Shown here piece after piece: positions 1 to 64,000 of a stretch of DNA of 64,000 nt (the stretch's first letter is position 1; every line of letters begins with the position of its first letter). The position numbers and the translations under genes are program-made. Source of the DNA: Dissophora ornata (taxonomy: Eukaryota; Mortierellomycota; Mortierellomycetes; Mortierellales; Mortierellaceae); assembly GCA_025201705.1 (NCBI GenBank), contig MU616582.1:1-64000 (forward strand). Direction: 5' to 3'. The notes beneath the pieces were generated by a model, which worked only from the letters and a program-made list of their open reading frames with translations, had not been told where the DNA came from and made no database searches.

Positions 1-1734
1 CACTCATTCGCACACGACGTACGCCCTTTCTTCTGTCTCTTTACATTCTTTCATTTCCAATCCTTTCTTGACATATCATATATGCTTCATGTCGACCCAT
101 GCCATCTTTGTCTTTGGGAGACTTGTGCTGTTGTGCCAGGTTGCAAGGGGATACTGGCGAAAATTAGAGTATGGTTCGTCGAAAGCATAAACAGTTGTGT
201 TATGATGCAATTCGCTGCAAGGTCGTGTAGATGGCATTAATGGACCTACGCGATATGACAACTATCAGTGCAGTTGTTGTTTGATGGAATCAGTGTCGTC
301 CATTGCCAGGTTCAGAGCCGATGTGTTTGTTTCTCTCAACAATAGATTTCTCCGTTACATTGGTCGCTTCCTGCAAGCGGGTCAGCTCTTATCCCTCTCG
401 CCATCTATGACTCCACATTCCAATGTACCCTTCCTTCAGCTCAAATCATGGCCATGGATACTGTCAGAATCTAATGGAAACAAGAAGCCATGTACATCAT
501 CAACTTAGATATCACGATCAACAGCAAGCAGAACTACGTGCAACTTACTATTGGATATGCGGTCAGTCTTCTTACCCAGCTAATCCACCGGGCTCTACCG
601 ATACAAGTAAGGACAGGGTTGGAATAGTGTCGTTGAATACACTGTCCAATTCATGATTTCCGCGATCGCATGTTGTACAGATGATGGTATATCCGATAGT
701 CATGCGACAACATTCCAGAGTCTGATACGCGCTCGAATAGGTTTCGACTACATCGATATTAAGCCGAGGCGACAACCTCGATACCCGAGCGTCGCGAGAT
801 CCAGCCTCAACTGTATTGTCCTCGCGGAATTAGTCTCGGCTGATGAGCCTCTGGTGACTGGCAGCTCGGTGACTTTTGCGCATCCGACTTGTATGCGTGG
901 AATAGTGTTAATGAGTACCAGGCAAAGCACGAGGAAAATAGCGTGCTAGGTTTCGGTGATACACTGTTGACGGCATAGAGATCCCAATGAACTCAACAGG
1001 GACAGGCTGCTCAGAGCCAGGAACGCCGGGTTGGGGTGTGGGCGCCTGCTCGGGGGAAAGCACGGCGGTCTCGAGAGACGAGGCTCCGAATGGAGGAGAC
1101 GGTGTGGAGGGTAAAGTGTGAGGGTTATTAGACGGCCATGTTAAGGTAAGTGGGGCGCGAAGAGTTGGGGTGGTCAGAGTGGGCTGAAGGGCGTGTTGGG
1201 AGGAAAAGAAATGGAATGGTGAGGAATGAGAAAGTGAATGGAGGAGCTGATTAAATAGGCGGGGTGGTTACACAGAGAACAGGGGTGTTTGGCATGTCCC
1301 TTGGCGGCCACCTCAGCGAGCCTCAGCTGTGACTCTGTAAGATGGCGTTGGTACTTCGGGTTTGATGGTTATGCGGGGCCGTGTCCACTGAATTAGAGCA
1401 CAAGGGTCTCGGTCGCTCCAGATAGACTTGATAGTGAGGTCCGAAAGGTCGGAAACCCAGATCCTGGAGCTTGATCAGAGCCTTGTCGTTGCCCAACCGC
1501 CCTGTCAAAGCTCACACGTTCAAGCGCGTCTTGGGTCCGCGACCCTTAACAGTCGCAACGTGCGTGTGTTTGTTCGTGTTCGAGTCAAAGACGCGTTTGT
1601 ATGCATGCCCTCGACAGACACAAATCACTCTCCGCCCAGGTGTTCACCCTTTTTCACTTAATCGCCCATCATTCGACTTTTCAGCTCCTCCAACAACCTA
1701 CAATCATCCTCGGGAGAAACATTCATCTACGAAA
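1..1734. other. Upstream region without a supported gene
   Basis: Only short, unconvincing reading frames are present. Bases 1010-1260 are purine-rich on the plus strand and 1600-1730 are pyrimidine-rich, as in a fungal promoter and leader for the downstream APSES gene. I see no domain, repeat or RNA gene here. Confidence 0.6.
1591..1596. promoter_or_regulatory. MCB-like ACGCGT box upstream of the MBF gene
   Basis: A perfect MluI cell-cycle box (ACGCGT) lies 139 bp before the start codon of the APSES factor. This is the known DNA target of the Mbp1/Swi6-type complexes to which the encoded protein appears to belong. Autoregulation is an inference; one hexamer could occur by chance. Confidence 0.4.
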
Positions 1735-4229
1735 ATGTCAGCCAACATATACACGGCCGTGTACTCGGGCGTGCCTGTCTACGAGACAATGTGTCGAGGC
1801 ATTGCTGTCATGCGTCGCAAACAGGACTCGTACCTGAACGCAACCCAAATCCTTAAGGTCGCCGGTATCGAGAAGGGCAAGCGCACAAAAATCCTGGAGC
1901 GTGATGTCCTCATAGGCGAACATGAGAAGGTTCAAGGAGGCTATGGCAAATATCAGGGCACATGGTATGGAGCGACGTGGCCGCGAGCATCCTCTTTTTT
2001 TCTTTTTTTTCTTCCCTGCGACTGGGCGGGATGTGCTTACTCGTGCTTTTCCCTTCGTAAATGACAGGGTGCCATTTCAAAGGGGCAAAGATCTGGCAAA
2101 GGAATACAAGGTGGAGCCGATTTTACGACCACTATTCGACTACGATATCCACCAGGGCGAAGTCGATAACGTCACACCGACCAAGGAAATGGTCATGCCC
2201 CATAAATCAAAGGTCGCCGCTAAGGGTGTATCCGCCTCACCACGACGAAGTCCAGCTGCTAAACGAGCTAGGGGTTCATCCGCAAGGCCTAATGGATCGC
2301 TGGCCTTTGGAGGCAGCGCTGCACCGTCCATGACGCCCTCACCCCTTCATCCATCTTTCAATGCGTCCTCGCCCTCTATACCGCCTTCTCCGCAATGGCA
2401 TACGGACAACCAACCACCACTCAGGAAGCGGGCCAAAGCTAACTCGCCCTTGATGTCCCATGGAAGATCACAAGTCCACGTTCGCTATCCGTCCGAAAGC
2501 GGCGACATGATGATGGATTATGAACGTGGTGGATCTTCTCTACCGGATCCTGGTATGACTGCGATGGATCAGACCATGGAAGAACCTCTTGAGGGCATTG
2601 AGAAATACCGATCCATCCTGATGGCTATCTTCTTGAACGACGAAACTGAGGAAATCCCACCGCTTTTGACAGACCCAACGATCCCTCCGGATCTGGACAT
2701 TGATCTCGTGATTGACGATCAAGGTCATACAGCGCTCCACTGGGCAGCAGCACTGGCGAGGATACCGATTCTAGAGCTTCTGGTGCAGAAGCATGCCGAC
2801 ATCCGACGAGTCAACTACAACGGAGAATCAGCACTGGTGCGGGCGGTGCTCGTAACGAACAACTTTGACAAGCAATCATTCCCGCATCTGTTGAACCTGC
2901 TGCACAAGGCTATCTCGATCATTGATCGCAAAAACAGAACGTTGCTGCATCATATTGCTATGACGGCAGGGATGCGAGGTCGAAGTGCTTCCTCGCATTA
3001 CTACATGGAGTGCCTTTTGGAGTGGATCGCACGCAACGGGGGCGATTTTTCGTCGATTGTGGATATTCAGGATAAAAATGGGGATACGGCTTTGACGATT
3101 GCAGCACGAGTGGGAGATCGGTATTTGGCAAAGTTCTTGGTTGACGTGGGGGCGAATCGGGAGATCGAGAACAAGGTCGGCTTGAAGGCGGTGGATTTTG
3201 GCATTGATGATATTCCGGTAAGATATAGAGTTTGCTTCCTTTTTTTTGTCCGCACCTTGTTAGGAAGACCTAGTTCTGATTTGTATTGACATTCTTCCTC
3301 GCTGCTGTTGGCGGGAGTTTTTTTAGTCTGGGTCACCAGAGCAACCGTTTATGGCACGGAAGCATATCCAGGCGCCTACAGTAGATTCTTCCAAGGAAGG
3401 ACAACCTGCGAAGCGTGGCAAAGAGGTCGTGTCTGGTAAGCGCACTTTTCTTGAAAATTAATCTGGATGAAGGCGATTTCCACTTTTTATTTTTTGTTCT
3501 GACAATTTGAATATCTTTCATACATGTCGACGGATTGTAGTGGTGCAAAAGATGGTCGACGAGCTTGACGTCGAGTTCTCACAGGAGATCATGTCTAGGC
3601 AAAGCCAGCTTCAGGATACACAAATGCTCCTTCGACAGGCCACACGAGACTTGACGGAGACTCGAAAGACAATCCTTCAATGTCGCACCCAGGTTCAGCA
3701 GCTTGAGGAAGCCCACCAGAAGATTAAGAACTTGGAGCTATCACTTGAGGAGGAATCACAAAAGACGCGAGGCCTGAAGGGATATGCGAGCAAGCTGCGG
3801 AATAGCAGTAACGACGATATCGATCTGTTGTTCACTGTGCAGCAGCAGCAATTACAGCAATTACATCAGCAACAGCAACAAGCAGACGTGGTACGGGAGA
3901 GCATGGTCGAGCAAGATGTGAATCAGCTCCGATCTAGAGTTTATGCCTACCAAAAGAATGACGAGGAGTTGTCACGGGAGTTGGCCGAGACAAGAAGCAA
4001 GACGTCTGCGAACGAGCTGCTCTGTAGGAAGGTCATTGCAATCTGCTGTAAGATCCCGCTGGACAAGGTAGATGAGATGGTGGCACCTTTGACAGCTGCG
4101 GTGGAGAGCGATGGCGCTAGTCTGGATCTGACCCGCGTGGCAGCGTTCATGAGTCGGGTCAAGCAGCAGGAAGCCCAAGCGGCGTCTACAGCAGCAGCAG
4201 CTGTTGCTGCCACTGCTTCATTATCGTAG
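1735..4229 (+). CDS. MBF-type APSES/KilA-N transcription factor with ankyrin repeats
   Basis: Four exons, 1735-1964, 2068-3217, 3327-3435 and 3541-4229, give about 725 residues. The N-terminus (about residues 1-100) is an APSES/KilA-N DNA-binding domain with the conserved run [20 protein letters not shown] and then [12 protein letters not shown]; intron 1 splits the Trp codon of GTW. A Ser/Pro-rich linker follows, then ankyrin repeats (GHTALHWAA near 2721-2750 and [20 protein letters not shown] near 3076-3135). A Gln-rich coiled coil fills the C-terminus (exon 4). This is the architecture of Mbp1/Swi4/Res proteins, which drive G1/S transcription at MCB/SCB sites with a Swi6-type partner. The start is the first ATG of the conserved domain, after a pyrimidine-rich leader. 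Which of Mbp1, Swi4 or Res2 it matches best cannot be decided by eye. Confidence 0.93.
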
Positions 4230-4356
4230 GATTTTTGTTACCTCGCTTCTCATTTTCTTCAGATGTATTTTCAAATGTAAAAAGATCATTCTTCTTTATT
4301 GTTACAATTTATACATCCAATGTAGTGGGCCTATTTTTGTCTCATTGTTCTTTTCT

Positions 4357-7300
4357 TTACAGCCACTGCAACCACGTGCAATCCATCTGTGCATACTTGA
4401 GCGGGTTGGACGCCTGGGAGATCAAGTCCAGGATAGTCTGGTTGGCAGGAATGTTGGTCCCGCGTCCCTTCTCGCGCTCGGGTTTGCATGACAACAATGA
4501 TGTGCGTTTCAGGACCTGCTCGACCGTCATCGTCACTTTCTCGCCCAGGTTCTGCTCGTTCAACTGTTTGCTGCCCGCCGTGAACCAGCTCACGAGCTCG
4601 TCGCGGATAAAGATACCCAGGTATTGATCAAACTCAAACTCAGGTTCTGTCAGGCAACGGGCAATCGACATCAGTGCGCTCGTGAAGACACCTTCGACAC
4701 CCGTCGGCGTGATAAAGTGCTGAATGTTGGGTGTGAACCGGAACGGTACTGGCTCCGAGTTCGTAAACGTTGTTGTCTGCGGCGAGAATACTAAAAAAAA
4801 AAAAAAAAAAAAAAAAAAGGCAAGCAGGGGCGTCAGCATTCTTTCTTCAATAAACTTTTTCTTCAATAAACTTAATCTCATTTCTATGTTATTGTTTCGT
4901 ACCTGGAAGCATGTCGGAGGTCCAGACATTTCCGGTCTGCAATGAAATGAACCATTTTGTGGGGAAGCGGTGTCCAATACTCATGATATACGTCAAAAAC
5001 GTGACCGAGGCCATCTGCGTTGTAAACTGCCTTCGGATCATCCACAGATCCGTGTACGACTTCATGTTGCGCGTCATAAAATCGGTTAGGATCGTCTCTG
5101 GGATCATCTTCGATGCAATTTCGTCTGCAATCTCCATCTTCAAGTTCAGCATGTCCGCCTGCTTCTTGATGTCCATGCCCGCCTTCACCTTCGCAGTATA
5201 GTACATGATCGGGTCGTCCTTGTGGATGCCAATTAGGTTGCAGTGCTCTTCAAAGATGCCATGAAGCGATGCATACGAAGGATCATCCTGGAGGATTCGG
5301 ATCTGCGGCGCCAACGGAATGATGAGTGGGAGATGGAAGAACAAGTTGCGTTTCCTGCTTTCTTTCTTGCGCTCCAAAATTCTGTGAAACAATGCGAAAA
5401 ATTAGCGTCATTGCCACCAAAAATTCCATAATGTTCACGATGATCGCAGCCAAGGTTGGACTTACCCGTTTAGAATTCTGAAGAGCTGCATGACACGCTC
5501 CTCTCGTCGACCTTGTCTTGATGCTGGCTGTTGCACAATGAACGGGTGCACACTTCCATCGTGACCGCGGATTGTTAATCGTCGGCTACAGTTCATTGGG
5601 CCTCGCAAAAGCTCTACCTCAGACTCAAAGCGATCAATCCTGACAAAGTCATTGCTATTGTCCTTCAACAGCAGATACTGGCCCGGAACTTCAACATCGT
5701 CGAATTTCTGGTGTTGGAACTCAGCCAAGTAGTGGCTCCAGTTCTCCAATTGCTGCCGTCTGGGTTTGCTGTCCAGGATATCCTCAAATTTGTCTCTCCA
5801 GCGCTGGAGTCTAGTCACAAACTGGCTAAGAGTCGGCTTGTTTGCGATAAAATCATGTACAAAGGCAGCCTTGACTTGAGGTTGGAACAGGTTCTCTGAA
5901 AATCGAGTCAAGTTTGCCTCTGTAACCGCTGAGAGTTGCTCGCTATCGTTATTGAGGATCAGTCTCTGGAACAATTGCTGATAGTCCAGGCAAATTAAAA
6001 GTATCGATTGGTTAGCATTTTCTCATGGGTCGCAGAACGTAGCCCAAAGCAATTTGAGATATGACAGATGGCGGTTACCTGGAAACTATCCGTCAAAAGC
6101 GCGACAATAAGGCGGTACATGTCTTCCTCGGGCGAGGGTTTCAGGCGCTGCTGAATTTGATCCACCATAGACTCCATTGAAAGCGCCAGCAGTGGGAATG
6201 CGGTCTTAAGAATGTTCATGATATCGTCAACATGCTCCCAGGGTTTGCGGATTTGTGAAACACCCGCAGGATTGAGAGCTACACCGGGGAACCGAGCAGT
6301 AATCTGATTGAGCCCAGCCTGGGCCTGGGCATGTGCCTGCGCTTGCACTTGTACATTTGCTTGTGCCTGAGCCTGGATCTGCACCTGACTTTGGATCTGT
6401 AACTGTGCTTGTGCCTGTGCCTGTGCCTGCGCCTGCGCTTGTGCGGGATTCGTTTGTGCTTGTTGGATCAGCGCTTGCAAATTGGCCTGTGCATGGCTAA
6501 GAGCCTGGGTATGCAACTGAAGCTGGGTCTGAGCCGTGGCCAGGTGTTGCGCCGTAGCCTGTACCTGTGCTTGCGCCTGCAGTAGCAGATGCTGTGCTTG
6601 GACTTGCTGTTGTTGCTGCTGCTGCAGAGCTTGCTGCTGCTGCTGTTGTTGCTGCTGAGCCTGCTGCTGCTGTTGTTGTTGCTGTTGCGCTTGTGGTGCT
6701 TGCTGTGCGTTTGCCGTCTGCTGCGCTTGAGGTGTCTGCTGAGCCTGCTGTGCTGGCGGCTGCTGCTGTGTCTGTTGGTTCGACGAAGCATTAGGAGTTC
6801 CGGGCTGTGGTGATTGAGGGCCATTGGCAGTGTTGGCTGCAGGAGTCGCAGCTGCAGGGGTCGCAGCAGCAGATGGGCTGGACTCAGCCACAGAGGCTGG
6901 TTGGGCAGTGGGGGTTGATGCTGTAGCAGCGGTCTGTGTAGTCACAGGGGTAACAACTGTTGAGGCTACTGGGGTTGTTGGTGTAGCTGGGGTGTTGGCA
7001 TTTGAGCCTGCGCCAGTCTGATTTACGGTTTGCTGGCTCTGGTTGTTCTGTGTCGCCTGCTGGTCCTTGGGCGTTTGCTGATTCTGCTGACCCTGCTGGG
7101 CTTGTTGCGCTTGCTGCTGCGCCTGCTGCGCCTGCTGTCCCTTCCTAAGGGACGTGTACTCTTCTTTAAGGGTACGCAGAGAAAAGTGTAAGGCCTGTAC
7201 AGAATATGAGAAAGTGTCGTAATGACCATGTTAATATCCATCGATGAGAATAAGCCGATGCAAGCAATATAAGCATACCTGTGGATACGTCTTGGCAATC

Positions 7301-10300
7301 TTCATCAGGATGGTGCGAGCATGCTTGGCCTCCTTCAAATGGGTCAGCGAGAGGAGCAATTGGGGAATAAAAGTGATCCAGTACCAGACGGGGACCTCGC
7401 CCTTGAATGCCTCAAACGCACGATACACTGTGCCTTGGCTGTCGTCCTGTGTCATGAGCCATTGGATGCGTACAAGGTACTTTCTCGACTTCGAGCTCTT
7501 GTAGATACCTGCCGCTTGAAGATAGCAGCTCACTGCATGACTAGCCAGCGTGATCTCCTTTGGCTTCTCCTTGAACTGCTGATCGTTATAGTTACCCCAG
7601 GCAGCCCACGCCTTGGCCAGACCCAGATCAATCTGTACCGCATTCACAAACGCCATGTTGGCGTCCTCGTGCAGCGATAACTTGGCGAGGAACATACCCT
7701 TCATCGTGAAGAACTCCGCCTTCTGATTAGGACTGAAGTACATCAAATTAGTGTTGTTGATCACCTCCAAGCCCGTTGTCAGCTCTGCCTCGTTCTGGAA
7801 GTGGCATTTGGCTTGCTCACGAAGCTTCAAAAAAGCCTCCTGAATCTCAATGTTGGGGAGCGTGTAGATCTTGGTGAGCTGGTTGATGCACACTTCCGCG
7901 AGCTGATGTTTCCTAGCGACATGAGCGAACCTGTTGATGATCCAGGCAGTCTCATGGTAGCCTCGATATGCGAACGAGTTCGAGTTGGATCCTCCCGTTC
8001 CTGGGGTAACCGATGGTAGCTGATGTATTAATGGCAGATATGTTTTGTTGATTGCTGAGAAGATGTGCTGGCGCCAAGCAACAAGATCACTCCAAACATT
8101 TATATCATCCCAAGTGTTAGGCAGCCGCTCCCTCCACGTCTGCAGCGTGCTCTTCAGGTCTTGCGACTTGCTCTCAAGATTGAGTGCGGTGGTACTTGCT
8201 AGACTCTGGTAGATCTGGTTAGCCTCTGTGAGTTCTACGAACTGCTGGAAGACCTGCAGCAGTGGGACGTGGGTCTGGGAGACAACTTCTGGTAGGGTGT
8301 GCCACTTCCACAGCGACAGTTGGACACCCTCATCACATAGCTTGGCAAACTCGGCTGTGTTGGCCTCCGTTGACTGAGCATGAGGCTGATTGACCTTGAT
8401 AAGAGCCAAGAATGATTCAAAGACCCGTCGGCGTGGTGTAGGTGCTTCAGTTATCGAGTAAACAAGCTGCTCCATCATCTCGCGCTCTGCAGTCCAGTCC
8501 GAGAGTCTCCAGTTGGACTCTAGCAATAGCTCGGTGTTGTTCTCATGCTTGGCAAGATCAGCCAGGATGTCCCAGCTCTGTAGCTTTTGCGTGCAGGTAA
8601 TCCAGTGGTCCTCCCAAAGCGAGTATTCGGATTCTGTAAAGTTTAAGGCGCCGGTCCTGGCCTTGTTGACAGCGCTCTCGTACATGATCTGAGCCTGCTG
8701 CCACATTCCGTTCTGCTCGTATGAGATAGCCGCGTTCGTCTCCGAATACAGACAGCGACGTCTCCATAGGCCACAGAACATGTCCTCCTCGCCCAAAGTC
8801 ATGTAGAGATCCGCGAGCGCGTCCATAGTGCTGTTTCGAAGCTTCTCTTCGTCTTTGATCCCGCCAGAATCACTGGGTTTTCCATCCGGAATCGAATTCT
8901 GGAGCAAGTGAGTGGCAGTGTGCCAGGCGCAGAATCTCTTTCCTAGATACTTGACCAGGTGAGGAGGAAGCCTAATAGCGGGGGCACATCGCGAAATGCC
9001 CTCCAGCAAGGCTTGAATGACATTAGGACGCGCGTCCTGCTGCTTGCTGTGATATTCCTTTGCTAGCAGAGGGATGAGGATTTTTGTGAGCTCCTGCTTT
9101 TCCTTGGTCGAGGTCGCTGACCAATACAGAGGGAAGAGATCTGTCCAAAGGCGATGCGTAACATTGACGTCCAGGTGCTGAAGTTGCTTGAGAGAGAGAA
9201 TAATATCGTTGGTATTCAGCTGGTTAATCTGCGACAGGAACTCGCGATGCTTAGCAAGAAAGGCAGACAGCTCCGGTGCGTCGGCGACTTCAGCCTCATC
9301 CTTCGTCTCGGCATACGCAACCCCGACTCGCTGAAGCGGCTTTGTCTGAAGACCATCTGAAGAAAGCGACAGAACACGAGGTTTGATGACAACTCCGAAG
9401 AGGATATCGAGTGCCTGCTGTAGCCAGCATTGACCTCCGAGATATTCCCACGACTGTCCCCCAATAACGTACGTTAGGCGAGTGTAAAGCGAACGGCCGA
9501 TACTTCTATCAAAAATCTCTGCAAATTGATTTCGAAGACGCGGGCTGTCGCTTCTCGTGCCCATCAAAAATGCTTGCTCCAGTCGAACAGTAAGCTCTGA
9601 TCGAGCAAAGCTTGGATCGTTATAAATGGTAACCACGAGCTCCAAAAAGTCCTCGACCAACTTCTTATCACCTCGAGTTTCCAGGCACATCATCTTGACC
9701 ATCAAGCTTGCCTTCTCCTTAATTGTTGGGAATGTCTCCGTCTTTCCTGTGACCCATTCCGTCGCCATGTCGAGAATTGCGCGGGACAGTTCAACATCAG
9801 TCGACTTCTCGATCAGCTGGATCAATGAAGTAAGGTACCAGCGTCTTTGATCACCAAGATGAGAGATTCTCAACTTGAGCAGACGCAAAGCTGTAATAAG
9901 GAGGTTGCTTGGGGAGTCTGAGCCAGTGGTCTGATTGGTGCCTGCTGCTGCAGGCGAGATGTGATCTTTTGTGAGCTTGCTTACAACTTTCATCACTCCA
10001 GGAACGAACGCGTCAATGGCGTCCTGCCGATACTGGCTCGACGACTGGATCAGAGTTAGAACAGAGTAGAGGTTCGTCAGGTTTAGAAGTCCATCGTTGA
10101 TAATGGTATCCACAGCTGCAATGAACGACTGGACATCCGACGAGAGCGTCACTGCTGCCGCTGCTGATGCCGAGATATGCTTGTAGATAAGGTCCATGAT
10201 AGGCTGGAGATTTGTCACAATGCGAGGATTGTCGGAGAGCAAACACTTGTCCAATAAGCGGTATAGTTGAGTGATATGGCTCAAGAACCAAGGGCCAGAC

Positions 10301-13300
10301 TTATTCTCAAGCAACACCAAGAGGACCTCCAATGAATTGCAGGCAACCACTTGGTTCACATCTGTAAGTTCCGCTGGCAAAAGCGTCCGCTCAAGGAACT
10401 GAAGCTTGACGTTCACTTCGGGCCAGAACTCGGGACTCAGGAACTCCCGAAGCAGTTCCACTGCACGATACGGCAAGCCCTTCTTAGGAAGCGGCTCTGG
10501 GAATGCACACGCGAATCGGACGAGAAAACTGATGACGTTCTCACGCAGACCCAAGTTTGGCGTGTACGACGTTGTGGCGGAGGTCGTAGCCGCGGTGGAG
10601 ACAGCCGCGGGTGCGGTTGCTGTCTCACTATTTGAAGGTGGATCCACCTCCATAGCACTCTTGGCCTCTGCAATGCGACGGCGCTCCCATTTGAGAATCA
10701 GTTCGGCGAGGTTAATGGTCAGAGTCCTACTGTCCATGCCGGAGTTTTGGACAAGACCCAATTTGGACAAAGTTGTGACGATCTGCGGGAGGAAGTGTTC
10801 TCGGCTCTCGTAAAAGAGGTCGGGATGACGGACGAGCAACTGGTAAACATTCATCAGCTGCGATCCGCTGTGACCATCCTCTACAAGGACTCGTTGCGTC
10901 CAACGCGCCCACGTCGGGTTCCTGGGAGAGTCGGCAGTCATCACGATTCTCTTTGGCAACACCGGTGCAACAATATCCAAGGCCTGCTTTACTAAAGCCT
11001 TCGCTTCCGATTGGTGAGCCCTGAGAAGCGCAACATAAATCTGGATGATGATCTTACTGGGGGTGTCGTAGGCGGCAATGAATCGAGCGATTAGGACGTA
11101 TGCAGCTTGCTTTCCGGTGATATCGTCCAGCTTGAGGTAATTCCAGCCAAAAATAATAATATCCTTCCTAGCATCAGCAATGAGATCTGACGCGAACTGC
11201 AAGATGAGTGACGTCATCTGGAGAAGCTCAATCCTCAGCGCATCATCCGATACATCGTCTGGGTTCTCGCTCATCAGTGGCTGCCAGATCTTGGAGTGAA
11301 TCTCAGTAATCATGGCGTGATCAATAACGGCAAGGTAGTCAGAAGGACCGCGTGTGAACGCGACTAGTAGCATGGGATTGACGATGACGCGGAGAGATTG
11401 CATCTTGACGCTTTGAGAGACCTCTCTATCCTGGAACATGACGAGGAGGTGCTCAAGGATGGCACGCTTTCTCGCAGCGGGCGCCTTCATGGCGATCTCT
11501 TCAATGTAGAACATCTTGAGAAAGCTGAAGTCGATCACTGTCTCCTGAGTAAAGATGCTGACCATCTCGAAAATGACCTCGATATCGTCCTGGTTGTGCT
11601 TGAGGTACAGAATAAAGGCTTCTATCAAGTACTGCGATTCACGCAGTCTCGCCAACGACAGAGAGTCCTCATTTTGAAGGCGCTCTAATCGACCAGGTGC
11701 ACGCCACATTGTCAAAAGTGCATCCAGTACGGGTCGATTGGTGGGGATGAAATCCGGATTGAACTTGGAAATGGCTCGAGTGATTGTCAGCCCGTGGAAC
11801 TGGACAGCAGGATCGGCGTCAGCAAACGTCTTCTTTATCAGCTTGTCTGGATTGCGAACGATCTCCGCTCGCAGTGGGGCCGCGAATTCTGTTGACAACA
11901 GATCGACAAACAATCGGCTGTGTCGCTCTTTCGTCAAGCGGTCCAGGAAGTAGTCCACAGCTTCGTCGCTGTATCGGTTCAGGAACTTGAGGAGCGAATG
12001 TCTGAAAGGGCTAGACATGGCGCGGCGTAAATGACTCTCCATCTCGAGGACGACCGTCACCAGTTCATCCAAAAAGATGTTGGCTGCCTGCGGTAGCAAG
12101 CAAAACACGTTCAGAATGCCGACGATGATTCTGATCTCTTGGTTCTCACTCAAGGGTTTGCCCGCACATTCTTGCAACATAGTTGGCTCGGCCCACTGTC
12201 GCAGGTGATCCAAGAGCTTCTTTCCTATCTCGACCTTGAAATAGTTTGTCAATAGCTCCAGCAACCGCGCCAACCCCTCAAGGCCAGCGACAGTCAAGCG
12301 CTTGTAATCGGACAGATTCATCAGGATCGGTCGGAGGCCAGCTTGTAGGAGATCGCGAGGCAGCTTGTGCTGCTGTGCTAGAACTTGCTTCAAGCCCTTA
12401 TTTGCGACCTCAACTACTTCAGAAGATTTGCTGTACAACGACTTGAAGAATACAGAGATGATGCGCTGTCTCGTGGTGCTCTGCTTGGGAGAGCAAAAGT
12501 CATTGCAGGCCATGGCCGCTGAGAGTAACTTAATGCAGACGATCCGCAAATTGATGAGCGATGATGCGTTCTTGTACTGCGATGTCCTCGGAACTAAAGC
12601 TTGATCTTCAGCATCCGCAAGAGCGAGGGCCTCATGCAGCAACCTGACAAGTTCGTCGTTAAACTCCAGGAAGGGCGGACGCAGTGACAGGCAGAAAGTG
12701 ATGGCATCAATGTGGCCAATTTGCATGGCGAACGGAAGCGCACGCAATGGTTTTGCAAAGATAGGCGACAAGAGTCGATCGCGCACTGGTGCCAGTAGTT
12801 CCGTCACATCATTCCCAGTAAGATCAGCGAGTAATTGGAAAGACGACTGGATGGTCTCTCGCACTGAACTGTTTGAGTTTGAAAGTTCCGAGATCAAGAG
12901 TCCGATCAAGCTATTGAACTTGGCCTGTCGATCTGCCGACTCCACGTTCTCTTCAGGGCGGTTGCAGACCTTGAGGACATGTGACAATGTCTGTGTGGCA
13001 TCCTCCACGTTTCCGGTTGCCAACTCCGGCGACATGTCCTTGAGGATGTAGAGCAATGCCTTGACAAACTCGAGCTCGTGATCTAGCATCCACTTTGCAC
13101 CCATGTCCAACTGTGAGCACATAATGGAGATACCAAAGCAACCGCCGCTCTTACGGTACCACTCTTGCTTGTAGCAACTCGAAGAAAATCTTGTTGCGAA
13201 TAAATGGAAAACTGGCAACTGGAAGAGCACCTCCTTGCTCGATGTGATCGTAGTACATGTCTCGTGCAGTAGCTGCAATGAAGACTCGGCCAATTTCCTT

Positions 13301-16300
13301 AGAGGCAGGTTCTCCGAGGTCATAATGTCTACAACCGCATCCACAAAGACATTGGTGTCCAGATGCATTTGACCTTTGATATGGTGCACGTCGAAGGTAA
13401 GAGATTTAGACTCCTTGAAATCCAACGCCTCACCAACTTGGAGAAGAGCAAAGTGGTGGATGAGGCCCTGCAAGAACGGCCAAGCATCGTCTTTGAGCTC
13501 ATCAATCGAGGCAGCCATAAACAAAGATCGCAGGACCAGGTTCAAGGCACGCTCTTGTGCAAGCTTCTTGCCAGCCGGCGGTGATCTCTGTGAATGGGAT
13601 CGCTTGTGATCAAATTTTCCGAGATTGCCGCTCTCCTTGTCGACGTCCATTGCGTTGGCATTGGCGTTGACGCGAGGCGCTGTATCCTGAGACGTGAAGG
13701 TCGATATCCTGCGTTGAATCTGCTGGTCCAGGTCGTCGGGTCCGATTGAGGTATCGACTAGGAGAGGGACACATCCCTTCAGGAACTTGTAAGCGTGCTC
13801 GCGGTAAAAGATGTTGGCGCTGGCGTCCTCAAGCGTTTGCGCTGCAAGCGCAAGAGTCGCGTCCAGGGGCAAGGTGTGGGGCTTCAAGGATGGATCGAAG
13901 TAAATCTTGACGTCAACACCAACATCTGCTGGAGTGTGGTGCTGGAGCTTTGGTGGGTACTTTAGCATCCTGCGGTTTCTTCCGCCAAGTTTTCCAAGGA
14001 TACGCATGGCTGCGTGGCTGTGCACATGACTATATGGTAGAGGCTTCAGATGCTTCCAGAGGGCGTTCATCAACTCGGTGATCACAGGTGCCATGATGGG
14101 ATCCAAGAACTCCTGTGTCAGATTGTCAATACACAACTCCAGCGTCCTAAGACCTTGGCTCACAAGTTCTGAACTGGCTTGAAGTGCAAGCACCAGGGGA
14201 TTCATGAGATAGTTCAGGTACGGCAAAAGGACGCTCAGTCGAACGGGGACAGTCAAACAAAGCTCCACAAATAGCTCTCGCATGTGCTGCTTATTAGCCA
14301 AAGCAAGAAGACTGTTTAGCCCTTCCAGCAATACTTGCAACAAAGGCTTAACCTCATTGTAAAGCAGCTCAAATCGTCCTCCTCCGATACTCCTGAAAAG
14401 CGAACGCAGCAGCACAAAGTAATTGACAGGTTCTTTGGCTTTTGTTGACAGCTTGATCGAGTTCATGATGATGTTGCCAAGATGCGGCTGAAGAACAATC
14501 TCGTTCGCATCCGGGAATAGAGTTACTGCCATAAATGCGAGTTTGAAAAGTCGAAGAATGACGGAGGAGTAGTTCTGGTCCTCGCCGCCCAACTTGTCGA
14601 GACGGTCCACCAAGAAGCGGAACAAAATTCCCGCAAAGTTCTGTGAGACATGTTCATTGGCCAAGAAGAACTGAGGGATCTGCAGGAGCGAGATGTTGTG
14701 TAGCGTCTGATCGAACAGGAAGCCCATCTGAGAGGTGAAAACTTCTTGGAAAATAGCTGGGTCCGCGATCGTAAAGACAAGTGCAAAGTGTTCGAGGGTC
14801 TCCTTCTCTTCCTTTGAGGTGGGTCCCAGCCTTCCCGTTGGGGTTGCATCCAGATTTGATTTGTCATTTGATGGCTTTGGTGGGGGTGTAGAATTGTCGG
14901 TGCCATCCAAGGTGTAATAATCAAAGCACTTGAGGCCCTCCTGGAACAACCTTGTAAAAATTTCTGCCTGCTCTTGGACATATTCACGCGCGACTGGGTT
15001 CGTTCCACCGACGGCAGTGGGTTCATTCAGGTTCTTCAGGTTGACTAAGATTGTCTTGAGACCAGCAACCAAGTTTTTGAACAGGAAGCGCCCATCTTCA
15101 AAAAAAATATAGCAGAGATCACAAAAGTCAGTGTTCGAGCCCATTATCAAAGGCGCGCATCGGCGGTTTAGACACCGAATTCAGGCCGGTTCATACCTTT
15201 GGCGGGATCCACCTGGATATCGTTTGAGCTGGACGCAGTATGGATCGAGCGTGCTTTTTCAAAATCGAAATCGTCCTCGGCACCTTCTTCGCCATTCTTC
15301 TTCCGCTCAGTTTGCTTCAGTATTCCAGAAAATGCAAGGTTCAACGCAGCAAATTTGTTGGTGAAGGTATCTAAAATCTTGATCAGGAGAATCTTGCCTA
15401 GAGCAACGAACACCGTGTTAGACCCGTCCCTTCTAAAATTTCATATTCTCAGGAGATCTAAGCCAGTACATGCCGTACCTTCTCCATTAGGAATCCGTAC
15501 AATGCAATCCACTAAATTGAGTAGTAATTTCGCGCACATAGTCTGAATGCTGGATGCTAGGCTTGGATCGTGCAAGTTCCTTGAATATATGTAGACAGTC
15601 TTTGCAAGCTGTGCTGGTGTAAGTTCGGCACGGACGTGGTGGACCAAATCTGCGAGCATGCTGTAGGCGAGAGGTCGCAGTGTCTCGTGTGATGTAACAC
15701 CAGTTCCAACCAAGACTTTCTCGTTTAGTAAAATGTCGATTCTCGGCACGAAAGCTTGCCTAAAGTCAATGGACAAGATGTGCCTCGTCGCCACAAGAAG
15801 TTCCTATAGGTAGCAAAGTCTATCCAAATTTAATATCCTTGTTTTATCAACACCATCTCTGCAAACGCTGATGTTGACAATCCAAACGTCACCTTTCTAG
15901 TAGCAGCCGCCTCAGGTGGACAGTCCCGCAAGAGGCGAATCACAAAGTCAGGAATCGCATGTTGGTGTGGTCGAAGTACGTTCGCGGAGCCTCGGAGAAT
16001 ATATGCGAGAAACGACATTGTCTGATGAGGCCGTCATACCAGTACAAGACAGAGTTAGTCCATATCACAGTTTTGAGCTACTTGTGCAAGAAAATGATCA
16101 CTGAAATCTCTACCTTGACTTGAGCGACAATAAAATCTGTGTAAACACTCCTGTTACGGATAGCAGGACTGACTCCAACAAACACTTCGCCATGTAAAGC
16201 TGCCATGCGCTGAGCTTCAGCTTGTTGGGTTGCCTGCAGGCCCAAGGTCTAATTGAAACAAAATTCATCATTTCAATCAACATGATATCCCACATGGGGC

Positions 16301-17344
16301 TGCCAATTCGTTCTCGAGTGGTCTCTTCATACCTGAATAATCAGCGGAATAAATGTCGCGATGTTGGGGTTGACAAACTGGCGATGGGTCTGGAAAAGAA
16401 GCACGACAATGATAGGACATTCTGTCAAGACCTTGAAACTGAACAAACTCCTCGGAAGAATCTTTGAGGGCTGGTCAGACGGCTCTGATGCGGGTGAAAC
16501 TGGGCGTGGCGAGAAAATTGCTAAGGGTCCACCAGGCTATAGGTTAAAAGACAGAGCATGATTAGAGTGCGCAGCGGAAGCGGAAGTCGCGAAGATCTAC
16601 CGCAGCCAACGAGTACCATTGCATACCGTTTGACTCGCTGGTGTGCTGGGGTTATCGAAATTGTCCTTGACAGTCTGCTCCATGTTTCGATACATCTCCT
16701 GCACAATGTCAATAAACGGCTGAACTTGGCTCTCCAGAATCTGCTTGTATGACCGATGCAGATCGATGATGGTCTTTAAACAGATCACAGCATTGTCCTC
16801 ATTCTCAACCCTGAGCAAGTGCATAAGCAACCTCAGCAGCTCTGGTGCATAGGCGCGGAAAGAATCGTTGTGAGGGAATCGATGCAGAATCTCCAGAATT
16901 GTGCTTCGCAATTTCTAAAATGGTGGCAACAAGAGCAAAGATTAGACCTCTTGAGGAAATTTCGTTCTCCCACAAAATAAGGTGGTCTGTCGAGGTACCT
17001 GTTCGGGAGCATTGCTTGCAAACACGGGCTGTCCATTCATCAAGATGTCCGTAAAGACCGGCATCAAGATTGACAGGAACCGGGCATATTCGACTGACTG
17101 GAAGATCTCGACCGAGTCCCTTAGCTCAGACGCGATCTTGAATTTGAGCTTGACATCTAATGCACACGATGTTATATATATAATAGGCAGATGTCAGCAG
17201 CGAGCTTTTGGTCAGCTTCCATGGGGTCTATTATTTTCAATTGATCCGTGCAGCTTTTAACAGTGGAAACGTTTTCTTACCGAGCGCGGGATCGGACAGG
17301 CGCGTGGCAAAGACTTCGCAATTGACAACTGCAGGTGCTGCCAT
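4357..17344 (-). CDS. TRA1/TRRAP, pseudokinase scaffold of SAGA and NuA4
   Basis: Thirteen exons on the minus strand: 17281-17344, 16999-17156, 16627-16914, 16333-16536, 16114-16248, 15893-16021, 15479-15803, 15197-15397, 7279-15095, 6079-7194, 5466-5977, 4903-5381, 4357-4790. All junctions keep frame and give about 3953 residues, slightly longer than yeast Tra1 or human TRRAP. Most of the protein is HEAT/TPR-like helical repeat. It is followed by a FAT region (exon 9 end), a PI3K-like domain (exons 11-13) and a FATC-like tail ending [14 protein letters not shown]. The segment matching the catalytic loop reads [17 protein letters not shown] and lacks the catalytic Asp, as expected for this pseudokinase. 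It recruits acetyltransferase complexes to activators in the nucleus. Exon 10 inserts a long Gln/Ala tract. It converges with the APSES gene, 127 bp apart. Confidence 0.96.
4793..4818. repeat. Poly(A)/poly(T) run in the last TRA1 intron
   Basis: A run of roughly 26 A on the plus strand, which is poly(T) on the coding strand. It sits directly before the TAG acceptor of exon 13 and so works as an extreme polypyrimidine tract. Its length in the assembly may be unreliable. Confidence 0.8.
6300..7190 (-). repeat. Gln/Ala-rich low-complexity insertion in TRA1 exon 10
   Basis: About 290 residues of QQQQ, AQAQAQ and Pro/Thr/Ala-rich sequence (residues about 3108-3400), coded by mixed CAG/CAA and GCx triplets. 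Conserved sequence resumes at [17 protein letters not shown]. The tract lies between the FAT repeats and the kinase-like domain and stays in frame. The mixed codons suggest it is maintained as protein sequence and is not a pure triplet expansion. Confidence 0.85.
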
Positions 17345-18028
17345 AATGGGCCAATATTCAATTTATTGCGACGTGCAATCAATATCCAATAGTTAAATCC
17401 AGGTTGCGTGCTCAGGACTAACGAGGCTTAATGGCTCCAAAATACGAGCCGTAAAGGTCTTTGGGTTTATCTGCCGTGGGGTACTCGCGCTGTGGAATGA
17501 TGCTCACCGCCTTGAAAGCAAGTAGCGGTCCTGTATCGAGAGGTTGGACAGATGCGTATAATCCTTTTCGGCGACAAAGATCAGCACGCGAGCTGAAGTA
17601 TGTTTTTGCTTCTTTGGCCTCTAGAGTGTCTCGGTGCTTCTCTCTATCTTATTTTTTGTCTCTGCCTTATGAGGATGGTGTGCTCTTTTTCGCGCGGTTT
17701 TGAAGGAGAGGAATGAGCGAGCGATGGATAAGTGATGGCAGAGTGAGGTCGAGATCAGGTCGCGGTGGAGAGGGTGGAGGAAGTTTGGAAGAGTGAACAG
17801 CCTCGAACAAGGTACAGAATTTCAGAAAAAAAAAAGTGGGCGATGGCAGTCGAGAATTCGATTTATAGGTCACGTGACATGGAAATAATGACATCACCGT
17901 CATTATTTCCAAGTAAGCCATACAACTAACTATTATTTTATTTCCGCGTCTGCGCTAGGCTAAACTCTTCTTTTTTTTTACACACACTAAGAAACTGTAC
18001 TCAGTCCAAGGGTCCAACATAGAAAAAT
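17345..18028. promoter_or_regulatory. TRA1 upstream region
   Basis: No gene is supported. It holds a pyrimidine/purine-skewed segment next to the TRA1 start, a perfect 10-bp palindrome GTCACGTGAC at 17869-17878 (CACGTG E-box core) and a 13-bp-arm hairpin at 17880-17911. Both lie about 530 bp upstream of the TRA1 ATG. Confidence 0.5.
17880..17911. repeat. Perfect inverted repeat with 13-bp arms and 6-nt loop
   Basis: Left arm TGGAAATAATGAC (17880-17892), spacer ATCACC, right arm GTCATTATTTCCA (17899-17911). The inner TGAC...GTCA halves resemble a spaced ATF/CREB half-site pair. It adjoins the CACGTG palindrome. Confidence 0.85.
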
Positions 18029-19541
18029 ACATGACGATGTACAAGGATGAGTGGGACTTCAGCTGGGCCGCCTGCGCTGTTCACAAGATACAGCTTTTGT
18101 ATCGCGAAGGCTTGGAAGCTAATCCCTGGTGCTGATGCGTTGTTCGATAAATGCCACAAGATCTTGACATACAACACGCTGCGACGGATATCTTCAACAA
18201 GGAGCAGGACAGACTCCTGTCGAAACGGTACAAGCCGCTCGCAATGAATTGAGCACCATGGACCTCGCACTGTACCATGGTGGCGAGTCGTCGCGATCAT
18301 AGTAGCCCACCATGGCGGGTCGGGTGTCTGCATCCGAACGGGGGTCGAGGAACCAAACAAATACCACACGTCGGGGCGTCTTTTAAAAACACACAGCGGG
18401 CAACCTCTACCACAAGCCTCACAGCTCATTCACAGAGAACCAGTCTGCCTCAACAGCCATCGGCGTTTGAACATTTTTTGTCAAGAGAGCAATGCTCTCA
18501 CAGGATCCAGGCGTCTTTTCAGATCCACCTTTTTTTATAAAATCTCTGTCGCCTCTCTTTTTTATAAAAATGCCGAGGCTGTCTAGGACTACGCGGCGCA
18601 CTCCTCAGCACATACTCGATCAGACCGTGCAGCTGAATTTCAGGAGGGCACGCAGTCCATGCAGGATCCAGGGCCACTTTCTTTATGGAGACACCGCTCT
18701 TCAGAGCCCGGATGGCCTGTTGTCGCCGGAAGACCGCCCATACTATGATGTCAAGAACTAAAGACGACAAGGCAAAAGGTGCGGAGCCCAGTCGATATTT
18801 ACTTAGAGGGGAGGAGGTTGAGGCACTTCGAGAAATCATTCGACTTTTTGCAGCCGGCAGCCGATTTCAAGCATTTGGCAGGAAATGTTTCTGACCCAAC
18901 AATCGCGCTCATCTATCACAAAGTTTATGCGATGCTCCCGACGCTTGACACGTTCGTTACGACAGACGCGCGTGAACTTCTCGGCTGTCCGGAGAAACTG
19001 ATTACGGAACCGTGGCCCCTCGAAGATATCTCTGGTGTCATGCTTCTTGCTGTCTTTCTCAACCCTGCCTGCTTGTCACTTGAAATGATGAAGCTTGAGA
19101 TATCCGCCGACGGCTCTACACTCGGTGATAAAGCAAGAGACCTTGTTGTAGCGGTCGGAGTCTCGTAGAAGTTGGGCGATGGGAGGGCGAAGGGGCCACA
19201 GGGTGCAGAGGAATCTGAGAAACTCTAGTGGCGCAGGACTGGCTTAGCCAAGCACATCTCAATATTCTAGGTCTGGTAGAAGAGGACCCAAACAAGTACT
19301 CTTGCTACATGGATACCCCTCAGAACTTCTGGCGGAGCCGAAAGGAGGACGAGGAATGGGGACTATTTGTACGCGTAGCGTGATCATACCTTTGCATCCA
19401 GGCGACTTCAGCGGAAAATCTGAGAGGTTGTTCAGCAAGGCGGGAGAAGTCCTTTTGTCACATAGGACGCAACTTTCCGGCCAAAACGTTCGCAACTTTA
19501 TCTTTTCTCGTAGTTTTGAGAAGCCCCTGCTGAGAAAATAA
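18029..19541 (+). pseudogene. hAT-family transposase remnant
   Basis: A decayed hAT transposase in several frames. Near 18050-18160 there is a segment like the hAT C..H.(I/L)xLL..EGL...P...L..K..KI region. From 18780 the sequence reads LLRGEEVEALREIIRLF in one frame and continues as DFLQPAADFKHLAGN and PTIALIYHKVYAML in the next, so a frameshift separates them. The C-terminus carries the dimerisation signature SERLFSKAGEVLLSHRTQLS around 19419-19478. The catalytic residues cannot be followed through the decay. Parts around 18250-18650 are not recognisable. No terminal repeats or 8-bp duplication were found, so its ends are approximate. Confidence 0.75.
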
Positions 19542-20434
19542 ATGAAAGCACCCCTGTTCTATCGCTGCTATTCGCGTCAAAAAATCTAGACCCGCTTTTT
19601 GTTGAATTGTGGGGCTATCCCAATACGACAATGGTGAATGAGGAAGCGCGTCATGAATTGTTGAAGCCATGATCCTATCCGTTGCAGCACTCGTACCATT
19701 GTCCTATTTATGACTCGTCTATACGACGGGAAGGCGGTAAGACGCTCACATGGTGCAAGACGAATATGATCTTGTCTTATGTATATCATTTGATTCCTAG
19801 CTCTCGCTTTATTTGGTCGAGCTTGACTATGGAATTCTGTGGCACGCAGGAAGAGACTGAGAACACTGCGGAGGTATTGCGGGGAGGATTAAAGAAGGTT
19901 CGGCCTTGAGTCCCTTGGCTCCAAGAAAGCACAAACCAAACTCTCGTGATGGTCCCATTTCCTCTGGTTGGCATGACGTTTGGCAGCCAGCTCGTACTGT
20001 GATAATAATTGAATCGTTGAAGTTTATGTTCATTCAAAACAATTAGAACAACGACATCACAAATCGTAAAAAAATGCCGTATTTGCGCTTCAACGTACCT
20101 TGAACCAAAGCAGCTCGTGAATGGCCAGTAAAGAGGTCGACATGTAACTGGCCCTAGCATCCAGCTTAGTCGCCTCCATCTTGAATAACCTGGTGACGTT
20201 GTCACCGGCCGCTCCCCAACAAAGACCAAACCGCTGGATGCATGGTCCTGAAATCCTGTTAGGCGTTGAGGTTCAAAAAAAAAAAAAAAAAGAGAAATAA
20301 AAGAACAACGCTTACCTCTGCAATAGGAGGGGTAAGAGGCAGTGAACAGTGTATGTGAGACAAAGGTTGGAGCAACGAATGAGGACCTTATTACTAGAAC
20401 TACAGCTATTTATACAAGTTGGATCTGGAGCTGG
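19542..20434. other. No gene seen
   Basis: Only short frames without recognisable domains. A 17-A homopolymer lies near 20276-20292. The stretch is probably decayed repeat DNA between the hAT relic and the minisatellite. Confidence 0.5.
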
Positions 20435-20532
20435 CGTACGGGTGCTGACATACGGTTGCTTACATACGAGTGCTTTCATACGGATGCTGATGTGTGGATA
20501 CTGATGCAAGGACGCTAACTAACCAATGCTGA
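20435..20532. repeat. Degenerate 14-nt minisatellite, seven copies
   Basis: Seven contiguous 14-nt units read by eye, consensus near CATACGGATGCTGA: copies at 20435, 20449, 20463, 20477, 20491, 20505 and 20519. The first four are most alike (CGTACGGGTGCTGA, CATACGGTTGCTTA, CATACGAGTGCTTT, CATACGGATGCTGA) and the later ones diverge. A 14-nt unit would shift frame every copy, so it is unlikely to be coding. Confidence 0.8.
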
Positions 20533-21015
20533 TTAATCTGTTGCAACCTCCTATGATCAAACCTGATACCAGGACATCTCGAAGGTCATCCGCCCTCCAA
20601 CTTCCATCGCTCCACCAATCAATGCATCATGGAGTTGCCTTGGCAGCTTGGACTTGCTTTCAGAGATGTACTTGTTTCCTTGGGGGCACCAGACCTTTGC
20701 CGCCTCCGTTATCGCCTAGTCAGTCTCTCCCATTCTTTTCCTTTCGCTCCCGCATGTGGACCCCCGACCATTTTTCCTTCTTGCAGATGAATCATGGCCT
20801 GTTATTTCCCCCAGTATTATAAAACGCCCTGGCACTCCTTTTGCCATGTTGGTGCACACGCCCCACGCTAACTTCAGCCACTAATTCTCCAACAAGCTAC
20901 CTGCAACATTGAACGGCGAAGGGTCGTCTGTTTCATACAGATAAAGCCTAAAAAGAAGCATGATATGTAAGATACCGGTACCAGGATGTGAGTTATGATA
21001 CCGCGCAACAACTTA
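20533..21015. other. No gene seen
   Basis: No convincing reading frame, domain or repeat. Confidence 0.5.
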
Positions 21016-22212
21016 TCAGTTCAAAAGGCACTCATGAATCAGTTGAGATTCGATATGACGTGGATGCTTGTCAAGCACATCTTGGATATCCTTTAGCGCC
21101 GCCACACAGTCGAATTTATCCAGATAATTTGATGCCTCCTTCGAATACGATGGAACATACGGGAGATCGCAGCAGGTTTCGGTCCAAACTTCCTTTGAGA
21201 ATAGCTGCCGTGCAATCTTATCACTCAAACCGAGCATGAACGAGTGAATAGGGCTACATAGAGCAAAGTCAGTCATGTTTGCTTCCTCAAAAAAAAAAAA
21301 GAGAAAATAGAAAAAAAGGAAAAGGGAAAAAAAAACTTACTGGAAGTCCTTCATCTGCTTCCCCGCTTCGAATAAGATATCTTCGATCGCGGCTTCCTTC
21401 AATTTATAGCCTAAGCTAGAGTAGCGGCGCCGAAACGACTTCCTCCTGTCGTCAGTAAACTGTTTACAATTAGTCAGTTAGTCAGTTAGCAGTTGAGCGA
21501 GCCTAAGAGAACATTGCAACGTATTTGCGTCTTACTTGTTTACTACTCTTCCGTTTCTTTGTGGGAGGTGAACGCTCAGCGTTTGAATTTTAAGCATCAC
21601 ATCCATTGTCACGACTAATGTCATCGTCGTTAGCATCGTTGGTGTTGCTGTGTTGGTCGGGGCGGTCATCGTCATAAAACCAGGAAATAATTTAAAAGGC
21701 ATTATTGATGGTATTGATAAGTATAAGAAGGAGTTCACATTAGGTTTGGACAAAACCCCTGTCATACCACTGCTTTATGGTGCGCTATGGGTCTGCTAGG
21801 TCGCTTGCTGCAATCTCACTTCTCCTATCAGCTGCAGGAATATGAAGATAATTTAATAAGATAGCTACGCAACTGGCGCTTACATCGGCCGACATCTTCC
21901 ATTACCAAATGCCGCCGACGCCTCGTCGACCGCTATATCTCTATGCCGCACATGCAAGCCTCTATACACTCTTCTTTATATTGAATTTCAGAGAGCACGC
22001 GCTATCCATAATTCCTTCTCATGGTGCCCACGGAAGCTGTCGAATTCGTCGTTCAAAACCTGAAGGCGCTTCGATGGGATTTTTGAAGATTGCAGAAGGG
22101 TCTTGAACGATGCGGTCGCGGAATCTCGGTCGGAGAAATTGAAGTGCGCGACGAAGTTGGCGAAGAAGACATGCTCCTTGTCTCTCCGTTCGAGGGCCCA
22201 GTCCAAATACAA
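21016..22212 (-). pseudogene. Relic of an unrecognised fungal gene family (copy 1)
   Basis: The N-terminal part (21988-22212) reads LYLDWALERRDKEHVFFANF and on to WIARAL then a stop. It aligns along its whole length with the start of the gene at 31295 (LYLNWALNIEPKKEHVSFVNF ... EEGFWAERAL), but lacks the ATG and breaks after 75 codons. Further 3' is a possible C-terminal part: an exon ending KEAAIEDILFEAGKQMKDF at a GTAAGT site (21340), an intron, and an exon 21016-21253 starting HPIHSFMLGLSDKIARQLF after a TATGTAG acceptor, ending at a stop. Whether both parts belong to one gene is an inference. I do not recognise the function. It lies outside the Mutator-like element, on its left side. Confidence 0.5.
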
Positions 22213-22532
22213 AGTGAGTGGTTAAAACAGGATCATAACAGGCGCACGCGTACCACAAGTTTCATTGATGCATAAATATCAAACAGAGGGGCCAATGACG
22301 CCTTCCCGGCACATGCCATAGGAAGCCCTAAGAAGACCATCGCTGTTGCGGTCACTTCCCGGTCGGCAAACCAGAAGTCCGAAAGGACTCGTTAAATCTG
22401 CTAGAGCTAAAGAAGTGCGAAAGGATTGTTGAACGCACCTGAAAGGGGGACTGGGGCTAGGAACGAGAGCTTGATTCTGGTCCATGGAATTCTGTAATAT
22501 ATACGATTTACTAGACAATCTAAACGTCGAAT
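22213..22532. other. Left flank of the Mutator-like element
   Basis: No supported gene. Ordinary sequence leading to the 9-bp target duplication. Confidence 0.5.
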
Positions 22533-22541
22533 TCCAACCAT
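22533..22541. repeat. Target site duplication, left copy (TCCAACCAT)
   Basis: Nine bases TCCAACCAT directly before the left terminal inverted repeat. The identical 9-mer directly follows the right terminal repeat at 29874-29882. Nine bp is the length typical of the Mutator superfamily. Confidence 0.93.
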
Positions 22542-22568
22542 GAAAACAGCACAATTTCGGCTCAAATT
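22542..22568 (+). repeat. Left terminal inverted repeat
   Basis: Twenty-seven bases ending ...CGGCTCAAATT. They match the reverse complement of 29848-29873 except for one extra A in the A-run near the outer end. The outermost base is G, as in many MULE termini. Confidence 0.93.
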
Positions 22569-22671
22569 CGCTGATTGGTCCAAATTTCCTTCTTTCGCCG
22601 AACGCCACCAACCCATAAATGGAAAGTCAATCGACTCATTTGATCTTGCTGGTCTTTCTAAAAAAAATTGT

Positions 22672-25371
22672 TTATTGACACCTGCGCCCAGCTCCAGCTA
22701 CATCAACCTGTACGTCTCGCACAGCATTCTTCAGCCCCACCACCGCGCTTTGGAAGTACTGCAATGTGCATCGTCTTTTTTTGCCATTCCTCACAACATC
22801 AATCAGTGCCTTACAAGCAACCAACATCTCGCGCTCGCATTCCTGAAAAGCCTCAGCAATTTCCTCCTCTCTCGCTCTTTTTTGTGCTTCTTGGTGTTCA
22901 GCTCTCGTTGCCTGCAGCTGGAGCACCAAATGCGGCGAAAGAGTGCTTTCAATGGGAGGCCCGAAATCTTGATCGATGCCAATCGCTTCCTGGGGTTCTT
23001 GTGGCTCTTGGGGCAGTACAGGATCGCCGCCATATTTAATTTCCAGGTCAATGTAGACCCTTGGTACCAAATACATATGCTTGCATGGCAACTTGTGTTG
23101 GACGTAATCCTCGCACGAACAAGAACGAAGAAGGACCCTATTCATGTCCACAGAAACAGAGTACTCCGTGCCCGGTTGGGTAAACGACTTCACCAAAAAC
23201 TATGGTGATGAAAAGCTATTAGAGCGATATTCATATTGTGTATGGTAGTCAAAGATACTATCCGCAAATGGGCTCGCACCTTTCTTTCATCCATCCTCTC
23301 TGTGATCATGTTTCTTGCTGTGTCGAAATCCAACGCCATCGCCTTCGCTCTTCTCTTCCTGTCATATTCCGAGAGTTGTAGAGGTTGTAGTCCCTGTCTA
23401 ATCTTGTAGTAGATGACTCTGAAGTCTGTGTTGGTGACTCCTTGCAGAAGGTAAATTAGGAAATCTGCACGCACATTGCGTTCACTCCCCAGATGGTGCT
23501 TCTTCAGAGTCTTGTGCCAGCTCTCTATGAGATTGTTGGTGTCGACATGCTGGTAGTCCTGTTAGATAGTGATATTATAACAGATAAAGAGTTATTAATA
23601 TGAGTGAGCGGGATTGCTTTTTTTTTTTTTTTTCTTTTTGAAAGGGGGGTTTTTTTCCAAAGCCTTTATCACCTCACCTGTCTCACAAAGGTAGCCCATT
23701 TTGGGATCTTTTCCGCTGTCATCCAGTTCTTCTCGATATAGGTGATAACGGAGCAGGCTTGTGGGAATTTGTTCTTGAAGGCATTCCACAAAGTCGTCAA
23801 TTTCTCCTGAGACGATGCAGCTCGCACCTTATTCAAATCAGGTCGCATGGCGTCACCATCTTTCGCCTACAGAGCATAGCAAGCACGTTAATACAAAATC
23901 ATGTACACTGGTGACATGTTCCTTGACTTCACTTACCGAACATTTTTTCAACCTCTTCTCCCAATTTTGTCCCACATGGAAAAGGCAGTAGTAGATAGCT
24001 GCATTAGGGAACACTTGCTTTAGAGCTTCAGACTCCACCACAGAACAATCCACCATGAATTTCGACATCTTAAGCCCACAGTCATTCTTGAGCCAGGTCA
24101 ACCATATCCTGAGGATGTCGCTGTCATTGAAAAAGTCGCTTCAGTCAACTGAATGTGTTGCGATGTTGCGATTTCAGCACATAATCACATGCCACCTACG
24201 TTGACTCTGAGTTGCAGATCATATACGCAATGGGTATGCCTTTCTGCACATTCCGATCCTTGACAAGAATCGTGAACAGAAAAGAGGATGTATACGCCTG
24301 TACTGTGTCCCCACCTGGCTTCAGGGACTTGACAGTCTTGTGCGTTGAATCAATGCATGCTATGGTGTCATTGTCTTTCATAATCTGTTAAACAATAGGA
24401 ATGAATATGGATATTAGAAGACGCGAGGAACTGAAGGACGTGTCTTACGCGAAATTTTTACCTTCAACTGAAATGAAGTACTCCAAGCAATCAAAAATCT
24501 GTTTGGCGAGTCACCGACACCATTCAGGAACTTTCCCTTGCCACCATCTTGATGAATCGTTGTAATCCAAAGCTTCACGCTGTCTGTAATGTCGCTAGCC
24601 TTTTGGGATACCTTCTTGCGCTGACGATATATAGCTCCGCGAACATCATTGTAGGTTATAAGCATGCCTGGAGGAGCCGTTTCATCTCGTTCTAGCTATA
24701 ATATTGAGATCTTAGTCATCATGTCATGGAGAGACTCAACCATGTGCAATGATTTTCAATGAAAGACACAATAACACAATAGGTACCGATTGAAGAAGTT
24801 CCTCACTTGGCCGCAGCTTTTTTTTTATTCCTTTCCAGTCAAGGCCTTCTTTGACCTTTGCTTTCATCCATTCGATCTCGTTGGTGCTCAATGGGAGAAG
24901 TGCCCTGGTTTTCACCGAGTCGTCATGATTGTGGCGCCAATGGTACTCCACAATCACTTTGTCGTCGCCCACAGGTTTTTGAATCCTGATGTTCGCGTCG
25001 CAACTGGTACCAACAGAGCCACGGCCAATAATTAAGGCTTTACCGGGACGCTGACGCCTGCATGCAAACTTGAAAGACCAGTCAAATCTACGAGGTTTGC
25101 CCCTACCACTAGAGGGTCTCCCATAAACTGGAAGTTCATCATCTGGGCCCCTGTTGAACAAGACTTCGCGAGCATTCCGCTCTGGACAAAGTTCCCATTG
25201 AAATGCGACTCTTTCTTGACCCCAAAATACTCGAAATTCATCAGTGGTGAAACAAGCATTAAAGACATCTGGCGAGTCGCGATTCCTTGGGAAAGGATGA
25301 CGCTCGACAGGTGCAAGAGGGTCAAATTCTGTGGGAGATAGAAGCACATCCTTGACTTTCAAAGGGGTCAT
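22672..25371 (-). CDS. Mutator-like (MULE) transposase with SWIM zinc finger
   Basis: Seven exons on the minus strand, 24787-25371, 24462-24695, 24200-24384, 23937-24120, 23678-23866, 23280-23558 and 22672-23199, join in frame to about 727 residues. Exon 1 resembles the N-terminal DNA-binding region of FAR1/MULE transposases (DWSFKFACRRQRPGK ... VEYHWRHNHDD). The DDE-type core shows IACIDSTHKTVKSL (first Asp), KFMVDCSVVESEALKQVFP and CLFHVGQNWEKRLKKC (second Asp region), and NNLIESWHKTLKKHH (candidate Glu). Exon 7 holds a SWIM finger, CSCEDYVQHKLPCKH. The start is the only in-frame ATG before the conserved region. No stop or frameshift was seen, so it may still be active. It presumably acts on the 26/27-bp terminal repeats of its own element. 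Confidence 0.92.
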
Positions 25372-25843
25372 GGTTGATGGGAGACAAGAGAAACAGGGAT
25401 TCAAAGAAAGGTGTTAATACCCACTTGAGAGGAGCGGGTGTGCATAATTTCCCTTGCTGGAAAAATTGCGCCATGCTCTGGAAAAATTATGTTCATGTGC
25501 ACGGTTGCATTTTTTTTTCTTTTTGGTTTTGTGCAACGTGGGTCAGTATGTGTGCACAGTGCAGCGAATATATCCCATGACCCTGGAGGTCCTTGTTAGT
25601 CAAAAAAAATACAACCGTGCACATAAACAAAAAAAAAGAAAAAGTCCAAAGCGAGAGGAAATAATAGGCACAGACCTCGCAGAAGCATGTTCAAAAAAAA
25701 AATCAAGAGTATTTCTTCTTCTTCCCACTCGCCTATTCCTCGTCTTCACTCCGTCTTTCCCTTCTTCCTCTGCAACATAGTCCACCCATTTCTCCATATC
25801 TCCATCTTTACCATCTTCTTCATTTACCTCGCGAGCGTCAGCA
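25372..25843. promoter_or_regulatory. Shared divergent promoter of the transposase and XPG-Fanzor genes
   Basis: 472 bp between two start codons facing away from each other. It contains a long imperfect inverted repeat (25490-25518 and 25602-25629), several GTGCAC/GTGCA motifs between the arms, and a pyrimidine-rich leader before the Fanzor ATG (25720-25840). Coordinated expression of the two genes is an inference from this symmetry. Confidence 0.6.
25490..25629. repeat. Imperfect inverted repeat centred between the two element genes
   Basis: Left arm 25490-25518 and right arm 25602-25629. Read toward each other they share CAACCGTGCACAT, extended outward to AACA and inward to an A/T run. I count two G/A mismatches over 21 bases plus an 8-base homopolymer. 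The spacer is 83 bp. Each arm contains the palindrome GTGCAC. Confidence 0.85.
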
Positions 25844-28800
25844 ATGGGCATCGTGGGCCTATGGTCCTTCCTTCAAAAAGTTGGATACGATGCTGCTGTC
25901 TGCTCTCAGTTTCCTCAAGTTTCCCAGCCCAACAACTGCTTTTCAGAGCCTACTCTTCGAGTCGACATTCTATCATCATTTTATCCTTCAATTCGTCATT
26001 CCTACACAACTCATCCCTTGCATGACGCTCACGAAGTCCTCGAACGAGTTATATCGAAGTCTGGAGTCCCAAAGAGCGCAGTTCTTTATCTGGATGGCTT
26101 CTCGCCGAATGAGAAACGAGGGACCTGAGAACAGCGTCGTGCCCATGCTCTAAAGCGTGCTCACGAATGCATTGGTGACCTGGAAGAACGCATGATGGAC
26201 GAACGTAGAGTACGAAAACGCCACTTCATTAACTTGAACAAGCACATCAAGGTGGCCTTCTACTGGTCCACGGACTCTCGCAGAGCTTTTGCTCAATACA
26301 TGCGCATCATGGGGTGGGATGTCAAAGAATGCCCCACAGAAGCAGATATAGCGATTGCCCAGGACTCCCGACCCTACGATGTTGTATTGTCTGCCGACAG
26401 CGACATGCTTGCCTATGACACCGTAACAACCATTTGGAGACCCTCTTCAAGAGGCAGATACCTGATATACGACCTTGCAAGTGTGTTGAGGAGTCTTAGC
26501 TTCTCCAGGGTACAACTTACCGTACTGTGCATCGTGTCAAAGAACGACTACACTTCCAACATCGCTTCGCTGGGACCCCACACCAACCACAAGATCGTCA
26601 AATTACTAGAAGGAGCAGGTAAATACTTGCACAACACCAATTATTATTAAGTTTGACACAATTCATTTTCTAATGGACTATTTTTTTTATTTTTTTATTG
26701 ACCACAGATCCAAGAACTATGATCAAGAAATACTTGGCCCACGATGAAGTGTTCCGCAAGGATCGAACCATCAACCACTTCGAGACCTCTTTGAGGGTAT
26801 TCGCACATCGACGAATCTTGAGCATGCGGCAATCCGCGGCTCCTCGTGAGTCAAAACAAGAACCTGCGACCTATAGGGATGTGCTGGAAAGACTGAGACT
26901 TGTTCGCATGCAACTTGACGAGAACAAGAAAAAAAGGTACTACAATGGTCTTCCCTCTCTTTTTTTAATTTTTTTTTTCGGACATTAACCAATGCAACTT
27001 TCACAGCAATCCTGTTAGTACTGAGTGCCAGATGGAGGTTCCACCAAAGCCCTTTAATCGTTACGGCACTGTCGATCGTACCCCTGATCAATTGCCTCGT
27101 CCTCACGATTCTGGAAGAAAGTACAAGTATCGGAAGCGCTTCTCATTCAAGACGCGCTCACGACTTAAAGAGCATGAGCCTCCTGATACAATGAAGAAGT
27201 ACCAATGGAAGCCATGGAAAGTGGTACCTGAGAGTCCCTCCGCTCACTTCACCAACCCTCCCAAAAACAATAACAATAGCAAGCCGCCAAGAACGCCACG
27301 ACCAGTGGAGGACATGGACAAAGCTGCTCTGGTCAGAGCTATGGAATGGGAGCATCCAACGAGGACCCTCAATGTCGGAACTCTCAATGCTAATGTGGTG
27401 CGAGGATTGAGCAAGGAGTTTCAGCAGGCCAAGGCAAACACGTTATTGCCAAAGATCAAGACCTGCCTCCAACAAGCTGTTCGCCATGCATCACTCACCA
27501 AGCGGACCTGCCAGAGAGCTATTGGTCAGTACATTGAGCACCTTTCAACTACCGACATCGATGCAACAGACAGGATCCTGCTCGACAAGCTCTGTCCCCG
27601 CACCTCCAACAATGTGACCGGCAACAACGATTCTGACAAGCCAGATGAAGAACTCAATGAGCATAACGACAAGATTGACACAAAAAATGAGCAGTTGAGC
27701 TTCCTGTTCTCACTTCTCGTGTCCATCTACAACTCCAAGCCTCCTCCCACTTCAGGAACGGGTTCCCATGTCCTTCGGTTCATTGAGAAAGCCAAGGACT
27801 TTTTGCCAACCATGAAAAATGACGGAACGAAGATGCTCTATCCAGGGTCCTCTATACTGCGATCCACTGCTACACAGCTTTCGGTCGAGTTAAGGAAGCA
27901 CTACAAGAATGGCTCGAAAGATCTTTGTGAGAAGGTACTAATATGAATCTTCAACTGGCGCAATCGTTTTTTCTTCTTCTATAAGTTTGCCAAGGACGGT
28001 CTTACAAACATCGGCCATCTTTTCAAAATAGGCCGAGGCTCTCAAGAAAAAGGGTCTTTTGCCTGCAGATGTAGCGATCAGCATTGACCACGACATTTCA
28101 GCAATTGAGAACTTTATTCATCTAAACAAGGTCTGCATGAGCCGTCGAAGGTTGGCTCCAATGTCTTCCTTTGAAGACAGCTTCATATCTCTTTCGGAAC
28201 TAGAGTTGACCAGGCTCTTTTGGCAAGACGAGATCTTGAAACAACAACTGCAAGACTATGCCAGTCCTGACTTCCCAAACGCTGAGAACATCTCCCAGAC
28301 AGACGTTGCGTATTGGCTCTCAAAGAAGGAACCGGGACATCTTATCACCAAGCTGGTCACTGACGTTGGAGGCTACCAACCGGAGGAGCGGAAGAGACTC
28401 AAGGAGTACAGGGCGAAGACATCTGTGATGCCATTGGACAAGATGAAGCAGCACATTAGAACCATTCGTGATGACTCCTTCGAACCCATGTCTTACAAAG
28501 AGCGCGACTATGTGGTACGTGGATCGATTCGGACAGATGGGTTTCGGCTACAGCTGACTGCATTCAAGCTGAACGAACTTAATGCGGTTAAGTACAGACG
28601 ACTTCCTGTGGAAAAACTACCTCCTCGCATCACTTCAACTCTCGCTGGAACGGACTATTTCTTGACCGAGATTAGGAATATAGTGAAGACAAAGCAGGAT
28701 GTCTCTGACCTTTGGGGATGTGATCCCGAACGAATCAAGGTTTTGGGTCTAGATCTTGGACAAGCATTTGTAATAGGAGCGAGCGCCTTGCTGCCTAATA

Positions 28801-29752
28801 GTGACATAGGAAAGGGGGCAAATGCTGTGGTCAAAGAAAAGCCTGAAGAGAAAGTGGCCACCAAGTTTTACAACCTGGCTGTCAAGCAGAAGGCAGTGTA
28901 TCAGCCCACACTGAAACTTCGACGCTGGATGGAGCAAAGGAAGGACAATGCAATCTACAATTCAGCATCTATCAGCAGCATCGAGACCAATTTGCCCCAC
29001 CTTCGCGGCACTGGAGCAAGCATTAAAGAATACGTTAACAAGCTCAAAGATGTTGAGGCGCACCTCGACTCCTTCTACAACAGCAACATGGTCCTCAAGA
29101 AACACAGATGGAACGCGAGAAAGGCACGAGATGAGGAGTACTTGCAGATTGCCAACCGTCTCTTCAAGTTAGTCGGAGGATCGATTGGCGCCAAGAGAAA
29201 AGACAGTAACAAAGTCGTGATCGGTGTGGGTCTTGGAAAGTTTTCTACAAAGACCAGACTGTCTTCTCTGCACGAGTCGTTCCAATCGTACTTTGTTCAA
29301 AAGGTAAGAGAGCATTTTTGTGTCTTCGCGGCCCCATGGTCTATTTTTCTAACATCAGGACTAATATCGCTTCCCTACAATTAACTGCCTCTCTCAAGGC
29401 TAGATCCCTGGGTTACATTGTCGTAGGTGTGAATGAATATTACACCTCGAAAAAGTGTCCGGTCTGCGAGGATTTTGTTGGTCAGGTCGACCTGCGCCGC
29501 CTATATTGTTCGAAGTGCAAGACGTACATTCATTGCGATGTCATGGCCGGGCACAACATCTGCAATGCAGTTCAAGGACATCTACGTGACCAACAGAGGC
29601 CAGCTTATCTCCAGCCAAAGGATGCGAATGGGGATTACCCATGGATGAGCTCTCACATGGTGGGCGGCAGTATTGAGTACGGTGGGGTCAAGCGACAAGC
29701 ACCGTCTGACTCGATGGACAATCCACGCCTCAAGAGACCACACGCAGAGTAG
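25844..29752 (+). CDS. XPG/FEN1-like nuclease fused to a Fanzor RNA-guided nuclease (one in-frame TGA)
   Basis: Five exons, 25844-26618, 26708-26936, 27007-27934, 28032-29303 and 29399-29752, give 1186 codons. Residues 1-260 form an XPG-type flap-nuclease fold: MGIVGLWSFLQKVGYD at the start, LYLDGFSPNEKRGT (N-domain Asp), PTEADIAIA and VVLSADSDMLAYD (I-domain acids), and a helix-hairpin segment SKNDYTSNIASLGP. After a basic linker and helical region comes a Fanzor/TnpB-type RuvC: KVLGLDLGQA (Asp, about 885), VVGVNEYYTSKKCPVC (Glu about 1081 in the alternative Fanzor position), a CPVC...CSKC zinc ribbon, then HCDVMAGHNI (Asp about 1115). Codon 95 (26126-26128) is TGA, so the full fusion needs readthrough, correction of the assembly, or an inactive allele; an ATG at 26192 could start a shorter protein keeping the I-domain acids. 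Fanzors are RNA-guided DNA nucleases. Cooperation of the two nuclease domains is inferred. Confidence 0.85.
26126..26128 (+). other. In-frame TGA inside the XPG domain
   Basis: The frame reads ...NEKRGT, TGA, EQRRAHALKRAHE..., with clear family-like sequence on both sides and no plausible intron to remove it. In FEN1/XPG proteins the N-domain Asp-Gly is followed by a K..T...R..R pattern that runs across this site. A CGA to TGA transition (CpG decay) is the simplest origin. Confidence 0.85.
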
Positions 29753-29847
29753 ACAATATTATATTTTAGACATTTGTGTGTCAGCAAACACATAGTCTTA
29801 GTTTAGATGCAGCTAGTTCGTGCTTGGATTTGTCACTTCTGTGACGT
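29753..29847 (+). ncRNA. Candidate Fanzor guide-RNA (omega/fRNA) scaffold region
   Basis: In known Fanzor and TnpB loci the guide RNA scaffold lies at the 3' end of the nuclease gene and runs to the transposon end. Here only 95 bp separate the stop codon from the right terminal repeat. The segment contains a loose GTGT...ACAC stem near 29775-29793 and a perfect GTCAC-TTCT-GTGAC hairpin at 29832-29845, two bases inside the terminal repeat. Position is the main argument; the RNA itself is inferred. Confidence 0.4.
29832..29845. repeat. Perfect hairpin beside the right terminal repeat
   Basis: GTCAC (29832-29836), loop TTCT, GTGAC (29841-29845). It ends two bases before the right terminal inverted repeat. 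Confidence 0.8.
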
Positions 29848-29873
29848 AATTTGAGCCGAAATTGTGCTGTTTC
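29848..29873 (-). repeat. Right terminal inverted repeat
   Basis: Twenty-six bases, the reverse complement of the left terminal repeat (one A shorter). Directly followed by the target duplication. Confidence 0.93.
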
Positions 29874-29882
29874 TCCAACCAT
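29874..29882. repeat. Target site duplication, right copy (TCCAACCAT)
   Basis: Identical to 22533-22541. It defines the right boundary of the inserted element. Confidence 0.93.
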
Positions 29883-30011
29883 TTCGTCACCGAGGACGAA
29901 TTAAACGTACCCTCTGTTCAACTTCCCCCTCCGGAGATCTCGCAATGACAGGAAAGCGATCGCATTTAATCCAGCCCTCTTTCTCCCTACACATCTATAC
30001 AACACACGACA

Positions 30012-30105
30012 ATGGCCCTCCTCACAACCGTCGCAGGATTCTCCACCTTTGGCTTGGCCGTTCGTGGCGTCGCACTCACCATCCAACGCCGCCCCATCAC
30101 CACTG
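30012..30105 (+). CDS. First exon of a small gene cut off by the assembly gap
   Basis: ATG after a pyrimidine-rich leader, then 31 codons reading MALLTTVAGFSTFGLAVRGV and on to IQRRPITT, ending at a good donor site (G|GTAAGG). The hydrophobic start followed by QRRP suggests a membrane protein. It reminds me weakly of small mitochondrial inner-membrane subunits, but that is not established. The rest lies in or beyond the gap at 30114. The Mutator-like insertion sits 130 bp upstream, within its probable promoter. Confidence 0.55.
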
Positions 30106-30113
30106 GTAAGGAG

Positions 30114-30123
30114 NNNNNNNNNN
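30114..30123. other. Assembly gap (10 N)
   Basis: A run of ten N separates the first exon of a small gene from a second Fanzor fragment. The true gap length is unknown. The contig probably broke because the Fanzor element is repeated in the genome. Confidence 0.98.
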
Positions 30124-30858
30124 AACGAATCAAAGTTTTGGGTCTAGACCTTGGACAAGCATTTGTAATAGGAGCGAGCGCCTTGCTGCCTAATAGTGAC
30201 ATAGGAAAGGGGACAAATGCTGTTGTCAAAGAACGGTCTGAAGAGAAAGTGGCCACCAGGTTTTACAACCTGGCTGTCAAGCAGAAGGCGGTGTATCAGC
30301 CCACACTGAAACTTCGACGCTGGATGGAGCAAAGGAAGGACAAGGCAATCTACAATTCAGCGTCTATCAGCAGCATCGAGACCAATTTGCCCCACCTTCG
30401 CGGTACTGGAGCAAGCATTAAAGAATACGTTGGCAAGCTCAAAGATGTTGAGGCGCACCTCGACTCCTTCTACAACAGCAACATGGTCCTCAAGAAACAC
30501 AGATGGAACGCGAGAAAGGCACGAGATGAGGAGTACTTGCAGATTGCCAATCGTCTCTTCAAGCTAGTCGGAGGATCGATTGGCGCCAAGAGAGAAGACA
30601 GCAACAAAGTCGTAATCGGTGTGGGTCTTGGAAAGTTTTCTACAAAGACCAGACTGTCTTCTCTACACGAGTCGTTCCAATCGTACTTTGTTCAAATAGG
30701 CAAGAGAGCATTTTTGTATCTTCGCGGCCCCATGGTCTATTTATCTAACTTTAGGACTAATATCGCGTATCTACAATTTACTGCCTCTCTTTAGGCTAGA
30801 TCCCTGGGCTACATTGTCGTAGGTGTGAATGAATATTACACCTCGAAAAAGTGTCCGG
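30124..30858 (+). pseudogene. Truncated second Fanzor copy
   Basis: Starts at the gap and aligns with 28729-29463 of the intact copy: the RuvC segment with GLDLGQA, the intron, and exon 5 up to the first zinc-ribbon Cys (TSKKCP). By eye there are about 20 base differences over the first 570 nt (about 96% identity) but only about seven amino-acid changes. The intron donor is altered (AAG|GTAAGA has become ATAGGCAAGA, with one extra base) and its acceptor reads TTTAG. Homology stops abruptly at 30858, before the second zinc pair and catalytic Asp, so this copy cannot code a complete nuclease. Confidence 0.9.
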
Positions 30859-31128
30859 CACACTTTTTGTTGATACTTCGTGGGTTGAATGCGCAGAACA
30901 TGTAGTCAACAGCAACCCAGCCTTTTTAGCTCCAGCAGGTGCTCCAGAGTAATTTCGTGCCCTGCCAAGCGGGAGGTGGTTGTGATTATGATGGTCTTCA
31001 GATTGGCTTTGCATGGCTTGTATGATGTCATGCACACTTTCTGTCGATTGCGCTTCTGTGATCTGGCAAAGAGCCATAATGATATTGTGGCACTCGTTAA
31101 CTTTTGACTCTACTATTCCAACTCTCAT
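30859..31128 (-). other. Open minus-strand segment after the Fanzor truncation point
   Basis: An open minus-strand frame (KVNECHNIIMALCQITEAQS ... DHHNHNHLPLGRARNYSG) runs up to the point where the second Fanzor copy ends. A helical stretch followed by a basic Gly/Arg tail resembles transposase C-termini in composition, but I see no diagnostic motif. It may be part of another element that replaced the 3' end of the Fanzor copy. Confidence 0.25.
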
Positions 31129-31294
31129 TCTACCAGTGTCTCAATTCTCTTCAGCTGTTCTAATACTGGTAAGGCATCGGAGCTGTGTCCACGCTATAAC
31201 AAAGTCGCCTAAAATAGCAATGAGCAATATTAATTGGGAATCCCGCTTCATTCTCATACTTTGATCGCTTCCTCATTACCATTCTCATTCAAGC

Positions 31295-32072
31295 ATGTCG
31301 GCCACTTTGTATCTAAACTGGGCACTAAATATTGAGCCGAAGAAGGAACATGTCTCCTTTGTAAACTTCGTGAGAAAGTTCGACTTCACTAACAGGGATG
31401 TCGCACATAAGGCGTACTTGTCGCTCATTGAGTCGCAACATATTCGCCAATGTCGACGGAAACGACTTCTTGAAGCTTACAACTCATTTCGAGCACGGAA
31501 CGAGGAAGGATTTTGGGCTGAGCGAGCTCTGCTTGTTAACAGTGCCATTGCGGCCAAGAAGTCGGCGGTTATGATCCAGGAAGCGGGTCTTCAGGAGGCG
31601 GATTCTGGGCTGCAGAGATACCCCTGTGACTTGAACTCCAACGTTACGCATTTGAACATTGAGGCTGAGACAGAAGTGGAAGTCACCTCCGAGATAGGTA
31701 AGGTTCCTTGATTTCTCTAATTTCATTCAAAGAAATTATTGCGTTATCGTCTTTTAATCATTTTCTCTTTGGGGACAAATACATGTAGACGAGATCATCA
31801 CCGTCGGAAGCCAGAGCAAAATCCCCGCCGGTTGTGAGCAAAATGAGTGCCCTGCCGAGGTTGACGTGACAGACGAGGAACTTGCGCGTGCCAAGTTGAC
31901 CCCCTTCTATGACCTGATCCTCTATGTGTTTAAGAAGGTTATTATACCACTTTCCTGTTCTCGCTATGCTTTAATCCCTTCCACCAAGATACTAAAACTG
32001 AGTATTTTCATTCATAGACATGAGGTGAGATGGTGGCTCTTCCTGTTTCTCCACAGTATCTTCCTTCCCTAA
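31295..32072 (+). CDS. Unrecognised fungal gene family member (copy 2), probably truncated
   Basis: Exon 1 (31295-31697) encodes about 134 residues beginning MSATLYLNWALNIEPKKEHV. It then joins through a GTAAGG...TGTAG intron to an exon from 31789 (DEIITVGSQSKIPAGCEQ ... TDEELARAKLTPFYDLILYV). The frame stops at 32072, or another intron starts near 31937 (AAG|GTTATT). The first 75 residues match the relic at 21988-22212 along their length, so this is a repeated family. I do not recognise a domain. The left relic appears to have C-terminal sequence that I cannot find here, which suggests this copy is 3'-truncated. Confidence 0.5.
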
Positions 32073-32309
32073 ACCACCTTGAGATGGTCAGGCGCTGTAG
32101 GAGAGTGGATGAAGGTGTCTTTCTTGTCTCGACCATGCTCACATCCAGACTGCACAACACGATCAAAGTTTCACCTCCAGAAGTGCCTCTGCTCGTTGTA
32201 CCGAACGACCGATCGCCGGTTTCTTGTCGCCATGAATAGACCTCGAACCCAAGTAGTCAGATTGCGAATTGGCTTTGGAATACACAATCGGCCCAAGACG
32301 TGGTCTTAC

Positions 32310-33340
32310 TCATTCCTTTGTCTGAAAAAGTAACGAATCCGAGTAACTTAATGGTAATAAAGTACTGGCTGGCGTTTCTAGCCATGTTGTGAAAACACAT
32401 CCACTGGTCCGGGGTATCAAGTGAGGTGATCGCAGAAAAGCTGATAAGAGTCGTGTCCATGACCGGCGGTGAGGGGAGACCCTTCCGGTAGTAATAGTGC
32501 TCGATCGTCCAAGATGCCAAACATCTTTTTTGCTTAACACGACGTCCACTTTGCAGTTTTCACATTTTGACGCTTTACCCCATGCAATCCCATTCCGACG
32601 ATGTTTTTCAGACGGGCTCGGAAAAGGTATCGCGAGGAATCCACAGCCATTAGGACATACGAGAGATCCAAGACAATGTCGCTTGATCACTCGATGCTTA
32701 ATACCATCGGGAGAATAGTCGACCATGTTTGTGGGACTAAGAGATTTTTTTATGATCAGGGAACGACAGGGGCACGAAAAAAAAAATGCAGTACTTTTGA
32801 TGATATGAGGAAACAAAGAAAAGCTAAAGACACAAGCACAGCTCAGCGCCTTAGATTCGACAGGAGAAGTGCTGTTCTGCTTGTCGACAATCTTCAAGTC
32901 AGCGCAGGAAGTGTAATGCTCGGAAGGATCTTGTTCGACTGCCAGCGCCACCCTTGCATGACGTGGTTGCCGGAAGTAATATTCTTGGGTATATTGAAGC
33001 AACCACGCAGGGCCAAATGTCGGTGTTCAGGTCCTTGTTGGTACAGTTCTTATAATTCAGGTTAAAGATGTATTGGGGATGACGCTTATCCTTTCCCAAA
33101 AATTGCTGCTGGGTAGGATCCTTCTTTTCATTTGCAATCAAAGACATGCTAATCATGTCAGGACGGCTCACCTCATCCGGGACGGCATGGTTCTTGGCGG
33201 GCCAAAGGATATAAAGTTGACCACCAGGGTAGGTCACGGTCTGCACGCCGGTCTTGCGACCGTGCTGGTCCTCTCCAACACAGGCGAGACTCCAGTTTCC
33301 ACCCTTACCTATGGTCTCATCCGCGCCAGGTTCCGTCACG
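32310..33340 (-). pseudogene. Decayed GCM/FLYWCH-like zinc-finger gene, possibly transposon-derived
   Basis: Minus-strand fragments in changing frames. The upstream one reads QFLGKDKRHPQYIFNLNYKN. The middle one reads YTQEYYFRQPRHARVALAVE and follows by a frameshift. The downstream one has HCLGSLVCPNGCGFLAIPF, then C..C and VWHLG..TIEHYYY, continuing in another frame as RKGLPSPPVMDTTLIS. The C...C, C..C, H.H spacing with a following PP is like the WRKY-GCM1/FLYWCH fingers found in some Mutator-like proteins. At least two frameshifts make it a probable pseudogene. Function unassigned. Confidence 0.4.
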
Positions 33341-34085
33341 GCTGTGAGTCAATCGAAACTGACCATGAGCGCGATAGGCGACACAATAGCACCTCTCTTC
33401 CCGACTCAAACTTTTTTGAGCCGATTGTTAGACTATACAGCAGGAGTGGGAGTCAAGTTGATCCCCTGGCGGAGAATGAAATGAGAGCATGCTTGTTGCC
33501 ACCAGATTTGCGGTCTACACAACTTTATGCAGTCGATGACACTCATCAAGGATCGTGGCAACGAGGAGTCCAGACTGCAGTCTATGAAGGGAAAAAAACC
33601 TGCTGATGACTCGTGCATCGCGCTAAGGAAATATGCACGGTGAATATGTGCTGCGCAGTCAACACATAGTCTGTCGAATCTTGATGCGAAGCATGCCACA
33701 CATGGATCATTTTTCCCATTTTCAGCGTAAACATCCAAACATCCATGCCTGTGAACTTTCTTTTTTTTTATTTATTTGTTTGTAATATTTTGGGCAGTGC
33801 ATGCTGCTTCAAAGCGAGATACAAGGTGAGGTATACAAATAAGCATTCGCCATGCTGCAGGTACACAAAATAACAAATCCAGAGCCCGATTGGGGTGAAC
33901 AAAAGGGAAAATAAGGAAGCTCGACTACTCCTTGCAGCAGAAGGTACGTGTGCTGCACATAAAAACTGTCTGTTTTCTGCCTGTTCCGTCCCTTCCTCCG
34001 TTCTTGCTCACCTTCCCCTCACGTCTCGGTCCTTTTTTTTTTTTTCCTTTCATACATCACTTTCGTCCGTTTTCAACGAGAAGCC
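33341..34085. other. Intergenic, no gene seen
   Basis: No recognisable coding segment. A pyrimidine-rich leader (34000-34080) precedes the next gene. Confidence 0.5.
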
Positions 34086-35593
34086 ATGGGTCAACTCGAA
34101 GTTAGCTGCTTTGCCCAAGGGAGCAACAACGTACTCTATGCCCTGTCGTTCGGCTATGACCTCTCCGTCAAATCCGGCAACAACAGCGTGGCTATCTTGC
34201 TACAGTCCAATGCCTCCCCCTCCGGCCCGAATACTCTGACTTGGCAAGCTGTTAGCACGATTCGCCAGAGTGAACTCTTTTCGTTTCTTGACAACCTTAA
34301 CCTCCAGTGCAGCGTCGACCCCAATGGCTCGTTCCTCGCCTGGTCCTACAACGCCTATACACTAGGAGCGGCCGCTGGAGCTTCACCGCGTCCAGGTGGA
34401 TTCCGTTACGACCCCACTTTGTCCACATCCTCCGCCACCACGACGGGGAAGGGCGGGTGGGCAAATGTTGACACCCCGCTCAACTATACCTGGACTTCTT
34501 CTTCTGCGGGAGGTGATCTCTTTTACCTGAGCAATGGCAACAACTACAACTTTTATCACGCATACATCCCCGGCGCTGTGGGCGCGTCGTTCGACATTGG
34601 CGTTTTGAACAAAACAGTGACCCCCAATTTAATGGTGAACTCTGCCACAAAATGGTCTGTCCTTGTAAGTTAGCCTCAGCGCTCTCTCAGTTGAATCATT
34701 GTACTTTGAATGATTTTCCGTTTTAAATCTTGACAGGTTTGCAGTTTGGAGACTAAGCCTACTTGTTCATTTTGATACCTTTCCATCTTTTCCCACCTGT
34801 CCGTTGTTGCAACTCGTTTCATCATAGTCTACCATCGCAGGTGTCAACGGCATGAAAACCAGTGCAACCAAAATGTTTGTCTGGGGATCTGCTGGTAACT
34901 CGAGTAGCTTGTTCGGCTCGGCAAACCTTCCTTCGAGCGGTCCTTTGCCAACGTCTGCACCCTCGTTACAACTTGACAACTATACTACCCCTGTCACAGG
35001 TTGCTTGGGCCCTCAGGCATTTAATGACCAGTTCTACAAGTACTGCGTAGTTAATGTAAGTCTTCCCATAACCTGGCTAGGAGAATTTGGTGTTTATCAT
35101 TCGGTTTTATAGTGAATGTCTTTCTCAACTTTTCTTTCTTCTTTCACTGTAGCAACAACACGGCCAAGCAGACCAACTTTACGTCTGGGATGGCTCTGAG
35201 GCTTTGAGCCCCATCAGTATGTCTCAGTTACCTCTCAAGGACCAGTACACGTCTGCTGTCACTGGCGTGTTTGGTGACTCGTCCACGACTTATATGTTGG
35301 TTCAGTCTGGCAAACTTTCAACCCAGGATGGTTCAGCTGGCAGTTACATGCTCATGGCCTTGGCACTTTCGGGCTCCGCTGCAGGATCTGTATTGAATGT
35401 CCCCAATAACATTACAGTGTCTGAGAATCTTACCTTTTACGCCACCCAGGGAGAGGCAGGAGGAGGAGGAGGAGGATCGGGGGTAAAACTTAGTAATTGG
35501 CTCCCTGGCGTTTGCGTCGGTCTCGTTGTGCTTTGTTTCTGTTATGGTTGGTTGAAGAGCCCTACGATTAGGGGGGTTATCCTTTTCGATTAG
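34086..35593 (+). CDS. Predicted single-pass membrane protein of unknown function
   Basis: Three exons, 34086-34664, 34828-35055 and 35153-35593, join in phase 0 to about 415 residues. There is no obvious N-terminal signal peptide (MGQLEVSCFAQGSNNVLYAL). The body is rich in Ser, Gly, Asn and aromatics with several N-glycosylation-like sequons. A Gly run (about residues 375-381) leads into one hydrophobic segment, NWLPGVCVGLVVLCFCYGWL, near the C-terminus, consistent with a membrane anchor. Repeated LYVWDG/FVWGSAG motifs hint at a beta-rich fold. I do not recognise the family. Confidence 0.75.
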
Positions 35594-36549
35594 GCCGCCC
35601 ATCGCGTTTTGGGTTGAGGTGGATCTGGATTACGATTTTTTTCTTCTCTTTCCCACCTCTTCCCGGTCCAGACTTTGATCACATACGCACAGCATTTCTT
35701 CTAGCTTCCTTATTAAAATGAGCGCGATCACTGGCACTTGTCGAATTTTCCCATGACTGACACCCCTGGCTGAAGAGGTCGTCAGCTTGGGTATCTTGTA
35801 TCTTGTTTTGTACTAGTCGCGGTATTGCACAATGATAAGTAGACTATTGATAGTCTTCTCGGCCTTGTGCTAGTTCGGAGCTGCGGCGCGATGAAGGTTG
35901 TCTAACAGCAGCGTGCACATTTATGAGTAAAGATGAGGAGAGTGACAAACATGTACCATTAACGTTGGCTGTGTGCCACGTTGCCAGCGGTTCTCAGACC
36001 GAGAGCCTTTACAACCGTGCTCAAGATGGGGCCGGCCTGGGAGAACACCGTGAAAGAGACGTGGGTATTGACTGTCATCCCGCCTACCCGCAAGAATTGA
36101 AGGATTAAATGACGGTGAGAATACTGTTTGATATCTAAGAAATACTCACTTTGAGCATTTTGCCAATGTCAGGACGCATAGATTGGTAATACCTACGCCA
36201 ACTTCCGAAGGTCCCACGCCAACGCAGCCTTGTGGCTAGACGTGAGTAAAGAGCGGCCGAACCCGAGAGTCGCGTACAAGGATCGAGGGGCGTGATGGAT
36301 GAGGATATCCAGAGCCATAGTGTATGTTCATACGGTGCTCATGAGAGGTGACTGGCACTAGAGGAAAGCCAGCAACTGTGCCAGATCAATGGTTGCGGGG
36401 TTTCAAAGCTTTACCTTGAAGATTGGCGCTAGCCGTCTTGATCCAGGCCGGACATCGCTTGCAAGAATCATCTATGATTCGGCGCATAACATAGCAGAAG
36501 ACGAGTAAAATAGGCTTTAATACCACAAGCTCAAATACGATCCTATTTC
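35594..36549. other. Intergenic, no gene seen
   Basis: Holds the 3' end of the membrane protein gene and unassigned sequence. I looked here for the missing PAZ, MID and PIWI parts of the Argonaute fragment on the minus strand and saw none. Confidence 0.5.
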
Positions 36550-36858
36550 TTAATAAACCTGTAAACTGATATCGATGGTACGCTTGTCGAACTGGAAGAC
36601 TTTCGACGAGAACATGTTCCTGCGATCATTGTAGGCAGGTTGGGCATCGTCGAAATCCGTGCTGCCATAGGTGTCGATTAGTTGCCGAAAAATCATGCGG
36701 TTCAATGCAGGAGGGACGTCAGGAATGATGGTGATATCGTAATGGCGAATGCCCATGTCAAGTAGAGATGTGATCTCGAAACAGTTGTATCTAACCGCGA
36801 CGGACTGTCCCAGTATTCCGACACCCGGGCGTCTTACAAGCGCAGCAGGCTCTGCCAT
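36550..36858 (-). pseudogene. Argonaute N-terminal domain fragment
   Basis: From MAEPAALVRRPGVGILGQSV the frame follows the Argonaute N-domain pattern: RPG.G..G..V.VR.N.F, then IRHYDITIIPDVPPALNRMI, then PAYNDRRNMFSSKVFQF and DKRTIDISLQ. It stops 4-5 codons later at TAA. The L1, PAZ, MID and PIWI parts are absent from the neighbouring sequence. A donor CAG|GTTTAT at the very end could start a long intron, but nothing matching follows in the next kilobase. It is probably a truncated duplicate of an RNA-silencing gene. A longer in-frame start (MNTLKALTYI) exists 24 codons upstream. Confidence 0.75.
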
Positions 36859-37791
36859 AGTGGGGAACTTTGGGGGTTGAAGCGGTTGGATGGGATAGAT
36901 GTATGTCAAAGCCTTTAACGTGTTCATCACTCTCTTCTGAGGACCGATGACATTTCACCTTGCAGACCACCCACAAATACACATGCTCACGCGTCAGGCT
37001 GTTATCCCCCTTCCTCGTTCTCGGGTCCCACGCGTCCCAGAGGACAAATTGCTCCGTGGAGTCACAGCTTCATGAGTCATGACGCTTTTGTCCTGTCGGT
37101 AGACCGTCAATTGACGCGCTCTAGGTGTCTATTGGATAAATGGTAAAGTACTCCAGAGCATGCTCTTTTGGCAACGCATTAGCACTGAATGCATGTTCAG
37201 AGTCGCAGAGATATGTGTCCAATACTCTCTCTGCTTGCGATGGTTTTATTGTTCCTGAAAATCACGTCAATACTTTCTCCTCAAAAGAGCCATTGGCCCT
37301 TCGATAACATGCCTATGGTATAGAAACCATATCTAGGATACGAGATATGCCACCTTCCTTCTATCTCTTTACGTCTCTTCGCAGTTCTGATCCCAGCAAG
37401 TCTAGAGGAATATCCGAGGCAAATGTTCAAAAGGGCCCGTGTCGACCAGAAGGATGTCCCAGGTTCAAGTCAGGGACGACAACTGATAAGTCTGATGTTA
37501 CCTTTGATGCCGATAACTTGGACGGACAGGCTCATCCCTCTCTTATTGAATACGAGAAAGGAAGGCTAGCAGGTCCTTGCACATCGTCTCAAGAGCCATT
37601 TCGTTGTTGGTGTTTGTTGCATGCATCCATCGCGTCACGCGCGGAACTTTAAGGGGCATCTCTCCATTCCTTCAAAATTGATCCGCCCACAAGTTCTTCC
37701 TTTTTCTTTCAACAGCCTTTTTTTTCTTTCCTCTCTATTCTCCACTACCACCAAGCTCTCATCCACTCTTTCGAAAAAAAAAAACCTCACC
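36859..37791. promoter_or_regulatory. 14-3-3 upstream region
   Basis: No supported gene. A pyrimidine-rich leader (37690-37780) precedes the 14-3-3 start. One ACGCGT hexamer lies near 37029. Confidence 0.5.
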
Positions 37792-39716
37792 ATGACTGAC
37801 ACTACCCACTCCCGCGAAGACCACGTCTACCTCGCCAAGCTCGCCGAGCAGGCTGAGCGTTATGAAGGTAATTGTTAACGAGAACAGATCTCCTACATAT
37901 CTCAACGCCACCCTTGCCGCTTCTTACTACGCGCACCCCCACACGCGCACCAAGCGCGATATAACGAGCCGACAGTCAACTCTATAAGCTATGAGTGTCT
38001 TTTGTTGTTCACATCTTATACTGCGGCGTCATGTTCCTCGACAACGCTCGGGGCGAAGAGCGGGAGTTTGGTTTCAGTCTTACTGTATCGCAGTCTGTTC
38101 CTGTATGTTTTCTGCGCTCCTCGAGGCTATTTGCAATGAAATTGTATAGCTTTTATTCAGGCTTTTGAAAGGAGTGTTGGATGAGTGCTGCAACGGAATG
38201 AAAGGGGGTAGCTCCACGATAGGACTTTGGGTCGCGTCGATGACAAGGCAGCTGCTGCGACTGGGAGATTGGCCTGCGTTAATAGTTTATGTCGTCTCAT
38301 CTACGACCTGTCAAATGAGCGAGTCTCCACCTCCTGTTCTTCACCTTCTGTCTACCCTCACGTTCTTTTCATAGTCATTGTCTGTTGCAGCCTCGCGGTC
38401 AGCTGTTTCCGTTCCACTGTCCCCTTTCCCCCTCCACTTTTTCTTTCCGTCAGAGTTCACGTCACATTTTCTTTTTGACTTATCGCATGGAGGAAACCTC
38501 ACCTGTGTGCGTGTGATTGTGCGTGTGGCGATAGGACGTGATAGGACACGACATTTTTTTTTTCCTGTCTGTGTTGTCTGTGTGTATGTGATATGTGCTA
38601 TTGAGTTGTATGCGTGTGTTTGTGTGTGTTTCCATTGGCTTCTATTCGTTCGTCACAAGGGGGAGGGGCACCTGCAGACACAAGCGAAAAAGCGAACGGG
38701 GGAAGCGGAATGAGGCACACGGGAGATAGAGAGCAAAAGCGAGTTGAGTCGAGCACCTGTGCACTGCTCTAGGGTGGTTAGTGCTGGTGCCCAACGCAGG
38801 AACCAAAGGCAGCGAATTAGTCAGTAATCGCAACACATTACTCACATCTCGGTTTCTCTGCATGTGGAATCGACCTTCATGTAGAGATGGTCAAGAACAT
38901 GAAGGAGGTTGCCTTTGCCAACACGGAGCTGTCGGTCGAGGAGCGCAACCTCCTCTCAGTCGCCTACAAGAACGTCATCGGTGCCCGCCGTGCCTCGTGG
39001 CGTATCGTCTCGTCGATTGAGCAGAAGGAGGAGTCCAAGGGCTCGGATGCCAACGTCGCGATGATCAAGACGTACCGCACCAAGATCGAGGAGGAGCTCG
39101 CTGAGATCTGCAACGACATCCTCAATGTCCTGGAGAAGAACTTGATCCCTGCCGCAGTCCTTGGAGAGTCCAAGGTCTTTTACCACAAGATGATGGGCGA
39201 CTACCACCGCTACCTCGCCGAGTTTGCTACTGGTGACAAGCGCAAGGAGGCTGCCGACAAGTCGCTGGAGGCATACAAGGCCGCCAGCGAGGTCGCCATC
39301 ACGGAGTTGCCCCCCACTCACCCCATCCGCCTCGGATTGGCCCTCAACTTCTCTGTGTTCTACTATGAGATCTTGAACTCACCCGACCGCGCTTGCCACT
39401 TGGCTAAGCAGGCTTTTGATGACGCCATTGCCGAGTTGGATACCCTGAGCGAGGAGAGCTACAAGGACTCGACGTTGATCATGCAGCTGTTGAGAGACAA
39501 CTTGACCTTGTGGACCTCTGACATGCAGGAAGGTACAGTTTCAATTGACTCTGTTTACATTCGTATAACTCTTTGTGTTGTTCGTTGCATTACGGAATCT
39601 GACATTATCCTCATTAATCTCCACATAATCAAACAACCTGGCATGGAAAAAATCTGCCAACAGCCTCTGCAAACCAGCCAGAGTCCACAGAGGGTGCCCG
39701 TGAGCCTGAAGCTTAG
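37792..39716 (+). CDS. 14-3-3 family protein
   Basis: Exons 37792-37867, 38885-39532 and 39682-39716 give 252 residues, the usual 14-3-3 length. The sequence shows [20 protein letters not shown] (split by intron 1), [64 protein letters not shown] and [12 protein letters not shown], all hallmark segments including the phosphopeptide-binding Lys/Arg/Tyr. The short last exon adds the acidic tail [11 protein letters not shown]. These dimeric proteins bind phosphorylated Ser/Thr ligands in the cytoplasm and nucleus. Intron 1 is 1017 bp, much longer than other introns here, with GT-rich sequence near 38500-38640, and may hold regulatory sites. Confidence 0.98.
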
Positions 39717-40600
39717 ACATATTCCGTCCTCTCTCCCTCTTCTATCCGAACAACGTCGCCCAGAAAGAACACATTCGCATGCTAATAAAGCAAAAGATGA
39801 ACATTTTTTAATAGTCCCACGACTCACAGTTTGAACGTTTGTGCATGGGCATAAATCCATTGGAAACAACCGCAAAGCTGCGTCTCAGAGTCGCAGACAT
39901 ACTACAGGGGGTCCTGTTTTGGTCACTTGCTTTTTCTTTTTTGTCAATCAACAAAAGCTTAAAAGCTGCGTGCTTCTCTTCTCCATGCATGAGATTCGCA
40001 AAGCGCTTGCTTTCGCCCCATATTGACAGTGAGTCCTGGATCAGAAGCGGCGTGTCCGATGACTTTAGCGTCCAGGAGGAGCTGCTGCGGCGGAAGATGC
40101 AACGAGGATAATTGGGTCGACTTTATACTTTCCGCAAGCTCTTGAGGGCCATCAGCAAACACAGAAGTGAGAGAAGTGAAGGACATATCCCAGCTTCGCG
40201 TCGCGTTAACTCACATGGGAAAGAGGATATGCGTCTCAGCAGATACTGTCGCAAGGAAATTGGAGTCCATGTCAGTCGAGCTCCGTTTTCCCCAAGGTCA
40301 TTTGCATCATGAGCGGAAAGCTCAAGGCTCCCGGGAGGAGCGACTCTCCTAATGTCAATCTGCCATCTGAGGATATTTTCATTAGACCAAGAGATCCCTA
40401 TTCTACCACTGCAATTGCGATTTGCTGGTGCCTCACACCTCCTTTCCTTCGACCACCAAACTTTCCTTCATTCAGCTGGCGCCACCGTACCACCAGCCTG
40501 CACTATCTATACCAACAACGCTAGTCCTCAAGAAGTGGGTTTATCGGACCATGACGAGATTCATAAAGTCACCGTCTGCATGTGTGAGCTGAGGACTAGT
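39717..40600. other. Intergenic between convergent genes
   Basis: 3' flanks of 14-3-3 and the methyltransferase gene. No convincing coding sequence or repeat. Confidence 0.5.
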
Positions 40601-41484
40601 CTACGACTTGTAAATGTAATAGTGATGTTCTGATCCTCCGTGAACTAGGTACTGGGCCAACTCAGGGATTTCCCATCGCATCGATAGCACGGTCTTTTGC
40701 TGCTCTTTGACAGCTTCTAGCAAAAGTGGGGCCAGCTTTGACAGGGCCTCGGGAAGTAAATACACGAATAGATGTGAAGAGTCTTGTATGAGCTCTCTCA
40801 TTGTCGCAGGCGCATTTGCTGCTAGAGTGGGAGGCGTCATAATTGAGGCCAGAGGATCGTCCTTGGTAATCAAGTCGCCGTGATATAACTCTATCCGTGA
40901 CAAGATCGCGTTACAGTTGTCATCATTGACGAGACCGCCGCTGTTATCCAGGAGGATCTTGTCTTTAGCAGCTTCGAGCAAGGGTCTGTCAAGATCCACG
41001 CCAATGGCGCGCGCAAGTTGCGAGCGCGGAAAGGTCTTGAGAGCCTGGATCAAGACGAGTCCATCGCCACATCCGAGATCGAGAAGCGATGAGTTTGGAG
41101 TGCAGAATTCGACGAGACGGAAGAGGTTGCTAAGGATGTCTTGAGGAGTAGGGCGAAAGGGGGAAACAAACCCGCCAGCCCTGGAATATCAAAGACATGT
41201 ATGTGTTAAAAAGAAACTCTCTATACCCGTTCTCACATACACAGAGGAATGGTTGGGCGTTTATGTAGTTACCAATCGAACGAAAAGAGTCGCGTTGCCT
41301 TTGAATTTGTCTCGCTGAGAAGATCTGGGTTATTCTTGTATCGGTCGTATTCCTCATCCTGTTGTTCCTCCTGTATTCCTTCTTGCTGTTGTTGATGTGT
41401 ACCAGCGTTATCGCGCACATGGAGTGGCACTTTGATTTCTGCAGTCTCCTGTGGTTCTTGTGCATGATTCTCTTTCTGGTTCAT
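40601..41484 (-). CDS. Class I SAM-dependent methyltransferase
   Basis: Two exons, 41273-41484 and 40601-41180, about 263 residues. The N-terminus is Gln/Glu-rich. After a FSFDW motif the protein reads AGGFVSPFRPTPQDILSNLF, then the SAM-binding motif I SLLDLGCGDGLVLIQAL, an acidic loop AIGVDLDRPLLEAAKDKI, and the post-motifs IELYHGDLI and LFVYLLPEALSKLAPLLLEA. This is a Rossmann-fold methyltransferase. The YLLPE pattern is reminiscent of protein-lysine methyltransferases of the FAM173/ATPSCKMT type, but the substrate is not established. The Trp codon of FDW is split by the intron, which supports the join. Confidence 0.88.
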
Positions 41485-41653
41485 TTTCACAAGTGAGGGT
41501 GTTTTGTTGAAATGGTTGATGAATGTAATGGTGAAATGGCTGATTCCTCGTGTGCGCGTATTTTTTTTTTAGTTGCAAATTTGTTTGCAATTTCGTGAAT
41601 GATGTAGGAAAAAAAAAAAGTATTTTTTTTATTTGTTTGGTTGAGAACACGAT

Positions 41654-43315
41654 TTACTTGACTGCCACCGTCTGGGCAGTCGTCTTCTCTGGCCTGTTCT
41701 GTGTAGGCTTGCGGGCGCTATTAGCGCGTCCGGCGCGGCTGCTTCCTCCCTGCTGCTGTTGTCCATGTCCATTAGTTGCAGCTGCATTGTGGTGCTGTTG
41801 ATTAAAAGGGCGACCTCCGTTCTGAGGTCCATTATTGTTGTTCTGGTTGTTGTTGTTACGGCGGCGCTCCTCTGCCAACACGGTCTCGTTTCCTACGGTC
41901 ACAACGTTCTGCTTCAATGCCGCATGCATCGCCTCAGGTGTTGTGAAATCCAAGAATGCACAGTTCTTCTTTTGTGTAAAATCCAAGTGCTTCACCGTTC
42001 CAAACGTCGAGAACGCCTCACGCAACTGTAGCAGGGACATTTTCTCCGTCACGTTCTTGATGTAGATCGAGTGGAACTCCTCGCGTGGTCTTGAGCCACC
42101 TTGGGGCCTGTTGCCGGTCTGATTCTGGGGCTGGGCCTGCTGAGGTTGGGTCTGCTGAGGCTGGGTCTGAGGCTTGGGAGCGGCCGGGGCAACGTTCGCG
42201 GTCGCAGCTTTGGCAGGCGCAACATGCGATCCCGATGGGTTCGGGTTGCCGGCTACCAAGTTGGCCCACGTCTTGGGTTTGGGGGGCTGTGTTGGTGCCA
42301 CTGGAGCTGGGACAGCAGCAGGGGCGGCGGGGGTAGACTCAACGGTCTCGGTCTGGGCAACAAGCACCACCGCTGCCTTGATAGGTTCAATGACCTCCTG
42401 CTTCTCGATCGGCTCTTCGTCCGCCTTGACCTCCTTCTTAGTCTCAGCCTTCTTTTCGGTCTTCTTTTCAGCCTTCTTCTCCTCAACCTTCTTCTCCTCG
42501 TCTGCGGCAACGGTAGCGACGGGTTTCTCCTCCACAATCTCAGAGTTGAGTGTGGTGATCTCTTCCTCAGCAGGCTCAGGTGCACGGATCTCGTCCTCAG
42601 CGGCCTCTTCAATGACGAGGACCACAGTCTCTGTATCTTCGGTGTGCTGCTCTTCATACGTCTCCATGACATCCTCGGTCTCCTCGACATATTCCTCTTC
42701 ATCCTCCGTGTCGTCCTTGAGATAGCGGAAAATGTCGTTGAGAACAAAGTAGCCGTTGGGCTGCTCTGCCAAGAAGAATGTCTGCACAAACTTTTGGGCA
42801 AGACCACCCCTGTTGGACATCTCTCCAAGTACCTGGATCACAATTCCTTCGTTGATAGAGGCCTGGCTGTCGATGTTGCTCACAAGAACCCTGCAGTCTT
42901 CAAAGTCAAGCTCAAGGATCTTGGCACGGATGTTCTACATGCACAAAGTCCAAGGGAGTCGAAACATTTAGTTCAGAAGTGGTCAGGAGGGACAGAGCAG
43001 TGGTACAGCACATGAAACATGGCACAAGATCGTGCTCATAGATCACCGCACAACACACGAGCTGCAACAGACGTCTCCGATATATTGGAACAAGGGAAAA
43101 GAGTTCGTCTGCAAGGCGCTTACCGGTAGACCCTTGCAGGTGTCCACGTCCCCGCCCTGGATGCCATGGCTCATGGCCGACTTTTTGTTGTAGAAGAGGT
43201 GGAGGCGCGAAGGGTCCTTGTTGAGGAAAGTGTAGTACTCGTGAGCGAACGCCACACCGACCTCGGTGGGGTCCTTGACATCGGGATTGGTAGGGTTGGC
43301 AGTGGGTGCGGTCAT
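41654..43315 (-). CDS. G3BP-like protein with NTF2 and RRM domains
   Basis: Exons 43124-43315 and 41654-42934 give about 490 residues. The N-terminus is an NTF2-like domain (VGVAFAHEYYTFLNKDPSRL, YNKKSAMSHG, continuing in exon 2 as AKILELDFEDCRVLVSNIDS and QTFFLAEQPNGYFVLNDIFR). A long acidic and Lys/Glu-rich linker follows, then Pro/Gln-rich sequence. An RRM (about residues 350-420) reads SIYIKNVTEKMSLLQLREAF and NCAFLDFTTPEAMHAAL. The tail is Asn/Gln/Gly/Arg-rich. This matches G3BP/Rasputin, fission yeast Nxt3 and yeast Bre5: RNA-binding proteins of stress granules that also partner the Ubp3/USP10 deubiquitinase. It shares a 900-bp divergent upstream region with MGR2. Confidence 0.93.
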
Positions 43316-44215
43316 TGTATGTGCGGCTATGGATGTGTATTGCTGTTGCTGCTGCTAGTGATTGAGAAGATGAAAGTGAAGAAAATGGTAAGCGGATTGA
43401 ATACGACACCTTTCTTTTCTGCATGTGCCTTGAGTCATGCCTGGCCTTAATGATCAGTGGGCGCACAGGCACAAACAAGTCCAGCTTCTGCTCAGTCTTC
43501 ATGCAACAGTCTCCTCCCATGCAACTCTTGACACTCTCTGGCATCCGAGCCAGGAAAGAGCCAGTTGGAGATGCAGAGTGTAGGCGTGCGCAAGTAAAGG
43601 TTGAGGCATGCCATGCTTCGTGTGTGATCGATCCACGGTGAGCCCGATGAGTTCACAGGTCAAGTGCTAGACCAGATCCTCATAAGATCTATCCTGCGAA
43701 GATTGTTTCATTGCTCCTGAATCTTACCTGAGGGTGGACCAAAAAGGAGCCAGCGATTAGAGAGAAAACAAAGGAAGGAAAGAAGGATGGTTGCTGATGA
43801 GGAGGGGGGGAAAAGAAAAAAAAAATCGAAAACGCGTCCTTTATATAAGTTTGTCGCCATCGAGATGGATTCCACATTGCTTATTTTATTGGGTGACTGG
43901 AGCTGCTCAGCGCTCTGCCCTTGCACAATGCCGTGAACACCACACATCGCAGGCGAGGTGGGCCCCTCGTAGAATACCATCCATCTTATTGGCCATGATA
44001 CGTTGCTGGTGTAGTCAGTCTGAGGGGTTCTTTCTGGCGGGGCATGACGCACGTGCACGGTGCCTCCCCCTCCCCCTCCCTTCGGTGTGCGGTCACGTTT
44101 GTTCGCGCTCATTACAATTCACGCGCCCGGTTGTTGATCCTCACTTCTTCTCCACACATCTAATCGTAAACGACACCGGCACCGCTGCTCAGCAAAAACA
44201 ACATCATCAACATCA
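43316..44215. promoter_or_regulatory. Divergent promoter region of the G3BP-like and MGR2 genes
   Basis: No supported gene. A poly-A-rich run lies near 43811-43825, an ACGCGT hexamer near 43832, and a GC-rich C-tract near 44064-44080. Confidence 0.5.
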
Positions 44216-44654
44216 ATGGAGCCCTCAAAGTTTGAACGCGCCAAGGTCGGAGCCATGATGGGTGGCACTGTCGGTCTCTGCATCGGTCTTGTCATTGGCG
44301 GATTCTCAATTATCAGGTATACTGATCCGAGCTGACCTTTCTTCCCCTTTCGCATTCACATATTCATCGCTCCAAACCTGTCTTCGTGTACATGTAAATA
44401 GAAACGGTCCAGGCTCACGTGGATATGTCAACACACTCGCCCAGACGATGTTGTCGTCAACAGCCACCTTTGCCTTCTTCATGGCAGTCGGTTCAGTAAT
44501 CAGGAGCGAGGAAGCTTTGGCGATCGACTATGCATCCCTGGATCAGAACCGCGACAAGAAGAGTATTTGGGGTGGTGATATGCGCTTTAAGACCCCTCCT
44601 GTTGTCATCCTTCAGCAACAGCAGCAGCAACACCACCAACAGCGCCGGGAATAG
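44216..44654 (+). CDS. MGR2/ROMO1 mitochondrial inner-membrane protein
   Basis: Exons 44216-44316 and 44402-44654 give 117 residues. The pattern FERAKVGAMMGGTVGLCIGL, GGFSIIRNGPGSRGYVNTLA and TATFAFFMAVGSVIRSEE matches Mgr2/ROMO1: two short Gly-rich membrane hairpin helices followed by IRS(E/D). In yeast Mgr2 closes the lateral side of the TIM23 protein translocase in the inner membrane. An Arg codon (AG|A) is split by the intron. The C-terminus ends in a Gln/His-rich run (LQQQQQQHHQQRRE) that looks lineage-specific. Confidence 0.93.
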
Positions 44655-44821
44655 CTTCTATGATATCTGTATCGGCGTGTGAAGAATGCAGGCACGAAAC
44701 CTTGAGGGATGCGCCCAAGCGCGTCTTTGCTCTGTAAATAAATCGATTGTTTGATAGATGAACGGAACCCTGGCGACGGTGTTTATTTGAAATATGGGAC
44801 TATGGGATTTCAGAGGCAATC

Positions 44822-45470
44822 TTGATAGGTCATCAAGCTTCCGCGGTCGCTGTGGTGGTGCAGTCTCCAGAGATATGGCCTGTTGGCTCTACAGTCCCAT
44901 GCGAAATGGTTCAGACCCCCGCACTTGAAACATACAATCCTACCACAGGTGTTGCTGGGAGACAGCGTAGCAAGACAAATGTTACACACGAGACTGCACG
45001 TACAAATCCCGCAGCGGTGGATCGACCTGATCTGGCGTTCCGCTCAATTCTGACTGTTGGGCAAAACGACTGGATATGACCTACCAATTAAGCTGGAATT
45101 GGCTGAACGTTGATAAAAAGGATGGAGGGTATAATGGATCAAGCTTCTTGTGCAATTACCTCCTCCACAGGCGTAGCATTGCTTCGAGTAGGTCTGGCGA
45201 GGCATAGGACACAGGTTGAACTCGTGACCCGCTTTCTGGCAGTTGCAACAGAAGCGTCCCTGCAGTATATATTAGTCGATTGCCACACTTACAACAGCCT
45301 TTGCTTGGATACAGCTGTATATCAACGTGTATTCCAGAATGTCCTAAGGCTAGTCGTTGCAACGTTGATCGCAATATCGCGCGACAAGTGCAGCCTCGGT
45401 GTCCACGACTTGTGTTATGAATCGTGTCCTGCGGTCGCCATAACCATTTCCCAATCCGATTCAATATGGT
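44822..45470 (-). CDS. Probable CCHC zinc-knuckle (CNBP/Gis2-like) gene, exons unresolved
   Basis: The minus strand shows zinc knuckles of the C-x2-C-x4-H-x4-C type: CFKCGGLNHFAWDC at 44891-44932 and CNCQKAGHEFNLC at about 45207-45250. A partial CYACGG follows before a GT donor, and Cys pairs (CGIC, CNIC) occur near 44960-45030. A LGHSG segment near 45340 may be a further knuckle. Knuckle-coding pieces lie in different frames separated by candidate small introns (for example GTAAGT...CTGCAG near 45255-45292), so I could not build a complete model. Such proteins bind nucleic acids and regulate translation. It may be a real gene or a decayed one. Confidence 0.5.
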
Positions 45471-46355
45471 TTTGTTATTGCGAGTCGATGTGGAGTGAAA
45501 ACCGTTTTCATGGAATGGAATGAAGTGACGCGTTTTTTTGGAGGTGGTCTACTGACCGACGGTGAAGACACATGCACCACCTTTTCTGCCTCTCCTTTGC
45601 CTCATCCATCCGAGAGAACAAAAAAAAAAAAAAAAGGCCTCTGCTCCTCACTGCCAAACTAGAAGCATCATTCCTTCCCAAATCAAGGTGAGTAGTTGAG
45701 TAGCCGCTGCTTGTCCCTCGCTGCAGAATTCAAAGCTGCGGTATGCAACGAGAGACTGCTCATTCCCTGCTCTACCTGCTCTACAATGAAGGTTGCTTGT
45801 TGTCCACCACCTGAATGGAATGCACAGCTCGCAAGAGCTCAAGGATGGGCGTGCAAGTTGGGACCTGGGAGTTGCTGACATGAGCCTTTTTTCTTTTTTT
45901 TTATTTCATGCAGTATCTTAGCACTCGAGTAGACTTCAAAGCCAGCAACCGGGACAAGTGGAAAGGTCTATCCCAAAAAGACCTCCAAGCCAAACAAGGG
46001 CCATTGCTCGACTGTCCATACCTTCAAATACCTATACTCAACCCAAGGCATTATCCATTCCACCACAGTGGCATCGTCAACACCACCCTCCTCAGCTTCC
46101 CCGGACGTGGCTTCTTCATCCCAGCAACAGCCTCCTCAGGAGCAGCAAGACGCGGCCCTTTCCGTTACACCTCCATCCGCTGTCACGCGCACTCGATTGG
46201 CAAGCCAGGTGCCGGAACTATCCTTTCGGAGCCTATCCTCACCTTCTTCGTTTACTGAGGAATCCAAACGAATTCGTCTCGAGCCATCCACTTCAGCCGC
46301 AGCACAGTCTTCGTCCTCAGGACTCCAGATATCTGCCAACGAGGTCGATACTAGT
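45471..46355. promoter_or_regulatory. GID7 upstream region and probable 5' UTR
   Basis: A canonical donor AAG|GTGAGT (45686) and acceptors at about 45913 (TGCAG) and 46067 (CCACAG) suggest a spliced leader. The Ser/Pro/Gln-rich frame open from 46068 continues into GID7 but has no ATG until 46356, so it could be UTR or a non-ATG extension. Confidence 0.5.
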
Positions 46356-49235
46356 ATGAAACCTGAAGCAGATTCTCGTCCTCACCAAAATGGGGCACAC
46401 GCCGTCTCGTTAGACAACAAGAATGGCTCAACATCCACTTCAATGAACATGGACGGCTTGGAAACAGGAGGGATCACGCCTTCAGGATTTAGCCGCCATG
46501 AGCTCGTTCGCCTGATGGTGCAATCCCTGCAGAGTCTTGGCTATAAGTAAGGATAACCTCTTGTCAAGAAACACGTGTTGTATCGGGGGATTCCTTCGCA
46601 GTTGGGAGTGCTGCTGAAAGTTGGCCCATGTCTGAGAGCAAATACCTGTCGCCGGTCATGCGACCAAACTTTGCAGCGGTGCTGCTTCAGCGATTATGGG
46701 TAGAAAAAATGCATTCGTCCCACGGTGTTACTTATGCCTACGCACCATTGTTTCTTGTTAAATTTGTAGAAAATCAGCTCAGGAGCTCGAGGCCGAATCT
46801 GGATTTCAGCTGGAGAGTCCTGCAGTAACATGTTTCCGAGAATGTGTGCTAAATGGAAACTGGGACGAATTAGAGCGGTTGACTGAGGAGCTGGATCTAG
46901 ACCTGACCCACAACGTATCGGTAAGACGTCTCCAAGTCACCATACCCTCTAGCGCACCGTGCTTTCAAGCCAAAGATAGTTCTGTTTGCAAGCAACGTAC
47001 TGACCTCAATGGCCGATCGTGACTACATATCGTTCTAGGTCAAGTTTTTAATCAGGGAACAAAAGTTTTTAGAGCTACTTGAGGCGCGTCAGATCAAGAA
47101 CGCATTAATGGTCCTTCGCTTAGAATTGACGCCCCTGAACCAGAACATGGAGCGGGTTCACACTCTCACAAGGTATAGACTGCGCAGCGTTATTCAGTTT
47201 TCTCTTGTAGGAAAAAGGACATGAGCGACGTTCTAATCATAACATTTCTATCTTTCTCATATTTCTCAGCTATATGATGAGCTCAAGTGCCGACGATCTT
47301 CGACAACGAGCTGATTGGGATGGTGCAAATGGAAAATCACGACAATTACTTCTATCCTCGTTGCAGAGTAAGCATCGATTTTGTCCTCCGAGGCGTATCA
47401 GTGGTCTCGTACGATGTCTGTGCTATCTGCTCCCCCAGATGTGCTAACCAATGAGCATATATTCATGTCTTGGGTGTTATAGAATTCATATCACCTGCAG
47501 TCATGGTCCCAGAGAATCGGCTGGAGACAATGCTAACGCAAGCTGTGGAGATGCAAATCAAGAATTGCTTCTATCACGACAATCGCAATACCTCGAACAG
47601 CCTTTACAGCGACCATGTCTGCGACAAGTAATGTCCTACTGGGTTTGCCCTTGCTATTTTTTTAATTGTTGCCCAATGACTAATGCAAATCTGTTATTTA
47701 ACTCTGACAGGACTGGAATTCCCTCAGTGTCACATCATGTACTGGATGGCCACACGAACGAGGTCTGGTACATATCATTCTCGCACGATGGAAAATACCT
47801 GGCCTCGGCATCGGCCGACCATAGGGTCATCATTTGGAATCTCGAGGTATGGCCAGAAAAGGCTTAAAGGTCATGATGCACCATGATACGCCATATAGCT
47901 GTGCTGACGTGGTTCCCGTTATCGGTGATAGACATTTGAGGCATTGCACGCCCTCACCGGCCATAGCAACAAGGTCACATGCTGTGCCTGGTCTCCAAAT
48001 GATTCACAGCTATTAACGGCAAGCTTCGATCGGACGGTGAGGCTTTGGGATGTGCAGGTGCGTATGTAGATATGTATACAATACTGCAAGAATCAAGAGA
48101 CTGCGTCCGATCTGATCTCGCATTGTTCCTAACCCTTTGAGTACGTTTTTTTGAAACAGACTGGAATCTCAACGTCGACTTTTCAACGACACGCCGACGT
48201 TGTCACGGGTCTCGCATGGCTTCCGGATGGCAATCGCTTTGTCTCTGGGAGCGAAAAGAATCTCTATTTGATTGTAGGTTCTTGTGCCATCGCTTATCCT
48301 GCCTCTGCTATCTCCTTCAAAATGCTCACAAGGACTCGTATCAATTCATAGACCTCGGTAGGCGATGTGGTTCACTCTTGGCCATTCCCTGTACGGGACT
48401 TGGCCATATCTGGTGATGGCAAGACATTAGTGGCCATGGCAGGCCCATTTATTAACGTGATTAGCCTTGAGGACTTCAACGAGATTAAGTAAGGTGACTC
48501 TGGGATGTTAATTGTGATCACTAAGCAAGAAGATAACAGTATCCAAGGAATGTTCACTAAGATTCGTGTATCACATCGTTCATCTGCAGCAAATTCGAAG
48601 AGACTGACGGAGTCACAGCCATCAGCCTATCCAAGGATGGACAGTTTTTGCTTGTCAACACTACTCTTAAGGTAGCCTTTATTGGCCCATGATATCCTGC
48701 GTTGCTTTTAGGTATATCGCGCACCTCGCTGACCCTGTACCTTTACTGTGTGTTGCTCTTCATGATATAGCCCGCTCAACTGCCGATGCACCGAGAGATC
48801 CATCTCTGGAGCCTCGCTGAGGGACGGATCATCCGTAACTTTTCGGGGCACAAACAAGGGCTCTTTGTGATCCGGTCCTGCTTTGGCGGATGGGACGAAC
48901 GGTTCGTGGTCAGTGGCAGCGAGGACTCCAAGGTCTATATCTGGCATCGCGAAAACGGAAACTTGCTCCAGACACTGGATGGACACTCCAAGGCAGTGAC
49001 GATGGTGGCGTGGAATCCCACGAACCCAACAATGCTTGCGTCTGCGAGCGATGACCACACAATCCGGATGTAAGTGCATTCCTTCTTACCTCGAGCAGCC
49101 TATTGCGCGTGGTTTTGCCAATATTTGTTTACTTTGACTCTAACAGCGCCATGTTTGTTGGGTGTGAGTAGATGGGGTACCCCCGAGGATGCGGAAGGGA
49201 GCCAGGTTCGGGTTCTAAACGGGAACAGCCCCTAG
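46356..49235 (+). CDS. GID7/WDR26-like subunit of the GID/CTLH ubiquitin ligase
   Basis: Twelve exons: 46356-46546, 46770-46920, 47039-47172, 47270-47367, 47483-47627, 47711-47846, 47932-48057, 48160-48273, 48352-48488, 48590-48671, 48771-49069, 49172-49235. They give about 558 residues from the first in-frame ATG, and all phases agree. A LisH motif ([20 protein letters not shown]) and CTLH region ([37 protein letters not shown]) lead into WD40 repeats: [76 protein letters not shown], and [20 protein letters not shown]. This order is that of Gid7/WDR26, which helps the GID ligase assemble and recognise substrates such as gluconeogenic enzymes. The frame is open without ATG back to 46068, so the N-terminus is uncertain. 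Confidence 0.93.
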
Positions 49236-49517
49236 ATCGAGGTCTCCCTGCACCTGCAAGGGCAAAAGCAGCCCAGATTCCGTAGCCATTGACCATAGCG
49301 AGATACTTTATTCTGCAGCACTCACTTTTGCAAATAAACTACTGACGTGATAATACCATGCACCCAATCACAGCCGCAGCAGGCCCCCGAAGGCTGCTTT
49401 ATTCATTTATTCTTGCGCTTGAAAGCACGCTTGGACTTTTTTCTTCTCATCTTTCCTTTTGTCTTGCTCACATCCACTCTCCTGCACAGCACACACCAAA
49501 CCATCAACTTCTTCTCT

Positions 49518-50867
49518 ATGCATACCATATCCCACAGCACACTATACAAAAACGATCCTTGGCACACACCGTCGCGCCCAGAAGTATACACCGCCGCTTC
49601 TGTGTCTACATCTAACGAGATCACTCCTCTGCCCGATAAGCTTCTCGGCCGTGTCCCCCACGAATGCTGGTGTCTCATCCTCAGCTTCGTCCCACCTGCC
49701 CAGTTGGTCCTTAAGACCCAGGTCTGCTCGCGATGGAAACAAATAATCCAACATGACCTGGCAGTCCCCCTCTGGAAACAGCTCGCCATCCAGTGCGATC
49801 TTGGTGAGCCAAAGAATTTGATCAAAGATTATCATCAGCTCGTGTTGGGGCATGTACTGCTGATCTGTGAGTTGTGTTTGAGAAAGTCCAAGAAGGGTGT
49901 AGGCTCAGCAGTGCCGCTGCCAGTGGTGAGAGAGGACGGGTTTGGAAAGACATGGATGTGCCGCCCGTGTCGGAGACGATACTTTGAGCGACGCCCGGAA
50001 CCAACACGGGAGAGTCAGCCGTCAGATTATGAGTTTCAAAAGGGTGTTGGCGGTCACGGAGCGACCATGTGGAGTATCTGTTCTGCTCCGGTGATTGTGT
50101 CGCCAACAGAAGGCGATGGCTCGTTGTGGACGAGCCCAATTCATGCTTCGTCGTTACTTTCAGCATCGTCTCAGCAACATGAAGAAAACCGAGGTGTGGG
50201 GCATGGTCCATCGACAACTGTCATCCCTCTGGACTCGCCCTACTGCCTTGAACATGCTCATGAGATTGGCCAGGGCATCGTCTCTGAAGCTCGATACCAT
50301 CACGGAGGCGACGCTGGGATCCAAGCGCACTGTGGGGCCCAAGCTATCTACTCTTTGCTTCGCCGTCGTCGTCGAAAACTTCTCTCTACGCTTCTAGGGC
50401 TCGTCGGATTGAAACTTCGGAGTGACTCTAAGCTATGTGGGCGATACCTGAGGGGATCTAAGGACGATCCATTTCGGATTGTAGAGATCATGAGGGAGAT
50501 GGAATGGTACTACGAAGAGACCAGCTATATTGAATACTTTGATCTTGACTACGATTCTGCGGACTGCAAGGCGCTGGCTCTTAAGGACTGGATCCAGAAT
50601 ATGGTAGATGAGAGTGGGTCCGCGCAGGAGGCGAAGGAAAAATACAAGGAATTAAATGAGAAAATTGACTCAGCGGACGTTTCAGACAAGGCCATGTGTA
50701 TGGTTGTCAATGGCGAACTTGAGCGGTTGCACCACGAAGCACCTCCGAGGTCACTGTGGCCTTTACTGGATTCGTGGCTGGACCATTGGCAGCATGGGGA
50801 TCACGAGTATCGACCACCGAACAGCACCTTTGACGTGGACTGTGAAGCGGGGGACTGGAGCGACTAA
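49518..50867 (+). CDS. F-box protein
   Basis: A single exon of 449 residues from the ATG at 49518; the frame is open further upstream (ATG at 49347), but that part looks like a pyrimidine-rich leader. An F-box lies near residues 40-90 (LLGRVPHECWCLILSFVPPA, KTQVCSRWKQIIQHDLAVPL, WKQLA). A Cys-rich segment, CELCLRKSKK then MCRPCRRRYFERR, could bind zinc. The C-terminal half is helical and acidic. The F-box would link Skp1 of an SCF ligase to an unknown substrate. I do not recognise an orthologue. Confidence 0.85.
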   Translation: MHTISHSTLYKNDPWHTPSRPEVYTAASVSTSNEITPLPDKLLGRVPHECWCLILSFVPPAQLVLKTQVCSRWKQIIQHDLAVPLWKQLAIQCDLGEPKNLIKDYHQLVLGHVLLICELCLRKSKKGVGSAVPLPVVREDGFGKTWMCRPCRRRYFERRPEPTRESQPSDYEFQKGVGGHGATMWSICSAPVIVSPTEGDGSLWTSPIHASSLLSASSQQHEENRGVGHGPSTTVIPLDSPYCLEHAHEIGQGIVSEARYHHGGDAGIQAHCGAQAIYSLLRRRRRKLLSTLLGLVGLKLRSDSKLCGRYLRGSKDDPFRIVEIMREMEWYYEETSYIEYFDLDYDSADCKALALKDWIQNMVDESGSAQEAKEKYKELNEKIDSADVSDKAMCMVVNGELERLHHEAPPRSLWPLLDSWLDHWQHGDHEYRPPNSTFDVDCEAGDWSD

Positions 50868-51407
50868 GCCGATTGATTTTCGATTTCTGTCTTTCTGCCT
50901 CTCTCTCTCTCTTTTTCTTTTAATTGGATAGTAAAGGTTGCGAAAATGTATGTATGCCTTGGTGTTCAACATGCCATAAGGGACAATGCCAAATGTTTTA
51001 TTTGCATACACAACTCGGTCTTAGGAAGTGTCTGGGCACTACACCATGCCTCACCGCGCAGTTTTTCAGGCCGCGGGCGGGGTGACGGTTAACATGCAAT
51101 TTGAAATCCTGTAAACGTTTGTGAGACGTAAGGGAAAAAATTAAACGGTTGCAGCCCGCAACTTTAATTTATTGGAAATCTGCAGAGCAAGTCACTGCTG
51201 GCACTGCACCCTTGCACCACCAGCTCTGTCCTATGGGTTATAGTTTTGGTGACAGGCGCGAAATTCAAAACAGGCCTACAAAAAAAAAATGAAGGAGCAG
51301 TCCTGATCGGATCGGAGCCATTGGGCTTCACAAGACCATGGATCTCCATTTGCCACCAATAATAGAAATCTGTGTTTATCATGTTGTTTTTTTTTTCATT
51401 ATTGAAA
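50868..51407. other. Intergenic between convergent genes
   Basis: Contains a CT repeat (about 50899-50925) in the F-box 3' flank and no coding signal. Confidence 0.5.
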
Positions 51408-54400
51408 TCATGTAGCTTCATGCAACTGGTGCGTTGCAGGCAAGGACAGGCGCTCCCCGATCTCCCTGTCTTCTTTCTCTTCACGGTCTGCTGCCTCTTC
51501 CTCATCCGTCGTGCCCCCGCCCGTGCACGAAGAGTGATCCATCATAATCGGTGATAGGCTCATCACAGTCCTCTTCCGGAGTCCACTTGGCGACCACATC
51601 AACGTCCGAAATTTTTGTGAAGCTGAGTGCGTAATGTTTTGCAGAATCGACAGTGATTTGCGACGGTCATGCGAAGGTGCCGAAGGTACTGGCACCGATT
51701 GGGGGTGAGTTTGCGTTTGGGTTTGAGAGTTATAAGTATCTTGACGGCGGTGGTCGTGGTTATGGTTATGGTGTTGAAAGAATATATGATGCGAGTGTTC
51801 TTTTTTCTGTGTCTGCGACGACGAAGAGGAAGACGAGGGGCTTTGCTTCTTACTGACAGAATGCGCCGGCAGGTAGTCGGGCGACGTCTCGGCTGACGAG
51901 GAGCAAGTTATCGACACTGACGGTGTCAACCTGAGCTTTGGTGGAGCAAATGACATCTTAGATTTTCCTAATGCTCCTGATCCCGTCCCACAACTTCCAC
52001 TAGGCTCAGGTCTCATATCCGTGTCCAATTCTAGGGACTGTATTGTACTGATCGAATCAGCTCGGAGACGGCTCTTTTTGGGATATTGTGGCGAACAAGG
52101 CGACTTAATACTGTAGGGGTGTGGAGCCATTGTAGGCGAGCAGGATGAAAAAGAGGTCGAGGACGATGTCAGGGTGCAAGACGTCTCTGAGGATCGCCCA
52201 GATCCTACGGTGGATGATCTTCGGAGTAACGTACTGCCGGTTGTGGTACTCAAGCTGGCTGGTCTTTGGTGCTGTGGCTGCTGTTGTTGGTGGTGATGAT
52301 GGTGTAACAACTGTCCTTGAGAGGAATGGCACCCATGGGCGTCATTAGGGCTTACATTCTCTCCGCTGCTTAAACTGTTATTCCTGCTCCTCCCACTCTT
52401 GTGAATCATTCGACCCATAGCAGTCCATATATTCTCCACGCTCTCCTTCGTCGTATCTAAAGGCTGCAACGAGATCAAAGACGACGCGCTTGAGTTGGCG
52501 GATCGCAGTGTTGCAGGCAATGAATGAGAGGAAGAAGTTAACTTCAGTCCGCAGTCGCCTCCTAGCGATACACCTTTCCTTGCAATCCTCTCGCTTCCTC
52601 CGCGACGCGATCTGGCAATTTCCCCTACACTGCTCAGTGTATCCAGTATCTCCATGTCACCTCCCATTGATAGCGCTCGGTCCCTGGTTGCCATCCCTGA
52701 CCCAATTGTGGCGACAGCATCCTCATCATCTGCTACCAGCGAGGAACTTGACTCTTTGTGGCTCCGCAAATGAAGACTACAAACTTTGCTTTTGATTTTC
52801 ATCTTGGACAACGAAGAAGACGATGTTACCGAGGTCAGGAAGGCATCGTGGAGCGAGGACGACTTCTTCTCGATCACCTGTGCTCGAGCTTTGACGGACA
52901 TGCTATGACCCTGCGCGCTCTCTTGGCTCTTCATATGGTGGTCATCTTGGGTCCCAGTAGCAGCTGCGGCTGCGGCGGCTGCGACGAACGCTTCCGGGAT
53001 GGAAGGGTGGCGACGGTGACCACTGCTACTGCTGTTACTATGTTGCTGCGGATCGGAGTTCTTGCGGAAGTTGAGGGAGAGTGTGCCAGCGATGGTTGCC
53101 GTCGCAGAGTTTCGTCGTCGGTCCTTTTCTGTGGAAATAACATTAAACAATCTTTTTTAGGACATTTGCGCTAAAAAAAAAAAAGATTTGAGGCAAAGAT
53201 GAATCGAAAAACTTACCACCCTTCTCCTGGCATCCTGCAGCGGCTCCACCTGGGGCACACTTGGCGCGGTCTCCAGACCCACGTCTTCGTAACAGCCGAC
53301 TTGTCAGTGAGACTGTGGACGACGAGCCACCTTCATCCTCTCCACCCGTATTCCAGCCTCCTGCAGTGTCTGTATCCTTCAAAGAATACAACCCTCCGCC
53401 TATATTACCCATTGAAGGTGAAAGGGGCACCATTCCTGCATTGTTATTGTTCGTCGATGTAGTCATTGAATGGAAGTAGCTCAGCGGACTGGCGCTGCCA
53501 TATCTACTCAACGACAACGCCGACGTCGGCTGCGGTGAGGGTTGTCCGAGCTGCCCTAGCTGAAGATGTCCCTGCCCCTGTTGTAGTTGTCGTTGTGACA
53601 CGCTTGTGGTTGTCCAAATATTCTCAGTCGAAACATCCTTAAACATGCTCTGCACCAGCGCTCTTTGATTCGGTTTGATGCTGTTATGGCTGCTGGTGCT
53701 TGACGTGAATACCCGTGTTACATCAAAGGAATGACTCCGTGTGCGAGTCTCGGGGAGTAGCCAGGGCATGACAGAAGTCGCGGGGTAGAGCGAATGCGTG
53801 GATGATGACGACGCTGAAGGTGGCTGTTGGTACTGGTCTGCGTGCTCTCTATCTAGAGATCCGCTACCTACCATACCACCAATACGAATGCTTTCGCGAT
53901 CTCCACCGCAGGATGCCACTCTGGCGCGCGGTGTATAACTTGACGCATTGTGGGACTCTGACAACTCACTTGGATGCGGCTGTGTAGAGTGATTCTCATG
54001 TTGAGACTGGCGACGGTATGTATGGCTATCCCACGTAGGTCCTGATCCACATGCATTCCACTTCTCTGGCTCTATCGTGACCATCGAAGACATTGCCATC
54101 ATCATCGTTGTGCCGTTCGAGGACGGCGCTGTCGCCGAAAGCGGGGGTGGCGGCATGAGAGGTGATGGAATTGCGGATGAGCACGAGGACCAGGGTGAAA
54201 GTGAGGGCGAAGGCGATTGTTGACAGACATGAAGATGACGTGTAGAAGATGAGAGACCACCAAGACTGCTGGCGCCAAAAATTAATGAGGAGGACCCAAT
54301 CTGATTGTTATGGCTGGTATGAGTTTTGTTGTTCAGCTTCCACGGCAAGGAGGATATAATCGTTTCAAAGGCTGCAATCTCTCGGGGCAGTTTTGAGTAA

Positions 54401-57400
54401 GCATCCTTAGCGGTTTGAATGCGGTCCTGAAGAGTGGAAACCCAGACTTGCTGCTCTGCATCGCAGCTCGCACCAAAGTCAACTCGAAATTGGTCATACA
54501 CGATCCTCCATCCAAAGCGTGTGTAGCCTAGGGCAGCAGGACAGAGTATAAGCAATAAGATAAAGGCAAAATAAAGTACTGATATTGAGAGACCGTACGT
54601 ACCATCTAGACGCGTCGTTTCCTGGAGCTCGCAGAGGCGCAATGGCAACCACAGTCTCGGCTCATACAGACTTGACTTCTTGGCCTTTACAACAATGAGC
54701 ACCGTTTCAAACAAGAAGCAGCCGTAATACTTCAATCGGATTGGCATATCGGGGGTAATCACGTACTCTAGCGCCCCGGCTAACACGATTGATCCCAAAG
54801 TCCCTGCAAAGGCCTTTGTCAATGGCGCAGGAGCGAGACCTTCTTGAACAGCTGGACCGAAATCAAAGTAGCTGTCAGACATCCCCCCAGGACTAGGCCT
54901 CGGCCCGTTATTTCCGCAGTAGTGACATCCGGGAGAGGCTGTGCAATGTTGAAGAGAGTGAATATTGAATTGCCCTGCGTTGTAGTTTCCGCCGTTTGTC
55001 GCGTTACCGTCGTTGTTACTGCTACCATTGCCACCAGCGCTTGAATGCTCCTTGCTCGCTAATGTTGTGGTGATGCCCACCTTTCTGGGAAAACTAGTCT
55101 CGGGCAGCTTTTTCAAAAACTGTTCCGTCAACAACTTTCTCTCCACAACTCTTTGAGTTTCATCCATCTCTCTTGCCTTATCTTTCATAAGGCGGTATGC
55201 TTGGTCGATATACTGGTACTCAGGGTCATCCTCGCTGGTGAGTCGCAGAATCTCCTTTAATAGAAGCGGGTATCGGCAGACACGCTGAATGGGTTTGATA
55301 AGGAAGTCCTTCAGATCTGCTCGGGAACTAGGACGTCCCTGCTGGGCCATGAGTTCTTTGCTCTCACGTTGGAGTAAGGTCATAGTGGCCTGGCCAGCAG
55401 ATCGGTTGATCTCCTTGACAGTTCTCATACGTAGTTCACAGAATGTGCTGTAGAGCGAGTTATCGCGATCCTACATTCAAGAAACAGCTCTAGTAAGTTT
55501 AATGCTCGTCTGACAACCCACAGGCCCATTGATACTCTAGTAAAGAAGAGGCGAGTGCTTACCAGTGCTCTGAAAGATTCAGCCAGGTCCCTGTACACCT
55601 TCAGCGGCGCCTGTTGCTCACGATCTAAATCGTCCACTTTGTTGGCCTCTAGTTTGGAATGGAAATCGCGATGCAAGGCTAACAATCCGCTGACGCATCT
55701 CCGCATCTTTGCAAGAATAATTTGTGGGAACCAAGACCTGGACTCCAAGATCCGCAGATACACCTTTTTGTGGACAAATAAGCGCGCACAGATTAGGCAC
55801 AAGCAATTAACCCTCAGATATATAATAGCAGCGAACGTGTGCAAGTATCATCAGACTTACATGTACAAGTATATCTAGATCGTTCACATAGCTCTCTTCA
55901 GTCGTCTCCAGCTCCAGAAGCGCATGCGACCGCTTGACAAAGCGCTTGATTTCACCTGCATCAATCACTGGGTTCGGATCGATGGTAAATGTTTCTAATG
56001 CTGGGCCCAGTCCTGATTCATGCTCAGGAGCAGGCTCAGCAGCGATCACAGTATTTGATAGCGGGAGGGGGATGTCCGAATTTAAGTCTTCGCGCGGCTC
56101 ATTTGTTGATACGCCTGTTACATCCCTGCCTTGAGACGTTTGTTGGATACGTCCCTCATCTGCATGCATCGCTTCTATACGACTTTGATCCTTATCCGAT
56201 ACTTGAATCTGATAATCCACCAGGTCGTCACAAGAAACCCTCGCTGTCCGTAGCACTGTCTCGACTTCAATCTCGCTACCATTCTCATCCTGGCCGATAT
56301 GACCTAGAGCCGAATTACCCGAAATGCGACTAGAAGACGGCATTGGCCCAATATTCGTAAGCCCACTGGAGCTGGGAAGAGCATCTGCCGTACGAAAATC
56401 ATCGTCGCTATAAATTCCTGCCATCCCTCCGCTAATCACTACCACCGCCGTCGTCGTCGCCGTCTGTGCTGTGGTCCGAATATCTGGCAACCGGTGACGG
56501 ACTTTTGCGTCCGGTTTATTAATCCGCCGGTCCTGCAGACTCAGAAGCGCTTTTTTTGAAGAGTTGAAACTCAATGAAGGCCGATGATAGGAAATGTAGC
56601 CACAGCTCTCGCTCCTCTTCAATCTTTGAGGCCCGTGTCTCCTGTGGCTACGCTTCTCCGATCCTGACTCATGCTTCCCTCCCACAGTAGTCGCAGTTGT
56701 GAGTGGAGTAGCAGGAATGGCTGCCGTCCCATCGTAGTCGGTGGCGGTGATAGCATTCAGGTCTTTGATGTCGTGTCCTGTAAGCATTCGCGACGACCCT
56801 GTCGTTCCCAATCCAGCAACCACGTCCAGACCAGGTGAGGTGGTCCTAGAAGAAGTGTTGCTGCTGCTGGGCCGCGAGTTCTGAATTAGGTCCGACGGCG
56901 ACAAAGAATGAACATCAAGAGCCTTTCCAAGAACACGCGAGTGTGTGGTGTTGTAAGGTAGACTCTGATGGTGGCTGTGCTGATGAAGACGAAGTCTTGT
57001 AGGGGTGTGCTTCTCGATAGGACTCTTCCGCATAGGAAACCGAAAGGACTCTAATCGTTTGGCTGAAGTCACTACTGCTACTGTACTACTATCAGTTGTG
57101 GCAGCGATAGGAGCGATGGAAACAGGTAGAACCGCAGCAGTGGATGCCGACGGAAAGCCTGAGGTCGAGTTAGAGGTCAAACGCGCGGATACGCTGTTTT
57201 GATTAAACTTATCCTCGTTGTCTTTTCCATCGTGGTCAATGTGCGGAAACGCGAGAGATGGCGGCGATGAAGAGTCATTTTTTTTCTGCGCTAGTGCAAT
57301 CAATTCCTCGCCATTTTCATCCGAACCATCAGTCACAGGACGACGATCACCGCCATCACAAACGTGTTCACCGTGTATGATGTGGCGAGACTGCTGATGC

Positions 57401-59959
57401 GTGGTTGTGGCCATTGTTACTTCCTCTTTCGTAGAGCAGTAATCTCTCTGTCTATTACAATTCCCACGATCCTGGTGACATGCCATGTTTGAAGTCGCCT
57501 CGTGGTAGCTGTCATTCTCAAAGACCGGTGATCCGATGCACTCCTTGATTTTAGGAAGATCACTTCTATCCGATGCTGAGGTATTGGATTCTGTAGGTAT
57601 AGGAGGAAGAGGTTTGTTTGCATTTACTGCAAACAACTTGAAGGATCTCCTGTATGATGGCCGGCGCCTGAGAGTTGCCCTAGAGATCGAACGCACGACA
57701 GGCAAGGGTTTCGCCTCCAGGAACCGCAAAAACCGCGGTGAGAGCTGTCTTTGTCGCAGCTCGGTTTCCCTCCTCTTCAGACTCGTTGCTGTTTCCAACG
57801 ACGGTGAATGGCGGGCGCCGCTAAGGTGTCGCTGAAATGACGGTGATGAGTAGTCCTCGCCCACGCGTCGCCATCTTGATCTCCCCTTGACTCGGAACCG
57901 TGGCTGTTTCCGCCACTGCTGCAATGGCGGGCTATGTTGCTGTGAATTTGCGATTTGATGAATATCGCAGTGAACGATATCTGAGGTCATCGTCGGGTTG
58001 GGTGTGGTAGCGGGTGTGGCCATACGGAACGAGTCGAACTCGAATGGCGTAGGGTTACAGATTTCCATGGCATAGGAAGACACTGGATTCTTTGTCGGTG
58101 GAGTACCAGTCGTTGAGGCAGATGGCGATGTGCCTATTCGTTTCCATTGACGTTTGCCATTGTCGTTGGTGATTAGGATGTTATGAAAGAGAAATAAAGA
58201 GTCAGGGATACAAAGTACAACTACCCGCGGAGTGTCCTTTCATCCTCAGAAACAACAAAAAACCCGATCGTCATCAACTTTTCTCTCGATCAAGACAAAA
58301 GGGTTTACCTTCATACTTCCTCACGCCACTGCTGTCGCGATCTATATCTCGCCCAAACGCCTGTGCAGACTCTCGGTACTGCTGATCCAGATCTGCAGAC
58401 CTCTTGGCCGCGACCAGACCCTGGTTAACCATGGCCATCACGGGAGGCCACGCAGTACTGCTCTTTCGACGCGGCAACAGCGCCTCCGTATCAGATCTTG
58501 AAACTGACCCTGAGGCAAACCGAAGACGCGCCATGATTTTTTCTTTTGGATTTTGGGTTATCCACGCCCAAGCCGCTTCCCCATCAGAATGCCGTCTACC
58601 TGTCCCTCTACCTTCGCGTGATGATTTCGTGGGCTGACTGAGTGATAGCGATAGACGTGACGGCGTCCACGGTCGAGAGGATAACACTAGTGGTGCGGAG
58701 CAAGGCCCAGATTGTATTGCAGAGGTATCTGGTGCCCAGCCCTGGGTGTGCACTTTGGGTCGATGCACAGGCAGTAATAATGGTGGAGTTGAGTGGTCCT
58801 GGATTGAGAAAGGATACATTGGGACAGAGGATTGTAGCTCTGCAGTGGACATATTGGAACAAAGAGGACGGTACCGTCCTCCTCTTGATTCTTCTCTTCC
58901 TCCTTGGAGTATAGCTCGGTGTGAGTCGAAGGAATGGCATCGAGGGGCAGTGGATGAATGGAAGCAAGAACGGCGGACTGGGGCATTATTTACATTGTCG
59001 ACTGATTGCTGAAAACTCTCTAGGGTGGAAGATGTGGAAGAAGAGGAGGTGTGCGCCAACGGGTAGTTGGACGATGGGGACGTGGATGGTGGTGAGTGTG
59101 AGGAACATGGAAGGGTGAAAGACGAGTCAGGAACATTGGAGGTCGTTTGAGAGCGTTCTTTATCAGGAGACGACAAGGTCGACTGATAACCAATACGAGA
59201 CCGGGAGCTATGTAAGCAATCGTGCCTACTACCCCGGGATAGCGAGGAGGAATAGCAGAAGAGCGAGGAGTCGGAAGCGGAGGAAGAGTGGATAGCTAAA
59301 GGGAGTAGCTGGTCCTGGAGGATAGCCTCCGTCACGGATCCTAGCCTCGATGGAGTCGATGAGGAGAGAGGACGCCGGGAAGGACAACAAGGAAGTGACG
59401 ATTGTGCGCTTGATCTAGAATGTTGCAAAGGCTGGCTATCCTGTTGCTGTTGCTGTTCATGTTGCTGCAAAGGATGGATGTGACTATAATGAGACGCACT
59501 GATGATACGACGGGTTGCAATCCTGTTGGCAGACTTCTGCGGTCGCTTAGAATGACTTGGCCTCCTTTTCATTACCGGAGAGGTTGCAGTTGGCGAGACA
59601 GGACTAGATCTCTCTGAAGGTGAGCTCGATACCTCGATAGATGTTGGGGTCGCTCCTGAATGTGGTATGCTCTCGGTAGCGCATGATAGCATTGCTGATG
59701 ATGAAGATGATGATACTGTGGCTGTGGTTGTGGTTGTTGCCGTAGCCTGTGGCCTATATAACGATGTAGGGGTGGTGGAAGAAGGTGATGGTGTCAGCGA
59801 CGACCTAGGTGTCGTTAGGCCATGAAGTGTACCGCGGTCGGGACGGGTCTTGTAGGTGACCGCATTGACATTGTGTGATTTTGAACAAGGCGTTATCATG
59901 ATTGAATCAGAGGACCGACAGAGATAAAGGAGTCGGTCCGCGGAGGTTGGTGAGATCAT
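51408..59959 (-). CDS. Very large RhoGEF with DH and PH domains
   Basis: Six exons, 58309-59959, 55861-58133, 55563-55763, 54603-55470, 53217-54527 and 51408-53128, all in phase, give about 2674 residues. The first 1280 and last 950 residues are Ser/Thr/Pro-rich and probably disordered. The DH domain starts late in exon 2 (HALLELETTEESYVNDLDIL) and runs through QIILAKMRRCVSGLLALHRD, DLKDFLIKPIQRVCRYPLLL (the conserved catalytic helix) and EYQYIDQAYRLMKDKAREMD. A PH domain follows (MPIRLKYYGCFLFETVLIVV; AEQQVWVSTLQDRI). Such proteins load GTP on Rho/Cdc42-type GTPases for polarity and wall growth. Which GTPase cannot be told. The length is well above typical fungal RhoGEFs. Confidence 0.9.
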
Positions 59960-62060
59960 CCCACAAGGATTGCTGGCCGGTTGGTAGGGGTCGTGTCGTG
60001 TGGTAGTGGTGCAACAAAGTAGAAATAGCGACTCTAAAAAACACGATGCCCGAGATGTCGACCAGCAGTAATTTCAGTAAGGGACGGGAGAGGAGAGAAG
60101 TGAACGGGAAAGCAAGAGGAGGAAGTGGAGAAGAAATATGAGGACACAATGGTAGGACAGACCGTTGCAACATGCGCGACTTGTGTTACGCGCGTTCAAA
60201 CAAGAACGTTTTGGATGTCGGCGCACCGTTACTCATCCAACGATCTAGCGACCAGGCAGAAGTACCCTGGAGAGAAGAAAGGCTGTGTTGAGGATTAGGA
60301 AGGGCGGGGAGAAATACGGGAATGGTAGAAATAGCAAGGGAGGGAGGGAGAGAGGGAGGGTTGAAAGGCGTAGAAGAGAGAGAAAGAGAAAGGGAAGGAA
60401 GCGTAGAGATGCCCACAGGTGGGTCGTGAGGATAGGCGAGTAGTGATGGAGAGATGCAGGACAAGGACAAAGAATGGCGTGAAGGGAATAGGCGGCAGAA
60501 CGTTTGCACGCGTGGGTGGAGGTGGAAGACAGAGTGGTGTGAGAGAAGGAGAGAATGGGAGAGAAGGGTGGACAAGGGATTGTGGATAGTGGCATCCGCT
60601 CGCTCGCCTCCTCTCTCTCGCTCTCGTTGAGGCTGCAGATGGACAAAGAGACCGAATTAGAGACCGCCGGTTCACACCAGAACAATCGCACGAAATACAT
60701 GGGCAAAGACAGACGGACACGAGGCACTGCTCTCAGCTGAGCGCTCTGTCTGGGGCGCATCAGAACAAACGCAGGATCAGAAGGATCAATGTGCATTCAC
60801 CACCCGCATTTGCATCTCCATTCAAATTCGCATCCGCATCTGCATTCTCTCGCTTTCTTTATTTATCATTTTCAGCTCTCTATGCAGCCATCTAACATTA
60901 AAACGCCTTTGAGCCGTAGCTCACTGCTTTTTCCACATGCAGCACGTCCTTGTAGATTCAACATGTTGCGGTATGCTGTGCTCTCATAGGAAGCCCTCTG
61001 ATTGCCTCTGGTCAATGCCATTCGCTTGGGAGATACTGCAGCAGAAGCAATGGCTCTCTTCTGCAAAGAAAAGTGCTCATGTCAGAGAGGCGAGGGGTGT
61101 TTGCCAGCAGAAGCTCCGTATGTCCTCAGTCCTACCGAATTGCACGCTCTCCTATCAAGGAGGATATATTCACTCCTGTTCGTCGTACATCCATAGACCA
61201 GTCGAACTGCAAAGGAGGTGGGGAGATTCGTGTAAATATGCCATGCAGAAACGACACATCATTACCCTCACAACACAGTGGAGAGGACAGACAGCGACAG
61301 CGAGGCACTTGCGACAGCATGGCCTGTCCGATGACCCTCGACCAACAGTTACATGGCCACATCCTTGTCCTTACATGGCCACATCCTTGTCCCCTGACGT
61401 TCAACTATAAATCCCCTGACCAAGTACTGCTTCGCAAATCAAGATTGGGCAATTAGATAACGCGAAATGAAAAGAGCTTTCGATTGTGCATGTGTTGTAC
61501 AACTTGTTGGCCACAAGGGCTGCAGGAAGGAAGCATCCAAAAAAAACTCTTGGAATAAAAAGACGGAGGGGATGGAGATTTTACGGAGACGACATGTGTA
61601 CCACATGGATAATTGATGTATACAGCCGCTCCTTCGAGAGTGGTTGAGTAAGTAGCGCTCTCTGAATGCTACTGTTGTCTTTAAATTCTTAAAATGCAGG
61701 ACATTTCAAGAGTTGACAACGCGTCGCACAGCAAAACTGTGTTTGCATGCTACGCGCATAATCCGCACACAGTCGGATTGAGAACGTGGCTCAGGCACAC
61801 TGCTGGATCTCATGCACACACTCATTGTCCAATGGTGGGGTTAGGATGCCCATGTAGGGCTGGAGAGAAGATCGATGAGAACACCAAAAGCGTGAATAAA
61901 ATAACCCCCATCCAAACAGTTTTGGCCTACTTTTTCTCTCATTCCTGCAACATCCAACCCCGCAATCGCCCTCTTCGTACCTCTCAATACTCAACGCTCA
62001 AAGTCTCCTAATCCCAACACCAACACTCCCACACTTCTCACTCAAGTGCCTATTCCAACC
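59960..62060. promoter_or_regulatory. Shared upstream region of the RhoGEF and aquaporin genes
   Basis: A 2.1-kb divergent region. Bases 60290-60560 are strongly purine-rich on the plus strand (GGGAGGGAGAGAGGG type), giving a pyrimidine-rich RhoGEF leader. A perfect 22-bp tandem pair lies at 61349-61392. No gene is supported. Confidence 0.5.
61349..61392. repeat. Perfect 22-bp tandem duplication
   Basis: Two adjacent identical 22-base units (61349-61370, 61371-61392) beginning TTACATGGCCACATCC. Confidence 0.85.
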
Positions 62061-63457
62061 ATGGCGGAAAATAGTCGCCAAGGACATGACGCTCTTCTCG
62101 ATCGTGTCGAACGTGGAGTTGTTCATGCCCAGTACGAGGCACAAAGCAGGTGGGCTAGTGTTCGCCACAAGGTAAACTCTCGACTTTTACTCGCAGCTCC
62201 TGAATGAATACATTGATTGCAGTTGACCCAAGGAAGCTAACGCATTTTGTATTGGTTTGTCTCATTTCTTTCTCCTAATGCATAACTAACCATTTACGCA
62301 CGAGCAGTTCAGGAAAGCCTTTGCCGAGTTTTTGGGAACAGCCATCCTAGTTGCATTCGGATCGGGAGCCATTGCCCAGCTCGTCTTCTCGACCCATAGC
62401 TCGTGGTCCACGATGTGCCTCGGATGGGGTCTCGGCCTGACGTTTGGTATATATGTCGCCGGAGGTGTCTCTGTAAGTGTGCCTTGCTGCTTTCTCAGAC
62501 CAGCCAGGAACCCGCTTTGCACCTCGGGAGAAGGCGAAAACCGGCGAAAGGCGGCGGGGAAGATAATAATAGCAAATAGCAAAGAGGGGAAGAGGCATGT
62601 TTCTCGCAATAATGCAGATGGAGTTCGGCACGCAATAAGACCGCATTTGCAGATTTGGGGATGACACGAGATGACACGAGGGGAAAAGGAAAGGAGTCCG
62701 AAAACAAGTACGAGTGTCTTGTGTCTTAACACAGCCCAAAACTCTCGATTTTGATGACTAGGGGGCGCATTTGAATCCCGCAGTTACCCTCGCCCAGGTC
62801 ATTTTCCGTGGGTTTCCCCTGATCGAGCTGCCCCTCTACTGGATTGCTCAGTTCGTCGGTGCCTTCCTCGGGGCTGTCATCGTCTACATCACCAACTACG
62901 CTTCCTTCAAAGCTAATGAGCCCTCGTCCACGATTGGCATCTTCATCACCGGTCGCATGACCGACAGTGTCTCCACCGCTGCTGCCTTCGCTGCCGAGCT
63001 CTTCGGTACAGCGTTCCTCGTCCTCGTCATTTTTTCGACCTCGGATAAGGGAAACACCCCTGCTGGCAATGTCCAGCCCCTGATCATTGGGCTCTCCTTG
63101 GCTGCCATCGGCAACTCGTTCGGTTATGAGACCGGCTTTGCTCTGAACCCAGCTCGTGACTTTGCTCCACGTGTGTTCGCGGCCATGGCTGGATGGGGCG
63201 TCGATGCGTTCACTCGCCAGGATTATTACTTCTGGGTACCAATTGTCGCGCCGTTTGTCGGCGCAATCGTCGGGGCCTTCAGTAAGTCTTTCGATGTCAG
63301 CATAACTACATTTGGACGACGACTGCCATTCCAACGAAATTTTCATTTCTGACTTTTCTTCTGTTCTTCTGTTCTTCTGCTCATCCTCCTTTAACTCGTG
63401 ATAACAGCCTACGATGTCTTCGTCTACTCGAGCGGACCTAGCCCTCTTAATAAGTAG
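62061..63457 (+). CDS. Aquaglyceroporin (MIP family channel)
   Basis: Exons 62061-62171, 62308-62472, 62762-63281 and 63408-63457 give 281 residues with six predicted membrane helices. Both half-helix signatures are present: GGVSGAHLNPAVTLAQ (across intron 2) and FALNPARDFAPRV. Asp after NPAR is typical of glycerol-conducting members, while water-selective channels usually have another residue there. The N-terminal FRKAFAEFLGTAILVAFGSG is the classic helix 1. Termini are cytoplasmic and short compared with yeast Fps1. It probably moves glycerol or other small neutral solutes across the plasma membrane. Confidence 0.96.
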
Positions 63458-63688
63458 GCAACGAGCACGAATCGAGGGAAATGCGATACAGCAGAGTCTT
63501 TATTTTTTTTATCTGGGGTATATGAACAAAAACAAAGCTGTAATTTTCTGTATAAAGCTGTATTTATTTTCTGTTGATGTCGCGCCAAAAAGGAGATCCA
63601 GTGAGTGTTCGGGGGCACAGACGTGTCCAAGCTCAAATGTATGACCCCTGATTCCAACATTAAGTGCAACCCTTTGTAGGGAGCTCCT

Positions 63689-64000
63689 CTACTCGTTTTG
63701 TAACCAGAGATTCTCCTTTGAGATCTTTGACTTCTCCACAATGTATTTGCCCTCTTTGTATTTTTGTGCTTCTTCAAAGGCGTATATCTGAATGCGACGT
63801 GGAAAAAAAAGCACGCGATTAGCACAACAGGTCTTGGGTGCCGCGTTAATAGTCAGCGCCAGGGGAGTTGAAAGCAGCTTACATAGATCCATCCGACAAC
63901 GCTTTCGCATGTGGTACATGAAACATCGGCGACAGAGTGGAGGCCTGTCATCAGTATCCTGTCCTCTTTGGGTCCAAGAGTGATGTTGTGCACATTCTTA
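63689..64000 (-). CDS. Yippee-like (YPEL) protein, 3' part, cut by the window edge
   Basis: The last exon (63689-63787, 33 codons with stop) reads [20 protein letters not shown] and ends LWLQNE. The preceding exon runs from 63883 beyond 64000 and reads [20 protein letters not shown] then [18 protein letters not shown], joined in phase 0. GP.E.R.L.TGLH.VADI.C..C...(V/L)GW.Y...FE..QKYKEGK is the Yippee domain, with the second zinc-binding CxxC pair. The first CxxC pair and start lie outside the window. Yippee proteins are small conserved zinc proteins; the fungal members include Moh1. Their molecular role is poorly defined. Confidence 0.9.

Follow-up and report, generated by a model that had tools for sequence, protein, structure and literature searches.

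Positions 22542-29873 of the window, the 64,000-nucleotide stretch of contig MU616582.1 from the soil fungus Dissophora ornata analysed here, form a Mutator-like element that carries a MULE transposase gene and a nuclease gene joining an XPG/FEN1/EXO1-like domain to a Fanzor (Table 1). We observed delimited ends, both genes, a divergent pair that recurs elsewhere in the genome, conserved residues at each of the two active sites and, at the right end, a predicted hairpin. We interpret the element, with a little more confidence than doubt, as a member of an autonomous-type Mutator-like transposon lineage of the Mortierellaceae that keeps the transposase and the XPG-Fanzor head to head, with a proposed cut-and-process role for the nuclease.

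Table 1. Features of the element in window coordinates.
Feature	Position	Strand	Details
Target-site duplication TCCAACCAT, left copy	22533-22541		directly outside the left end
Left terminal inverted repeat	22542-22568	+	27 bp
MULE transposase gene	22672-25371	-	7 exons, 740 aa, no internal stop; MULE and SWIM domains
Transposase exons	25371-24787, 24695-24462, 24384-24200, 24138-23937, 23866-23678, 23558-23259, 23199-22672	-	
Region between divergent start codons	25372-25843		472 bp; contains a 31-nt inverted repeat pair
XPG-Fanzor gene	25844-29752	+	5 exons, 1185 codons plus stop, one in-frame TGA
XPG-Fanzor exons	25844-26618, 26708-26936, 27007-27934, 28032-29303, 29399-29752	+	
Exon 1, XPG/FEN1/EXO1-like nuclease domain	25844-26618	+	seven acidic metal-site positions; fold and profile from relatives
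In-frame TGA	26126-26128	+	codon 95, within the XPG domain
Fanzor part, exons 4-5	28032-29752	+	TDG motif, RuvC-I Asp, alternative RuvC-II Glu before C4 zinc finger, RuvC-III Asp
Candidate guide RNA (reRNA/omega RNA) scaffold	29801-29879	+	predicted long hairpin; extends into the duplication
Right terminal inverted repeat	29848-29873	-	26 bp
Target-site duplication TCCAACCAT, right copy	29874-29882		directly outside the right end

The element has the terminal inverted repeats, the duplication of about 9 bp and the MULE-type transposase expected of MULEs. An earlier sequence-only reading of this DNA had proposed 26/27-bp inverted termini and a perfect 9-bp duplication, and both held: the ends are identical over 25 bp (22544-22568 and 29848-29872), the left end having one additional A, and the flanking 9-bp copies are perfect, with a chance probability at fixed positions of 4^-9, or approximately 4e-6. 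Across the 31.4-Mb genome, a 23-base core of the inverted repeat matched only these two ends with up to 3 mismatches (0 matches for the reversed control). The copies with common termini that the same reading had suggested looking for were found in part: the copy on contig C799 begins at the window's left terminus, after an unrelated flank, and that on C95 keeps the first 9 bp of this terminus, followed by a deletion and again bordered by an unrelated flank, but the full core is present only in the window. No target-site motif was seen by eye in these three left flanks. A search of this genome for an empty site was negative, the joined flanks matching nothing but the two sides of the locus itself. 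The C799 copy was rejected as a second complete element, as an internal deletion joins 24840 to 27742 and the 12-bp inverted match that may be its right end has no matching duplication. No inverted repeat with a duplication was found for the element on C661, whose contig stops at 18475, near the transposase end. To the right of the window element is a 10-N assembly gap (30114-30123), missed in the sequence-only reading, and past it a second Fanzor fragment (30124-30858) that is 95.5% identical to 28729-29462. The sequence beyond 29.9 kb was rejected as another complete element, since only this fragment lies past the gap.

Between the ends are the two divergent multi-exon genes that had been predicted, seven exons for the transposase and five for the XPG-Fanzor, and all 10 introns of the two models are GT...AG. 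The region separating their start codons is probably a promoter shared by both. The transposase also lives up to its description as an apparently intact SWIM-containing MULE transposase, being free of stops and scoring above the Pfam cut-offs for MULE (PF10551; 28.8 bits, cut-off 27.6), Transposase_mut (PF00872; 24.8, cut-off 21) and SWIM (27.4, cut-off 19.6). Its dN/dS is 0.30 against the C275 copy and 0.19 against the C799 copy, both of which contain stops and are partly decayed; on C275, a transposase with at least one stop is followed by an XPG remnant.

Transposase and XPG matches lie within 3 kb of each other at 10 places in the genome, the window included, and all 10 pairs are head to head. 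Individual matches of the nine other pairs to the transposase and XPG-Fanzor of the window have protein identities of roughly 35-66%. The pairs are at odds with the two genes never being co-mobilised, the outcome that the sequence-only reading had named as counting against it. Paired clusters make up 10 of 40 for XPG and 10 of 45 for the transposase, counts that come from short contigs and decayed copies, but copies with a Fanzor alone or a transposase alone may be frequent. The uniform expectation for the number of pairs is too low owing to the clustering of transposable elements, but the orientation result is independent of that expectation. Because many old copies contain the pair, the association of XPG-Fanzor and transposase gives the impression of a partnership maintained over a long time and not of an accident. 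The opposite reading is that of a dead relic, in which chance neighbours in a repeat-rich genome acquired both fusion and pairing through nested insertions. The decayed or nested copies on C425, C454, C661 and C799 fit such a history, as does the in-frame TGA of the window copy. However, the exact ends and duplication, the uniform orientation of the pairs, the dN/dS values below 0.4 and the fact that 26 of 42 relatives, drawn from several genera, have the XPG-Fanzor fusion all speak against it, and this already disfavoured reading seems to us highly improbable. Homologues outside the Mortierellaceae were absent among the named matches of searches that needed shared 5-residue words (6362 and 8000 candidates scored).

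The claim of one delimited element with a MULE transposase and an XPG-Fanzor stands insofar as both genes lie within one pair of ends, but the nuclease gene is not intact. The sequence-only reading had called only the transposase intact; the working nuclease that it implied is contradicted, in the window copy, by the in-frame TGA. Use of this TGA as a sense codon was rejected, given that the transposase frame has no TGA and several XPG exons elsewhere in the genome match without a stop (e.g. C298, C20 and C429), and so was a position within an intron, as no GT-AG intron was seen there. At this site, the length also differs by 9 nt between the window copy and a related fragment located on C663. 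Therefore, the TGA was taken as a plain lesion. A TGA on C425 was likewise rejected as a common recoded stop, being the sole stop of its open frame and lying in a different place, towards the distant end of the match. At present, a full nuclease is probably not produced from the window copy, which would have to rely on other copies for one.

The XPG domain has all seven acidic metal-site positions, with one Glu replaced by Asp, and position E160, in FEN1 numbering, is Asp in all 12 relatives that cover it. Although Pfam XPG_I remains under its cut-off in the window copy (1.8e-4), the fold and the profile from relatives identify the FEN1/EXO1/XPG fold. The window protein thus resembles XPG/RAD2 nucleases (FEN1, EXO1, XPG) in fold and in the seven acidic positions and differs from them in that its domain is fused to a Fanzor and borne by a transposon. 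The domain may act as a flap or 5'-3' exonuclease. Alternatively, the XPG-Fanzor could be a co-inherited passenger, an OMEGA-type module on a MULE that helps only via RNA-guided cutting of the donor site, its XPG domain being a structural or DNA-binding leftover. Such a passenger would suit the 30 of 40 XPG clusters without a transposase match within 3 kb, and Fanzor1s are known from several transposon superfamilies (PMC3627910). However, the metal-site residues are conserved wherever covered in relatives 39-51% identical to P0001, an intact relative from Mortierella sp. GBAus27b, which argues against a mere scaffold, since a scaffold would need none of them, and we regard the passenger as unlikely.

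In the Fanzor part, the TDG motif of the WED domain occupies residues 812-814, and Pfam Cas12f1-like_TNB scores above its cut-off. The alternative RuvC-II Glu, E1081, is separated by six residues from the first Cys of the zinc finger (C1088) and is Glu in 12 of 12 covering relatives. RuvC-I reads DLG rather than the DPG described as near exclusive at this site in Fanzors by Yoon et al. 2023 (PMC10711439); DLG is also found in 13 of the 15 aligned relatives, and DGG in the other two (P0018 and P0020). The motif of Bao and Jurka, D-X(125,275)-[TS][TS]xx-C4 zinc finger-X(5,50)-RD (PMC3627910), fits the window copy until its final step, where the residue preceding the last RuvC aspartate is C, compared to R in all 12 covering relatives. 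Fold matches of this half were to SpuFz (3.2e-5), PpFz (1.8e-4) and GtFz (4.3e-4), with low TM-scores and much of the model at low confidence. When the PDB was searched by sequence with the relatives' profile, none of the chains matched at E up to 1 was named Fanzor, and the C-terminal part of the profile weakly matched LaTranC (0.0012) and Cas_phi3 (0.042). By analogy, the Fanzor part may carry out RNA-guided cleavage. The window protein shares the RuvC-II Glu spacing, the TDG motif and the zinc finger with the Fanzor1 nucleases SpuFz1 (PMC10432273) and SfAV Fanzor (PMC10711439), and the predicted structured RNA at the right end of its element would be a further resemblance; it departs from both in its RuvC-I DLG, its additional N-terminal XPG nuclease and its 1185 codons, as far as the available text of those papers goes.

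Guide RNAs of Fanzors have been reported at the right end of the element, between the stop codon and the end (PMC10432273, PMC10711439), where the window element has a predicted hairpin that is sense to the Fanzor and includes the right inverted repeat as its 3' arm. With z-scores of -4.57 and -4.52, this fold was the best of 618 windows and was strand- and position-specific; in a replicate it was the best of 630 by a small margin (-3.79 vs. -3.35 for the antisense strand at the same place and -3.27 and -3.25 at other places). The apical stem is kept on C41, C304 and C68 and lost on C299, four short right-end fragments that are too few and too decayed for covariation. On the basis of the predicted fold, a transcript of this hairpin could be the Fanzor guide scaffold. 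Through its strand and position, the hairpin lends indirect support to the suggestion of the sequence-only reading that the nuclease could cut the empty donor site under RNA guidance. The participation of the right inverted repeat in the hairpin also fits a role of the XPG domain in transposition itself. In that reading, the domain would trim the 5' flaps or non-transferred strands that the MULE transposase leaves, either when the element is excised or within the 9-bp gap, and the Fanzor part, bound to the hairpin RNA, would direct it to the ends. The FEN1/EXO1/XPG fold and the strict head-to-head pairing are in keeping with this role. However, the RuvC acids are conserved as well, implying cutting and not tethering alone, and MULEs elsewhere move, to our knowledge, without any such protein; we therefore consider a dedicated transposition role decidedly unlikely.

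Our preferred reading, a lineage with a cut-and-process nuclease, suggests the following sequence of events. The transposase would excise and then reinsert the element, and the hairpin transcript would serve as the Fanzor guide scaffold and continue into the flank, so that the guide would match the donor site. After excision, the Fanzor-RNA complex would cut the emptied site or the homologous one. Flaps would then be trimmed, or the break resected 5' to 3', by the XPG/EXO1-like domain, and this end processing would steer repair such that the element is copied back from a sister. We propose only tentatively that each new insertion would rewrite the guide for a new donor site, with the XPG domain preparing the cut ends and repair restoring the element.

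Fanzors within Mutator-like elements have a precedent, as the sequence-only reading correctly stated: the MuDR-like Fanzor1 elements ROr-4, PBl-3 and MCi-4 from Rhizopus, Phycomyces and Mucor (Bao & Jurka 2013, PMC3627910). In these early-diverging fungi, a Fanzor is already known to lie between Mutator-type ends that have 9-bp duplications, but the elements encode no MuDR transposase and, in the available text of that paper, XPG goes unmentioned, whereas the window element has a stop-free MULE transposase and an XPG domain on its Fanzor. Spu-1 elements are similarly described as having no transposase within their ends (Saito et al. 2023, PMC10432273). KolobokP transposons (Kojima & Bao 2022, PMC9587614) resemble the window element as eukaryotic DDE transposons that encode a separate sequence-specific nuclease; unlike it, they are composite with long direct repeats, and their nuclease is a His-Me homing endonuclease, as far as that source describes them. 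Our literature search found no Fanzor with XPG, a fusion that may appear in papers or supplements outside the search, and no Fanzor report for a Mutator-like element by that name, for Mortierella transposons or for Mucoromycota.

The element bears on what Fanzors do for eukaryotic transposons. A stop-free transposase, a nuclease gene and a candidate guide RNA are united within a single pair of ends, and old, diverged copies repeat this arrangement; therefore, the hypothesis of donor-site cutting becomes directly testable. A fusion of a repair-type flap nuclease or exonuclease with an RNA-guided cutter would be novel as an enzyme design and would be of interest to genome editing, where the repair outcome depends on end processing.

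The DNA between 22542 and 29873 is a real, delimited Mutator-like element, as the sequence-only reading had proposed. Its inverted ends measure 27 and 26 bp and share a perfect core of 25 bp, and TCCAACCAT directly adjoins both of them as a duplication. A 23-base core of the terminal repeat matched the genome only at these two ends when up to three mismatches were allowed. The left boundary has independent support from two other copies whose termini agree: the copy on contig C799 begins at the same terminus after an unrelated flank, and the copy on C95 keeps the first 9 bp of the left end before a deletion. To the right, 240 bp beyond the element, lies a 10-N assembly gap (30114-30123) that also interrupts a possible gene with a start near 30012. 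The gap is followed by a Fanzor exon fragment (30124-30858; 95.5% identical to 28729-29462), and the two together are probably a scaffold join beside another copy.

Features of the element and related gene pairs in the same genome
Feature	Location	Strand	Description
Transposon	22542-29873		two divergent genes inside; inverted ends and flanking duplication
Transposase gene	within 22542-29873	minus	seven exons, GT-AG introns, 740 residues, stop-free
XPG-Fanzor gene	within 22542-29873	plus	five exons, 1185 codons
Candidate guide RNA	29760-29882	plus (Fanzor sense)	just past Fanzor stop to duplication end
Head-to-head pairs	C13, C661, C20, C616, C21 (the window), C429, C425, C160, C791, C454		transposase and XPG no more than 3 kb apart

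We also examined whether the two genes travel together. Protein searches of the same genome returned at least 52 XPG, 125 Fanzor and 99 transposase matches, which are exon fragments with counts that are partly lower bounds. Among the matches listed there were 40 XPG and 45 transposase clusters, and 30 and 35 of these, respectively, had no partner within 3 kb. All 10 of the close pairs were head to head, in line with the suggestion that transposase and XPG-Fanzor are co-mobilised. Uniform placement would yield approximately 0.43 pairs, an expectation that clustering of repeats would raise while leaving that of uniform orientation unaffected. With the window excluded, 9 of 9 pairs in this orientation, at a chance of one quarter each, has a probability of approximately 4e-6. 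One further pair on C20, tail to tail, lies just beyond the cut (3.18 kb). Since the nine partner pairs differ so far from the window genes (approximately 35-51% identity for XPG and 39-66% for transposase matches), the pairing is, judged from these sequences, old. Contigs C425 and C454 also carry fragments more than 90% identical to the window transposase end, which suggests nesting there.

The MULE, SWIM and Transposase_mut domains of the transposase each exceed Pfam cut-offs. Its dN/dS was 0.30 against the C275 copy (739 codons) and 0.19 against the C799 copy (546 codons), both of which contain stops. The C275 copy (locus L017, 6230-9137) has a near-complete transposase, with 739 of 741 codons aligned and at least one stop, and its XPG-Fanzor has shrunk to a remnant. 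In the C799 copy (locus L015, 2353-5764), an internal deletion joins window positions 24840 and 27742, removing the transposase 5' part and the XPG domain. Between the divergent genes lies a 31-nt inverted repeat pair (25487-25517/25602-25632; 90% complementary), near which close homology to the C275 copy stops; by eye, an apparent remnant of the XPG start then follows in that copy.

The nuclease gene is less intact than the working enzyme implied by the sequence-only reading. Exon 1 encodes an XPG/FEN1-type domain and the C-terminal half is Fanzor-like. Because an in-frame TGA interrupts the XPG domain at codon 95 (26126-26128) and the RuvC-III motif reads CD rather than the RD of covering relatives, this copy probably does not yield a full-length nuclease. 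Compared with a related fragment, the gene differs in length by 9 nt at the TGA. A Fanzor part might nevertheless be produced from an internal start. Fanzor exon 4 had a dN/dS of 0.19-0.38 in three comparisons with other copies.

The right end may encode a guide RNA. The candidate folds at -39.5 kcal/mol (z -4.57; 0 of 200 shuffles equally stable), with the right inverted repeat as the 3' arm of a long hairpin. When 618 overlapping windows of 110 nt were scored across both strands of the element and near flanks, the best two lay at this site in the Fanzor sense direction (z -5.1 and -4.6); the third-best scored -3.5 and the opposite strand at this site -2.9. Left-end windows starting at 22500-22600 scored -1.0 to 1.2, and one starting at 22475 scored -2.5. 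Of 630 windows scored for the divergent C661 element, the best (z -3.79) again lay on the sense strand, approximately 13 nt past the Fanzor stop (near 10899), with close runners-up at the antisense of that place (-3.35) and elsewhere (-3.27, -3.25). Right-end fragments on C41, C304 and C68 (loci L062, L063 and L064; matches of approximately 38-54 bp) keep a GTCAC-loop-GTGAC hairpin, and Fanzor searches of the same genome gave no match on these contigs. Known here from right-end blocks alone, they resemble the 'ghost' loci of S. punctatus and are possibly ghost-like guide loci or remnants.

Bao & Jurka (PMC3627910) describe Fanzor1 in MuDR-like elements of Rhizopus, Phycomyces and Mucor, with 9-bp duplications, and present these elements as transposase-free. 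Fanzor and XPG together were not found in the literature searched. The XPG-Fanzor family has the alternative-Glu and TDG features of Fanzors, but lacks their DPG fingerprint, with DLG or DGG instead; we therefore call it Fanzor-like and Fanzor1-related, without claiming full Fanzor membership. In relatives P0018 and P0020, DGG replaces DLG at RuvC-I, which is another deviation from DPG.

The analysis shows the element's anatomy, its recurrence, the conserved residues and the potential to fold. On our model, MULE transposition with a 9-bp stagger would be followed by right-end readthrough yielding a guide with a match to the donor flank. The Fanzor would then cut the emptied or homologous site, and the EXO1/FEN1-like domain would process the ends, leading repair to copy the element back. 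Alternatively, XPG-Fanzor may ride along as a passenger module in which XPG is non-catalytic, or the XPG domain may serve excision itself. The partnership of transposase and nuclease, and the XPG-Fanzor fusion, are more solid than the sequence-only reading could know.
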